Assembly: GCF_003585925.1 (NCBI RefSeq) | Contig: NZ_NRJH01000041.1 | Span: 1-52,011 of the forward strand | From: Psittacicella melopsittaci | GTDB taxonomy: Bacteria > Pseudomonadota > Gammaproteobacteria > Enterobacterales > Psittacicellaceae | Length of the DNA stretch: 52,011 bases | Direction of reading: 5' to 3' | In this document: piece after piece, positions 1 through 52,011 of the stretch | Layout of the letters: every line of letters starts with the position of its first letter | Position numbering within the stretch: position 1 is the first letter of the stretch | Made by a program: the position numbers and the translations under genes | Notes under the pieces: model-generated | What the model was told of the DNA's origin: nothing | Databases searched by the model: none | What the model saw: only the letters and a program-made list of their open reading frames with translations

Positions 1-141
1 CTCAAGGCAAAACAAAAGCTAAAGTTATGCTTGGTTATGACTATGAGCTATGGCTATAGGTTACGATCTATATCTATTAAGATCTAAAGCTAGAAAGTAG
101 AAACTAAAATAGCAAAGCAAATATCTACAGACAAAAGAAAA

Positions 142-167
142 AAGCTTGCACGAGCAAGCTTTTTTCT
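142..167 (-). terminator. Rho-independent terminator of the left-hand AGCS symporter
   Basis: An 8-bp perfect stem (AAGCTTGC/GCAAGCTT) with a 4-base loop is flanked by A and T runs. It lies 9 bases past the stop codon of the minus-strand symporter. The symmetric flanks could let it work in both directions. Bases 1-140 to its left hold no gene that I can support. Confidence 0.8.
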
Positions 168-175
168 TGATCTAA

Positions 176-1687
176 CTAACGATGGTTATTTGTGTCATTT
201 TCACCAAAGAGTTTATAACCTTCGTTTTTATGAATACCATCATCTGCCTCTTCATCTAGTTTACGTGACCAGATTGAAGTGTGATAAATCTTATCTTGTA
301 ATTCTGGATATAAATCTGAATTAAAGTAGATATCGAACCATGGGTGTTTTTTATCTTTATATAATTGACGTTGGTAATCGTTAACTATTAAACGAATTTG
401 CTTCCATAAAAGAACGAGAGCAAAGAGGTTTAAAATCGTCATACCTGCCATAGATACGTCAGATAAATCCCATACCATATCCGCATGTACTATAGAACCC
501 AAGAACACACAAACTAATACAAAAATAGTAAAGATAAAGATTGCATATTTGTTTTGGGTAAAGTATTTTAATCCAGACAGAGCATATAAGAACTGACTAA
601 TAATTGAAGTAAAGGCAATAAAGAAAATTAAAACCGCAAAGGCGTATTTTGTCCAATCACCTAAAGTCACATTAATCGATACCGCTGTTAAGGCAGCATT
701 GTCATATTGTCCTGTATTCCAAAGACCTGTAGTTAAAATAATTAAGGCTGTAAACGTACACACGATAAATGTGTCAACAAACACCCCAATCATTTGTGTC
801 ATCCCTTGCTCAGCAGGGTGACGTGTCGCAGCCGAAGCAGCAATATTTGGGTCAGCACCCATACCCGCAGCATTAGAGAAAAGACCACGTTTAATACCGA
901 ACATAACCGCTGTACCTAATAAACCACCTATACCTGCTTCTAAGTTAAAAGCTTCAGTAAAAATGATCTTGAAAGCTGGACCTATGTTTTCGTGGTTAAC
1001 AACTAATACGCAAGTTCCTAAACCTATGTATAAAATAGAAACTATCGCAATTAAAATTCCTGAAATACGGCTAGCAAATTTTAATGAACTAAAAATTACT
1101 GCTCCAGAAATAATAGTTACGGCAACTCCTACATATACTGGATCAAAGGCAAATGATTCTTCAAAGGTACCTGCTATTTGGTTTGCCTGCATCATGTTAA
1201 AGGCAATACCATAAGTAAAGGCAAGGAAGATTGAGAATAATACCCCTAGACGTGGCATTTTAAGCCCTTGAGCTAAATAGAAGGCTGGACCACCTACGAA
1301 CTCACCTTTTTCATTTTTTGTTTTATAAAGTTGGGCGATAGAAGATTCACAGAAAGATGAACCCATCCCGAGGAAAGCAGCAAACCACATCCAAAATACG
1401 GCACCAGGTCCACCTGCGGTAATAGCTGAAGCTACCCCAGCAATGTTACCTATACCTATACGTTGGGCAAGGCCTGTATAGAAAGATTGATTTGAGGAAA
1501 TATTGATATCGTCATCGATTTTGTCATGGCGAGCCGTAAAGATACGCTTTAAGGCTAAAGGGAACATTCTTATTTGCACAAATTTTGTTACCCACAAGAA
1601 GAAAATCCCGGCACCGATTAAAACTACGGGGACGATAAAGTTTAAACCTGATTTAAGTAAATCATATAAAAATTGCAAAGTACTCAT
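176..1687 (-). CDS. AGCS-family alanine/glycine:cation symporter
   Basis: This 503-residue inner-membrane protein is predicted to import alanine or glycine with sodium (or a proton). The family signature GIGNIAGVASAITAGGPGAV lies at about residues 77-96 and is followed by the conserved WMWFAAFLGMGSSFCESS segment. About ten further hydrophobic helices and a second motif around KRGLFSNAAGMGADPNIAAS complete the family pattern, and the length is normal. The C-terminal 50 residues are charged and cytoplasmic. It is monocistronic, with its own terminator, and lies divergent from the cytidylyltransferase gene across 826 bp. A clear paralogue is encoded at 25068-26561. The family assignment is secure; the exact substrate is inferred. 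Confidence 0.9.
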   Translation of the reverse strand: MSTLQFLYDLLKSGLNFIVPVVLIGAGIFFLWVTKFVQIRMFPLALKRIFTARHDKIDDDINISSNQSFYTGLAQRIGIGNIAGVASAITAGGPGAVFWMWFAAFLGMGSSFCESSIAQLYKTKNEKGEFVGGPAFYLAQGLKMPRLGVLFSIFLAFTYGIAFNMMQANQIAGTFEESFAFDPVYVGVAVTIISGAVIFSSLKFASRISGILIAIVSILYIGLGTCVLVVNHENIGPAFKIIFTEAFNLEAGIGGLLGTAVMFGIKRGLFSNAAGMGADPNIAASAATRHPAEQGMTQMIGVFVDTFIVCTFTALIILTTGLWNTGQYDNAALTAVSINVTLGDWTKYAFAVLIFFIAFTSIISQFLYALSGLKYFTQNKYAIFIFTIFVLVCVFLGSIVHADMVWDLSDVSMAGMTILNLFALVLLWKQIRLIVNDYQRQLYKDKKHPWFDIYFNSDLYPELQDKIYHTSIWSRKLDEEADDGIHKNEGYKLFGENDTNNHR

Positions 1688-2513
1688 AGAAGATTTTTTT
1701 GTTTTCAGCTTAAGTTAGTAAAAACCTAGCTGCCTAAAATAAAAACTAATTACTTGATACTTAACTGCAGTTAAGTAGGATAAATAAAACCTAATACGTT
1801 TAAGCTAATACTTAAAAAATAACTTCTTGCTTGTAATTCATTGAAAAACAAACATCCTTAATAATCTAACATAGAAGAGGGGCTATTGCAAATTAAAAAA
1901 CCCAAGCTTTATATAGCTAATTAACTATATAAAAGCAATAAGATTTTTTGCTCCTAGAAGCAAATTTTGACATGCAATTTATAAAACTTGAGGGGCGATT
2001 TAGAAAATAAAAAACTGCAAAAATTTAATTTTTGCTTGCCAAATAACTTTTGTCATCTCTATGTATTTATCTCTGAATATCAATAAGTTAAAGTAGTAAT
2101 TTTGTTTTATTTAGGCTTTAGTTTTACTTACAATTTTTTCTTAGCCATTTTTATTCTTTTGCCTCTTTTTTCTTTAAGAGTAAAAGGCAAATTTATTGAC
2201 TTAATTTTAATAAAACGAGAGCATTTTTTCTTATTTCTTGCTTTTAAATTTTGGAATAATTTTACCTAAAAAACTTTAATAACCTTTTACTTCGTATGGT
2301 TATTATTTGCAAAAGTGTTATTTTTTAAGCTCTTTCATTTTAGCCATTTAAAGCTATAAAACAACTCAAAACTTTCCTAGCAAATTTTACTGATCTTTAT
2401 TTACCTTTGACGCTTTTGCCAATTATAGACCTATTGTCATTAATATTAATTTAAGCCCAATTTCCCTTATTTAAGTTATAATAATGACAATGACCAATGA
2501 GTGAGAATAAAGT
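1688..2513. other. Long AT-rich divergent intergenic region
   Basis: There is no credible gene here. It separates two divergent start codons. A TATAAT box at 2477-2482 is a likely -10 for the cytidylyltransferase, though no good -35 is obvious. An AT-rich imperfect hairpin lies at 1906-1936 (GCTTTATATAG against CTATATAAAAGC). The rest is runs of A and T without repeats or coding signal that I can see. Confidence 0.5.
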
Positions 2514-3230
2514 ATGCAACAACGTAAAGCTATAGTAATTATTCCAGTAAGAGGAAACTCCAAGCGCCTACCTGGAAAAAACATTCGTGAACTGAACGGC
2601 TTACCCTTAGTAGCCCATTCGATTCTCTACGCTAAACTTTTTCCTGAAATAGTTAGTGAAGTATTTGTTTCTACTGACAATGAGGAAATTGCCCAAATTA
2701 GTGCTCAATATGGGGCTAAAATTATTCATCGTCCTGATGATCTAGCACTCGATACTACGCCAACATTACCAGTACTTACCAATGCTTTAGAGCAACTTAA
2801 TGATCCAAGTGTAACTGATGTTATCTTGCTCCAAGCAACTAATCCTCTGCGTACTAAAAATCTTTTACCTGAAGTTTGGCAACTTTATAGCCAATCTGAT
2901 TTAGCCCTGCAAAGCCTTTTCTCGGTTACTCGCAGTTTTGCTAAACTAGGTAAAATCATTGACAATAAATTTGTACCTTGGAACTATAAAATTGGGCAAA
3001 GATCACAAGATTTAGAACCTTTATATTTTGAGGATGGAGTTATTTATATTTCTTCTGCCCAAAATATTAAGCAAGGTATTCTTCTTGACGCTAATGCTTA
3101 TCCTTATATCAATCATAATCTTTCGGTAGATATAGATACAATTGAAGAGTTTGAGCATAGTGAGTATTTATTTAGTCAGTTAAATATTGGCTTAGATGAA
3201 AATAATATCTACAAACCTTTAGAAAGTTAA
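2514..3230 (+). CDS. neuA: Acylneuraminate cytidylyltransferase family (CMP-sialate synthetase-like)
   Basis: This 238-residue cytosolic enzyme is predicted to activate a nonulosonic acid (sialic, legionaminic or pseudaminic type) with CTP to give the CMP-sugar used for surface glycans. The N-terminal nucleotide-binding signature PVRGNSKRLPGKNI is at about residues 12-25. It is followed by the FVSTDNEEIA and LLQATNPLR motifs and a metal-site DIDT near residue 206, all as in NeuA. Length is typical. The stop codon is 2 bases from the next ATG, so it is probably coupled to cca. No sialic acid synthase, epimerase or sialyltransferase lies nearby, so the sugar cannot be named. The family is firm and the substrate open. 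Confidence 0.8.
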   Translation: MQQRKAIVIIPVRGNSKRLPGKNIRELNGLPLVAHSILYAKLFPEIVSEVFVSTDNEEIAQISAQYGAKIIHRPDDLALDTTPTLPVLTNALEQLNDPSVTDVILLQATNPLRTKNLLPEVWQLYSQSDLALQSLFSVTRSFAKLGKIIDNKFVPWNYKIGQRSQDLEPLYFEDGVIYISSAQNIKQGILLDANAYPYINHNLSVDIDTIEEFEHSEYLFSQLNIGLDENNIYKPLES

Positions 3231-3232
3231 GT

Positions 3233-4198
3233 ATGCAAATATATTTAGTTGGTGGGGCAATTCGTGACGCTCTTTTAGGTTGGGATACTAATACCGACTT
3301 GGATTTTATTGTTACAGGTATAGCTGAGCAAGAGCTAGCTCAACATCCAGACTTTAGCCAAATTAATCCCAAATTTCCTGTCTTTGTGCATACAAAAACA
3401 GGCACAGAGCTTGCCTTAGCTCGCAAGGAAATCAAAGAAGGAGCAGGCTATCATCAATTTAGTTTTATTACGCAAAATGTAACCTTAGAGCAAGATTGTC
3501 AAAGACGCGATCTAACGGTAAATGCTTTATATTTACCTGTAGATTCAAGTTTAGATACCTTTCCTCCTACTTTAACAGCTGAGCAAATTCGTGCCCAAAA
3601 AGACAAGGTACTTGACCCCACTGGCAGAGGTATTAAAGATCTCGAGCAAGGTCGTTTAGAACTAATAAGTGCTCAGTTTTGGCAAGATCCTTTACGCTTT
3701 CTCCGAGCTTTGCGCTTTTATTTTACTAAGCCTGGACAATGGCAAATTTCGCCACAAATTCTCGAGGCTAAAAAGCACTTAGCTTCAGACGACTATCTTA
3801 GTCTGTTCCAAGGGCAAAGTAAAATTAGAAAGGAGTTAGAAAAAATTATCCAGCAAGGACAAACTATTCCTTTTTTAACCCTTTTAAGCCAAATTGACAT
3901 GGTAGGAGCTTTAGACTTACCTAGTCCTTTAACTATAGGTTTTAATCTCGCTCCTGCTGATAAAATCCCAGTAAGACAAAGCTTTTATTATCTGTGCCAC
4001 AGCTTTTGTTTTATGAGCTTTGCTCGAGCTTATAATACTAGTTCTAGCTGGGAACATCTGGTTGCCTTTTGGCGTAGTCCTGAGTTCTTTGCCTCCTTGT
4101 TCTTTAATCAACTAGGTAAAAGTGAAATTCGCAACTTACAAGCTCTACTTACTAGTAGTGTGCAATTGAGCCAATTTCAAGCCCAATATTTTAGCTAA
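3233..4198 (+). CDS. cca: CCA-adding tRNA nucleotidyltransferase, short form without HD domain
   Basis: This enzyme is predicted to build or repair the 3' CCA end of tRNAs from CTP and ATP. The N-terminus (YLVGGAIRDALLGW) is the class II head, with metal-binding Asp residues in TDLDF at about 21-25. FPVFVH, LALARKE and the RRDLTVNALYLP motif follow, then DPLRFLRALRF. The protein is only 321 residues, against about 412 in E. coli. The C-terminal half is poorly conserved, and the HD phosphohydrolase domain found in E. coli Cca is not recognisable. It starts 2 bases after the cytidylyltransferase gene and ends at a shared bidirectional terminator. A tRNA-processing role is likely; phosphatase activity is not expected. 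Confidence 0.85.
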   Translation: MQIYLVGGAIRDALLGWDTNTDLDFIVTGIAEQELAQHPDFSQINPKFPVFVHTKTGTELALARKEIKEGAGYHQFSFITQNVTLEQDCQRRDLTVNALYLPVDSSLDTFPPTLTAEQIRAQKDKVLDPTGRGIKDLEQGRLELISAQFWQDPLRFLRALRFYFTKPGQWQISPQILEAKKHLASDDYLSLFQGQSKIRKELEKIIQQGQTIPFLTLLSQIDMVGALDLPSPLTIGFNLAPADKIPVRQSFYYLCHSFCFMSFARAYNTSSSWEHLVAFWRSPEFFASLFFNQLGKSEIRNLQALLTSSVQLSQFQAQYFS

Positions 4199-4200
4199 AA

Positions 4201-4238
4201 AAAAGATCCCCCAAGACATTGTCTTAGGGGATTTTTTA
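4201..4238. terminator. Bidirectional terminator between cca and rplT
   Basis: A long stem (ATCCCC then AAGAC pairing with GTCTT then GGGGAT, with a C/A mismatch between the blocks) and an ATT loop is flanked by A and T runs. It sits between the convergent cca (plus) and rplT (minus) genes and can serve both. Confidence 0.85.
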
Positions 4239-4286
4239 AAAAGAAGACTAACACCTTCATAGTGCTAGCCTTTAAAGAGAGCAGTA

Positions 4287-4640
4287 TTATAGAGCTTCTT
4301 TCACTTTAGCTACTAGAGCTGAGAAAGTTGCTTGGTCGTAAACTGCGATATCAGCTAATACTTTACGATCGATCTCGATGTGAGATTTTTTCAGACCGTT
4401 AATAAATTGGCTGTATGATAAACCGTTGAAACGAGCCGCAGCGTTGATACGTGCAATCCATAATTGACGGAATTGACGTTTTTTCTGACGACGGTCACGG
4501 TATGCATATTGACCTGCTTTAATTACTGCTTGATAAGCAACACGGTATACACGGCTACGAGCACCATAGTAACCTTTAGCTGCTTTTAATACTTTCTTGT
4601 GACGAGCTCTCGCCACTACACCACGTTTAACACGAGCCAT
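4287..4640 (-). CDS. rplT: 50S ribosomal protein L20
   Basis: This is the 117-residue ribosomal protein L20, an early 23S rRNA assembly protein. The start [16 protein letters not shown], the central [20 protein letters not shown] block and the [15 protein letters not shown] segment are diagnostic, and the length matches E. coli L20 (118). It ends the thrS-infC-rpmI-rplT cluster, 16 bases after rpmI. In E. coli L20 represses translation of rpmI-rplT; whether that holds here was not examined. Confidence 0.97.
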
Positions 4641-4656
4641 TTAATTCACCTCTCAA

Positions 4657-4857
4657 TTATCTTGCGTATGGAAGACACGCTACAACTAAAACCTGATCTG
4701 CTTTCGCAACTAAACATTTATTACGTAAATGACGTTTACGTTTAGGAGATTTTTTAGTTAAGATATGGCGAAGGTGAGATTGTTTACGTTTGAAACGACC
4801 TGAACCAGTTTGTTTGAAACGCTTAGCAGCGCCACGTACTGTTTTAATTTTTGGCAT
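4657..4857 (-). CDS. rpmI: 50S ribosomal protein L35
   Basis: This is the 66-residue ribosomal protein L35. The sequence [20 protein letters not shown] and the later [17 protein letters not shown] block are characteristic. An in-frame ATG four codons upstream gives an extra MEII, but MPKIKTV is the family start and is used here. It ends in CLPYAR, one residue longer than the E. coli form. It is co-transcribed with infC (101 bases upstream) and rplT (16 bases downstream). Confidence 0.95.
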
Positions 4858-4958
4858 GATTATTTCCAAAATAATAGTTGATTACGCATTGTACACATAA
4901 AAAGTAAGGTGGTTAACTTTTTCGAGCGTCATGCTCCAAGAGTATTAACGCTTAAACC

Positions 4959-5513
4959 TTAACTTTTCTTCTTAATAGGAGCCATGGTCATCACTAATTG
5001 GCGACCGTCTACTTTTTTACCTGAAGATGATTCAACTACAGCGTAGTCTTTTAAATCTTCAACAAGACGTTCCATTAAGCGAACACCAAGGTCAACGTGA
5101 ACGATTTCACGTCCACGGAAACGGATCGAAATTTTAGCTTTGTCACCGTCTTCGAAAAAGCGGATCAGGTTGCGTAATTTTACCTGATAATCCCCTTCAT
5201 CGGTACCTGGGCGGAATTTAATTTCCTTCACTTGCACTACTTTTTGTTTTTTCTTTTGTTCTTTTAGTGCTTTTTGTTTTTCGTAAAGGAATTTACCGTA
5301 GTCCATGATTTTACAAACCGGTGGGTTTGCCGTAGGACTAATTTCCACAAGATCTAAGTCTCTTTCTTCAGCTATTTCAAGAGCTTCACGAACAGACATA
5401 ATCCCTAATTGTTTACCATCTGCGTCAGTAACACGTACTTCTTTAGCACGGATTTCACGGTTTAAACGATTAGGTTTAGCATTATTTTGTCTACGATTAT
5501 TATTCGGTTTAAT
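4959..5513 (-). CDS. infC: Translation initiation factor IF-3, AUU start
   Basis: IF-3 binds the 30S subunit, proofreads the start codon and prevents subunit joining. The frame is 184 residues from ATT at 5513-5511, against 180 in E. coli. The N-terminal domain ([20 protein letters not shown]) lies entirely upstream of the first ATG in the frame. Starting at that ATG (5399) would lose about 38 conserved residues. The ATT-AAA start matches the known E. coli infC start. GGAG ends 8 bases before the ATT, inside the last thrS codons. The C-terminal domain ([20 protein letters not shown]) is complete. In E. coli the rare AUU lets IF-3 repress its own translation; the same is inferred here. Confidence 0.93.
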
Positions 5514-5515
5514 AA

Positions 5516-7465
5516 TTATTTCTCCGACTCACTGAAAGATACTAGTGAACGTGTTGCAATTTCTTCTTGTAGTTTAGCAACAAAGTCATCCACTTTAAAT
5601 GTACCTAAATCCTTACCTGTACGCGTACGTACTGAGATAGTTCCATCTGCAACTTCTTTGTCACCACATACTAAAATGTAAGGAACACGTTTAATTGTTT
5701 GTTCACGAACTTTGAAGCCTACTTTTTCGTTACGTAAGTCTAGTTTGGTACGAATATTAGCAGCTCTTAGTTTCGCATATACTTGGCATGCGTACTCTTC
5801 TTGCGCACTTGAGATATTTAAAATAGCTGCTTGCGTTGGAGCACACCATGCTGGGAATGAACCAATATATTGTTCAATTAGAATACCAATGAAACGTTCA
5901 ATTGAACCTACACATGCACGGTGAATCATAATTGGGTGATGTTTTTCCCCGTCTTCACCAATGTATGTTGCTTCTAGACGTTGAGGCATGAAGAAGTCTA
6001 CTTGAACTGTACCACATTGCCATGCACGATCTAAAGAGTCATATACTGTAACTTCAATTTTAGGACCATAGAAAGCCCCTTCACCTGGTTGGTATTCAAA
6101 AGTTAAGCCACTTGCAGTAATTGCATTTGCTAAAGCTTGTTCTGCATAATCCCAAGTAGCTTCATCACCAATACGTTTTTCTGGGCGTGTTGATAATTTA
6201 ATTTCAAATTTAGATTCGTCGAAACCAAATACATTATAGATTTCACGAATTAAACTAATACATCCTTGTACTTCAGATTGAATTTGGTCTTGAGTACAGA
6301 AAATGTGCGCGTCATCTTGAGTAAAGCCACGTACACGCATTATACCACTTAATGAACCTGATGGCTCGTTTCGGTGACATGAACCAAACTCAGCCATACG
6401 AATTGGTAGATCACGGTATGATTTTAAACCTTGTTTAAAGATCATAATATGACCAGGACAGTTCATAGGTTTAATCGCATATTCACGGTTTTCTGATGAA
6501 GTAGTGAACATGTTTTCACGATAGTTATCCCAGTGACCTGTTTTTTCCCAGAGAGATTTATCAAGGATAATTGGTGCTTTAACTTCTTGATAGTTATGTT
6601 GTTCTAATTTCTCACGAATGAAGTTTTCAACTGAACGGAAAATAGTATAACCGTCGTTGTGCCAGAAAATTAAACCTGGACCTTCTTCTTGTAAGTGGAA
6701 TAAATCTAATGCTTTACCGATTTTACGGTGATCACGTTTAGCAGCTTCTTCTAGATGTGCTAAGTATTCATTTAGTGATTTTTTATCTGCCCACGCTGTA
6801 CCATAGATACGTTGTAAAGGAATACCTTTAGCATCGCCTCTCCAGTAAGAACCAGATGTTTTCATGAGTTTAAAGTGCTCACAAAAACGCATGTTTGGTA
6901 CGTGTGGACCACGACACATATCAATGTATTCTTCATGGTGATATAAAGCTGGACGTGAATCTTTAGGAACATTGTCCTCTAAGATTTCCATTTTAAAGTT
7001 TTCACCACGTTTTGCAAATGTATCATAAGCTTCTTGCCATGAAACATTTTGTTTAACTACATCGTATTTTGTCGCAGCTAATTCTTTCATGCGTGCTTCT
7101 AAAGCTTGTAACTCTTCATCAGTTAAAGCATGGTCTAATTGCACGTCATAGTAAAAACCTTTGTCAATTACTGGACCAATTGCCATTTTAACATTTGGAT
7201 ATAATTGTTTAATAGCATGTCCTAATAAGTGAGCACAAGAGTGACGAATTACTTCTAACCCTTCTGGATCTTTAGCCGTATAAATTACAACTTCTGCATC
7301 GGTGGTAATTGGATCTACTAGATCTTTTAATTCACCATTAACACGACCGCAAATTGCATTTTTTGCTAAGCTATTACTAATTGATTTAGCAACTTCAGCT
7401 AAAGTTGTAGGTGCAGCAAATTCTTTAACTGAACCATCTGGGAGAGTAATTTTAATATTTGACAT
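5516..7465 (-). CDS. thrS: Threonyl-tRNA synthetase
   Basis: Class II synthetase that charges tRNA-Thr. The 649 residues comprise a TGS domain (about 1-62), an editing domain whose HxxxH zinc motif is at His75/His79, a catalytic core with [19 protein letters not shown] and [21 protein letters not shown], and a C-terminal anticodon-binding domain from about residue 535 ([10 protein letters not shown] to the end). Length is close to E. coli ThrS (642). The stop codon shares its last A with a possible ATT of infC, so the two genes are tightly joined. A 275-base leader precedes the start; E. coli ThrS represses its own mRNA through such a leader, but no tRNA-like operator was demonstrated here. 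Confidence 0.97.
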
Positions 7466-7746
7466 TTAAATTTTCCTTTGAGATAGAGAAGTCACTGCTG
7501 TAACTACAAACTTACGAAACAATAACTCCACATTCCTATTTCATTTTACCCTTATTATTTTAAAACTTCATCACATGGACATAAAAAGAAAAAACTAATT
7601 CTTCTTGTCCTCTAAAGAAAGTTTTAATTACAGACTTAAAACCCTAGGGCAAAAAGAAAAAATAAATCCTTTTTACTCTTGTTATTTTCAAGAGAAAACC
7701 TCTAAAAAATAAGCTCAAGATCATCTTAAAATAATAAACACGGCAT

Positions 7747-7776
7747 ATTATACCAAAATTAACTACCTTTTGTTAA
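7747..7776 (-). promoter_or_regulatory. Probable sigma-70 promoter of thrS-infC-rpmI-rplT
   Basis: On the minus strand TTAACA (7776-7771) and TATAAT (7752-7747) are separated by 18 bases. The predicted transcript would start near 7740, giving a leader of about 275 bases before thrS. The boxes are seen directly; use of the promoter is inferred. Confidence 0.6.
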
Positions 7777-7850
7777 GTTTTTTAAGCACTTTTTTTCTAA
7801 GATTTTTCTTTTCCAATGTCTATTTTTAGCTCTTATTTTTACTTTGAGCA

Positions 7851-7878
7851 TAAAAAAAGCAGGTTTGGCAAACCTGCT
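7851..7878 (-). terminator. Terminator of the ulaABCDEF operon
   Basis: Minus-strand AGCAGGTTT pairs with AAACCTGCT around a short loop and is followed by a run of seven T. It lies 12 bases past the ulaF stop. Confidence 0.85.
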
Positions 7879-7889
7879 AGAATTACTCG

Positions 7890-8591
7890 CTATTTCTTCT
7901 GACCGTAGTAAGCATCTTTTCCGTGTTTACGTAAAAAATGCTTATCTATTAATACTTGTTGCATAGGGCGTGAATTTGGAGAAATAATAAATGAATTAAA
8001 ATTCATTAAAGCTACTTCTTCAAGTACTACCGCATTATGCACTGCCTCAAGACAATCTTTACCCCAAACAAATGGTCCATGAGAAGCAACTAGTACTCCA
8101 GGTACCATGTTTGGATCTATTTCTCGTTTTCTAAAAGTCTCTACAATTACTCGACCAGTTTCTAATTCGTACTCACCCTTAATTTCCTCTTCGGTCATGC
8201 GACGCGTACAAGGAATAGTGCCGTAAAAATAATCAGCATGGGTGGTACCTAAAGGAACTATATCACAACCTGCTTGAGCCCAAGTGGTTGCATTGCGCGA
8301 GTGAGTATGCACAACTCCACCAATATCTGGAAACTGTCTATATAACTCAACATGAGTAGGAGTATCTGAAGAAGGATTTAAATGCCCTTCAACTACTTTA
8401 CCTGTGTTTATATCTACAACCACCATATCAGAAGCTGTCATATCATCATACTCAACTCCCGAAGGTTTAATTACCATTAACCCTGAGGCACGATCAATTT
8501 CACTTACATTACCCCAAGTAAAAGTAACTAAATTGTGTTTTGGGAGAAGTTTATTTGCTTTGAGGACTTTTTCTTTTAAATGTTCCAGCAT
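7890..8591 (-). CDS. ulaF: L-ribulose-5-phosphate 4-epimerase
   Basis: Last step of ascorbate catabolism: converts L-ribulose 5-phosphate to D-xylulose 5-phosphate, which enters the pentose phosphate pathway. The 233-residue class II aldolase/epimerase fold shows the substrate loop [10 protein letters not shown] (about 25-34), the zinc-site [14 protein letters not shown] (about 97-110), [10 protein letters not shown], and [10 protein letters not shown] near residue 170. AAGGAG lies 6 bases before the ATG. It follows ulaE by 17 bases and ends the operon. The homologous AraD acts in arabinose use, but the ula context decides the name. Confidence 0.92.
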
Positions 8592-8608
8592 AATTACTCC
8601 TTAAAGTT

Positions 8609-9472
8609 TTAGATAAATCCTGCAGTTTTCATTTGCTCAAGAATCCACTCTTTAGCATGTTTAAGTTCTGCAACAGGATCATCTGCCTTTTCTGTCCACA
8701 TTTCAATTAAAAATGCGCCCTTGTAGTCAAGACTTTTTAGGGTTTTAAATACTTCTACAAAGTCTACACAGCCTTGCCCAAAAGGAACATCTCTAAATTG
8801 CCCAGGGAAATCAGGAGTAACCTTATAAGTATCTTTAAGATGGATAGCGGTAATATAACCAATACCTTTGGTTAACTCTTCGCTAACATTGTCATTCCAT
8901 GCACTTAGATTACCTACATCTGGATAAACACAAAACCATGGGTTATTTACCAGTTCTTGATACTCTAACCAACGCGTGATCGAACTCATAAACTCAGTAT
9001 CCATAATTTCTACTGAAACCATCACTTGATGCTGAGCTGCCAATCTTGCCGTCCAAAGCATTCCTTCTTTGAATAACTCTATTGTATGTGCATCTTGTTC
9101 TTCGTAATAAACGTCGTAACCAGCCAGTTGAATATTTCTTATCCCTAAGTCTTGAGCTAGCTTAATAGCTTTGGTCATAATAACCTTAGCTTCTTCACGA
9201 ACTTCAGGATTATGACTACCAAATGGAAAACGACGATGGCCTGATAAACACATGCTACGTATATCTACGCCAATTTCGAGGCGAGCCGCATTGAGTTTTT
9301 GACGTTCTTCTAAAGACCAATCTAAACGAGCTAAACGCTCATCAGTTTCGTCAATAGAAATTTCTACATAATCGTAACCTAACTCTTTAGCTAGACTTAA
9401 GCGTTGCTCCCAAGTAATATCTTTAGGTAAGGCTTTTTCATAAATACCTATAGTAACTTTATTTGCTAACAT
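8609..9472 (-). CDS. ulaE: L-xylulose-5-phosphate 3-epimerase
   Basis: Converts L-xylulose 5-phosphate to L-ribulose 5-phosphate, between the UlaD and UlaF steps. It is 287 residues of TIM-barrel sugar-phosphate isomerase type. Recognisable segments are IGIYEKALPKDITWEQRL at the N-terminus, LAKELGYDYVEISIDE, SMCLSGHRRFPFGS near residue 80, the metal-site region VSVEIMDTEFM and HLKDT, and the final FLIEMW. Length matches E. coli UlaE (284). GGAGG lies 5 bases before the ATG and overlaps the end of ulaD. Confidence 0.93.
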   Translation of the reverse strand: MLANKVTIGIYEKALPKDITWEQRLSLAKELGYDYVEISIDETDERLARLDWSLEERQKLNAARLEIGVDIRSMCLSGHRRFPFGSHNPEVREEAKVIMTKAIKLAQDLGIRNIQLAGYDVYYEEQDAHTIELFKEGMLWTARLAAQHQVMVSVEIMDTEFMSSITRWLEYQELVNNPWFCVYPDVGNLSAWNDNVSEELTKGIGYITAIHLKDTYKVTPDFPGQFRDVPFGQGCVDFVEVFKTLKSLDYKGAFLIEMWTEKADDPVAELKHAKEWILEQMKTAGFI

Positions 9473-9480
9473 TTAGCCTC

Positions 9481-10128
9481 CTACCAGTATTTATTAACTT
9501 CTTCGCGAATAGCTAAAGCAGTTTGTTCTCCTCCCTCTTTGGCTAAAGCACGCCCTGCAATGAAGGCTTTAGCTTTAATGCCTTGGAATAAATGAATATC
9601 CTCAGGTACGATACCACCAGTAATTGAAAGGTCTAAGCCTAAGTCAGAAAGAGCACGCATTTTAACTAGATCTTCTTCTTCCCAACCGCGTCCTGCTAGT
9701 TCAGCATCACGTGAACGGTGGTAAATAGCTTGTTTAATACCTAGGTCTACCCAAGCTTTAGCATCTTCATAAGTCCAGTTACCATAAATTTCGATTTGAA
9801 TTTCACGACCAAACTCATCTGCTACTTTTTTACAAGCTGCAATAGTTGCAATGTGTGCAGCTGCAGATACAGTTAACCAATCCGCACCAGCTTTAAAAGC
9901 CATTTCTGCTAAAATTTTTCCGCCGTCAGTTGTTTTTAAATCACAAGCGAGAATATGATCTGGATATTCTTTACGTAAAACTTCAACCGCTTTCATCCCT
10001 TCGGCAAAAGCAAGAATCGTTCCAACTTCAATAATATCAACAAAAGTTGATACTTTTTTTGCTGTATCTAAAGCTGTCTCTAAGTTTAAAGAATCTAAGG
10101 CAATTTGTAATAAAGGTTTTTGACTCAT
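9481..10128 (-). CDS. ulaD: 3-keto-L-gulonate-6-phosphate decarboxylase
   Basis: Decarboxylates 3-keto-L-gulonate 6-phosphate to L-xylulose 5-phosphate. It is a 215-residue TIM barrel of the orotidine-decarboxylase suprafamily. VDIIEVGTILAFAEG, the active-site DLKTTDGGKIL (aspartate and lysine motif), YHRSRDAELAGRGW and the phosphate-binding TGGIVPED and FIAGRA are all present. The ATG at 10128 is chosen because GGAG sits 7 bases upstream; an in-frame GTG four codons earlier has no such site. Its stop TAG forms part of the ulaE ribosome-binding site. Confidence 0.93.
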   Translation of the reverse strand: MSQKPLLQIALDSLNLETALDTAKKVSTFVDIIEVGTILAFAEGMKAVEVLRKEYPDHILACDLKTTDGGKILAEMAFKAGADWLTVSAAAHIATIAACKKVADEFGREIQIEIYGNWTYEDAKAWVDLGIKQAIYHRSRDAELAGRGWEEEDLVKMRALSDLGLDLSITGGIVPEDIHLFQGIKAKAFIAGRALAKEGGEQTALAIREEVNKYW

Positions 10129-10145
10129 TTTATGCTCCACTTTTT

Positions 10146-10619
10146 TTAAACATTGCCATAAGTTTCTACAACTTTAAGCACTTCTTCTACACTTGTACAA
10201 TTACGGAAACGAGATAAATCTACTCCGTCTTCAGAATCTTCGTCATCAATAATTTGCATTAACTGCGTTAAAGCATAACCATGACTTGTTGCATCTGCAC
10301 CTGCTAAAGTAAAAAATACATCTGCTTGTGAGCCGTCGGAAAACTCTACAGGTTCAGATAAGGTTACAATCGCAAAGGCAGTAAAGTTTACCCCATCTTC
10401 AGGACGAGCATGAGGCATGGCTAAGCCTGGACAAAGAATAAAATAAGGTCCTAATTCATTTACACTTTTTACAATCGTTTGGTAATACTGCGGAGTGATT
10501 GCTCCTGATTTTTCAAGAAGATCAGTACCAATTTTTACCGCTTGTTCCCAAGTCGCTGCAGATTGATTTAACAATACCGAATTGTTTTCAATTAGTGAAT
10601 CACGTAAATTTACAGTCAT
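10146..10619 (-). CDS. ulaC: PTS ascorbate EIIA component
   Basis: Cytosolic phosphocarrier that passes phosphate from HPr to the EIIB domain of the ascorbate permease. It has 157 residues of the mannitol/fructose EIIA type, and the phosphorylated histidine lies in LAMPHARPEDGV. The start MTVNLRDSL at 10619 is preferred because AAAGGA lies 6 bases upstream and the length then matches E. coli UlaC (154). The upstream in-frame extension runs into an intergenic hairpin. It is second in the operon. Confidence 0.92.
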   Translation of the reverse strand: MTVNLRDSLIENNSVLLNQSAATWEQAVKIGTDLLEKSGAITPQYYQTIVKSVNELGPYFILCPGLAMPHARPEDGVNFTAFAIVTLSEPVEFSDGSQADVFFTLAGADATSHGYALTQLMQIIDDEDSEDGVDLSRFRNCTSVEEVLKVVETYGNV

Positions 10620-10641
10620 AAGGTATCCTTTTGTAAAGTGC

Positions 10642-10665
10642 CTAGGGGAGAGCAAGCTCCCCTAG
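10642..10665 (-). other. GC-rich intercistronic hairpin between ulaA(B) and ulaC
   Basis: CTAGGGGAG pairs perfectly with CTCCCCTAG around a 6-base loop, just past the ulaA stop. No T run follows on the minus strand, so it is probably not a terminator. It may act as an mRNA processing or stability element that keeps the permease message more abundant than the enzyme message; this role is inferred. Confidence 0.6.
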
Positions 10666-10671
10666 TTACAA

Positions 10672-12468
10672 TTATTTATTTTGAAACTTCTTGATTAAAG
10701 CGATTAACTCGTCACCAAAACTTGCAGGATTTAACATGTTTTGTACACCAAGTACCGCTTTACTATCAGGAACTTCCATCTCAGATGAAAGGTGTTTAGA
10801 ACTTACAATAATATCGGTATTTTGCAGTTTAGATTTATAGTCAGAAATTGCACACGAATCCATTACATTTGGAATGCCGCGTTTGTCAAGGTAAGCTTTG
10901 ATTTTCATTTTTAACATCATTGATGAACCTTGACCATTACCACATACTGCAAGAATACGGATAGGTTTAACTTTCTCTAAGCTTGGATTTTGCTCTTGAT
11001 TTTGATCTTGAGCTTCAGCTACAACTTCTTCTTCCTCTTCTAAGCCATAACCGTCTAACTGATCAAGAGTTAAACCTTTTTCAGCCGCAAGAGCTTCAGC
11101 AGCTCTGAGGTTACGTGAAGCATAGAACATGTACACTAATGCAGCAATAACAATAACCCAGAAGAAGAGTTTGCTAATTGATAAGCCTTGGAAGATTACC
11201 GGGAATACTAGAGCCCAGTCTGCCATGCCCATCCAAGCATTGAATTTAACTCCATATTCAGAAATTAAGTGAATAGCCCATGCTGAACCTAATACTTCGA
11301 TTAGACCGAAAGTGAAACAGCATACAATTACCGCTTTCCAACCCCCGAATTTATTAGCAAATACCCCAATTGTTGCATTCGAGAAGAACATTGGAATAAA
11401 GCCAGGGATAACAAGAATTGGCGCATTAATTAAGAATAGAATACCTACAGCAATAAATTGACCGATAGCACCCCAAATAAAACCAAACACCATTGCATTT
11501 GGAGAGTAAGCATAGATAGCCGCACAGTCAATTGCTAATACTGCGTTAGGAATAATTCTTTCTGAAATACCTTTAAATGCTTCAGATAATTCAGCAACGA
11601 ACATACGTACGCCCATTACAATCACTTGGATTGCAACTGCGAATTTAAGACCAGTTTCAAAAATGTAAATGATCCAGTTGGTTTTTCCTGCCATTTCTTG
11701 CAGACGATCAATACCAAATGATAGAAGGATAATACCGAAGAACACAGTCATTACTAAGGTAGTTGCCGAAATACTATCATGGAATACATTTAACCAACGT
11801 GGTAGTTTTAAATTATCTACTGTATTTTCAGGATCACCTACTTTAGGTGCTACTTTAACAGCGATATATGAAGCTACTTGCTGTTGGTGACCAATCGAGA
11901 ATCCAGCTCCGCCTGTTACTGCTTGCGTAGGCTTATACATGATATTTGAGGAGATAGCCCAATATAAAGCAATAAGTACCGAACTATAGATAATTGACTC
12001 TACCATTGACGTACCCATAGCAAAGTAGAATACTACTACTAAGCCCGCTTGTTGGAACATAATGTGTCCCGTAAGCATAATTGTACGGATACCAGTAAAG
12101 CGTCTAAATGCTACAAGGAGAATATTAATCCCTAAAGCAATTAATACGGTATAACCAACCCATGAATAGTCATCACCCATGGCATCCATGGTCGCTATTA
12201 AAGTGGTGTAAGGGTCAATTACCGAACCTTCGAGATTGTGGTATTCAGATAACTTTTCAATAACAGGTTTAAAACTCTGAGTTAAAGCACCTGCACCTAA
12301 TTGTACTAACATAAAACCAACGATGGTTTTAATTGTACCTTTGATAATTGTCGTTACATCTTTACGCAAGAGAATGTAACCAATCATCGTTACTAAACCG
12401 AGTAGTAACGGCGCTTTGGTCATTACTTGGTTATAAAAGATGTAGAAAATATTAAATAGAAAGTCCAT
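10672..12468 (-). CDS. ulaA: PTS ascorbate permease, fused EIIC-EIIB (UlaA-UlaB)
   Basis: Imports L-ascorbate with phosphorylation to L-ascorbate 6-phosphate. The 598 residues hold an EIIC membrane domain of about 465 residues with ten or more helices, an acidic/glutamine linker at about 475-500, and a C-terminal EIIB domain (about 501-598). The EIIB phosphorylation loop is [10 protein letters not shown] with Cys509. In E. coli EIIC and EIIB are separate genes (ulaA, ulaB); here they are one protein, which explains the absence of a separate ulaB. GAGG precedes the ATG. It is first in the operon and faces ulaR across 600 bp. Confidence 0.94.
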
Positions 12469-12514
12469 ATGCTTTCCTCATTAATCCATAATATTAATGC
12501 ACTAAGTAAATCCT

Positions 12515-12535
12515 CTCTAAAAACACAGCTCTTTA
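12515..12535. promoter_or_regulatory. Candidate UlaR operator, ulaA side
   Basis: CTCTAAAAACACAGCTCTTTA differs at one base of 21 from the copy near ulaR. It lies 47 bp before the ulaA start codon, where a repressor would cover the leader or promoter. Confidence 0.5.
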
Positions 12536-12960
12536 ATATAGATGGAAAAATATCCTTGAACTTCTCTCTACATAATATGGATTTTAGTGACAAGTTTAAG
12601 CCCTATTTTAGAAAATTTTCGAAAAGTGTGACTCATGACCACTTTTTTTAAGAAAAATAGATTTTAAACGATCATTTTTACCCTTCATTTTCAATAGTTA
12701 TCAGTAAAATTGTCAAATTATCAAAAGTAATCACCATTTAGTTGATAACTTTTGATTTTATAAAAAATATTCTCTATTTTTTGGCAAAAAATAAATAAAA
12801 AGGGACAAAAAAGGGGTAATTTTAACCTAAAACTACCCTGTAATTATCAATTCCCTTACAAAATACTCAGAAATAAACGGTCAAATGTCACACTTTTCAA
12901 AAAAAGTTAAAAAATTTATTTGTGTTGATTTTTAGGCATTTTAATTCTAAAGGAAAGTTT

Positions 12961-12982
12961 TTTTGATCTTTTTTGATCAAAA
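12961..12982. promoter_or_regulatory. Palindrome shared with the tre region
   Basis: TTTTGATC and GATCAAAA form perfect 8-bp arms around six T. Over 20 bp (12963-12982) it matches 29881-29900, upstream of treB and the OppA-type gene, with only two differences. The arm spacing does not fit the usual CRP (N6) or FNR (N4) layouts, so the factor is unknown. Confidence 0.45.
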
Positions 12983-13034
12983 CGGCATTTGCCCCACTTT
13001 TAATATTTAGTAATTACGGTATCATATACATGAC

Positions 13035-13055
13035 CTCTAAAAACACATCTCTTTA
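13035..13055. promoter_or_regulatory. Candidate UlaR operator, ulaR side
   Basis: CTCTAAAAACACATCTCTTTA is the second copy of the 21-bp repeat and ends 13 bases before the ulaR start codon. Such a position would allow autorepression of ulaR-ulaG. Confidence 0.5.
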
Positions 13056-13068
13056 CCCTAGTTAAATA

Positions 13069-13851
13069 ATGAATACAGAGTTAATTAATAAAAACTTTAA
13101 ATATGAAAACCTTCTCGAAGAACTAAGAGTGCGTAAAGTAATGTCCGTAGCTCAAGTTGCAGAGTACTTAGGAATTTCAGAAATTACCGCACGACGTTAC
13201 ATTAAGGCCTTAGATTACGAAGGAAGATTAAAAAAAGTTCGTAATGGTTGTCAATGTATTCAGCCTAGTCAACCCAAAGGTGAGCAAGATTGGAATAGTA
13301 CAAATGTTGTAGAAGCAAGCAATTACGATGAAAAACGAAGAATTGCTCGCGCTGCGGCTAACTTATGTAAAGACGGAGACTCAATTATTATTAATTGCGG
13401 CTCTACAGCATTTTTACTAGGAGAAGAAATTTGTAATCGCGATATTACTGTGGTGACAAATTACTTACCTCTCCTCAATCGTTTAATTGAAAAACACCGT
13501 GGGAACACTGTGGTTATAGGTGGACAATATTATCCAGAACGTAATCTTTTTATAACCAATGAAGTTTCGCAAAACTTGCATTATGCTGCTAAGTTTATGT
13601 TTACGAGCGGTTCAGGTTTAACTGAGCAAGGTCTCTTTAAAAACGACTTAATTTCATTATTGGCGGAGCAAAAATTAATTTCTCAAGTTGAAACTTTAGT
13701 TTGTTTGGTTGATTCAGACAAAGTAGGGCAACGCGTGGGTTCTTTATTTGCTTCACCTAAGAACTTTAAAATCGTTATTACAGGACGCCAAGCTAATAAA
13801 CGTATAGTTGCAGCCTTGCAAGAACAAGGAATTATCGTTATTTTAGTGTAA
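13069..13851 (+). CDS. ulaR: DeoR-family regulator of ascorbate use
   Basis: Transcription regulator, probably a repressor released by L-ascorbate 6-phosphate as in E. coli UlaR. The 260 residues have an N-terminal helix-turn-helix (about 15-60, with [20 protein letters not shown]) and a C-terminal sugar-phosphate sensor domain (from about residue 80; [26 protein letters not shown], then VDSDKVG). It is 10 bases upstream of ulaG on the same strand and divergent from ulaA, the arrangement expected for a local regulator. No strong ribosome-binding site precedes the ATG. Confidence 0.88.
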
Positions 13852-13861
13852 AGGAAAAATT

Positions 13862-14929
13862 ATGAGTAAAGTTAATGAGATCACACGTGAGTCATGGATT
13901 CTTTCTACTTTCCCAGAGTGGGGTACTTGGTTAAATGAACAAATCGAAGATGAAAAGGTTCAACCTAACTCATTTACCATGTGGTGGCTAGGCTGTGTTG
14001 GAATTTGGTTAAAAACAGAAGGTAATACAAATATTTGTGTTGACTTCTGGTGTGGTACAGGTAAACGTTCAACCCGTAACCCATTCATGAAAAAACAACA
14101 CCAAATGATGCGTATGGGTGGGGTAAGAGCGTTACAACCTAACTTAAGAACGGCTATTTTCCCTCTTGATCCATTTGCGATTAAAGAAGTTGACGCTATT
14201 ATGGCAACTCACGATCACGCAGACCATATTGATGTTAACGTAGCAGCGGCAGTAATTCAAAACTGTGGTCCTCATGTTAAATTCATTGGTCCTAAAGCTT
14301 GCGTGAAATTATGGACTAGCTGGGGTGTACCAGAAGATAGATGTATTGTAGCTAAAGTAGGTGATACTATTGAAGTTGGTGATGTGAAAATTAAAGTATT
14401 AGATGCTTTCGATCGTACAGCTTTAGTAACCTTACCACAAGGCGTATCTTCAACAGATAAAGCTATCTTAGATCAAATGGATGATCGTGCAGTTAACTAC
14501 CTATTTGAAACTACAGGTGGAAACATCTATCACTCAGGTGACTCGCACTACTCGAATTACTATGCTAAACATGGTAATGAACACCATATTGACGTTGCTT
14601 TAATGGCATATGGTGAAAACCCACGTGGGGTAACTGATAAGTTAACAGCATCAGATGTATTAAGAGCTGCTGAATGTTTACGTACTGAAGTAGTAATTCC
14701 AGTTCACCACGACATCTGGTCTAACTTCCAATCAGATCCACGTGAAATTGAAGAACTCTGGTTACTCAAAAAAGAACGTCTACAATGGAAATTCCATCCA
14801 TTCTTCTGGCAAGTAGGTGGCAAATTCACCTTCCCAGCTGATCGTGATCGTATCCATTATCAACACTATCGTGGTTTTGACGACATCTTTACTGATGAGC
14901 CGGAACTTCCATATAAAAGCTTCCTATAA
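13862..14929 (+). CDS. ulaG: L-ascorbate-6-phosphate lactonase
   Basis: Hydrolyses L-ascorbate 6-phosphate to 3-keto-L-gulonate 6-phosphate, the first intracellular step. It is a 355-residue metallo-beta-lactamase-fold enzyme of the same length as E. coli UlaG. The metal-binding HDHADHID lies at about 117-124. Further ligands lie in YHSGDSHYS and [15 protein letters not shown] precedes the ATG. It follows ulaR by 10 bases, so regulator and lactonase share a transcript, and a strong terminator follows. Confidence 0.95.
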
Positions 14930-14940
14930 ACTAGACATCA

Positions 14941-14968
14941 AAGCTTCCTGGACTCAGGAAGCTTTTTT
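14941..14968 (+). terminator. Terminator of ulaR-ulaG
   Basis: AAGCTTCCTG pairs perfectly with CAGGAAGCTT around a 4-base loop and is followed by six T. It begins 12 bases after the ulaG stop. Confidence 0.9.
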
Positions 14969-15050
14969 GTGAGCAAAAAAATATGCAAAAGGTAAGAAAA
15001 AAATATAAAATATATGATATTTTTTATTTTTGATACAAGGTAAATTATCT

Positions 15051-15347
15051 ATGTTTAATAATTTATTTGAAAAAGCATCTAGTATTGTTAATGCTGCTAA
15101 AGATTTAAAAGATTTAGATTTAAATAACCCTTCTCAGCTTTTAGATCAAATTAAAAGCTTAGATTTCGATACAGCTAAAGAAAAATTACAAAGCATTATC
15201 CCTGCTTTACCTATTACTAAAGAGCAAATTACTTCTCTTTTAGATAAACTATCTCAAGCTACAGCTAATAATGAAACTATTCACGAAGTAGTAGAAAAAT
15301 TAAAATCATTATTATCTGCAACTATTACGCCAAAAGATCAAGCATAA
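15051..15347 (+). CDS. Small helical protein of unknown function
   Basis: I do not recognise this 98-residue protein. It starts at the ATG at 15051, which follows an AAGG; an in-frame TTG seven codons earlier lacks a site. It has no signal peptide or membrane helix. It is rich in Leu, Lys, Asp and Ser and reads as a chain of amphipathic helices (for instance AAKDLKDLDLNNPSQLLDQI), loosely recalling small soluble or phasin-like proteins. It has its own terminator on both sides, so it is probably a single-gene unit. Codon use resembles its neighbours. No function is offered. Confidence 0.65.
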   Translation: MFNNLFEKASSIVNAAKDLKDLDLNNPSQLLDQIKSLDFDTAKEKLQSIIPALPITKEQITSLLDKLSQATANNETIHEVVEKLKSLLSATITPKDQA

Positions 15348-15350
15348 AAT

Positions 15351-15380
15351 AAAACCTGGAAACAAGTTTCCAGGTTTTAT
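15351..15380. terminator. Bidirectional terminator
   Basis: AAAACCTGGAAAC pairs with GTTTCCAGGTTTT, a perfect 13-bp stem with a 2-base spacer. It lies between the convergent small-protein gene and the loiP-like gene and serves both. Confidence 0.9.
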
Positions 15381-15383
15381 TTA

Positions 15384-16163
15384 TTATTTTCTCTTAGCTA
15401 TAGCTTGCTGATAGAGTTTAAGCGCCTCAGGTAAGTTGTCTTGTAAAACTTTAAATCTTTGTGAATAAGAAGGGTGAGTCGATAAAATCGAGTTAGAAGT
15501 ATCACCACCTGAGTAGGCTTCCATTTTTTTCCAGAGAGTAATAGCATTTTCAGGATTGTAACCTGCTTTAGCCATTAAAAATAAACCTTGCACATCGGCT
15601 TCGGTTTCGTTGGCACGACTAAAAGGCTTCATAACCCCTAAATCGGCAAGCGTAATAGCTGTTTGCCCTACGGCAGTACTTTGCGTAGCTACAGCTGCAG
15701 CTTGAGATGCCCCTACTACTAAAAGTTGTTGCCCTATACGTTGCTTAGTATGTTCTAAGAGAGCATGGGTCATTTCATGTCCCATAATTGCCGCTATTTC
15801 ATCATTATTTAATTTAAGCTCTTCCACTAGTCCAGTATAGAAAACAATGCGTCCCCCTGGAAGAACATAAGCATTTAGAACTTTTTGTCTTAATACTGTT
15901 AGTTGCCACTGAAAAGCTACTCCAGTTTTATTTTCTTGATCGGCAATTGGGCGTAAGCGATTATATACCGCGAGAATACGATAATAGGTCTGTGATGAAG
16001 TATCTATGCTTTGTTTTTCTTGCTCACGTACTTGAGCATAACTTTGGGCTGAAATTTTATCTAATTGCTCGGTATTGTAACCTGCGAGTTCGGCTACCGA
16101 GGCACAACCCCAAAGTAGACTTGTTGCCGCTACCACGGCAATAATCTTTTTTTTCAAATTCAT
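15384..16163 (-). CDS. loiP: M48-family metalloprotease lipoprotein (LoiP/YggG-like)
   Basis: Predicted membrane-anchored zinc protease acting on envelope proteins. Residues 1-20 form a lipoprotein signal with lipobox LLWGC (Cys20). The catalytic motif HEMTH is at about 129-133 inside IAAIMGHEMTHALLEH, and the third zinc ligand is the Glu of ANETEADVQGLFLM. Length (259) is close to E. coli LoiP (252). It stands alone, with a shared terminator at its 3' end and a 501-bp divergent region upstream. BepA and other M48 lipoproteins are alternatives, but this one lacks BepA's TPR tail. Confidence 0.82.
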   Translation of the reverse strand: MNLKKKIIAVVAATSLLWGCASVAELAGYNTEQLDKISAQSYAQVREQEKQSIDTSSQTYYRILAVYNRLRPIADQENKTGVAFQWQLTVLRQKVLNAYVLPGGRIVFYTGLVEELKLNNDEIAAIMGHEMTHALLEHTKQRIGQQLLVVGASQAAAVATQSTAVGQTAITLADLGVMKPFSRANETEADVQGLFLMAKAGYNPENAITLWKKMEAYSGGDTSNSILSTHPSYSQRFKVLQDNLPEALKLYQQAIAKRK

Positions 16164-16251
16164 TTTGGCTTCTCAATAATTAATTATGTTATCTATTTTA
16201 TTTTATCTTTAAAAGAAAATGAATATTTTTTTGCCTTTTAGACTCTAATAG

Positions 16252-16279
16252 TTGACTAAAAATTGTGTGAATTTATACT
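16252..16279 (+). promoter_or_regulatory. Promoter of a candidate small RNA
   Basis: TTGACT and TATACT are separated by 16 bases, close to the sigma-70 consensus. The predicted start is about 16286. No protein gene begins before the terminator at 16446. Confidence 0.5.
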
Positions 16280-16289
16280 TTAAATTCGC

Positions 16290-16299
16290 AAAGTGCGGT
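16290..16299 (+). other. Haemophilus-type DNA uptake signal sequence
   Basis: AAAGTGCGGT followed by an AT-rich tract matches the H. influenzae uptake consensus core AAGTGCGGT. It is the only exact copy of that core that I found in the window, and it lies in an intergenic region, where such words often sit. Confidence 0.5.
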
Positions 16300-16414
16300 T
16301 TTTAGCTTGCTTAATTTAGCTTAATTTTCATGAGTTTATCGATGTTCAAACTCTTATTATATCGTAAAAATGCAACTTAAATCAAAAAATAGCCCGATTT
16401 TTTAGTATAGACTA

Positions 16415-16446
16415 AAAACTCTAAAGTCAGACTTTAGAGTTTTTAA
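16415..16446. terminator. Hairpin terminator in the loiP/asnB divergent region
   Basis: AAAACTCTAAAGT pairs with ACTTTAGAGTTTT around a 3-base loop, with T and A flanks. It lies between two divergent genes, so it must end a transcript other than loiP or asnB. Confidence 0.75.
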
Positions 16447-16518
16447 TAAAAAATTAAGGTATATTTTTATTTTTGTTTAATGGATATAAAAAAGGATTAA
16501 AAAATTTATAATAAAACT

Positions 16519-16546
16519 TTGATTTTAATTTACTTTCATATATAAT
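16519..16546 (+). promoter_or_regulatory. Promoter of asnB
   Basis: TTGATT and TATAAT are separated by 16 bases. The transcript would start near 16553 and carry a leader of about 110 bases. Confidence 0.6.
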
Positions 16547-16664
16547 GAGTTACATAAATAAAAAATAAATTACAACAACAAATAAAGCTTCTATCTATAA
16601 GATACTGCTTTAAAGAAAATGTCCAAATCAACATCAATAATCATCAAATAGGATTTATATAAAT

Positions 16665-18260
16665 ATGTGTGGTTTTGTATATAACTCAGCAACAATGAAA
16701 AACATTGAAGTTTTCCAACAAACTTCATCATTAATTACTCACCGTGGTCCAGATAACTATCAATTTGAAGCTAACAAAAATGGTACTTGGGGCTTCCACC
16801 GTTTATCTATTATGGACTTATCGGCAGCTGGTAACCAACCATTCAAATTCAAAGAAGCAGAAGCTGTATGTAACGGGGAAATCTATAACTTCCACCAAAT
16901 TCGTCGCTTTTTAAGAGAAAAATATACTGAGTATACTTTCACTTCAGATTCTGATTGTGAAATCCTACTTCCTTTATTCTTCTACTTAGGTGCAGATTGC
17001 ATGGTTAAAATGCTTGACGGTGAATTTGCTCTTGTAATTAGCGATGCAGCTTCAGGTACTTTATTAGCAGCTCGTGACCCTATGGGTATTCGTCCATTAT
17101 TCTATGGTTACGATAAAGAAACTGGCAAAATTGCTTTTGCTTCAGAAGCTAAAGGTATACTTCCATACTGCACAGATGTAGCTCCTTTCCCACCAGGTCA
17201 CTACTACCTCAACGGTGAGTTTGTATGCTACAACGATTTATCAAACCCACGTCAAATTTCAACTGATGACTTTGACACAGCAACAAGAAAAATCCGTGAA
17301 CTACTTGAAGCTGCAGTTGATAAACGTTTAGAATCAGATGCTCCAATTGGTTACCTATTATCAGGTGGTCTAGATTCATCTTTAGTATGTGCGATTGCAA
17401 CTAAAAAACTTGGCAAAAAAATCAAAACTTTTGCTGTAGGTATGGACACAGACCCAATTGACTTAAAATATGCTAAAGAAGTAGCTGACTACTTAGGTAC
17501 TGAGCACCACGAAATCATTATGACCAAAGATCAAGTGTTATCTATCCTTGATAAATTAATTTGGCACCTAGAAACATGGGATATTACTACTATTCGTGCT
17601 TCAGTAGGTATGTACTTAATTTGTAAATGGATCCACGAAAACACAGATCTTAAAGTATTATTAACTGGTGAAGTATCAGATGAGCTATTTGGTTATAAAT
17701 ATACTGACTTTGCTCCAACTCCAGCAGCTTTCCAAGCTGAAGCAGCAAAACGTGTAAAAGAACTTTACATGTATGACGTATTACGTGCTGACCGTTGTTT
17801 AGCGGCTAACTCTTTAGAAGCACGTGTACCATTTGCTGATACAGACTTTGTTCAATATGTAATGAGCATTAATCCAGCGTTAAAAATGAACACTTACAAC
17901 AAAGGTAAATACTTATTACGTAAAGCATTTGCTGGTACTGACTACTTACCAGATTCAATCTTAATGCGTGAAAAAGCAGCCTTCTCTGATGCTGTAGGTC
18001 ACTCAATGGTTGATCACTTAAAAGCTTACGCAGAAGAAAAATACACAGATGCAGATTTAGAAGCAGCTAAAACTAAATACCCACACGGTACTCCATTCAC
18101 TAAAGAATCTTTACTATACCGTGAAATCTTTGAAAAACACTTCCCAGGTCAAGCACACTTAATTAAAGACTTCTGGATGCCTAACAAAGAATGGGTTGGT
18201 GCTGAAGTTAACGATCCATCAGCTCGTGTACTGAAAAACTACGGTGATTCAGGTAAATAA
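16665..18260 (+). CDS. asnB: Glutamine-hydrolysing asparagine synthetase B
   Basis: Makes asparagine from aspartate, glutamine and ATP. The 531 residues begin MCGF, so the glutaminase nucleophile Cys2 is exposed after Met removal. The class II amidotransferase domain covers about 1-190 (SLITHRGPDNYQF; AVCNGEIYN). The synthetase domain has the ATP pyrophosphatase loop SGGLDSS at 233-239 and SDELFGYKYTDFAP further on. It is slightly shorter than E. coli AsnB (554). It is monocistronic, with its own promoter and terminator. The codon choice is notably smooth and repetitive, as in well-expressed genes here. Confidence 0.95.
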   Translation: MCGFVYNSATMKNIEVFQQTSSLITHRGPDNYQFEANKNGTWGFHRLSIMDLSAAGNQPFKFKEAEAVCNGEIYNFHQIRRFLREKYTEYTFTSDSDCEILLPLFFYLGADCMVKMLDGEFALVISDAASGTLLAARDPMGIRPLFYGYDKETGKIAFASEAKGILPYCTDVAPFPPGHYYLNGEFVCYNDLSNPRQISTDDFDTATRKIRELLEAAVDKRLESDAPIGYLLSGGLDSSLVCAIATKKLGKKIKTFAVGMDTDPIDLKYAKEVADYLGTEHHEIIMTKDQVLSILDKLIWHLETWDITTIRASVGMYLICKWIHENTDLKVLLTGEVSDELFGYKYTDFAPTPAAFQAEAAKRVKELYMYDVLRADRCLAANSLEARVPFADTDFVQYVMSINPALKMNTYNKGKYLLRKAFAGTDYLPDSILMREKAAFSDAVGHSMVDHLKAYAEEKYTDADLEAAKTKYPHGTPFTKESLLYREIFEKHFPGQAHLIKDFWMPNKEWVGAEVNDPSARVLKNYGDSGK

Positions 18261-18271
18261 TAATTATCCCA

Positions 18272-18304
18272 AAAAAGTACCTTCGTTTGAGGGTACTTTT
18301 TTTA
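18272..18304 (+). terminator. Terminator of asnB
   Basis: AAAAGTACC pairs with GGTACTTTT around a 10-base loop, followed by a run of T. Confidence 0.8.
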
Positions 18305-18321
18305 TGTCCTTAGTTTGCATA

Positions 18322-18356
18322 TAAAAAAAAAGGGAGCTACATGGTTGTAGCTCCTT
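18322..18356 (-). terminator. Terminator of proS
   Basis: On the minus strand GGAGCTAC pairs with GTAGCTCC and is followed by a long T run. It ends 6 bases from the proS stop. Confidence 0.85.
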
Positions 18357-18361
18357 TTGAC

Positions 18362-20086
18362 TTATTTATTATAGTTTTCTAATAAAGCTTTAGCTTTTGC
18401 TTTAGCTTGTTCAATAGTTAATAACTCTTTTTCCCCTGTACGGCGATCTTTAAATTCAACCTGACCATTGTTAAGGTTTTTCTCCCCAACAATAAATTGG
18501 TAAGGAACACCAATTAGGTCAATGTCAGCTAAAGCAACGCCAAGACGCTCACCACGATCATCGAAGTATACTTCTTCTTTTAATGGTAATTCAGCGTAGA
18601 ATTGCTCAGCAAAATCACGCACAGCTTGAGATTTGTTATAGTTAACTGGTACTAAACCAACTAAGAAAGGTACTAAAGCATCTGGTAAAGTACAACCCCA
18701 CTCATCGTGGTTTTGTTCAATAGCAGCAGCTACTACACGTGTAACCCCTATACCATAACAACCCATTACAGGATGAATGTTTTGTCCATTTTCGTCAGTA
18801 ACAGTAAAGTTTAATGATTTAGAATACTTGTCACCTAACATAAATACGTGACCACATTCACAACCACGTGTAAGTAGAAGTTTACCTTGACCATCTGGAG
18901 ATGGGTCACCTTCAACTACATTACGTAAATCTGCACTGTGATAGTCAGTTACATCACGATCCCAGTTTACGCCAAAGTAGTGGTAATCTGTATCGTTAGC
19001 ACCCGTAACAAAATCTGAAACAGTTAAAGCTGTATTATCTACAATTAAAGGTACTGGACAATTAATTACCCCTAGTGAACCAGGTTTTGCACCAAATACT
19101 TCTTCGATTTGTCCTGGGTTAGCCATAGTAACTGGAGAAGCAATTAATGGGTGGTGTTCAGCTTTAACTTCATTAAGCTCGTGATCACCACGTAAAGCAA
19201 TAGCTACTAATGGAGCTTGTTCTGTTGCCCCGTTAACTACAACCAGTTTAATTGTTTGGCTCGCATCATAAGCACCTTTACCAAATTCTACTAAACTTTC
19301 AATTGTCGTTACGCCAGGAGTATGAACTTTTTCTACCTCTTTAGTTGGAGCTTGACGTTCACTACTTGGTAAAGCTGGTGCTTTTTCAATATTAGCCGCA
19401 TAGTCTGAAGTATCACTATAAGCGATTAGATCTTCACCAGCTTCAGCTAGAACTTGGAATTCTTTTGAACCCGCTCCCCCCATGCTACCATTATCAGCTT
19501 CTACAGCACGGAAACTTAAACCACAAGCGGTAAAAATACGGTGGTAAGTTTCTTCCATATCAGCATAAGTACGTTTTAAATCTTCCCAATCTTGGTGGAA
19601 AGAGTAGGCATCAGCCATGATAAATTCACGTGTACGTAAAATACCAAAACGTGGTCTGGTTTCGTCACGGAATTTAGTTTGAATCTGATACAGATTTAAT
19701 GGAAGTTGACGGTAAGAAAATACTTCTTGTTTAACAGTAGTAGTAAATACCTCTTCGTGAGTAGGTCCTAAAACAAAGTCAGCATCTTTACGGTCTTTGA
19801 ATTTTAAAAGGTTGTCACCATAGCTATTATAACGCCCTGATTCAATCCATAATTCGGCAGGAGTTACCATAGTTGCAAGACATTCATGTGAGCCTACAAC
19901 TGCATGTTCACGACGAACTATCTGTTCTACTTTATTCAGAATACGTTTACCAGTTGGTAACCAAGTGTAAACCCCAGAAGCTAATTGACGTACCATACCA
20001 GCACGAATCATAATTTTGTGTGAATCAATAACTGCTTCTGAAGGAGCTTCTTTTAAAGTTGCTAAAAAATATTTTGATATACGCAT
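18362..20086 (-). CDS. proS: Prolyl-tRNA synthetase
   Basis: Class II synthetase charging tRNA-Pro. The ATG at 20086 (MRISKYFLATLKEAPSEA) is the family start and has AAGG 7 bases upstream; the longer frame adds 15 aromatic residues with no support. The 574 residues include motif 2 (RDETRPRFGILRTREFIMADAYSF, about 137-160), a bacterial editing insertion of the YbaK type at about 220-400, motif 3 (GCYGIGVTRVVAA) and the C-terminal anticodon-binding domain. Length equals E. coli ProS (572). An ACAAGCGGT uptake-type word occurs inside at 19523-19531. The unknown lipoprotein gene precedes it by 58 bases on the same strand, so co-transcription is possible. Confidence 0.96.
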   Translation of the reverse strand: MRISKYFLATLKEAPSEAVIDSHKIMIRAGMVRQLASGVYTWLPTGKRILNKVEQIVRREHAVVGSHECLATMVTPAELWIESGRYNSYGDNLLKFKDRKDADFVLGPTHEEVFTTTVKQEVFSYRQLPLNLYQIQTKFRDETRPRFGILRTREFIMADAYSFHQDWEDLKRTYADMEETYHRIFTACGLSFRAVEADNGSMGGAGSKEFQVLAEAGEDLIAYSDTSDYAANIEKAPALPSSERQAPTKEVEKVHTPGVTTIESLVEFGKGAYDASQTIKLVVVNGATEQAPLVAIALRGDHELNEVKAEHHPLIASPVTMANPGQIEEVFGAKPGSLGVINCPVPLIVDNTALTVSDFVTGANDTDYHYFGVNWDRDVTDYHSADLRNVVEGDPSPDGQGKLLLTRGCECGHVFMLGDKYSKSLNFTVTDENGQNIHPVMGCYGIGVTRVVAAAIEQNHDEWGCTLPDALVPFLVGLVPVNYNKSQAVRDFAEQFYAELPLKEEVYFDDRGERLGVALADIDLIGVPYQFIVGEKNLNNGQVEFKDRRTGEKELLTIEQAKAKAKALLENYNK

Positions 20087-20144
20087 GAAATAACCTTGAA
20101 AATAGAAATGAAAAAATAATTGAAAATACAAATAATTTTTTTAC

Positions 20145-20930
20145 TTATTCACCCGTGCTGGGTTGTTGCTCTGCCGGAGGCGGAGGTAAAGGAAAATCTC
20201 TTGTATTTATATCAGTTCCATCTATTTCCTGAATATATAATGGGATAGTGAAAAAGCCATTAAACCCTATATTTGCTACGAGAGTATTTTTAATAAACTC
20301 AGGTACTAAAGGTAAGGTTTTTAACCCCTGTAAATTGTAGTCCATAGTAACTACAATTATTTGCCCTGGAAGAAGATAATTTGGGGCTTGTTCTGGAGTT
20401 AATTGCGGATTATAAGCATTTAAATTGTATTGTGTAACGTCAGTGAGCTTATAAGACTGATCATAGACAATAGGTACTTGTAAGAAAAAGTTGGTCGAAC
20501 TATTATCTAAACTTGCTTCTCCAGTGTCTGAAGGTGCCTCAGGCATAGCTATAGCAAAGTTTACTACAGCATCTAAGTACACTTTACTTATAGGTTTGTC
20601 ACTAATATTTTTTATGGCATAACTTAAATGTAAGAGACCATCTTTATAAACAGATCTTAAATTAATCGAGCCATCTTTGTTTTTAGATTCTGCTAAACTA
20701 ACTAAAGGTCTAACTTCTACTGTTTTATAAAACTGAGTAACCAGATCTTGATTTAAATTGGCAAAGTCATCAACTACCTGGTTTTCATCTAATCGAATAC
20801 TTAGACTTGTAACTAATCGATTCGGAGTATTCTTAGTTACTACATTGTTAGTTGTTGGCGCTGGCTTGTCACAACTAGCTAAAACTGCACCGACAATCAA
20901 TGCCAAAACTAAGGATTTTAAACGCATCAT
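20145..20930 (-). CDS. Lipoprotein of unknown function
   Basis: I do not recognise this 261-residue protein. The N-terminus is a lipoprotein signal with lipobox VLASC (Cys20, or 19 if the second Met is used), followed by a Thr/Asn-rich linker. The mature part looks beta-rich, with a segment (LLHLSYAIKNISDKPISKVY) of the sort seen in immunoglobulin-like envelope domains, and ends in a proline-rich tail with PLPPPP. There is no catalytic motif. It lies upstream of proS on the same strand and divergent from folD. An envelope location is the only safe statement. Confidence 0.75.
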   Translation of the reverse strand: MMRLKSLVLALIVGAVLASCDKPAPTTNNVVTKNTPNRLVTSLSIRLDENQVVDDFANLNQDLVTQFYKTVEVRPLVSLAESKNKDGSINLRSVYKDGLLHLSYAIKNISDKPISKVYLDAVVNFAIAMPEAPSDTGEASLDNSSTNFFLQVPIVYDQSYKLTDVTQYNLNAYNPQLTPEQAPNYLLPGQIIVVTMDYNLQGLKTLPLVPEFIKNTLVANIGFNGFFTIPLYIQEIDGTDINTRDFPLPPPPAEQQPSTGE

Positions 20931-21147
20931 TATTTTGACTAATTTTTTAATTGTAAAAACTTGGGTTTATCTCTATATTATATAGAGGAAGTTTTATTTT
21001 TTTCTAGCCCCAAGGAAAAAATTTGCTAAAAAAATATATACAATTATACTAAATTTTTCCTTCCTTGGTTTCTATTTTTTTCTTTCATCATCCCTAAAAA
21101 TTGGTATAATTAAAGTCATGTAAAAAATACATGAGCTAGGAGGACTC

Positions 21148-22209
21148 TTGTCTGATACTATTATTTTAAAAGGTAAAGAAGCTGCTGATTTAATTAAAGA
21201 TCGCATTAGCCAAGCTACGGCTAAATTAGCTCAAGAACATAATATTCGTCCTAAATTAGCAGTAATCCTTGTAGGTGATAACCCTGCTAGTGAAATTTAC
21301 GTACGCCAGAAAGCTATTCAAGCGGCTGCTGTAGGAGTAGAAACAGAACTATTCCGTCTCGACGAAAATGTAGATTTTGAAACCCTGCTTGATTTAATCA
21401 AACGCTTAAACGCAGATGATTCTATTAATGCGGTTATTCTCCAATTACCTCTACCTCTGCATTTAAAACCATTTACTTACAAAGCAATGATTGCTATTGA
21501 TAGTAAAAAAGATGCAGACTGCTTTAATCCAAAAAATATTGGTTTAACTTTCTTAGACCGAGCTAACATTGTTCCTTGTACTTCGCATGGGGTATTACAA
21601 ATTCTCGATCAGTACAATGTAGATGTTCTTGGTAAACATGTGGTAATTGTTGGAGCTTCCAACATAGTTGGTAAACCTCTAGCTTTAGAATTAATTAACC
21701 GCAATGCTACAGTAACTACATGTAATATTCATACGAAAAATATTCGTAGCATCACAAAAACTGCAGATATTTTAGTTGTAGCTATAGGGCATGCAAAATA
21801 CTTCGATCACACTTATGTAAATAAAGACTGTATAGTAATCGATGTAGGTATTAACCAACTGCAAAATAAATCTTACGACCCAGCATTAGCTCAAGCTGTA
21901 AAAGAGCAAGGGGAAGAAGCACTAGCTCTAAGCTTTGCTAAAGCAAATGATTTAACTATCGCCGAAGCTAAAGAACAAATTCACTACCTCACTCGAGAAA
22001 AATTTACTGTAGGTGATGTGGATTTTGATGACCTAATTGGCAAATGTGCTATGGTAACTAAGGTTCCTGGTGGTGTAGGTCTGCTCACGGTAGCTAACCT
22101 TCTGCACAATACCTTAATTCTTACCCTACTACAAAAGAAATTAAACTTTGAAGATTTTGGTTTACAAAGACGTTACATTCGTGATCGTCAAGATACTAGC
22201 CATAAATAA
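21148..22209 (+). CDS. folD: FolD-like methylene-tetrahydrofolate dehydrogenase/cyclohydrolase, divergent form
   Basis: FolD interconverts methylene-, methenyl- and formyl-tetrahydrofolate in the cytosol. The TTG start is chosen because AGGAGG lies 5 bases upstream and no other start fits. The catalytic YVRQK (Tyr/Lys motif, about 52-56) and QLPLP are kept. Several normally conserved spots differ: DVDGF reads DADCF, PCTPxG reads PCTSHG, the cofactor loop GRSxIVG reads GASNIVG, and GVGPMT reads GVGLLT. A 45-residue insertion rich in Ala and Glu sits before VGDVDF, and the C-terminus is extended, giving 353 residues instead of about 285. It is probably still FolD, but cofactor choice may be altered (inference). 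Confidence 0.85.
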   Translation: MSDTIILKGKEAADLIKDRISQATAKLAQEHNIRPKLAVILVGDNPASEIYVRQKAIQAAAVGVETELFRLDENVDFETLLDLIKRLNADDSINAVILQLPLPLHLKPFTYKAMIAIDSKKDADCFNPKNIGLTFLDRANIVPCTSHGVLQILDQYNVDVLGKHVVIVGASNIVGKPLALELINRNATVTTCNIHTKNIRSITKTADILVVAIGHAKYFDHTYVNKDCIVIDVGINQLQNKSYDPALAQAVKEQGEEALALSFAKANDLTIAEAKEQIHYLTREKFTVGDVDFDDLIGKCAMVTKVPGGVGLLTVANLLHNTLILTLLQKKLNFEDFGLQRRYIRDRQDTSHK

Positions 22210-22213
22210 GCAT

Positions 22214-22244
22214 AAAAAAAGAACTCATTGCGAGTTCTTTTTTT
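22214..22244. terminator. Bidirectional terminator between folD and maeA
   Basis: AAAAAGAACTC pairs with GAGTTCTTTTT around a 5-base loop, with A and T runs on both sides, between convergent genes. Confidence 0.85.
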
Positions 22245-22255
22245 ATGTTTTTAAA

Positions 22256-23893
22256 CTACTTGTATTCTGGTTTCCACATGCTTTGTTCTACCACTTGCTC
22301 CCAGTTATCAGAAGTAACTTGAGCAACACCTTCAGCTTGAGCTTGTTTAGCTACAGCTACTGCCACTTTAGCCGAAGAAGCACGGAGTTGACTTACTGGT
22401 GGTAAAATTGCATGTCCTAGTTCGGTAGGGTTTACTTGATCTGCTACCGCTTGAGCTGCTGCTTCGAGCATAGCATCAGTAATAGTACTTGCTCGAGAAA
22501 CAATTACTCCTAAACCTAAACCAGGATAAAGTAAAGCATTGTTACCTTGACCAATATGGAAAGTTGTGCCTTGATAGTCAAATGGTTTAATTGGAATACC
22601 AGTACTTACTAAAGCCTTACCTTGAGACCAATTAATAATGTCTTCTGGCATAGCTTCGATTTTTTCAGTTGGATTTGATAGAGGTAAAATAATTGGACGC
22701 TCTACGCCTGCACTCACGGTTCTAATTACTTCTTCGGTAAAAGCACCATGGTCAGTTGAAGTACCAATTAAAATCGTTGGTTTAACATGACTTACTACTT
22801 CTAATAAGCTAATTTTACCATTAGTACGATGCCAGTCTTTTACTTCAGCTGGATCACGAGCATATTCTTGCTGATAGTCAGGTAAATTTGCCATATCCGA
22901 AGTTACTAAACCGTGAATATCAATTAACCATACGCGAGCTTTTGCTTCTTCGCGAGTTAAACCTTCACGTTGCATAGCTGCACTAATTTGGTCAGCCATA
23001 CCTGTACCAGCAGTACCTGCTCCATAAACCACTAAACGTTGATCTTTGAATCCTTGTTTAGTTACTTTAAGACCCGAAGTTACAGCAGACATTACAATTG
23101 CCCCAGTACCTTGCATGTCATCGTTAAAAATACGATATTGGTCACGGTATTTTACTAAAATACGACGAGCATTGCTTGCCCCAAAGTCTTCAAAGTGCAA
23201 CATAGCATTTGGGAAGTACTCGGCAGCTACTTTTAAATACTCAGCAATAAAGGCATCATATTTTTCCCCACGTACACGAGCATGACGGTTACCTAAATAA
23301 GCTGGATCAGCAAGTAAAGCTTGGTTATCTGTACCCACATCTAGGTTTACGGCAATAGCACGGGCTGGGTTAACCCCCGCAGCTGCTGTATACACGGCTA
23401 GCTTACCTACAGAGATATCAGTTCCATTTACACCCCAGTCACCAATACCAAGAATAGCCTCGGCATCCGAACAAACCAGAAGATCTACATCATCGGCACC
23501 TAAACCTAAATTAGCAAAAGCCACACGTATATCTTCAGGATGATCAATTGAAAGATAAACGGCACGCGAGCTACGATAATTAGCACTCCACTCTTTAATA
23601 GCTTGCCCAATTGTTGGATCATATACAACTGGAAGCATTTCTTCTAAGTGATCGGTTAAGAGCTTGTAATAAAGCACTTCATTACGATTATGTAAAGCAT
23701 CAAGATAAAAATATTTTTCAATATTTTTTTCGAATGCCGAATACTGCTTATATGCACGCGTAGCTTGTTGTTCTAAAGTTTCTACACCAACTGGTAAACG
23801 TCCTACTAAACCATATTTAAGTCTTTCATCACGAGTGAAAGCTGTTTCTTTATTAGTTAATGGATTAGTATAAACTTCTGGTTTGTTCGTCAT
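22256..23893 (-). CDS. maeA: NAD-dependent malic enzyme
   Basis: Oxidatively decarboxylates malate to pyruvate and CO2, yielding NADH. The start MTNKPEVYTN at 23893 has GGAG 6 bases upstream; the longer frame uses a TTG inside that site. The 545 residues carry the malic N-domain (GLVGRLPVGVETLEQQ; GIGDWGVNGTDISVGKLAVY), the metal-site FEDFGASNA and FNDDMQGTGAIV, and the NAD-binding GAGTAGTGMADQI followed by LPLSNPTEKIEAMPED. Length is near E. coli MaeA (565). It is a single gene, convergent with folD and divergent from tsaB. Confidence 0.94.
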   Translation of the reverse strand: MTNKPEVYTNPLTNKETAFTRDERLKYGLVGRLPVGVETLEQQATRAYKQYSAFEKNIEKYFYLDALHNRNEVLYYKLLTDHLEEMLPVVYDPTIGQAIKEWSANYRSSRAVYLSIDHPEDIRVAFANLGLGADDVDLLVCSDAEAILGIGDWGVNGTDISVGKLAVYTAAAGVNPARAIAVNLDVGTDNQALLADPAYLGNRHARVRGEKYDAFIAEYLKVAAEYFPNAMLHFEDFGASNARRILVKYRDQYRIFNDDMQGTGAIVMSAVTSGLKVTKQGFKDQRLVVYGAGTAGTGMADQISAAMQREGLTREEAKARVWLIDIHGLVTSDMANLPDYQQEYARDPAEVKDWHRTNGKISLLEVVSHVKPTILIGTSTDHGAFTEEVIRTVSAGVERPIILPLSNPTEKIEAMPEDIINWSQGKALVSTGIPIKPFDYQGTTFHIGQGNNALLYPGLGLGVIVSRASTITDAMLEAAAQAVADQVNPTELGHAILPPVSQLRASSAKVAVAVAKQAQAEGVAQVTSDNWEQVVEQSMWKPEYK

Positions 23894-24073
23894 ATTAAAC
23901 TCCAAATTTAAGTAGTCTAAAAAGGATACTGTTTATTATAACTAATATTAAAAATATGGACAAGATTATATTAAATAACCTAACTTTACTTTTGGTATAA
24001 TTTTTAATTGTGTTATAATTCTAAAGTTTAGCTTTAGAAGTAATTTTTTATATCTAATATCAAGATTTTTATT

Positions 24074-24994
24074 ATGAATATTCTCGTCTTAGATTCATCC
24101 TTTGACAAGATGCAAGCTGCCCACTATTCTTTTAATAAAGATGGTGACTTCCAAGTGCTAAGTGCCTTTTCACAACAAAAAGGTGCCCATGCCCAACAAG
24201 CTTTGCACATTTTACAAAACATTGCCACAGATCCACAGACATCACAACCTTATTCTGAATATCAGTATTTAATGTTTAATCGTGGTCCTGGTTCTTTTGT
24301 GGGAACGAGAATTTCAACTAGTCTTACGCAAGGTATAGCAACGGTTAACCCGCAGCTAAAAGTAATTGCAGTTTCTTCCCTGCAAATGTTAGCGGCACAA
24401 ATTCAGCTGTTAAGCGATCTAGCGAGCCAAGCTAATTTAGACCTAGCCCCTTTTGCAAACAAGACGAAAATATTTGTGGCTATAGATGCCAACATGGGCG
24501 AAAGCTATGTTGCTTGTTTTGATCGAGAATTAAATCTGCTTGGTAGTGAACAGCTAATTAAAAATGCTGAACTTGAAACCATTTACCAAGCTTTAAATTC
24601 TCCAGAACTTATAGCCGCAAATAATTACACTCATAAATTTGGCTTTGAGGTGAAAGATCAAGTCATTTTAGTGGGAAATGCCTGGAATAAATATTATCCA
24701 GTTGGACAAACTCTTGCCCAACAACTAGGTGATGAAGTTGTTGCACGTAATCTTTATCCTTTAATTAGTCAGTACTTTGAGCAGTATCTTAAAGTACCAG
24801 TAATTGAAGGACAAACTCGTGTTGCAATCGAAGCAGACGTAATGGATGACATTTTTGCATTCTTTGAGCAAATCACTGAATTACCTGATGTTCGCTTTTT
24901 AGCTCCATTTATTCAACGTAAAATTGCCCAACAAGATTTTACGCCTCGTCTTGCAATAGAACCAACATACATTCGTGACAAAGTAACTTACTAG
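24074..24994 (+). CDS. tsaB: tRNA threonylcarbamoyladenosine protein TsaB, enlarged
   Basis: Partner of TsaD in making the t6A modification of tRNAs reading ANN codons. The ASKHA-type N-terminus (MNILVLDSSF) and the signature RGPGSFVGTRISTSLTQGIA (about 76-95) identify it; the usual form is GPGSFTGLR. It has 306 residues, against about 231 in E. coli, with extra segments after residue 110 and in the C-terminal half (ending FTPRLAIEPTYIRDKVTY, the family's usual ending). Two TATAAT-like boxes lie in the 168-bp divergent gap before it. TsaE of the same pathway is also in the window at 47681-48187. Confidence 0.88.
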   Translation: MNILVLDSSFDKMQAAHYSFNKDGDFQVLSAFSQQKGAHAQQALHILQNIATDPQTSQPYSEYQYLMFNRGPGSFVGTRISTSLTQGIATVNPQLKVIAVSSLQMLAAQIQLLSDLASQANLDLAPFANKTKIFVAIDANMGESYVACFDRELNLLGSEQLIKNAELETIYQALNSPELIAANNYTHKFGFEVKDQVILVGNAWNKYYPVGQTLAQQLGDEVVARNLYPLISQYFEQYLKVPVIEGQTRVAIEADVMDDIFAFFEQITELPDVRFLAPFIQRKIAQQDFTPRLAIEPTYIRDKVTY

Positions 24995-25067
24995 TTGAAA
25001 AAGGGATCAAGAAGTTTATAAGTTTTAACCCTGCTTATTTAATAAAGCCCATTAGTTTAACTTTCTT

Positions 25068-26561
25068 ATGACTTCGAATATTATTGATACCTTAAGTGCA
25101 GTATGGTCATTTTTCAATGACTACCTTTTAATCTTCTCGTTACTTATTTGTGGCGTATTTTACTTTTTCCTCTTAAAAGGTCTGCAATTACGTTACCTAA
25201 AACATTCATTTACTTTATTATGGGATAAAAACACTTCCTACAATGACGATAAAGTAAATATTTCTCCTGTACAATCATTTTTAACGGGTCTTGCAGCTCG
25301 TATTGGTATGGGGAATATTGCCGGGGTGGCTGCTGCTATAGCAGCTGGTGGTCCAGGTGCGGTATTCTGGATGTGGGTAGCAGCCTTTTTAGGGATGGGG
25401 ACTGCCTTTGTTGAAAACACACTCGCACAAGTTTATAAAACTAAAATTGCTACGGGGGAATTTAAGGGCGGACCAGCTTTTTACATTACCTATGGTTTAA
25501 AAAGTAAACTAGGAGGCTTACTCTTTAGTTTAGTGTTAGCCTTTACTTATGGTTTTGCTTTTATCTCTTTACAAACTAACCAAATTTCCGAATCCCTAAA
25601 CTATGCCTTTGATATGCCAAAATGGATTGTTGGCTTTATCCTAGTGTTTTTAACGGGGATAATTATTTTCTCTAACCTAAAAACCATAGCTAACGTAAGT
25701 GGGGTATTAATTCCAATTATGTCAGGATTATATATCCTCATGGCTTTAATCCTCATAGTTTTACATATTACCGAGTTACCAAGAGTAATCTACACTATAG
25801 TTACTTCTGCTTTTAATACCGACTCAGCTTTTGGAGCAACGATTGGTGTGGCAATTAACTATGGGGTTAAACGTGGTTTATTCTCTAACGAAGCTGGGAT
25901 GGGTTCATCTCCTAATATTGCAGCTTCGGCAAATGTAAAACACCCTGTGAGCCAAGGTTTTGTGCAAATGGTGGGGATTTTCTTTGATACAATTGTAATT
26001 TGTTCTTTAACTGCCTTTATGGTACTCATGGCTGGAGTTTATGGTACCCCAGCAGGCGTAGGTCTTGAAGGTGCTTCATTAGCTCAAGCTTCAGTTGAAG
26101 CCTTTATGGGACGTTTTGGTGCTGAGTTACTTGTATTTATTATCTTCCTCTTTGCCTTTACTTCAGTATTAGGTTATTACACTTATGGTTCGGTTGGGAT
26201 TTATTATATTACTGACAATAAATGGATAGCTAACCTTTATCGTATTGCCGTACTTGGTTTTACTTTCTGGGGAGCTTACAAGTCGCCACAGCTAGTATGG
26301 AATACTGCTGACGTATTCATGGCTGTTATGTGCTTTATGAACGTTATTGCTTGTTTACTCCTTTGGCGTCCTTTATATACAGTTTATAAAGACTACCGTG
26401 ATCAGTTAAAAGCAGGTATTAAAACTCCAATTTTTGATGTGAGTAAATATCCTTCTTTAGCTAAAACTCTTCCTGAACCAGAAATTTGGGATTCGAGCCG
26501 CCACAACAAAGAAGGACAAAGCACAAAAGCCAATATAACTGTAGAACAACCATTTAAATAA
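25068..26561 (+). CDS. AGCS-family alanine/glycine:cation symporter, second copy
   Basis: Sodium- or proton-coupled amino-acid importer of 497 residues. It shares the whole layout of the 176-1687 protein, with RIGMGNIAGVAAAIAAGGPG at about residues 77-96, KRGLFSNEAGMGSSPNIAAS further on and a charged cytoplasmic tail. The two are clear paralogues with different flanking genes, so they may differ in substrate or regulation. It starts 73 bases after tsaB without an obvious ribosome-binding site and ends at a bidirectional terminator shared with treC. Confidence 0.9.
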   Translation: MTSNIIDTLSAVWSFFNDYLLIFSLLICGVFYFFLLKGLQLRYLKHSFTLLWDKNTSYNDDKVNISPVQSFLTGLAARIGMGNIAGVAAAIAAGGPGAVFWMWVAAFLGMGTAFVENTLAQVYKTKIATGEFKGGPAFYITYGLKSKLGGLLFSLVLAFTYGFAFISLQTNQISESLNYAFDMPKWIVGFILVFLTGIIIFSNLKTIANVSGVLIPIMSGLYILMALILIVLHITELPRVIYTIVTSAFNTDSAFGATIGVAINYGVKRGLFSNEAGMGSSPNIAASANVKHPVSQGFVQMVGIFFDTIVICSLTAFMVLMAGVYGTPAGVGLEGASLAQASVEAFMGRFGAELLVFIIFLFAFTSVLGYYTYGSVGIYYITDNKWIANLYRIAVLGFTFWGAYKSPQLVWNTADVFMAVMCFMNVIACLLLWRPLYTVYKDYRDQLKAGIKTPIFDVSKYPSLAKTLPEPEIWDSSRHNKEGQSTKANITVEQPFK

Positions 26562-26589
26562 AAAAAGAGCCACTATGGCTCTTTTTTTA
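26562..26589. terminator. Bidirectional terminator between the AGCS gene and treC
   Basis: AAAAAGAGCC pairs with GGCTCTTTTT around a short loop, between convergent genes. Confidence 0.9.
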
Positions 26590-26592
26590 TGC

Positions 26593-28233
26593 TTAAAATA
26601 AGTAGTAAAGGGCTTGATAAGGTTGAAGATAAATAGTATCTTCGTTGGTATTATTTACCCAATCTAAGTTGTTTAACAGTAAATAATCATCGAGATCTTG
26701 ATGCTCTAATCCCTCTGGAAGATCAACAATTTGTAATTGCTCGCCAAGATTTGCCACTACCCATAAAGTTTTACCTTGGTAAGTACGTTTGTATGACCAA
26801 ACATCTGGGTTGGCTGGATCGAGATCTTGATAGTCACCCAAGCTAAAAATAGGATGAGTTTTGCGGAGTTTAATTAGGTTTTGATAGAGATAAAACACTG
26901 AATCTCGATCTGCAAGGGCTGCTTCGACATTAACCTCGGCATAGTTTTTATTTACTTCAAGCCAAGGCGTACCTGTGGTAAAACCTGCATGGGCTTGAGT
27001 GTTCCATTGCATTGGCGTGCGACTATTATCTCGAGATTTTTGCCCTAAAATAGCAATAATTAAATCATGCTCCAAGCCTTGCTCTTGCATAATTTTATAC
27101 ATATTCAGACTTTCGACATCGCGATATTGCTCAATGCTGGTAAAACCAGCATTAGCCATACCTATTTCCTCACCTTGATAAATATATGGCGTACCTTGTA
27201 GACCATGTAAAATCATCCCCCAAAGTTTAGCACTTTCTTTTAGGTAAGCTTCTTTACCAAAGCGACTAGCTACGCGCGGTTGATCATGGTTACACCAAAA
27301 AGTAGCATTCCAGGCTTTATTATGCATCCCTTGTTGCCAGTAAGAAATAATTTGCTTTAACTCAACAAAATCAGGTTGAGCAAAGGTCCATTTTTCTCCT
27401 TGCGGGTAATCTACTTTGAGGTGATGGAAGTTAAAGGTCATCGACAATTCAGTACCTTCTAAGTTGGCATATTTTTGACAATTTTCAAGACTTGTCGAAG
27501 ACATTTCCCCTACGGTCATAAGTTTACATGGACTTAACACGCGTTGATTTAGTTCTTGTAAAAACTCATGAATGCGCGGACCGTCGGTATAGAATCTTTT
27601 TCCTATCCCTTGCTCATCATTGGCAAAACTCTGATCTTTAGAAATCAGATTAATTACATCTAAACGTAAACCGTCAACGCCCTTGCTTGCCCAGAAGTTA
27701 CAAATTTTATAAATTTCTTCGCGAACTTGGGGATTTTCCCAATTTAAATCCGCTTGCTCAACGGCAAAAAGGTGCAGATAGTATTTTTGTGCTTTTTCAT
27801 TCCACTGCCAAGCATTGCCACCAAATTTTGATTGCCAGTTATTTGCTTGCTCGCGCCAAATGTAATAATCATGATAAGGAGAATTCGGATCTTGCCCCTC
27901 AATAAACCATTGGTGTTGCGTTGAAGTATGGTTAAAAACCATATCCATAATTATGCGAATATTACGAGCATGAGCTTGACGAACTAACTCCTCAAAATCC
28001 TCTAAAGTACCATAGCTAGGATCTATAGCATAATAATCAGCAATATCGTAACCATTATCTACTTGAGGAGAAACATACATCGGAGTTAACCAAATCGCAT
28101 CTACGCCCAGCTGAGCTAAATAATCCAAACGGGAAATTATGCCCGCAATATCTCCTGTTCCCGAACCTGTAGTATCTTGGAAACTTTTAGGATAGATTTG
28201 ATAAATAACTCCTTGTTGCCACCAATTTTCCAT
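26593..28233 (-). CDS. treC: Trehalose-6-phosphate hydrolase
   Basis: Cytosolic GH13 enzyme splitting trehalose 6-phosphate into glucose and glucose 6-phosphate. The start MENWWQQGVIYQIYPKSFQD is typical. GH13 regions follow in order: DMVFNHTS (about 99), DGLRLDVINLIS with the nucleophile Asp (about 200), GEMSST with the acid Glu (about 260) and NHDQPR (about 330). Length is 546 (E. coli TreC 551). It is downstream of treB with a hairpin between them. Related alpha-glucosidases exist, but the treB partner decides the name. Confidence 0.93.
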   Translation of the reverse strand: MENWWQQGVIYQIYPKSFQDTTGSGTGDIAGIISRLDYLAQLGVDAIWLTPMYVSPQVDNGYDIADYYAIDPSYGTLEDFEELVRQAHARNIRIIMDMVFNHTSTQHQWFIEGQDPNSPYHDYYIWREQANNWQSKFGGNAWQWNEKAQKYYLHLFAVEQADLNWENPQVREEIYKICNFWASKGVDGLRLDVINLISKDQSFANDEQGIGKRFYTDGPRIHEFLQELNQRVLSPCKLMTVGEMSSTSLENCQKYANLEGTELSMTFNFHHLKVDYPQGEKWTFAQPDFVELKQIISYWQQGMHNKAWNATFWCNHDQPRVASRFGKEAYLKESAKLWGMILHGLQGTPYIYQGEEIGMANAGFTSIEQYRDVESLNMYKIMQEQGLEHDLIIAILGQKSRDNSRTPMQWNTQAHAGFTTGTPWLEVNKNYAEVNVEAALADRDSVFYLYQNLIKLRKTHPIFSLGDYQDLDPANPDVWSYKRTYQGKTLWVVANLGEQLQIVDLPEGLEHQDLDDYLLLNNLDWVNNTNEDTIYLQPYQALYYLF

Positions 28234-28255
28234 TTGTAATTCCTTTTTACATAAG

Positions 28256-28282
28256 TGTAGGTCTATTTACCATAGACCTACA
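28256..28282 (-). other. Intercistronic hairpin between treB and treC
   Basis: TGTAGGTCTA pairs perfectly with TAGACCTACA around a 7-base loop. No T tail follows on the minus strand, so it is more likely a processing or stability element than a terminator. It parallels the hairpin between ulaA(B) and ulaC. Confidence 0.55.
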
Positions 28283-28290
28283 AAAACCAA

Positions 28291-29709
28291 TTAAGCTGCT
28301 AAAGTACCTTTAGCTTGACGACGTTTGTAAACAATAACAGTTAGAGCCACTGGCACTACAATTGCAATTAACATACAAAGAGCAAATACACCCCAGTAGA
28401 TAGGTTGAATTGAAAGAATACCTGGTAAACCACCTACGCCCACACTATTAGCGAGAACGCCAAATAAACCACTCACAAAAGCCGCAATCCCTGAACCAAT
28501 CATAGCACAAAGCATTGGGAAACGGTAACGTAAGTTAATACCATACATTGCAGGTTCGGTTACTCCTAAGTAAGCTGAAATACATGCAGGTACAGATACT
28601 TCACGTTCATTTTGTTTACGAGAAATTAAAATAATACCTAGTACTGCCGAACCTTGCGCAATATTTGAAAGGGCAATTAATGGCCATACGGAAGTACCAC
28701 CCATGTTTTGGATTAACTGGAAATCAATTGCTAAGGTTGTTTGGTGTACTCCTGTAATTACTAATGGAGCATAGAAGAAACCAAAGAGTGCCGAACCTAT
28801 TGGAGCAAAGCTACCAGTCATTGCTAGTTTAACTACATAAGCTACGCCATCACCTATTTCACGTCCTAGAGGTCCAATTAAAGCATGAGCTAAAGTTACA
28901 CCAATAAGTAAAGTTAAAATAGGGACTAAAACTAGATCTAAGAAGCTAGGAATAACTTTACGTAAGCCACGTTCGATCCATGCTAAAGCCATAGCTGCTA
29001 AAATTGCTGGGATAACTTGAGCTTGGTAACCTACTTTTTCAATACTAAATAAACCAAAATCCCATACATCAGGAGTTACACTACCTAAACCGTAAGAGTT
29101 CATTAGTTGTGGGGAAACTAAGGTTATACCAAGAATAATGCCCAGAATTGGTGTTCCCCCCATTTTACGCACTGTTGACCAACAGATACCTACAGGAAGA
29201 TAGTGGAAAATTGCTTCTCCAAGTAACCATAAGAACGAATTTAAAGTATCAAGGGCAGGATATACTTGCGTTAAGGTTTGCCCGTCGATCATTGGGATAT
29301 CCCCAATAACATTACGGAAACCTAAAATAAGACCCCCAGAGATTAAGGCAGGGAGTAATGGAATAAAGATTTCAGCAAAGTGAGAAATTAAAGCTTCATA
29401 CCATTTTTGGTTTTGTCGAGCTTGAACTTTTAATTGATCTTTACTTATGCTCTTTAAGCCTGTGTACTCAAGAAGAGCTTGATAGTATCTGCCAACTTCA
29501 GGTCCAATAATTACTTGGAATTGCCCTGCATTAGTAAAACACCCTTTAACAAATGCTAGATTTTCGAGTTTTTTTACATCTGCTTTTTCAGGCTGATTTA
29601 AAACAAAGCGTAAACGCGTCACACAGTGGGTTACTGAGATAATGTTATCTCTACCTCCCACATACTCAACTAACTGAGCAATATCATCTTTTGTTATTTC
29701 ACGTGCCAT
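28291..29709 (-). CDS. treB: PTS trehalose EIIBC permease
   Basis: Imports trehalose as trehalose 6-phosphate. The 472 residues have an N-terminal EIIB domain with the phosphorylated Cys29 in SVTHCVTRLRF and an EIIC membrane domain of about ten helices (from about residue 105). There is no EIIA domain, so it must borrow the glucose EIIA (Crr), as in E. coli. It is first in treB-treC. No TreR repressor gene lies nearby. Upstream is a 286-bp divergent region shared with an OppA-type gene. Confidence 0.92.
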   Translation of the reverse strand: MAREITKDDIAQLVEYVGGRDNIISVTHCVTRLRFVLNQPEKADVKKLENLAFVKGCFTNAGQFQVIIGPEVGRYYQALLEYTGLKSISKDQLKVQARQNQKWYEALISHFAEIFIPLLPALISGGLILGFRNVIGDIPMIDGQTLTQVYPALDTLNSFLWLLGEAIFHYLPVGICWSTVRKMGGTPILGIILGITLVSPQLMNSYGLGSVTPDVWDFGLFSIEKVGYQAQVIPAILAAMALAWIERGLRKVIPSFLDLVLVPILTLLIGVTLAHALIGPLGREIGDGVAYVVKLAMTGSFAPIGSALFGFFYAPLVITGVHQTTLAIDFQLIQNMGGTSVWPLIALSNIAQGSAVLGIILISRKQNEREVSVPACISAYLGVTEPAMYGINLRYRFPMLCAMIGSGIAAFVSGLFGVLANSVGVGGLPGILSIQPIYWGVFALCMLIAIVVPVALTVIVYKRRQAKGTLAA

Positions 29710-29880
29710 AGATATATGCCTTCCTACTCAGAGTCATGATTATTTTATCTGGAATAACTTTATAATAATTAAAGTAAACATATTTAAAATGTGCATTTAA
29801 TTCAATTATATGAATTTAAAACAACAAAAATGATAATTTTGTCGGAATTATGGCATAGATCACACTTTGTAAGAGCAAAA

Positions 29881-29901
29881 TTGATTCTTTTTGATCAAAA
29901 A
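29881..29901. promoter_or_regulatory. Palindromic element shared with the ula control region
   Basis: TTGATTCTTTTTGATCAAAA matches the ula element (12963-12982) at 18 of 20 bases. A perfect 14-bp palindrome occupies 29888-29901. It lies 95 bp before the OppA-type start and 172 bp before treB. A half-site TCACA occurs 20 bases upstream, at about 29861. The factor is unknown. Confidence 0.45.
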
Positions 29902-29995
29902 TATATCTATCTTGATCTATGCTCATAAGTTATAATATACAGGTCAATATTTTTGACAAAAATTACCCTTCTACTCGGAAAAAGGACTAGAAATA

Positions 29996-31642
29996 TTGAA
30001 AATCGTTAAATACTTAATTGGACTTTGCAGTCTAATTCTTTTTATCACTCCTCAGGCATTTAGTGTTATTCTTCCCCCTGGTACAAAACTTGCAAGCAAA
30101 CAAGAGCTAGGCTATGCAATTTCGCGTACCCCAGAGTCTTTAGATCCTGGTATTAATGTAGACTGGTCAATTCAACAAGTACAAAAAAGTCTTTTTGATA
30201 CTTTGTTACGTCAAGACTATACAGGTAAAATAGTCGGAGTAGGAGCTGAGCGCTGGGAAACTAGTGCTGATGGCTTAACTTGGACTTTCTATTTACGTCC
30301 TCAAGCAACTTGGACTGATGGTCAACCTGTAAAAGCTCAAGATTACGTTTATGCATGGCAAAGAATTATTGATCCTAAAACGGCAAGCTTAGGAGCAGAT
30401 TATATCTCTGCTTTAAATCTGCAAAATAGTGAACAAATTCGGGCTGGAACTCTACCTGCAACTAGTCTTGGGGTAGAAGCCAAAGATGACTTTACTTTAG
30501 TATTGCATCTAAGCAAACCTACGCCATGGTTAGAAGACACTTTAACTCTTTTACCTACAGCTCCTGTACGCCAAGATATTATTGAAAAATATGGTCAATC
30601 TTGGACTAGCCCGAGCAATATAGTTTCTAATGGACCTTATGCGTTAAAAGTAAATCGACTCAATGAGCTAGTTTCCTTTACTTTACGTGATGACTATTGG
30701 GATAGACAAAACATTTATATTACTAAAATTAATTACGAAGTTTTACCTAAAGGGACAAGTTCGTATATGAAGTATTTAGCAGGCGATTTTCTTACCGCTC
30801 GTATTCCTGCCCAATATATAGAGCAAGCATTAAAAGAGCGCAAAGATGAAATTATTGCCGAGCCTTATCCTTCAACCTATTCTATAGTAATCAATACGCG
30901 TAAACCAGCTTTACAAGATGTGCGCGTGCGTCAAGCTTTAAGCTTGCTGATCGATCGCAACTTTATTGCCCAAAAATTCTATCGTTTTTATACGCCAACC
31001 ACTATAGTAGCCCCAAAAATTCTTGCTGATGGTCAAGAACAAAGTGAACAAACAAATTTACTTGATCCACAGCAACGCCAAGCAAATATTGCTCAAGCTA
31101 TTAGCTTACTTAAACAAGCTGGCTATACTAAAGAAAAACCTTTAGTTCTTTCTTGGCTCTATACGCGAGGCAATGAAGCTGATCGAAATAACATTGCTAT
31201 AAGTAGTATGCTAAGTGACTTTTCTCAGGGCTTAATAAAAATTAACCTTGTTGCTAATGATTTAACTACCTACTACTTTAAAATCCAAAAGTATGATTTT
31301 GATTTAGCTTTTTACATTATGAATGCTGATTTCTATCATGTAGCTAGCTTTTTCAATGTCTTTACCCCAGGTAATAGCAATAACTTTTCTGGCTGGAGTA
31401 ACGAGGAATTTAACCTGTTATACAATCAAGCTTATAACACCCAAGATGACAGACAACGTCAGGCAATTTATGAGCAAATGAATCTTATTTTACAAGAACA
31501 AGTGCCAGTAATTCCATTTTTACTTAGTTCGCGTGTAATTGTAAAATCTCCTGCTTTAGGCGGTTTTAATGGTACTTTACCATTTACTTATATGCGTGAC
31601 TACTACATAATTGCCGACAAATCTATTGCCCCAGTGCAATAA
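29996..31642 (+). CDS. OppA/MppA-type peptide ABC transporter binding protein
   Basis: Periplasmic solute-binding protein of the peptide/nickel family (548 residues). A signal peptide covers about 1-22 (cleavage after AFS). The family segments YAISRTPESLDPGIN, LFDTLLRQDYTG, WTFYLRPQATWTDGQPVKAQDYVYAWQR (about 99-126) and the late RQAIYEQMNLILQEQVPVIPF are clear. It begins at TTG, with AAAGGA 9 bases upstream. No permease or ATPase genes adjoin it, so it must use a transporter encoded elsewhere, as MppA does with Opp. The ligand is not known. It is divergent from treB and followed by its own terminator. Confidence 0.87.
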   Translation: MKIVKYLIGLCSLILFITPQAFSVILPPGTKLASKQELGYAISRTPESLDPGINVDWSIQQVQKSLFDTLLRQDYTGKIVGVGAERWETSADGLTWTFYLRPQATWTDGQPVKAQDYVYAWQRIIDPKTASLGADYISALNLQNSEQIRAGTLPATSLGVEAKDDFTLVLHLSKPTPWLEDTLTLLPTAPVRQDIIEKYGQSWTSPSNIVSNGPYALKVNRLNELVSFTLRDDYWDRQNIYITKINYEVLPKGTSSYMKYLAGDFLTARIPAQYIEQALKERKDEIIAEPYPSTYSIVINTRKPALQDVRVRQALSLLIDRNFIAQKFYRFYTPTTIVAPKILADGQEQSEQTNLLDPQQRQANIAQAISLLKQAGYTKEKPLVLSWLYTRGNEADRNNIAISSMLSDFSQGLIKINLVANDLTTYYFKIQKYDFDLAFYIMNADFYHVASFFNVFTPGNSNNFSGWSNEEFNLLYNQAYNTQDDRQRQAIYEQMNLILQEQVPVIPFLLSSRVIVKSPALGGFNGTLPFTYMRDYYIIADKSIAPVQ

Positions 31643-31647
31643 AAAAT

Positions 31648-31681
31648 AAAGAGAGAACCTAACCGTTCTCTCTATTTTTTT
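31648..31681 (+). terminator. Terminator of the OppA-type gene
   Basis: AGAGAGAAC pairs with GTTCTCTCT around a 6-base loop and is followed by seven T. Confidence 0.88.
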
Positions 31682-31740
31682 AAGCAAAAATTAAGCTATT
31701 ATGAGTATAATAAAGTCAAGCTTTTAACTTTTTTCCCCTT

Positions 31741-32403
31741 ATGACTATTAGATTAGAAAATGTTCTCTTACAAAGAGGCAAACAAGAATTTACTTTTAAC
31801 TTAGAAATCCCCCAAGGACAAAAAGTAGCAATTATTGGTCAATCTGGAGCAGGTAAGTCTACTTTAATTAACCTAATTGCAGGCTTTATTCCCTTACAAA
31901 AGGGTAAAATCTATATTAACGATAAAGAAGTAAGTCGTACTTTACCAAGTGAACGTGGTTGTGTTTTAGTTTTCCAAGATAACAACCACTTTCCCCACTT
32001 AAATATGTATAAAAATGTTGCCTTAGCTTTTACTCACAGTAAATTACCTAAAGCCCAACAGCAACAACAAATTGAGCAAATGTTCTCCTACCTCAATATT
32101 AGCGAAGTTAAGGATAAACTCCCAAAAAGCTGTTCAGGAGGACAATTGCAACGTGCAGCTCTAGCAAGGGGCTTTTTATTCCCTCGCTCAATTTTATTAC
32201 TTGATGAGCCTCTTTCTGCCTTAGATCCAGAAAATGCTGCTAATGTAGTTAACTACTTAAAAGAACAACAACAAACTATGTTAATTGTTACCCATGACCT
32301 CGAAGCGGTAAAACCTCTAGTTGATAGAATTATAACCATTAGTGAAGGGCAAGTTATTGCCGATCAAGTAAATTTAGCTAAAATAAAACCTTCGGTTGTT
32401 TAA
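31741..32403 (+). CDS. thiQ: ThiQ-like thiamine ABC transporter ATPase
   Basis: Cytosolic ATPase subunit, 220 residues. Walker A GQSGAGKST is at about 33-41, the ABC signature CSGGQLQR and Walker B LLLDEPLSALD follow, and THD is the switch histidine. SERGCVLVFQDNNHFPHLNM (about 72-91) closely matches the ThiQ region of E. coli and supports the thiamine assignment over other small ATPases. The thiB and thiP partners are not adjacent. Its stop codon lies inside the terminator hairpin shared with the convergent fucosyltransferase gene, and the two coding regions overlap by 4 bases. Confidence 0.75.
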   Translation: MTIRLENVLLQRGKQEFTFNLEIPQGQKVAIIGQSGAGKSTLINLIAGFIPLQKGKIYINDKEVSRTLPSERGCVLVFQDNNHFPHLNMYKNVALAFTHSKLPKAQQQQQIEQMFSYLNISEVKDKLPKSCSGGQLQRAALARGFLFPRSILLLDEPLSALDPENAANVVNYLKEQQQTMLIVTHDLEAVKPLVDRIITISEGQVIADQVNLAKIKPSVV

Positions 32404-32419
32404 CCGAAGGTTTTATTTT
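32385..32419. terminator. Bidirectional terminator overlapping both stop codons
   Basis: AAAACCTTCGGTT pairs perfectly (13 bp) with AACCGAAGGTTTT around a 4-base loop. Both the thiQ stop (32401-32403) and the fucosyltransferase stop (32402-32400) lie inside it, so the last codons of each gene form part of the stem. Confidence 0.9.
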
Positions 32420-33284
32420 TAATTTGCTCATCTGTAATGATTTCAAAGTTATTGGCTAACATATAAGTATTTTTCATTTTAGGGTCATTAAACCAACGCT
32501 CTGGAGAAATAATTTTTGCTTCAGGGTTAGGATTTAAATAAGCTCCCCACCAAGAAAAGGTTGAGTTAGCAATTATATTATGTTGGCAACGACTCATTAA
32601 CATCATTGCCAGATAATCAGGAATTTGCTCAGGAATATAAACCACTTGGGCACAGTTTTGTGGATAGGTAAAAGCCTGCTCACACCAAGGAATATCATCA
32701 GAAAAAACTATGAGCTTAAATTTTTCTAAATGAGCAAATTTTTCTAGAGCTAAATGATAATAGTCAGCTTCGAGCACCCGACAAACATCGGGAAATCTTA
32801 AATAGTCACCACGGCGCACATGTAAAGAAACAGTAGGCAAACTCGAACCTAAGTATTCTTGTTCGAGAGCTTGTAATTCTGCTTCTTGTTCAGGCGGGAG
32901 ACTAAAGAGTTTAAGAATATCAGGACGATAGTGCTTAAAGTAATGATAGCTCATGAGATGACTATCTATAACCACATGAACATGTTGACGCTCAAAAGGA
33001 TTAAGCGGAAATAACACATGCTCTCCAGGTAAGTCAACGGTCAGATCACTTACAACATGTAAGTCATCGATCATGGCACCTATAATGGCAATACGTTCTT
33101 TAGTTGCAAGCGGAACTTGCCAAAAAATATTATTAATATAATTAGGAAAGGTTCTGCCCTGAATTAAACTATGCACATCATTATTTACATACCACCTTTG
33201 GGCTGTAGCCCGAGCCATAGCATAAGTGGATGCGATCATAAACATTTGGTTGCCTAAACCACCTGAAGGATATAGTAAAAACAT
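32400..33284 (-). CDS. GT11 alpha-1,2-fucosyltransferase family protein
   Basis: Glycosyltransferase predicted to add fucose (or a related sugar) in alpha-1,2 linkage to a surface glycan, using GDP-fucose. The 294 residues open with PSGGLGNQMF and carry the hallmark HVRRGDYL near residue 155 and NSTFSWWGAYLN near 250, both typical of GT11. It begins 2 bases after the stop of an amino-acid binding protein, with GAG 7 bases before its ATG, so it is translationally coupled to that transport gene. No GDP-fucose synthesis genes are in the window. The family is clear, the acceptor unknown. Confidence 0.87.
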   Translation of the reverse strand: MFLLYPSGGLGNQMFMIASTYAMARATAQRWYVNNDVHSLIQGRTFPNYINNIFWQVPLATKERIAIIGAMIDDLHVVSDLTVDLPGEHVLFPLNPFERQHVHVVIDSHLMSYHYFKHYRPDILKLFSLPPEQEAELQALEQEYLGSSLPTVSLHVRRGDYLRFPDVCRVLEADYYHLALEKFAHLEKFKLIVFSDDIPWCEQAFTYPQNCAQVVYIPEQIPDYLAMMLMSRCQHNIIANSTFSWWGAYLNPNPEAKIISPERWFNDPKMKNTYMLANNFEIITDEQIKNKTFG

Positions 33285-33285
33285 T

Positions 33286-34062
33286 TTATTGCTCTAAAGG
33301 TTTATCGTCAATACCGTATTTTTCTTTTAATTTTTCTAAAGTACCGTCAGCTTTTAATTTTGCAATAGATTTATTTAAGGCTTCAAGTAAGGCTGTATCT
33401 TCTTTACGTACAGCAATACCTAAACCTTGAGAAATCATTGGGTTATATACTGGTTGCCCTAGTACTTTTACTCTTTGACTTGGATCTTTTAAGTATTTAT
33501 TAGCTACATCTAAAGATTCAAATACTGTTTGCACACGCCCACCTTTTAAATCCAGCATAGCTGTATCAAAAGAAGGATAGGTTCTTAAAGTTACATTAGG
33601 AACGTGTTCTTGTAAATAAACTTGTAAGGTAGTACCTTGTTGCACACCAATATTTTTTAATTCACTTACACTCTTAAGTGGAGAATTATTATTTACAATA
33701 TATACGCCTGGAATTGGATCAATATAAGCGCTAGTAAAGTTTACGCGTTTTTTACGTTCATCAGTAATAGATAAAGCTGACACTACCATATCAGTCTTTT
33801 TAAACAGTAGATTTGGAATTAAGCCCTCGAACGCACCGCGATCTAGTTTACAAGTAACACCTAAGTCAGCACAAATATAGTTAATTAACTCTACATCAAA
33901 GCCTGTGAACTGACCTTGTTCATTTAAATATTCGTACGGATAATAACCGTCTTCAATACCAATAGTTAAAGTTGAAGGGATATTATTTGCATTTGCTTGC
34001 GCAAAAGAAAGAGCTGAAGCACCTAAAGCACAAGCGGTTAACATTTTTTTAATATAAGACAT
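33286..34062 (-). CDS. Polar amino-acid ABC transporter binding protein, copy 2
   Basis: Periplasmic solute-binding protein of the HisJ/ArtJ/LAO class, 258 residues with a signal peptide (cleavage after about ANA, residue 25). Family motifs are IGIEDGYYPYEYLNEQGQFTG, the carboxylate-binding Arg region in VSALSITDERKKR, and VGVQQGTTLQVYL-like segments. It is about two-thirds identical by eye to the gene upstream, so it is a tandem duplicate. GAGG precedes the ATG. It is followed at once by the fucosyltransferase. An ACAAGCGGT word lies at its 5' end (34030-34038). The histidine leader upstream makes histidine a likely ligand, but this is inference; no permease or ATPase gene is nearby. Confidence 0.88.
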   Translation of the reverse strand: MSYIKKMLTACALGASALSFAQANANNIPSTLTIGIEDGYYPYEYLNEQGQFTGFDVELINYICADLGVTCKLDRGAFEGLIPNLLFKKTDMVVSALSITDERKKRVNFTSAYIDPIPGVYIVNNNSPLKSVSELKNIGVQQGTTLQVYLQEHVPNVTLRTYPSFDTAMLDLKGGRVQTVFESLDVANKYLKDPSQRVKVLGQPVYNPMISQGLGIAVRKEDTALLEALNKSIAKLKADGTLEKLKEKYGIDDKPLEQ

Positions 34063-34115
34063 ATGTTCCTCGTTAATTTGTTTGTTGTTTATGCGTTACT
34101 CATTTTAACAAATTT

Positions 34116-34907
34116 TTATTGTTTTGCTAAAAATACTTTGTCATCTTGATTAAGATCATACTTCGCATAAAGTTGGGTTAATAATCCTTGACTTCTAGCT
34201 TGTTCTAAAGCTGCGTTAATTTGCGCAAGAAGTTCAGTATTACCTTTGCGTACGGCAATAGCTGTACCTTGAGAAATAAGATCACTATATACAGGTTCGC
34301 CTAATACTTGCACGCGGTTAGTTTGATCATTGAGGTATTTTGCACTTACGTCAATAGATTCAAATACAGCGTCTACTCGACCTCCTTTTAAATCTAACAT
34401 TGCTGTATCAAAAGAAGGGTACATTTTAATTTGCACATTTTTTGGTAGAGCTTGTTTTAAATACACCGCTAAAGTAGTACCTTGTTGTACTCCTACTACT
34501 TTAAGTTGTTCTATTTGTCCAGGAGCATTATTTTGATTAACAATAAATACTCCAGGTTTAGCTTCAATGTAAGGAGTACTAAAGTCTATACGTTTTTTAC
34601 GTTCATCAGTTATTGCTAAAGCAGAAATAACCAGATCAGTTTTTCTAAAAATTAATTCAGGAATTAAACCTTCAAAAGCACCACGTTTTAAAACACAATT
34701 AACTTGCATTTGCTGACAAACAAAGGTAATTAACTCTACATCTAAGCCTGTGAATTGACCTTGTTCGTTGGTGTATTCATACGGATAATAACCGTCTTCA
34801 ATACCTATAGTTAAAGTTCTTTGTGGTGTATTAGCTAAAACATTAGCAGAAGTAAAAATAGAAGCAATTAAAGTTGTTACAGTTACAAAAGTTTGAAATA
34901 GTTTCAT
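34116..34907 (-). CDS. Polar amino-acid ABC transporter binding protein, copy 1
   Basis: Periplasmic solute-binding protein of the HisJ/ArtJ/LAO class, 263 residues from the ATG at 34907, with a signal peptide ending near VLA (about residue 26). Motifs mirror the second copy: IGIEDGYYPYEYTNEQGQFTG, ISALAITDERKKR, VQQGTTLAVYL and SFDTAMLDLKGGRVDAVFES. A GTG two codons earlier is the other possible start. It is the first structural gene after the histidine-rich leader, 370 bases from the leader's stop. Its ribosome-binding stretch (GGATGATGTGATTATG) is partly complementary to the leader's His codons. The ligand is inferred from the leader, not from residues. Confidence 0.88.
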   Translation of the reverse strand: MKLFQTFVTVTTLIASIFTSANVLANTPQRTLTIGIEDGYYPYEYTNEQGQFTGLDVELITFVCQQMQVNCVLKRGAFEGLIPELIFRKTDLVISALAITDERKKRIDFSTPYIEAKPGVFIVNQNNAPGQIEQLKVVGVQQGTTLAVYLKQALPKNVQIKMYPSFDTAMLDLKGGRVDAVFESIDVSAKYLNDQTNRVQVLGEPVYSDLISQGTAIAVRKGNTELLAQINAALEQARSQGLLTQLYAKYDLNQDDKVFLAKQ

Positions 34908-34975
34908 AATCACATCATCCTTACATCATTAGAGCTTACCTCTAAGATGAATATTCTAAAAAGCAAACTTTTTCT

Positions 34976-35011
34976 AAAAAAACTCGGGCATAGAGAGAAT
35001 AAGCCTAAGCT
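34976..35011 (-). terminator. Terminator-like hairpin before the binding-protein genes (candidate attenuator)
   Basis: On the minus strand CTTAGGC pairs with GCCCGAG (one A/C mismatch, one G-T pair) around a 13-base loop, extended by AG/TT, and is followed at once by seven T. It lies 69 bases before the first binding-protein start and after the histidine leader, where a conditional terminator would be expected. The stem is weaker than the normal terminators in this window. Confidence 0.45.
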
Positions 35012-35082
35012 AAAGAGACCTTGTCTTAAAAAAACAAAGTATTTTTAAAGTTCGAAAAAGATGCCATGGCAAAAACAAAAAT

Positions 35083-35164
35083 GGTCAAAAAACCAAAAAG
35101 TAAAATGGCTAAAGAACCAAATACAAATAAGGTTAAAGAACCAATGAAAAATGGTTGAAGAACC
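35083..35164. repeat. Four tandem GGTT-loop-AACC mini-hairpins
   Basis: Four 12-base units of the form GGTTNNNNAACC (two exact, two with G-T or single changes) recur with pitches of about 24, 24 and 22 bases, separated by A runs (plus strand) or T runs (minus strand). They lie in the transcribed leader between the His peptide and the binding-protein genes. Each stem is only 4 bp. A plus-strand reading of the same bases gives a 30-codon Lys/Pro-rich frame (35066-35158), which I do not call a gene. Confidence 0.6.
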
Positions 35165-35206
35165 AAAAAAAGTAAAATTAAAAAAATGGGAAATTTTTTT
35201 GCGATT

Positions 35207-35220
35207 GCCTAGAAGTAGGC
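35207..35220 (-). other. Second leader hairpin
   Basis: GCCTA pairs with TAGGC around CTTC. Its 3' arm (CTTCTAGGC) can alternatively pair with the loop and 3' arm of the first leader hairpin (GCC, then TAGAG), and its GCCTA can pair with TAGGC of the terminator-like hairpin. Mutually exclusive pairings of this kind are typical of attenuators. Confidence 0.4.
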
Positions 35221-35237
35221 ATGCATAGAGGTACGAA

Positions 35238-35269
35238 CTAACTTACTCTAAGGGCTAGAGTAACTTTAG
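35238..35269 (-). other. First leader hairpin, just after the His leader stop
   Basis: CTAA and TTACTCTA pair with TAGAGTAA and TTAG (12 bp with a small internal loop) around GCCCT. It begins 7 bases after the leader stop codon. No T run follows, so it may be a pause or anti-terminator element. Confidence 0.5.
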
Positions 35270-35276
35270 TTGCAAA

Positions 35277-35372
35277 TTAGTGATGGTGATGATGGTGATG
35301 ATGAGCAGAAACGATTTGAGTGAAATTGTTACTACTTAATTGATATATTTTAAAACTTCTACTGAGTTTCAT
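35277..35372 (-). CDS. Histidine-rich leader peptide (eight terminal His codons)
   Basis: A 31-codon frame on the minus strand, too short for normal gene finding, ends with eight consecutive His codons immediately before TAA; the codons are CAT CAT CAC CAT CAT CAC CAT CAC. AGGA lies 10 bases before the ATG, and a promoter-like TTGCAA-17-TAGTAT lies upstream. The peptide starts MKLSRSFKIYQ and has no signal features. The E. coli his leader peptide (HisL, seven His codons) is the closest known design, but the rest of the peptide is unlike it. Downstream lie hairpins, a terminator-like hairpin and two amino-acid binding proteins. The role proposed is sensing of charged tRNA-His by ribosome stalling. 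Confidence 0.75.
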   Translation of the reverse strand: MKLSRSFKIYQLSSNNFTQIVSAHHHHHHHH

Positions 35373-35417
35373 AGTAAAAAATTCCTAATTAAATAAAAAA
35401 ATAAAACTTGTATATTT

Positions 35418-35446
35418 ATACTATAACAAATTTAATAATTTTGCAA
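35418..35446 (-). promoter_or_regulatory. Promoter-like site of the His-leader unit
   Basis: On the minus strand TTGCAA (35446-35441) and TAGTAT (35423-35418) are 17 bases apart; an overlapping TATAGT is an alternative -10 with a 15-base gap. The transcript would start near 35411, about 40 bases before the leader ATG. Confidence 0.45.
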
Positions 35447-35454
35447 GAGTAAAA

Positions 35455-35486
35455 ATAAAAAAAGAGCTGAATTTTTTTCAGCTCTT
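35455..35486 (-). terminator. Terminator of epmA-yhiN
   Basis: AAGAGCTGA pairs with TCAGCTCTT around a 7-base loop and is followed on the minus strand by seven T. It overlaps the yhiN stop codon and separates yhiN from the His-leader promoter just beyond. Confidence 0.85.
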
Positions 35487-36855
35487 AAATTTCTAATCCT
35501 AATTTAGCACAAATTCCTTTGTAACAAGCATAAGCACTTGACCAGCACCACTGGAAGTTATAGCCTCCAAGTTGCCCTGTAACATCGAGCACTTCGCCTA
35601 TGGCATATAAGCCTGGAACATGGTTAAATTCCATAGTTTTTGAGGAAACTAACTCGGTATTTATTCCCCCTAACATAACTTCGGCTTTATCATAGCCATT
35701 GTCTTCAAGAGCTAAAAACTCATGCTCTTGAATAAACTGACATAAAAGCTCAATTTGGGCATTGCTTAATTGGGCTATTTGTAACTTAAATAGAGGTTGA
35801 ATTTTTTTAACTATATGAGTAGTTAACTTATTGTGAGCTTGCACTTTTTCCCAAAGTTCTACTAGGGAACTAGGTAAAATTTTATGCAAGAGATTTTTTA
35901 CTAAAGCCTTGGCACTAATACTTATTTCTACTTGAGCATTGGCAGTTTGGGTGTAATCAGCATCTCCTTCTACTGTATATTGGGCAAAAGAAAAATTTAA
36001 CTTGCCTTGCTGTCTAATTTGAGCGAGAAGATCACCTAGATCTAGCTGAGGTAAAAAGTTTAAATAAACTTTTTCTCCTGGTTGCCAATAGTTAGAAATT
36101 TGTAATACCGCTGGACCACTAATTCCTTGATGGGTAAAAAGGAGATTATGAGTAAAGCTTTTACTTTTGCTGGCATTAGAAGCACGCACAAAAACACTAC
36201 AGCCCATAATTTGCTTGTAAAAACTATTTTCTCCACAATAGGCCAGAGGCACTAAACCTGGACGTTCAGGCAAATAAGGAGCTTTGTCGGTTTGCTTTAA
36301 GATAGCAAGATCCTTATACCAAGTACTAACTTGTAAACGCGGATAAGCCAAGCTTCCTGAAGCAATTACCGCTAGTGGACTAGAATATTTATTTTGGCGT
36401 TGATCTACGAGAATTATATTATTTTCTTCTTGATACAGATCGCTAATTGCCGTTTGCCAATGCCAGTTAACCTGAGCTTGAGAATATAAAGCATTAGTTT
36501 CTATTTTTTCGAGCAAATAGTTAACTATAGCTTTAGCCCCTTGGGCAGTAAAATACTTTTGCTCTTCTTTAACTTGCATTTCTATTTGGGCTTGACTAAA
36601 TTGAGCAATTATATCCCAGTTAGTTAAGCCTTTAAGAGCAGAAATAGCAAAGAATCTATTGTTACTTAAATAGTTTTCTTTGTCTACTTCGAGATTAGTA
36701 AAGTTGCAAAAGCCACCACCCGAAATAAGTATTTTACGTCCAGGCTTTTTGCCAAGATCAAAAATATTAATTTGCAATTTATGTTGGGCAAGTAAATGAG
36801 CTAAAAACAAGCCCGAAGCACCTGCACCAATAATGTTTACACTTGTTAAACTCAT
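35485..36855 (-). CDS. yhiN: YhiN-family FAD-dependent flavoprotein
   Basis: Predicted FAD-binding protein of the YhiN/HI0933 family, 456 residues, physiological reaction unknown. The N-terminal dinucleotide fold IIGAGASGLFLAHLLA (about 8-23) is followed by the family hallmark GRKILISGGGFCNFTNL (about 39-55) and ends with GLYAIGEVLDVTGQLGGYNFQWCWSSA, both typical of the HI0933 group (E. coli YhiN is about 400). It starts 1 base after the epmA stop, so the two are coupled. Confidence 0.85.
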   Translation of the reverse strand: MSLTSVNIIGAGASGLFLAHLLAQHKLQINIFDLGKKPGRKILISGGGFCNFTNLEVDKENYLSNNRFFAISALKGLTNWDIIAQFSQAQIEMQVKEEQKYFTAQGAKAIVNYLLEKIETNALYSQAQVNWHWQTAISDLYQEENNIILVDQRQNKYSSPLAVIASGSLAYPRLQVSTWYKDLAILKQTDKAPYLPERPGLVPLAYCGENSFYKQIMGCSVFVRASNASKSKSFTHNLLFTHQGISGPAVLQISNYWQPGEKVYLNFLPQLDLGDLLAQIRQQGKLNFSFAQYTVEGDADYTQTANAQVEISISAKALVKNLLHKILPSSLVELWEKVQAHNKLTTHIVKKIQPLFKLQIAQLSNAQIELLCQFIQEHEFLALEDNGYDKAEVMLGGINTELVSSKTMEFNHVPGLYAIGEVLDVTGQLGGYNFQWCWSSAYACYKGICAKLGLEI

Positions 36856-36856
36856 C

Positions 36857-37822
36857 TTATGCTTGCTCTATGGTAAAGGAAATAACTTCGGCAATACTTG
36901 CCTCTTGCATTGCCAGCATAATAAATCTATCGAGCCCTAAAGCTATACCCGAGCACTCAGGCATACCATGTTTTAAAGCCGCTAAAAGCTTTTTATCTAC
37001 GGCTATAGCCTCTTGGTTATTTGTTGAGCGTTGATAGAGATCAGCATGAAAACGTTGCTTTTGTTGTTCCCAGTTAGTTAACTCGTAAAAACCATTGGCC
37101 AATTCTATGCCTTTATAAAAGACTTCTGCCCTTTGAGCTGTACGTGGATCTTCGGCAGTAATTTGGGCTAGAGCTGCCTGACTCGCAGGATAATTGTAAA
37201 TAGCTACAGGATTATTTTGCCCTAAAAATGGTTCAATACAAGTACTAAATAAAAACTCTAATATTGTATCCTTGTCATATTTGTCCGCGTGGTATAAGCC
37301 AAAATTTTTGGCATGCTCAGCCAGTTCTTTATGGTTGGCAGTTAAAGGAGAAAAACCTAGATACTTTTTAAAAATAAATTCATAGGTATAGCGTTCGAGC
37401 ATCTCAAAGTTAAAAAAGACATGAAAGAGCTCTTCTACTTCATCGAGCAAGCGTTGTAACGTATAGTTAGGTTGATACCATTCGAGCATGGTAAATTCAG
37501 GATTATGCTTTTTACTTGTAGGCTCATAACGGAAACATTTACAAATTTGGTAAATTGGTCCCGATCCTCCCGCTAAAAGACGCTTCATAGCAAACTCAGG
37601 TGACGTATTTAAAAAATACTCTTTGCCCATGTACTCAGTTTTAAAACTATCTAAATGCACATCGGTAACTGCTGCTTGAGCTAAAATTGGAGTTTCTACT
37701 TCGATTAAGCCCTTATTATCAAAAAATTGACGAATTTTTTGAATAATCTTATGACGCACTTTTAAATCGTGACGCGTCATTTTACTTTGCCATTCTACGC
37801 CTTCTAAATTAATTTGTTCCAT
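36857..37822 (-). CDS. epmA: EF-P lysine lysyltransferase EpmA (GenX/PoxA)
   Basis: Attaches beta-lysine to elongation factor P. It is a class II lysyl-tRNA-synthetase paralogue without the anticodon-binding domain. FDNKGLIEVETPILAQAAVTDVHL, SPEFAMKRLLAGG, NPEFTMLEWYQPNY, KGIELANGFYELT and ALGLDRFIMLAM follow the E. coli EpmA order. The start MEQINLEG at 37822 gives 321 residues (E. coli 325). A longer frame from TTG at 37864 would start inside the manA terminator stem and is rejected. yhiN follows directly. EpmB and efp are not in the window. Confidence 0.92.
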   Translation of the reverse strand: MEQINLEGVEWQSKMTRHDLKVRHKIIQKIRQFFDNKGLIEVETPILAQAAVTDVHLDSFKTEYMGKEYFLNTSPEFAMKRLLAGGSGPIYQICKCFRYEPTSKKHNPEFTMLEWYQPNYTLQRLLDEVEELFHVFFNFEMLERYTYEFIFKKYLGFSPLTANHKELAEHAKNFGLYHADKYDKDTILEFLFSTCIEPFLGQNNPVAIYNYPASQAALAQITAEDPRTAQRAEVFYKGIELANGFYELTNWEQQKQRFHADLYQRSTNNQEAIAVDKKLLAALKHGMPECSGIALGLDRFIMLAMQEASIAEVISFTIEQA

Positions 37823-37837
37823 ACTTAGATAAATGTT

Positions 37838-37870
37838 GAAAAAAGTCTTTGGAGCCTGCTCCAAAGACTT
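37838..37870 (-). terminator. Terminator of the yobD-manA fusion gene
   Basis: AAGTCTTTGGAGC pairs perfectly (13 bp) with GCTCCAAAGACTT around 2 bases, followed by T on the minus strand. It ends 8 bases after the manA stop and precedes epmA. Confidence 0.88.
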
Positions 37871-37877
37871 TAAGTAA

Positions 37878-39710
37878 TTATTTTACACTCGCAATTACCA
37901 CTAAAGCTTTTTCGCCTTTATAGGTTACCTTGCGATCTACAGAAGCAAACACTGCTTGATTAGATTTAATTGCTAAACTTTGTGCATGTACGCTTTGGTC
38001 ATTAAACTCAAGAGTACCTTGAGCATTTAAGAAATACCAAATTGAAGCATTGTCAGTTTGATAAGTATCATTATTATTTAACTCAACAAGCTTGTAAGTA
38101 AATTCTTCACTTGGTAAATCATAATCACCTTGAGCATAGATTTTTGGTGTCACCGCTTGCGTATCAACTAAACGTAAATAAAGTTCGCTATTTATGTGTT
38201 TTGTCGTTAAGCCACCACGTACTACATTGTCAGAGTTAGCCATAACTTCAACTAAACGTCCTCTTAAGTAAGCATGCGGAATATTTGGCCCTTGATAAAT
38301 ACCTTGGAAAGGTTCGAGTTTAACGAGGTTGAAAATGTAAAAACTAATTAAACCTACATCAAGATTATCAAGTTCCATGCATAAGCTTTTATAAGTAAAG
38401 GCTACCCAGTAATCTGGATCTTGATTTGCCAGCTCTACATTTAAACCGTCTTGGTCATAAGTGAAAGTAGTTATATCCGCTGCTTCTAATTGACGTTCAA
38501 TTAGATTGTCATAAAGTTCTACTGCCGTCTGAATATGCTCACCAAGAAGCTCTTTTAATTCTGCTTTTGACTTAGTGAAAAGTTCGGCATAAGCTTGCCC
38601 TAACTCACGACTAGCAATAAATTCTTTTAATTGGGCTAAAGCTGGTTTACCTTCAAGTTTAGCAAGAACATTTTCTTTACTATCAAAACCATGTAGTAAG
38701 TACATAGGCGTTAAAGCCATCCCAAATTCAGGTTTATGGTTTTTATCCTTAAAGGTACGATTAGCACTTTTTAGGTTAATCCCAAGTTTATCTTCTTGAG
38801 CATAACCTTGCTCAGCCGTTTGCTTATCTGGATGAATTTGAATCGATAAAGGACGAGCTACGTCAAGAATTTTAAATAAGAAAGGTAAACCTTCATTACG
38901 TACTTGCTCATCTTGCCCCTGAACTAGAGGTTGCCCATAAGCAATATTGTAGTTTAAGAGCACATTATAATCTTGATGTGCATCTACTTCAATTGGATCT
39001 TGGTTTGGGTTTTGGGCATAAAAACGGCTAGTTAGGTATTCTAACTGTGCCCCAGGAATAACTATGCTCGCCTGTCCGCTTGGATGAGTACCATACCAAA
39101 CTTCAGCAATTTGTTGTTTTTCGAGACCATACTCTTGGGCTAAATACTCTTTACCGCCCCAGTCATAATCTTTGGTTACGCCATGCAGTAAAAATACCCC
39201 ACGTGCTTGGGAAGCAATTTGGGCAAGACGATGACGTTGAATAACTTCTTTAGCATTGCCTAGATTTAGTTTTTCCGCACAGTATAAAATCGTATCAAAA
39301 TCCTTTTGCCCTTTAGGTTTAAACTTAAAGGCACGTGGCATACCCTGAATTTGAATAACTAACTGGTTCTTTTCATCAACTTTAAAATCAGCTATAGCTT
39401 CATTAGGAATTACCCCGTATTTAGTTGCCACACTATTTTCATTGACAACTATACGATGAGGATTTAAATAGCTAATTTTTATTACCAGAAGCATAACTAT
39501 AAAAGCTAATGTCTGGGTAAATACATCATCTTGCGATTTGAAAATGGCAAAAATCATTAAAGCAATAAAAACTAAAACAAAAGGTTTTAGTTCACGCTTA
39601 TAGTTAATTACAGCCTTAGCTTCTTTAGTTACTTTTAAATAAAGATTGGTACGAAAATCTAATAAGATTGCACCTACAATAAGGATTACTAAAAATATAT
39701 TAGTCAACAT
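37878..39710 (-). CDS. manA: Mannose-6-phosphate isomerase fused behind a YobD-like (DUF986) membrane domain
   Basis: The C-terminal part (from about residue 171) is a type I mannose-6-phosphate isomerase: VFLLHGVTKDYDWGGKEY, the zinc ligands of SIQIHPDKQTAE (Gln and His), HKPEFGMALTP (Glu) and GPNIPHAYLRGRLVEVMA (His). It interconverts fructose 6-phosphate and mannose 6-phosphate. The N-terminal 170 residues have three hydrophobic stretches (about 1-18, 42-58 and 63-81), then NPHRIVVNENSVATKYGVIPN and a beta-rich cytoplasmic part that resembles E. coli YobD, a protein encoded next to manXYZ. Total length is 610, against 391 for E. coli ManA. One uninterrupted frame joins them. ManA is certain, the YobD match strong by eye. 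Confidence 0.88.
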   Translation of the reverse strand: MLTNIFLVILIVGAILLDFRTNLYLKVTKEAKAVINYKRELKPFVLVFIALMIFAIFKSQDDVFTQTLAFIVMLLVIKISYLNPHRIVVNENSVATKYGVIPNEAIADFKVDEKNQLVIQIQGMPRAFKFKPKGQKDFDTILYCAEKLNLGNAKEVIQRHRLAQIASQARGVFLLHGVTKDYDWGGKEYLAQEYGLEKQQIAEVWYGTHPSGQASIVIPGAQLEYLTSRFYAQNPNQDPIEVDAHQDYNVLLNYNIAYGQPLVQGQDEQVRNEGLPFLFKILDVARPLSIQIHPDKQTAEQGYAQEDKLGINLKSANRTFKDKNHKPEFGMALTPMYLLHGFDSKENVLAKLEGKPALAQLKEFIASRELGQAYAELFTKSKAELKELLGEHIQTAVELYDNLIERQLEAADITTFTYDQDGLNVELANQDPDYWVAFTYKSLCMELDNLDVGLISFYIFNLVKLEPFQGIYQGPNIPHAYLRGRLVEVMANSDNVVRGGLTTKHINSELYLRLVDTQAVTPKIYAQGDYDLPSEEFTYKLVELNNNDTYQTDNASIWYFLNAQGTLEFNDQSVHAQSLAIKSNQAVFASVDRKVTYKGEKALVVIASVK

Positions 39711-39787
39711 AAATTAGACTGGATAAAAGTGAAACTGGAATTGTATTTTTTGCCCTTATTTTACCACTATTTTGCAATTTTAGGGCA

Positions 39788-39814
39788 AAAAAAATGCTAC
39801 ACCTAATGTGCAGC
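39788..39814 (-). terminator. Terminator after tRNA-Ile2
   Basis: On the minus strand GCTGCAC pairs with GTGTAGC (one G-T pair) around ATTAG and is followed by eight T. It lies 11 bases past the tRNA 3' end. Confidence 0.8.
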
Positions 39815-39824
39815 TAAGAAAAAA

Positions 39825-39901
39825 TGGTGGGACCACACGGACTTGAACCGTGGACCAAGCGATTATGAGTCGCCTGCTCTGACCAACTGAGCTATGGTCC
39901 C
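39825..39901 (-). tRNA. tRNA-Ile2 (anticodon CAU, lysidine type)
   Basis: The 77-base cloverleaf includes an encoded CCA: acceptor GGGACCA/TGGTCCC, anticodon stem GGCGA/TCGCT around loop CTCATAA, and T-arm CACGG/CCGTG. The anticodon CAU would suggest methionine. However, the stretch AGAGCAGGCGACTCATAATC and the bases after it are the same as in E. coli tRNA-Ile2 (ileX) as I recall it, so this is the minor isoleucine tRNA whose C34 is changed to lysidine by TilS to read AUA. Software may label it Met. Confidence 0.9.
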
Positions 39902-39943
39902 ATTTTTTTTATGACTTGGCTATTATAACATAGAAAAAACGAT

Positions 39944-39974
39944 AAAAAAAGAGCCCAACCAGAGGTTAGGCTAA
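39944..39974 (-). terminator. Terminator of the N-glucosyltransferase gene
   Basis: On the minus strand AGCCTAACC pairs with GGTTGGGCT (one G-T pair) around a short loop, followed by seven T. Confidence 0.85.
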
Positions 39975-39982
39975 CTTTTTTC

Positions 39983-41938
39983 TTATTTTTTTGATTTTTT
40001 GGTAGTTTTTTCTGCTTTAGCTTTAGTAGTTTTAGCTTTTGTTGCTTTAGCTTTAGTTGCTTTAGCAGGAGCTTTTTCTTCTACTTGTGGTTTGTTTTTT
40101 GCTAGAGCTTTGTCTAGACGCTCACGCATCATACGACCCATGCATGAAGCATCACCTTGGAAGAATTTTTCTACCTTATCTTTACCTGAGAATTGTTGAG
40201 CAATGTTTAAACGCTCTAATGGGTTTTCAATCATACGTAGAGCTGCTTCAACATATTCTTCAGTTGTTTTAGCTACTGTCCACTCAGGGAAACCTAAGTA
40301 GTGGAATAAACCATCGTCAATGTGCTCAAATACTTCTGGACCAGTTTTACAAATACCTGGTAAACCTGCAGTAATAGTATCCACAATACCGTTAGTATTA
40401 CCGAATGGGAATGGGTTTAAGAACATATCACATTTTGACATAATGTTCATATATTCTTTATAACCTTTGTGTTCGTGAACAGTTACATTGTCTTTACCTA
40501 ATGCTTGTTGAATAATATTTTTAATGTGCATATGGGTAAGACCAATTGCTTGACCAATTAAGAAGTGGAAATGGATTTTCTTCTTAGATTTATCAAGAAT
40601 TTGTTTTAATGTTTGTAATAGTTTAGGGTTAAATTTCATAATAGTTGCAGCCATTACGATATTAACCACTTCAGGATCAAATTCACGTTTAGTATTTAAA
40701 TCTAAATCCTGAGCAAACATTGAAGGACGATAGAAAATATCTTTTGGTAGACGCATTAATTCTTCAGAGAAGCATTTAGGTGTGTCTTCACCAACATAAA
40801 TATCTTCTACTACTACATAATCAATGTACGGAGAGTTAGTTGTAGCTGGGTGACCTAGAGCTACCATTTGTACTGGAGCAATACGTAAACATGTCATGAA
40901 AATTGAGTTTAAGAACATCCCAATTGATGGCATGTAGAATACGTGTGCACCACATTGTTCAGCTACATCACGAACAAATTTAACTTGTTCAAATAATGGA
41001 ATATTGTCTTTGATTGGAATATATTCGTCAAATACGCCGTGAGTTTCTTTACCTACACGGTTTTCTAGACCCATACCGATTACGTGGAACTCTTTACGTG
41101 CTTCGTCAATACAACGTGAGTGAGTACGCCAAATTGAGTGACCGCCTGAGAACCATTCTAAAAGCACTAATAATACAGGTTTTTCACCTTCTTTAACTTC
41201 TGTAGGTAAGTTAGGAACGTCACCAATACCAGCTTTTTCTAATTGTAAACGCATTAAGCGGTTAAGTGGTTTTTTAATATCGTGACGTTTTGGTGTATCT
41301 GCATATGAACAGTGCATGTAAACATCGTGAAGGATAGAAACTGGAACTGAATCTAATGAATCTAGTTCATAGAGTTTTTCAGGTAACCATTGTAAAAGTA
41401 ATTCACGTTTGTCATGAGCTGCTTGAGTACCTAATAAACGTGGAGATAATAAAGCAAAGCATAATTGACATGTTAAGTGACGATTTACTTGCCATAGACC
41501 TTCAAAGTTTAGAGGTACGTTTGAATCTGGAAGATAGAACATAGCAAATTTAGCTAGGTTTTCCCCACCGATTACAGGATTGTTAGCATCTTCACTTTGG
41601 TTGAAAGCTTGAATAATGTGATCAGCATTACGGAACGGAGACGCCGCAAACATCATCTCTACCCAACGTTGAAGGTAAATCATTTGACTAAAGCCATGAT
41701 CACTGATTGTGAAGTTTTTATGTAAGAATAAGTACGTAGTCGCACTAATAATTCTTGATAAAAAGTGTTCGGTTAGTTGATCATTTAACGCTAATACAGG
41801 AACATTAGCAGTAAATTTTTCGGTTAACTTCCCTAAGTCACCATCTAAATCACGTAAAAAACCAATGAACTGACGTGCAGCTTCTTCGAAGTTATGATGA
41901 TAACAGTTATATTCGTATTTATTTAAATTAAAAGCCAT
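39983..41938 (-). CDS. HMW1C-like cytoplasmic N-glucosyltransferase with a basic C-terminal tail
   Basis: Predicted GT41-family enzyme that adds glucose from UDP-glucose to Asn in N-x-S/T sites of surface proteins before export. It follows A. pleuropneumoniae NGT along its length: AAARQFIGFLRDLDGDLGKL, VYMHCSYADTPKRHDIKKPL, FYMPSIGMFLNSIF, VALGHPATTNSPYIDYVVVE, LRLPKDI, NPFPFGNTNGIVDTITAGLP and CKTGPEVFEHIDDGLF. The family length is about 620; here the last 35 residues add a low-complexity Lys/Ala/Thr tail (KATKAKATKAKTTKAKAEK) like histone H1 or AlgP. No adhesin or two-partner exporter is adjacent, so it looks like the stand-alone NGT type. It is monocistronic. Confidence 0.92.
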   Translation of the reverse strand: MAFNLNKYEYNCYHHNFEEAARQFIGFLRDLDGDLGKLTEKFTANVPVLALNDQLTEHFLSRIISATTYLFLHKNFTISDHGFSQMIYLQRWVEMMFAASPFRNADHIIQAFNQSEDANNPVIGGENLAKFAMFYLPDSNVPLNFEGLWQVNRHLTCQLCFALLSPRLLGTQAAHDKRELLLQWLPEKLYELDSLDSVPVSILHDVYMHCSYADTPKRHDIKKPLNRLMRLQLEKAGIGDVPNLPTEVKEGEKPVLLVLLEWFSGGHSIWRTHSRCIDEARKEFHVIGMGLENRVGKETHGVFDEYIPIKDNIPLFEQVKFVRDVAEQCGAHVFYMPSIGMFLNSIFMTCLRIAPVQMVALGHPATTNSPYIDYVVVEDIYVGEDTPKCFSEELMRLPKDIFYRPSMFAQDLDLNTKREFDPEVVNIVMAATIMKFNPKLLQTLKQILDKSKKKIHFHFLIGQAIGLTHMHIKNIIQQALGKDNVTVHEHKGYKEYMNIMSKCDMFLNPFPFGNTNGIVDTITAGLPGICKTGPEVFEHIDDGLFHYLGFPEWTVAKTTEEYVEAALRMIENPLERLNIAQQFSGKDKVEKFFQGDASCMGRMMRERLDKALAKNKPQVEEKAPAKATKAKATKAKTTKAKAEKTTKKSKK

Positions 41939-42163
41939 ACAACACTACTTTTATTTATTTTTAAAAATTTTTGAATGTAAATTATCTTGAAAAATCAAGA
42001 AAAGTGATATTTAACTTGGATTATTATAATCAAACTAAAACTTACCGCTTATATTATAGTCTTTTCTACAAACTAATGCTTAGTTTTTCTTAATCCAGAC
42101 TTTTATTTAGACAAATAAATTTAAGAAAAATCACAAACTTTTAGAAAAAAAAGTCTCTTGTAA

Positions 42164-43033
42164 CTAAATTAAGCGACTACCATAATATAAAGCAAAAATA
42201 GCAAAGAGAGAAATTACAATCCCTAAAAGATTGATTTTTGTAAGTTTTTCTCTAAAGAAAATAATTCCAGCTACCAGAGACAAGATTATTACGCCAATGT
42301 TCATGGTCGTAAAAACAAAAGCTGTTTCTTGATGTAACTCTTGGTGAGCACGAATATAAGTATAAATGTTTGTAAAGTTTAAACAACCTAAAAGAAGTCC
42401 AACTAAAAGCGAAGAAAAATTAAACTTGGTTCGGGTAAGTAAAAGGTAAATAAACATTAAAATGGCTGCCAGAACAAATACTCCGCCTAATAAAGCAATT
42501 GTATTTTTTACGGCCATAATTTTAAATATTATGTCTATTACCCCATAGCCTAACCAAACTAAAAACAACCACACAGCTGTATGTTGCTCTTGCGATTTAA
42601 AATCTAAGCGTAATGGAACTTTAGGTTTATTTAAAAGCATCAGTAAGGCAATAAAAGCTAGAATTATCGCTCCTATGGTAATATAATTTAGTGCCTGACC
42701 AAATAAAACAAAGCTAGCAATAATACCAAGAATCAGAGAAAGGCGATTAGCAGTATCAGCCTTAGCTACTCCCGAGCTTTGCACTGCCTTACCCATAAAA
42801 ATAAAAACACTAGGTAAAAGTAAACCTAATGCAAAAAATAAGTATAAATTGCTCTTGAGGATTATAGATTTTGCATCTATATTATTATAATCAAGGAAAA
42901 AATATGCTATTAAAGCGGCCGCAATATAATTCCAAAAAACTATTTGTGCTATCTCGATTTTTGTCTTACGCACAAGTTTTAAAAGTAAAGATACTGCAAC
43001 ACTGGCGCAAATAGCGATTACTAAAAAATACAT
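42164..43033 (-). CDS. DMT/EamA-superfamily permease
   Basis: Inner-membrane protein of 289 residues with about ten hydrophobic helices in two five-helix halves, as in the drug/metabolite transporter superfamily. Halves meet near residue 145 at a charged loop (KPKVPLRLDFKSQEQH). The second half ends with FREKLTKINLLGIVISLFAIFALYYGSRLI, a typical EamA ending. The substrate is unknown. It is divergent from the metallophosphoesterase gene; 97 bases separate the two starts. No terminator hairpin is obvious after it. Confidence 0.8.
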   Translation of the reverse strand: MYFLVIAICASVAVSLLLKLVRKTKIEIAQIVFWNYIAAALIAYFFLDYNNIDAKSIILKSNLYLFFALGLLLPSVFIFMGKAVQSSGVAKADTANRLSLILGIIASFVLFGQALNYITIGAIILAFIALLMLLNKPKVPLRLDFKSQEQHTAVWLFLVWLGYGVIDIIFKIMAVKNTIALLGGVFVLAAILMFIYLLLTRTKFNFSSLLVGLLLGCLNFTNIYTYIRAHQELHQETAFVFTTMNIGVIILSLVAGIIFFREKLTKINLLGIVISLFAIFALYYGSRLI

Positions 43034-43129
43034 AACTTATCGCCTAAAACCGTGTAAAATAAATAAGTATTATAACTTAGATTAGGTGTGGTTCTCAATT
43101 CAACATTTTTATTTCTAGAGAGGTAGGAT

Positions 43130-44200
43130 ATGCCCCGCTGGTTGATACTTTTAATGATCATATCGGCTTTCGAATTATTACAAATATTTTTAATTTTAGT
43201 CATCCGCTGGGTAGTACAACGTCGTACCAAAGTACTTTGGCTTGCTTATGCTTTAATTTTAATCCTAGGTAATTCTCTTCTCATTATTGCCGTTAATCGT
43301 ATAAGCTCGTGGGGATTCATGATCTTTGTCATGTATCTGACCTTGCTCTGGATGTTCTTTTTATCCTCGGTGGTGCTAATTTTTGCCCACAAGGTTACTG
43401 GCTCGCGTTATCCAGTCTTTTTTAAATGCTTAATTCCTCTAGGTTATTTTGCTCTTCTAGCCTACGCATGGCATAATGCCCATTCGCCAGCTATCCGCGA
43501 ATACCGTGTGGAAGTAGATAAGCCTTTAGCTCAACCTTTAAAAATTTTAGTGGCAGCTGATCTGCACCTAGATTATTTAGTTGGCAATAGAGCTATTCAA
43601 CAATTGGTTGAGGTTAACAAGCAAGTAAAACCAGATCTGATTCTTTTACCAGGCGATATTATTAATGATGACGCTGCCGTTTTCTATAAATATCAAATGG
43701 AAAAAGACTTACAGCAACTTCATGCTCCTCTAGGAGTTTATGCCTCTTTAGGTAACCATGAATTCTATGGTCTGCTTAAGCAAAATATTGAAGCTATAGA
43801 GCTGTCAAATATTAAACTCTTACGTGACCAAGCTGTAGTAATTAATAATAGTTTTATCCTTGTGGGTCGAGAAGATCAAACTAACCCTTACCGTAAACCT
43901 TTACGCCAAATTCTTCAAGGTTTTAAAACGCAAAACCTACCTGTAATTGTTATGGATCACCGTCCTTATCTTGATGAAGCTACACGCAATAAAGTAGATA
44001 TTCAAGTTTCTGGACATACTCATAACGGACAAATGTTCCCTATGAATTACGTGGTAAGTTCAATTTATGAACTTGCTTATGGCTACAAACAAAAAGAAAG
44101 CAGTCACTTTTTCACCACTAGTGGCTGGGGCTTCTGGGGATCGCCATTCCGCTTAGGCTCACAAAGAGAAGTTTTTGTTCTTGAAGTTGTTGGCAAATAA
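43130..44200 (+). CDS. Membrane-anchored metallophosphoesterase
   Basis: A 356-residue protein with four N-terminal membrane helices (about 1-25, 36-52, 59-88 and 100-120) and a calcineurin-type phosphoesterase domain. Metal-binding motifs appear in order: AADLHLD (about 143), LPGDIINDD (about 182), LGNHEFYG (about 212) and SGHTHNGQMFP (about 295). The domain resembles YaeI/YkuE, which cleave lipid-linked or other phosphodiesters, but the actual substrate is unknown. GAGGTAGGAT precedes the ATG. It has its own terminator. Confidence 0.83.
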   Translation: MPRWLILLMIISAFELLQIFLILVIRWVVQRRTKVLWLAYALILILGNSLLIIAVNRISSWGFMIFVMYLTLLWMFFLSSVVLIFAHKVTGSRYPVFFKCLIPLGYFALLAYAWHNAHSPAIREYRVEVDKPLAQPLKILVAADLHLDYLVGNRAIQQLVEVNKQVKPDLILLPGDIINDDAAVFYKYQMEKDLQQLHAPLGVYASLGNHEFYGLLKQNIEAIELSNIKLLRDQAVVINNSFILVGREDQTNPYRKPLRQILQGFKTQNLPVIVMDHRPYLDEATRNKVDIQVSGHTHNGQMFPMNYVVSSIYELAYGYKQKESSHFFTTSGWGFWGSPFRLGSQREVFVLEVVGK

Positions 44201-44205
44201 AAAAA

Positions 44206-44236
44206 TTGTCCTCTGCAATGCAGGGGACTTTTTTTA
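44206..44236 (+). terminator. Terminator of the metallophosphoesterase gene
   Basis: GTCCTCTGCA pairs with TGCAGGGGAC (one T-G pair) around a single base and is followed by seven T. Confidence 0.82.
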
Positions 44237-44239
44237 TGG

Positions 44240-44276
44240 CAAAAAAAAGGGAAGGAGATAAAAAGATCTCCTTCCT
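44240..44276 (-). terminator. Terminator of the mepM-like gene
   Basis: On the minus strand GGAAGGAGAT pairs with ATCTCCTTCC around a 6-base loop, followed by eight T. Confidence 0.88.
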
Positions 44277-44282
44277 ATTTTA

Positions 44283-45722
44283 TTATTTTAAACGATTTAA
44301 GTAGTTAGAAGCTAAGTTTTTGAAAGCAGTAACATTAGTTACATTACTATTGCTTCTTCCTTGCGGTAAGGCTACTGTACGTGGATTACGTGGTACTCCA
44401 TTTACGTGAATTTCATAGTGTAAATGTGGACCAGTAGTTAAACCTGAGTTACCTGAATAAGCAATTAATTGCCCACGACGTACTCTTTGCCCTACACTTA
44501 ACGGCGTTGACGATAAGTGCATATACACCGTAGTATAAGTACGATCATGTTCAATTACTATATAACGTCCTGCTCCACGTGCTTGGTAAGCTACTTTTGT
44601 TACTCGACCATCAGCTGGAGCGTAAATAGGCGTACGTATAGGTAAACCAAAGTCAATTCCGTTATGCGGACGTAAGCGTCCGGTAACTGGGTGACGACGA
44701 TTTGGATTAAAGCCTGAAGTTATCGTTGGGGTTTTCCCAATAAATGGATATCGGTTAAATACCATTTGTTGTGGACGTTGTCCTTTGGCATCATACCAAG
44801 AGCCACGATATAAAAAGGCATAATAACTATTGCCACCTTGAGTTACTTTAACCGCTTGCACATTACGGTAAGAATCATTATAAAGTTTATCACCCACATA
44901 TTCACGATTCGAGAGAATAGTTACTGAGGCGTTACGTTGTACCGAACCGCCATTTAACTGCATGCTAATAATTTCATTAATTGCACTTGCAGTACTATCA
45001 GCAATTCCCATAGCACGAAGAGCACCAGCTAAGCCAGCTCCACCTACTGTTCCTGAACGTGAATCTAATTTAACTTGAGAAGGACGCGAATAGCTTTCAC
45101 GATAGTAAGGTTTACTCGCATTATCTTCACGAATATAACGAATTTCTACTTTTAAATCTTTAGCAAAGCTTAAGTAATTAATCTGACCATCTTCGGTGAA
45201 GTAGTAGGTTAATACTTGCCCACGTCTTAGGTTATCTAAGCCGTCGCGGTTGCGTTTACTTAAAGCTAAAATGTTGTCTAGGTCTTTTTGGTTTAATTCA
45301 GCCTGTGGGAATTGTAATTTTAACGCATTGGTTAAAATGTCTTTAATGTTTTCCCGATTACTTTGTACCTCATGGCTGTTTAGGTCTTTTAAGTTTGCCA
45401 CTAAACTATTTAGTTCAGTAAAGTTACGGTAAACTCTTTGCAGTTGAGGTGAAACAAAGTTTTGATTATTTATTAAATCATCTACACGATTTAAAGTAAG
45501 AGACTTTATATCACTTACATCTTGTAAGTCTATACGACTAGAAGTATCTACGTCAACGTTATCATAGTCGGTATTTATGTTGCCGGCTGCTATACCCCGC
45601 AGCTGATTTAAATGATTGTAATATAAACCACTACCAATTAAGGCAAAGGCAACTAAGTACATTACACGTACTATAATGAGGAAATTGCGACGTTTTGGAT
45701 ATTCTACGGGAGAAATGTTCAC
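44283..45722 (-). CDS. mepM: M23-family murein endopeptidase (MepM-like)
   Basis: Envelope enzyme predicted to cut peptide cross-links in peptidoglycan. The 479 residues have an N-terminal membrane anchor (about 15-33), a long periplasmic region with an OapA/LysM-like part (DNLRRGQVLTYYFTEDGQINYL) and a C-terminal M23 domain. The zinc site is RPHNGIDFGLP (about 350) with GPHLHYEIHVNG (about 433); GLTTGPHLH is intact, so it should be active. E. coli MepM lies next to znuA, and here the gene is divergent from znuCB, which supports the name. Confidence 0.88.
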   Translation of the reverse strand: MNISPVEYPKRRNFLIIVRVMYLVAFALIGSGLYYNHLNQLRGIAAGNINTDYDNVDVDTSSRIDLQDVSDIKSLTLNRVDDLINNQNFVSPQLQRVYRNFTELNSLVANLKDLNSHEVQSNRENIKDILTNALKLQFPQAELNQKDLDNILALSKRNRDGLDNLRRGQVLTYYFTEDGQINYLSFAKDLKVEIRYIREDNASKPYYRESYSRPSQVKLDSRSGTVGGAGLAGALRAMGIADSTASAINEIISMQLNGGSVQRNASVTILSNREYVGDKLYNDSYRNVQAVKVTQGGNSYYAFLYRGSWYDAKGQRPQQMVFNRYPFIGKTPTITSGFNPNRRHPVTGRLRPHNGIDFGLPIRTPIYAPADGRVTKVAYQARGAGRYIVIEHDRTYTTVYMHLSSTPLSVGQRVRRGQLIAYSGNSGLTTGPHLHYEIHVNGVPRNPRTVALPQGRSNSNVTNVTAFKNLASNYLNRLK

Positions 45723-45983
45723 AATCTATCCTGAAATCTATCAAAGGTTAATAAATCAAGTTAACCATAAGAAAAAAACTAAAATTCTTTATTATATATA
45801 ATAGTAAAAATTGATTTAACAAGCTCTCTCAAGAGTATTTGCATAAATCTTAAACTAATTCCCAAGTATTTTAGCAAAATTTTTTCAAAAAATAAATTTT
45901 ATTATTTGCATATTTTTCTTTTCTCTTAGTATAATTTAGAGAGAATTTAGTTTATCTGCTACTGCGGTAGTTGAGGAATATTT
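45723..45983. promoter_or_regulatory. mepM/znuC divergent region
   Basis: A 261-bp AT-rich region where E. coli has znuA and the Zur-controlled promoter. No intact Zur box was recognised. An ATTATATATAAT palindrome lies at about 45791-45802, and the znuC start has TTGAGG 9 bases upstream. There is no trace of a znuA reading frame. Confidence 0.45.
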
Positions 45984-46772
45984 ATGTCAGAACCATTAAT
46001 TTCTTTACAACATATTTCTTTTACGGTTAATAATGACAAAACTATTCTTGATAATGTGAGTTTTAATATCTACCCTCATACAGTTACCACCATTGTTGGT
46101 CCTAATGGAGGGGGGAAATCAAGCATTCTTAAGATCTTATTAGGTCTGATTAAACCTACTTCAGGAAAGGTTGTAAAAAGTAGAGCTGATCTGCGGATTG
46201 CCTACTTACCACAAAAACTTCACTTTGATCAAAGTGTTCCGATGAACGTTGAACAACTGTTAAAGTTAAGTCCACGTTTTAATCAAGAAAACTTTGACTG
46301 GTTAGTAGAAAATTGTGATCTTGAAAAAATTCTTCACACTTCTATTCACCAGCTCTCAGGGGGAGAAAGACAAAGAGCTTTTTTAGCTCGTTGCCTCATG
46401 AATGAACCAGAGTTACTGGTTTTAGATGAGCCAGCCCAAGGCGTAGACATTCAACGCCAGGCTTATTTATATCGCTTAATTCAGCGCATTAAACAAAGAT
46501 ATAATTGTGCCGTGCTTTTAGTGAGCCATGACTTAATGTTGGTAATTCGAAACACAGACCACGTTATTTGTTTAAATCAACATATTTGTTGTGAAGGTCA
46601 ACCTGAAAGTATTGCTCATAATCCAGAATTTTCGAATATTTTTGGTCATGTTATTGCCCGCAATATTCAAGATGCCTTTGCCGTTTATTCACATAATTCG
46701 GTACACCATCACATAGAACAAAACCATTGTGGTTGTGACCACGGTTATCCATGTGGTGATCATCAATCATAA
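45984..46772 (+). CDS. znuC: Zinc ABC transporter ATPase ZnuC
   Basis: Cytosolic ATPase driving high-affinity zinc import through ZnuB. The 262 residues include Walker A GPNGGGKSS (about 39-47), Q-loop LPQKLHF, signature LSGGERQR, Walker B LLVLDEPAQGVD and switch histidine SHD. The C-terminal 25 residues are packed with His and Cys (HHHIEQNHCGCDHGYPCGDH), a likely metal-binding tail of the sort seen in some ZnuC proteins. znuB follows 21 bases later. The periplasmic ZnuA partner is missing from its usual place. Confidence 0.92.
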   Translation: MSEPLISLQHISFTVNNDKTILDNVSFNIYPHTVTTIVGPNGGGKSSILKILLGLIKPTSGKVVKSRADLRIAYLPQKLHFDQSVPMNVEQLLKLSPRFNQENFDWLVENCDLEKILHTSIHQLSGGERQRAFLARCLMNEPELLVLDEPAQGVDIQRQAYLYRLIQRIKQRYNCAVLLVSHDLMLVIRNTDHVICLNQHICCEGQPESIAHNPEFSNIFGHVIARNIQDAFAVYSHNSVHHHIEQNHCGCDHGYPCGDHQS

Positions 46773-46793
46773 TTTATTACAACCGAGGTTGTT

Positions 46794-47597
46794 ATGTCCT
46801 TTCTCTTGTCCTTAATGGCATTTGCATGGCTTGCTGCTTTTTTGCTTTCTTTTTCCACCTCGACTCTTGGGTGCTTTGTCCTCTGGCGTCGCATGTCCTA
46901 TTTTGGTGATACTCTTGCCCATGGCTCTATGCTGGGTTTTTCTTTGGCAATAGTGTTACAAATAAACTTTTATCTCGGCTTAATTATTACCGTTGGTATT
47001 ATTACTCTGCTTCTTTTCTTTATTGAAAAAAGAGCCCATATTTTACATATGGATTCGTTACTCGGAATAGTTGCCCATACTTCTTTGGCTCTAGGTTTTA
47101 TTATTATCAGCATCCTCGCCAAATATGTACGTGTGGATGTTCTCGATTATCTTTTCGGGGATATTCTCATGGTAAAAAATAGTGACATCTATATAATTGC
47201 CGCTTTAAGCGTAATTATAGTCACGGCGGTAATCATAGCCTGGAAGCCTTTAATGAATTTACTCATTAGCCAAGAAATGGCAATTGTTGAAGGCGTTAAT
47301 GTTCAGTTTTACAAAAGCTTGCTAGTAATTTTACTTGCTCTAGTAGTAGCAACGAGTATTACTCTTGTAGGGGCTTTATTAATTACGGCACTGTTAATTA
47401 TCCCTGCCTCTACGGCACGTCGCTTTGCCAAATCCCCACAACAGATGCTTATTTACTCATTTATTATAAGTAATATTGCTATAGTTATAGGTTTAACTAC
47501 CAGTTTATACTTTAGCTTCCCAACTAGCCCAGCAATAGTTGCTAGTCTAGGGGTAATGTTCTTCTTTAGCCTTGCTTTTAAACGAGCAGATAGCTAA
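46794..47597 (+). CDS. znuB: Zinc ABC transporter permease ZnuB
   Basis: Inner-membrane channel subunit of the zinc importer, 267 residues with about eight helices. The ABC-3 family pattern is clear: STLGCFVLWRRMSYFGDTLAHGSMLGFSLA near the N-terminus, LDYLFGDILMV, then EGVNVQFYKSLLVILLALVVATSI and LLITALLIIPASTARRFAKSPQQML. It is translated from the znuC transcript and ends at a strong terminator shared with tsaE. Confidence 0.92.
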   Translation: MSFLLSLMAFAWLAAFLLSFSTSTLGCFVLWRRMSYFGDTLAHGSMLGFSLAIVLQINFYLGLIITVGIITLLLFFIEKRAHILHMDSLLGIVAHTSLALGFIIISILAKYVRVDVLDYLFGDILMVKNSDIYIIAALSVIIVTAVIIAWKPLMNLLISQEMAIVEGVNVQFYKSLLVILLALVVATSITLVGALLITALLIIPASTARRFAKSPQQMLIYSFIISNIAIVIGLTTSLYFSFPTSPAIVASLGVMFFFSLAFKRADS

Positions 47598-47607
47598 GAA
47601 ATTAGAT

Positions 47608-47646
47608 AAAAGGTCTGTCCTTTAATTTAAAGGACAGACCTTTTTA
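47608..47646. terminator. Strong bidirectional terminator after znuB
   Basis: AAAAGGTCTGTCCTTTAA pairs almost entirely with TTAAAGGACAGACCTTTT, a stem of about 17 bp with a minimal loop, flanked by A and T. It serves znuB and lies 35 bases downstream of tsaE. Confidence 0.9.
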
Positions 47647-47680
47647 CGTTTGCTTTAGGCTTGGAAATTATGCATTTAGC

Positions 47681-48187
47681 TTAACCCGCATAGGTTTTAC
47701 TTAAAGCCTCTAGAGCTTGTAAAAATGCAGCACTCACTTGCTTAGTATCTACTTGCAAGGTTAAAGCTCGTGCTTCTGGCTGTTGCGGTAAATGTTCCCA
47801 GTTAAAAACTAAGGCTGCAGGATAATCTTGCATTAACATTTGTGGCCATTCAATTAAAAATACCGTTTGCGGTTTTTGGTTATCAAAAAAACCAAGCACA
47901 TCTAATTCATAAGGATCAGAAAGACGATAAAGATCAAGATGATATAAGGTGGTATTGTCTACTTGATAATCTTCTTGAATCGAATAGGTAGGACTAGGAA
48001 TATTACCTTGATATCCCGCAGCCCGAATAAAAGCTCGACTAAATGTACTTTTACCTGCTCCTAAATTACCTAAAAGATACATATTAAAGCTTGCCTTTTG
48101 TGCTTGATCACGCACCAAAGGCCACAAGCTTTGGGCAAAAGCTTCCGTTTGCTCTTGGTTATGAAAAATAAAATTATAGCTTGTCAT
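47681..48187 (-). CDS. tsaE: tRNA threonylcarbamoyladenosine ATPase TsaE
   Basis: ATPase that works with TsaB and TsaD in t6A synthesis. The P-loop LGNLGAGKST (about 39-48) is followed by SPTYSIQEDYQ and LYHLDLYRL, the TsaE signatures, and by IEWPQ. The start MTSYNFIFHNQ at 48187 gives 168 residues (E. coli 153). The longer frame from 48223 runs through a TATAAT-like box (GGTATAATAC), which is better read as its promoter. It stands alone between znuB and the MATE genes. Confidence 0.9.
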   Translation of the reverse strand: MTSYNFIFHNQEQTEAFAQSLWPLVRDQAQKASFNMYLLGNLGAGKSTFSRAFIRAAGYQGNIPSPTYSIQEDYQVDNTTLYHLDLYRLSDPYELDVLGFFDNQKPQTVFLIEWPQMLMQDYPAALVFNWEHLPQQPEARALTLQVDTKQVSAAFLQALEALSKTYAG

Positions 48188-48307
48188 AATAGTCTCTATA
48201 TTTTTTTGAGTATTATACCGCATCTTTAATTATCTACGTCTAGCATTTTTAGGAAATTTCTTTTATTATAAGCTCATAGATTGACTACTTTTATTAGGTC
48301 TTTACAT

Positions 48308-49723
48308 ATGTCTTCTCAATTAACTGAACAAACGAGAATCAGTAACTTTCGCTTATTTATTAACATCTTTCCTGCTTTAGTTGCCTCTCAGCTAGTCTTT
48401 ATTTCCGCAGCCTTAATAAATACTTTAATGGCTGCACGGGTTTCAACTACGGCTATGGCCGCTATTGGCTTAACTGGCTCAATTCTTTGGCTCTTTAACT
48501 CTCTGGGTATAGGGATTCTAAGCGTGGTTTTATCACGCATGGGATATGTTTACGGCAAAGAAAAATATCACCTTGTTGGGGCTATTCATCGTCAAGCTTA
48601 CTATGTTATTGCCTTAGCAAGTATAGCTATAGCTATTTTAGATATCCTTATTGCCACTAACCTTGATCTTATTGGCTTAGAACCAGAATTAATTGCTATA
48701 GGTCGTCCCTATTTGCTTTTAAGTTGTTTTAGTATTCCTTTAATGCTTTTTATAACGCATTTAAGAAATCTGAACTCTTGTATAGCTTATACTTTACCGA
48801 CTCTACTTCTAAGTCTCTTAAGCCTTTGCCTAATAATTCCGTTTAACCTCATTTTTATGTATGGGGATTTACCTCTTATTGGGCATAATCCTGGTTACTC
48901 GGCATTTACTCATATTTTTACTTATATAATTTATATTAGCTTAATGCTTTTAATTATTAAGTACAAAAAATCTGTATATGGCAAATTACAACTTTTTAAT
49001 CCTTTATTTGCTAAACCTAACAAAGAACAAATTAAAGACATTTTAAAAGTAGGTATTCCAGTTTCAATTCAATACTGGTTAGAAAATAGTTTTTACGGCA
49101 TAGTTGCTTTATCTTTAGCTCACCTAGGTACTTCAGTAACCGCTGCTCATCAAAGTGGAGCTAATTCTTATTCTGCAGTTTATATTTTTGCGGCTGGAGC
49201 TTCAGCAAGTATTACAAGTATAGCTTCGCGTCGTCTGGGTGAACAAAGAAGAGATTTAACTAAAGCTATTTTACACCATACTTTAGCCTTAATTATTTGT
49301 ATTAATGTTTGTATTGGGATAGCTATTATCGTTTTTCGTCACCAAATTGCGGGAGCCTATATCCAAAACGATCCTGTAGCTTTAAATCTTTCCCAACATG
49401 TTTTAATTTGTTTGGCTATAGCTAATGTTTTTGATGGCATCTATGCTTGTTTACTGGGCTATTTAATTCCCTATCGTGATAGTCGTTATACTTTCTTAAC
49501 TACCTTTACAGTGTCTTGGCTAATCTATTTACCTCTAGCCTCGATGTTTGCCTTTACTGACTGGTTCTTTGGTATAGGTAACTTTGGTCTCTATGCTTAT
49601 TGGGTTGCTTTTATTCTCATTCCTATGACTACGGCAACCTCTTTATACTGTCGTGTCCACTTCAAGTGGAACCGCATGGACGACGCAACTTTATACCAAA
49701 AATTAGCAGCCTATGAAAAATAA
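48308..49723 (+). CDS. MATE-family efflux transporter, copy 1
   Basis: Cation-coupled multidrug/toxin exporter, 471 residues with twelve predicted helices in two halves (NorM-like). The start at 48308 (MSSQLTEQTRIS) has AGG 8 bases upstream and matches the start of its neighbour; a TTG nine codons earlier lacks a site. Typical segments are VASQLVFISAALINTLMAAR, LNSCIAYTLPTLL, GIPVSIQYWLENSFYGIVAL and ASITSIASRRLGEQRRDL. The closely similar copy 2 follows after one terminator, so this is a tandem duplication. The substrate is unknown. Confidence 0.88.
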   Translation: MSSQLTEQTRISNFRLFINIFPALVASQLVFISAALINTLMAARVSTTAMAAIGLTGSILWLFNSLGIGILSVVLSRMGYVYGKEKYHLVGAIHRQAYYVIALASIAIAILDILIATNLDLIGLEPELIAIGRPYLLLSCFSIPLMLFITHLRNLNSCIAYTLPTLLLSLLSLCLIIPFNLIFMYGDLPLIGHNPGYSAFTHIFTYIIYISLMLLIIKYKKSVYGKLQLFNPLFAKPNKEQIKDILKVGIPVSIQYWLENSFYGIVALSLAHLGTSVTAAHQSGANSYSAVYIFAAGASASITSIASRRLGEQRRDLTKAILHHTLALIICINVCIGIAIIVFRHQIAGAYIQNDPVALNLSQHVLICLAIANVFDGIYACLLGYLIPYRDSRYTFLTTFTVSWLIYLPLASMFAFTDWFFGIGNFGLYAYWVAFILIPMTTATSLYCRVHFKWNRMDDATLYQKLAAYEK

Positions 49724-49750
49724 AGCCCCATTTTCAGGGGCTCTTTTTTA
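49722..49750 (+). terminator. Terminator between the two MATE genes
   Basis: AGCCCC pairs with GGGGCT around a 7-base loop, followed by six T after a C. It begins directly at the stop codon of copy 1. Confidence 0.82.
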
Positions 49751-49801
49751 TGCTATAATTAGCAGTATCTTTTTAACAAACAAGATATTTCGTGGTAATT
49801 T

Positions 49802-51220
49802 ATGTCGCAATTAAAAACGTCAACCTCATTACCAAACGAAAGTAACTGGAAGCTCTTTTTTAATATTTTCCCAGCTTCAGTTGCTTCTCAGTTTGTTTTT
49901 ATGAGTGTTGGGGTAATAAATGCACTTATGGCTGCCAAAGTTTCGGTAGCAGCCATGGCTGCAATAGGCATGATTGGATCGATATTTTGGTCTTTTAACT
50001 CCCTTGGAGTAGGACTACTAAGCATAATTTTATCCAAAATGAGCTTTGCTTTTGGTAATGGGCAAGCAAGTCAAGTAGGGCAAATTCATCGCCAAACCTA
50101 TTATGTTATTTTATTAGCTAGCTTGTTTATTATTGCCTGTGATTTAATTATTGCTTTTAACTTAGACTTATTTCACTTGAGTGAAGAAATGATAAATATA
50201 GCTAAGCCATTTATGTTACTTTCTTGCGTAAATGTGCCTCTATTTTTATTTATTGTTCACTTAAGAAATATAAATGCATGTATTGCTTATACTCTTCCTA
50301 CTTTAATAATTAGTATTCTCGGGCTAATTCTTATTGTCCCTCTTAATATGGTGTTTATGTATCAAGAACTCCCTATTATAGGTCACAACCCCGCCTTCTC
50401 TGCCTTTACCCATATCATAATTAATATTATTTATATTACGGTAATGCTGGCTATTTTTAAATATAAAAATAACCTCTATGGGCAGTTAAAGCTCTTTAGC
50501 CCACTCGTTAATTCTCCAAAATGGAAGATTATTAAAGACGACTTCCGTCTAGGAATACCAGCAGCTTTCCAATATTGGCTCGAAAATAGTTTTTACGCTT
50601 TGGTCGTACTATTAATTGCCCATTTAGGAACTGCAGTAGTTGGAGCGCATGAAGCAGGCATGTCAACCTATTCCTTTGCTTATGCAATTGCAATTTCGGG
50701 TTCGGCAACTATTACTAGTATAGTATCACGTCGTCTAGGCGAAAAACGTCGTGATTTAGCCCAAGACATTTTTAAGAATGTCACTTTATTTTTGGTCGCT
50801 TTTAATATAGTTTCAGGTATTTGCTTAATTGTTTTCCGTAGCTATATTGCCGACTTATTTATTACCGATAACCAAGAAGCGCATGACATAGCTCAAAACC
50901 TCTTCATTTTCTTAGCTTTTGCTAACTTTTTTGATGGTTTATATGCAAGTTTTATTGGTTATCTCATTTCCTTCCGTGATACGCGTTTTGCCTTTTTAGT
51001 TGCGTTTATTGTTTCATGGTGTATAGCTATACCTATAGCAAGTGTATTTGCCTTTACAACCTGGTTAGGTGTAGGTAATTATGGAATCTATGCTTACTGG
51101 ACTGTATTTATCCTTATTCCATTAGCGGCAAGTATTATTTGCTATCTACGCACAAGATTAAAATGGCACAGTATTCCAGATCGTGAACTTTTTGCGATCT
51201 TAAAGAAAAATATCGCTTAG
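49802..51220 (+). CDS. MATE-family efflux transporter, copy 2
   Basis: A 472-residue twelve-helix exporter, collinear with copy 1 (VASQFVFMSVGVINALMAAK; NACIAYTLPTLI; GIPAAFQYWLENSFYALVVL; ATITSIVSRRLGEKRRDL). It has its own promoter-like TATAAT (about 49754-49759) and terminator, so the two copies are separate transcripts and could be regulated apart. The residues differ most in the loops between helices. Confidence 0.88.
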   Translation: MSQLKTSTSLPNESNWKLFFNIFPASVASQFVFMSVGVINALMAAKVSVAAMAAIGMIGSIFWSFNSLGVGLLSIILSKMSFAFGNGQASQVGQIHRQTYYVILLASLFIIACDLIIAFNLDLFHLSEEMINIAKPFMLLSCVNVPLFLFIVHLRNINACIAYTLPTLIISILGLILIVPLNMVFMYQELPIIGHNPAFSAFTHIIINIIYITVMLAIFKYKNNLYGQLKLFSPLVNSPKWKIIKDDFRLGIPAAFQYWLENSFYALVVLLIAHLGTAVVGAHEAGMSTYSFAYAIAISGSATITSIVSRRLGEKRRDLAQDIFKNVTLFLVAFNIVSGICLIVFRSYIADLFITDNQEAHDIAQNLFIFLAFANFFDGLYASFIGYLISFRDTRFAFLVAFIVSWCIAIPIASVFAFTTWLGVGNYGIYAYWTVFILIPLAASIICYLRTRLKWHSIPDRELFAILKKNIA

Positions 51221-51237
51221 TTTTATATATCCAATCA

Positions 51238-51272
51238 AGGTAGCAAGAGATTTTCTTGCTACCTCTTTTTTT
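51238..51272 (+). terminator. Terminator of MATE copy 2
   Basis: GGTAGCAAG pairs with CTTGCTACC around a 7-base loop, followed by a T run. Confidence 0.88.
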
Positions 51273-51351
51273 GGCTTAAATTTATTTTTAGCAAAATAAG
51301 CAAAGCAAAAAATAATTAACCTTCTTTTAAAAGGTAAAAATTAATAGGTGG

Positions 51352-51370
51352 TTAATTATTTAAATTAGTG
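51352..51370 (+). repeat. 19-bp direct repeat, left copy
   Basis: TTAATTATTTAAATTAGTG, exact partner of the last 19 bases of the window. It may be a target-site-like boundary, a tandem unit junction or an assembly end effect. Confidence 0.7.
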
Positions 51371-51395
51371 ATCAACTAAAATTCAGACATAAAAA

Positions 51396-51464
51396 AACGG
51401 CTTCCCTAAGATATCTAATAAAAAAAGGATACAATAAAACAATAACTTTTACAAGGAAGCCGTT
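51396..51464. repeat. Inverted repeat AACGGCTTCC/GGAAGCCGTT
   Basis: Perfect 10-bp arms 49 bases apart lie just inside the left 19-bp repeat and before the broken reading frame. They could be a remnant terminal repeat of a small element or a structured leader. Confidence 0.5.
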
Positions 51465-51551
51465 ATAAATAATATAACATACTCCCCGCAATTTCCGCAA
51501 CAAAACTCAGAAGAATCAAGAACTCTAAAATCAAAACCTAAGTTCACTCAT

Positions 51552-51945
51552 GTGACGGTGAAGATTATTTGGTTGTGTAACAAGATTTTAAATGAGTATG
51601 TTGACAGTGGTAAAAAGATAAACTACTCTGAACTGGCGAGAAAGGCAATAATAGACCTTGCTCCAGTATATGAGTATGAAGAGAAAAAGTTATCTTCGTT
51701 AGTTACTTTCCGTCGTATTTTCTCTAAGTTACATAAAGTCGGTTTTGACGAAGCTGTAGCCCTACTAGAGTTAGGTAAATCAAATAAGGGTCGTAAAGCT
51801 AAGTCTTTCTAGAGACTTTCTCAAGTCAGACTCTCACTTTATCTTGAACAAATACTAGGGTAATAGCGAGCATGTTAAAGACTTAGGCATTAGCTTAAAT
51901 ACTATCTACTCTTGGTGTCGTACTTTTAAGAAGAGATATTATTAA
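51552..51945 (+). pseudogene. Broken helix-turn-helix gene of a possible mobile element
   Basis: The first part (51552-51812, GTG start, 86 codons) is a basic, helical product (YSELARKAIIDLAPVYEYEE; ending GRKAKSF) that I do not recognise. Past its TAG the same frame stays open for 16 more codons (RLSQVRLSLYLEQILG). A shift of one base then gives HVKDLGISLNTIYSWCRTFKK before TAA at 51943. The last piece resembles the HTH of transposases and resolvases. One stop plus one frameshift suggest a decayed gene, although a recoded or sequencing-error origin cannot be excluded. It lies between 19-bp direct repeats. Confidence 0.45.
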
Positions 51946-51992
51946 GCACTGTAATTCTCTTAGATTGAATGGCTCTCCATATAGCTTCCAGA

Positions 51993-52011
51993 TTAATTAT
52001 TTAAATTAGTG
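51993..52011 (+). repeat. 19-bp direct repeat, right copy at the window edge
   Basis: Exact copy of 51352-51370, 641 bases away. It is the very end of the given sequence, so what follows cannot be seen. Confidence 0.7.

Follow-up and report, generated by a model that had tools for sequence, protein, structure and literature searches.

ManA, the type I mannose-6-phosphate isomerase, is generally known as a soluble enzyme, and Escherichia coli yobD, a gene of the DUF986 family, belongs to a sugar-uptake locus that is among the best studied. A preliminary description of the DNA studied here had noted that yobD lies beside the mannose PTS genes manXYZ, and the E. coli records examined indeed have the gene order manY-manZ-yobD. 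With regard to function, no study of DUF986, YobD or UPF0266 was found in the open-access full-text papers searched; YobD is mentioned in one screen of single-gene knockouts for resistance (PMC12147183).

Here, we have analyzed a stretch of 52,011 nucleotides from Psittacicella melopsittaci (contig NZ_NRJH01000041.1), which is referred to below as the window. Psittacicella is a genus of the Psittacicellaceae within the Pasteurellales. The window carries a fusion gene in which a YobD-like membrane domain and a complete ManA are encoded in one frame.

Organization and conservation of the fusion gene

The fusion gene occupies positions 37878-39710 on the minus strand as a single open frame of 610 amino acids, with an ATG start and no internal stops. 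The preliminary description had claimed one frame joining a YobD-like part to ManA, and this was borne out at exactly these coordinates, to which the strand could be added. The gene is flanked by tRNA-Met and an HMW1C-type glycosyltransferase gene on one side (the latter upstream at 39983-41938, minus strand; PF18254 and PF18071) and, on the other, by epmA, which encodes the EF-P lysine ligase (36857-37864, minus strand; TIGR00462, 381.5 bits against a cut-off of 286.9) and begins 13 nt downstream; both are neighbors only and lie outside the fusion. The order of fusion gene and epmA is common to other Psittacicella, and the flank order is repeated on their contigs as far as these reach. An HMW1C-type glycosyltransferase gene is also found near the fusion on the P. 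hinzii B96_3 and P. gerlachiana contigs. Elsewhere in the window (33286-34913), there is a tandem pair of genes for similar solute-binding proteins, one of which was scanned and assigned to family 3.

Among 40 related genomes searched, each of the three remaining Psittacicella genomes (P. hinzii B96_3, P. gerlachiana EEAB3T1 and P. hinzii 111) encodes the fusion in full length; these proteins are 58-71% identical to that of the window. A contig search with the N-terminal domain of the window protein alone gave no matches in the genomes because its peptide patterns are not conserved; with the four-sequence alignment as the query, the three named Psittacicella genomes were recovered. The fusion was not found elsewhere among 295 genomes of the order. 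It was likewise absent from 140 Pasteurellaceae genomes, 73 of which have DUF986 in open frames of no more than 210 amino acids. A sequencing error or a missed stop that joined two separate genes has a practically negligible probability as an explanation: four genomes, three of which are named public assemblies, share the same unbroken frame at 58-71% protein identity, which excludes the frameshift or missed stop that the preliminary description had named as a possible refutation, and we found nothing in favor of such an artefact.

Comparison of the four fusions showed that the inter-domain helix and linker (residues 134-170; 39201-39311, minus strand) has 54% invariant columns, compared with 32% and 39% for the two DUF986 parts and 45-51% for ManA; within the N-terminal region, conservation is highest in the joining helix. 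The dN/dS values were 0.14-0.33 for the DUF986 half and 0.13-0.17 for the ManA half; only their sign, that both halves are selected, is safe because synonymous sites are near saturation. On this codon-level comparison, both halves of the fusion are under purifying selection.

The isomerase domain

The C-terminal part (residues 171-610; 37881-39200, minus strand) is, judging from profile matches and motifs, a complete type I mannose-6-phosphate isomerase. It matched PF20511 with 85.5 bits (cut-off 22) and TIGR00218 with 165.9 bits (cut-off 116.2), and its motifs IQIHP, NHKPE, PHAYL and NVVRGG are in register with the solved ManA structure 2wfp. Five residues, Q291, H293, E328, H479 and R498, are invariant across the four fusions and have their counterparts in the corresponding 2wfp motifs; from the Candida enzyme 1pmi, we take them to be the zinc ligands and the catalytic arginine. 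The fusion is the only type I enzyme of this kind in the window genome. The window gene has no in-frame ATG, GTG or TTG from residue 124 to residue 250, and thus a separate full-length ManA cannot begin inside it, whereas two orthologues each have a single GTG codon (at 159 in G001 and at 174 in G003), which leaves an internal ManA start possible there.

Phylogenetic analysis placed the fused ManA in the Pasteurellaceae ManA clade (100/100 support), apart from enteric ManA, although the long branch on which it sits makes its position inside the clade uncertain. In the same tree, Pasteurellaceae/Psittacicella on the one hand and enteric plus other families of the order on the other form two groups with a very long branch between them, which looks as if one lineage had acquired a different ManA. 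The two P. hinzii strains are only about 62% identical in the catalytic part of ManA (B96_3 and 111; loci L056 and L058), whereas B96_3 and P. gerlachiana share 75% identity in this part, and strain 111 is the outlier in the tree. One of the P. hinzii strain names may be wrong or may stand for a separate species.

Relationship of the N-terminal domain to DUF986

Residues 1-141 (39288-39710, minus strand) constitute the DUF986 (YobD-like) membrane domain. The preliminary description had noted a resemblance of the N-terminal residues to E. coli YobD, and a profile search supported it in part: PF06173 aligned residues 3-141 of the window protein with profile positions 1-141 of 148 (E = 0.0013), but the score of 19.3 bits is below the Pfam cut-off of 23.6. 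The NCBIfam profile for DUF986, PRK02913, gave 26.3 bits (E = 6e-6), which is far under its equivalog cut-off of 152. On the window protein by itself, the assignment is suggestive only. Its relatives provide the missing strength. Both profiles matched all four members of the genus (best E values of 3.9e-9 for PF06173 and 5.8e-10 for PRK02913); for PF06173, all four matched at E <= 0.1 and only one, the G003 orthologue, exceeded the cut-off, with 36.9 bits in a frame of 638 amino acids. In addition, hhalign comparison of the four fused N-terminal domains with 14 true DUF986 sequences gave a probability of 94.5 (E = 8e-8) and a score of 50.7 over 112 columns, whereas none of 200 local column shuffles scored above 25.3 and reversing the alignment gave 24.9. 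Because the genus orthologues and the profile-profile comparison agree, homology of the window domain to DUF986 can be considered settled.

It should be noted that the domain has diverged considerably. Fused and free DUF986 are 16-21% identical, and the fusions keep about 5 of the 18 columns that are invariant in free DUF986; thus, we class the domain as a divergent DUF986 by homology and not as a functional equivalent of YobD. A match to the SLATT domain (E = 0.0004, far under its cut-off) was judged a chance hit among small membrane proteins and rejected. No solved structure matching DUF986 was found by sequence search.

Predicted topology and structure

Hydropathy analysis revealed three hydrophobic segments near residues 1-19, 41-59 and 63-84 in the four fusions and, at a threshold of 1.4, at the corresponding positions in 13 of 14 free DUF986 proteins. 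In the window protein, the predicted transmembrane helices span residues 1-19 (39654-39710; Kyte-Doolittle peak 2.45), 41-59 (39534-39590; peak 2.09) and 63-81 (39468-39524; peak 1.89), all on the minus strand, and the position of the first is identical across all DUF986 proteins compared. The loop between the first and second helices is basic (six K+R, two D+E), that between the second and third is short and acidic, and the part following the third is basic again. According to the positive-inside rule, these charges place the C-terminus, and hence ManA, in the cytoplasm. The membrane-tethered isomerase proposed in the preliminary description fits this pattern: hydropathy and loop charge strongly suggest that ManA is tethered to the inner membrane on its cytoplasmic side.

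Structure prediction, which the preliminary description had proposed for the full protein, was of limited use at that length: the full-length model built from four sequences had a mean pLDDT of 46, which is poor, and it was set aside. An AlphaFold model of the N-terminal domain, also from four sequences, was somewhat better (mean pLDDT 65.5) and contained three helices, about six strands and two further helices. Residues 85-133 (39312-39458, minus strand) would form its beta-rich cytoplasmic part. Foldseek matches of this model had E values of 0.025 or higher and VIA-align Z scores were about 5-6; the matched chains mostly belong to the PH superfold (PH and FERM domains). Because these scores are below the range that can be trusted, a PH-like fold is only a suggestion, and a membrane-inserted PH-like fold for DUF986 is only a lead from modeling.

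Genomic context of DUF986

The preliminary description had tied DUF986 to mannose uptake, and the gene neighborhoods showed this link to be stronger than claimed. manZ and then manY lie directly upstream of DUF986 in all 30 loci of the order that were examined, and EIID is present in 34 of 34 genomes above the DUF986 cut-off, compared with 84 of 295 overall, although these genomes are related and the counts are therefore not independent. A sample of 369 genomes from the class yielded no DUF986 beyond the order. On the other hand, about 45 genomes have EIID and lack DUF986; thus, DUF986 is not essential for a mannose-type PTS.

In Pasteurellaceae, manA is usually the next gene. DUF986 is present in 73 of the 140 genomes, and 69 of the 73 also have type I manA. 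In 62 of these 69 genomes, the manA match is on the DUF986 strand and starts 0-141 nt past the DUF986 match. Family f9 was taken as Pasteurellaceae on the basis of its uptake-signal density (24 occurrences of AAGTGCGGT in 57 kb versus none in 31 kb of enteric loci). The two genes may even overlap, the DUF986 stop being overlapped by the manA start as ATGA in two loci (L039 and L045) and as TAATG in a third (L050). In one locus (L060, genome G135), manZ is followed by two other genes before DUF986, and the DUF986-manA pair is intact; of these extra genes (2676-4258 of that locus), the first appears nuclease-like by eye. Four genomes of one Pasteurellaceae genus (G734, G736, G737 and G738) keep DUF986 and have no type I manA match, which indicates that DUF986 can exist without this isomerase.

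The window genome has manXYZ, comprising a fused EIIAB, EIIC and EIID, on another contig (C19), with no DUF986 after manZ. The fusion is the sole DUF986 of this genome.

Probable origin and possible function of the fusion

The most plausible reading is that the fusion arose when two neighboring genes of a manXYZ-DUF986-manA operon merged, and that it was later split from manXYZ. This history is the simplest one because manA directly follows DUF986 in Pasteurellaceae and the fused ManA falls in the clade of that family. An ancestor in the Pasteurellales would have possessed such an operon; in Psittacicella, loss of the DUF986 stop would have created the single DUF986-ManA gene, which would then have been separated from manXYZ. 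In its product, DUF986 would provide three transmembrane helices followed by a small cytoplasmic beta domain and would carry the complete ManA at the cytoplasmic side. The domain most likely keeps the isomerase on the cytoplasmic side of the membrane, near the point at which mannose-6-phosphate leaves the PTS, and the released sugar phosphate would be converted to fructose-6-phosphate at once. In our view, DUF986 serves the mannose-type PTS as an accessory subunit in the inner membrane, and we infer that the fused domain docks to the PTS and that mannose-6-phosphate is handled locally. Against such docking, the fusion gene is no longer beside manXYZ, adjacent operon genes can fuse without any functional coupling, and the fused DUF986 is too divergent for a common surface of contact with the PTS to be apparent; the genomes with EIID but no DUF986 also count against it. 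Taken as a whole, the explanation of a merged-gene, membrane-anchored ManA, with DUF986 as a PTS accessory subunit and local handling of mannose-6-phosphate, has in our judgment about an even chance of being correct.

It is also conceivable, though rather doubtful, that the merger was neutral: a small indel would have joined two overlapping neighbors, and the membrane domain would be a passive anchor without functional gain. The adjacent and often overlapping genes of Pasteurellaceae would make this a one-step event, and the restriction of the fusion to one genus in the genomes searched agrees with it, but purifying selection on the DUF986 half and the marked conservation of the joining helix do not, nor does the retention of three transmembrane helices in all four genomes, since an unused anchor could have been lost. 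Quite unlikely, in our opinion, is a role of DUF986 as a sensor or regulator whose beta domain senses mannose-6-phosphate or PTS phosphorylation and adjusts the PTS or ManA, a control that the fusion would make intramolecular. Although its operon position, its fusion to the enzyme consuming the PTS product and the beta-rich cytoplasmic domain with its weak PH-like matches would suit this role, we identified no ligand site or conserved polar cluster in DUF986, and few residues are conserved between its fused and free forms.

Uptake may not be the sole context for mannose-6-phosphate, since Psittacicella has genes for GDP-mannose and GDP-fucose synthesis. A GDP-fucose cluster (manC, gmd and GDP-fucose synthase; 3759-10572 of locus L069) lies beside an MsbA-like transporter gene and also includes two tandem YibB-like genes. 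The anchored ManA could accordingly be mainly synthetic, supplying mannose-6-phosphate near the membrane, from which GDP-mannose and GDP-fucose for surface-glycan assembly would be made, and the presence of a GMP/PMI-family ManC, gmd and GDP-fucose synthase adjoining such a transporter favors this. However, ManC, by family a bifunctional GMP/PMI, could act as a second isomerase and supply its own PMI activity, and the loci examined link DUF986 with manXYZ rather than with the genes for GDP-sugar synthesis; we regard a synthetic role as slightly less probable still than a sensor.

Returning to the docking of a membrane-anchored ManA to the PTS, a related proposal is that YobD/DUF986 itself recruits ManA to the mannose PTS, and that the fusion fixes a contact which is transient in Pasteurellaceae and perhaps in E. 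coli. This proposal is tentative and appears improbable to about the same degree as a neutral merger. If it were true, uptake and first metabolism would form one membrane assembly, and DUF986 would be a previously unrecognized PTS subunit. A membrane-bound ManA would in any case be unusual. Our data add a likely operon-merger origin of DUF986-ManA, and the fusion and the manXYZ-DUF986-manA order seen in dozens of Pasteurellaceae jointly offer a testable clue to the function of DUF986/YobD.

Comparison with known systems

The N-terminal domain resembles E. coli YobD (DUF986, UPF0266, PF06173) in its three hydrophobic segments and in the C-terminal part that follows, as seen by hydropathy and family alignment, and the profile match to the YobD family extends along nearly its full length. 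Members of that family sit right after manZ and are free proteins of about 150 amino acids, whereas the Psittacicella domain is fused to ManA and only 16-21% identical to them. With type I ManA (PF20511, TIGR00218; structures 2wfp and 1pmi), the C-terminal part shares a full-length domain and the active-site motifs, with scores over the curated cut-offs; the enzymes compared are stand-alone frames of about 390-460 amino acids, whereas in Psittacicella ManA is preceded by a membrane domain and a linker. The manXYZ-DUF986-manA loci of Pasteurellaceae contain the same gene pair in the same order, sometimes overlapping, with ManA of the same clade. There, however, two separate genes lie beside manXYZ, whereas Psittacicella has one fused gene away from manXYZ.
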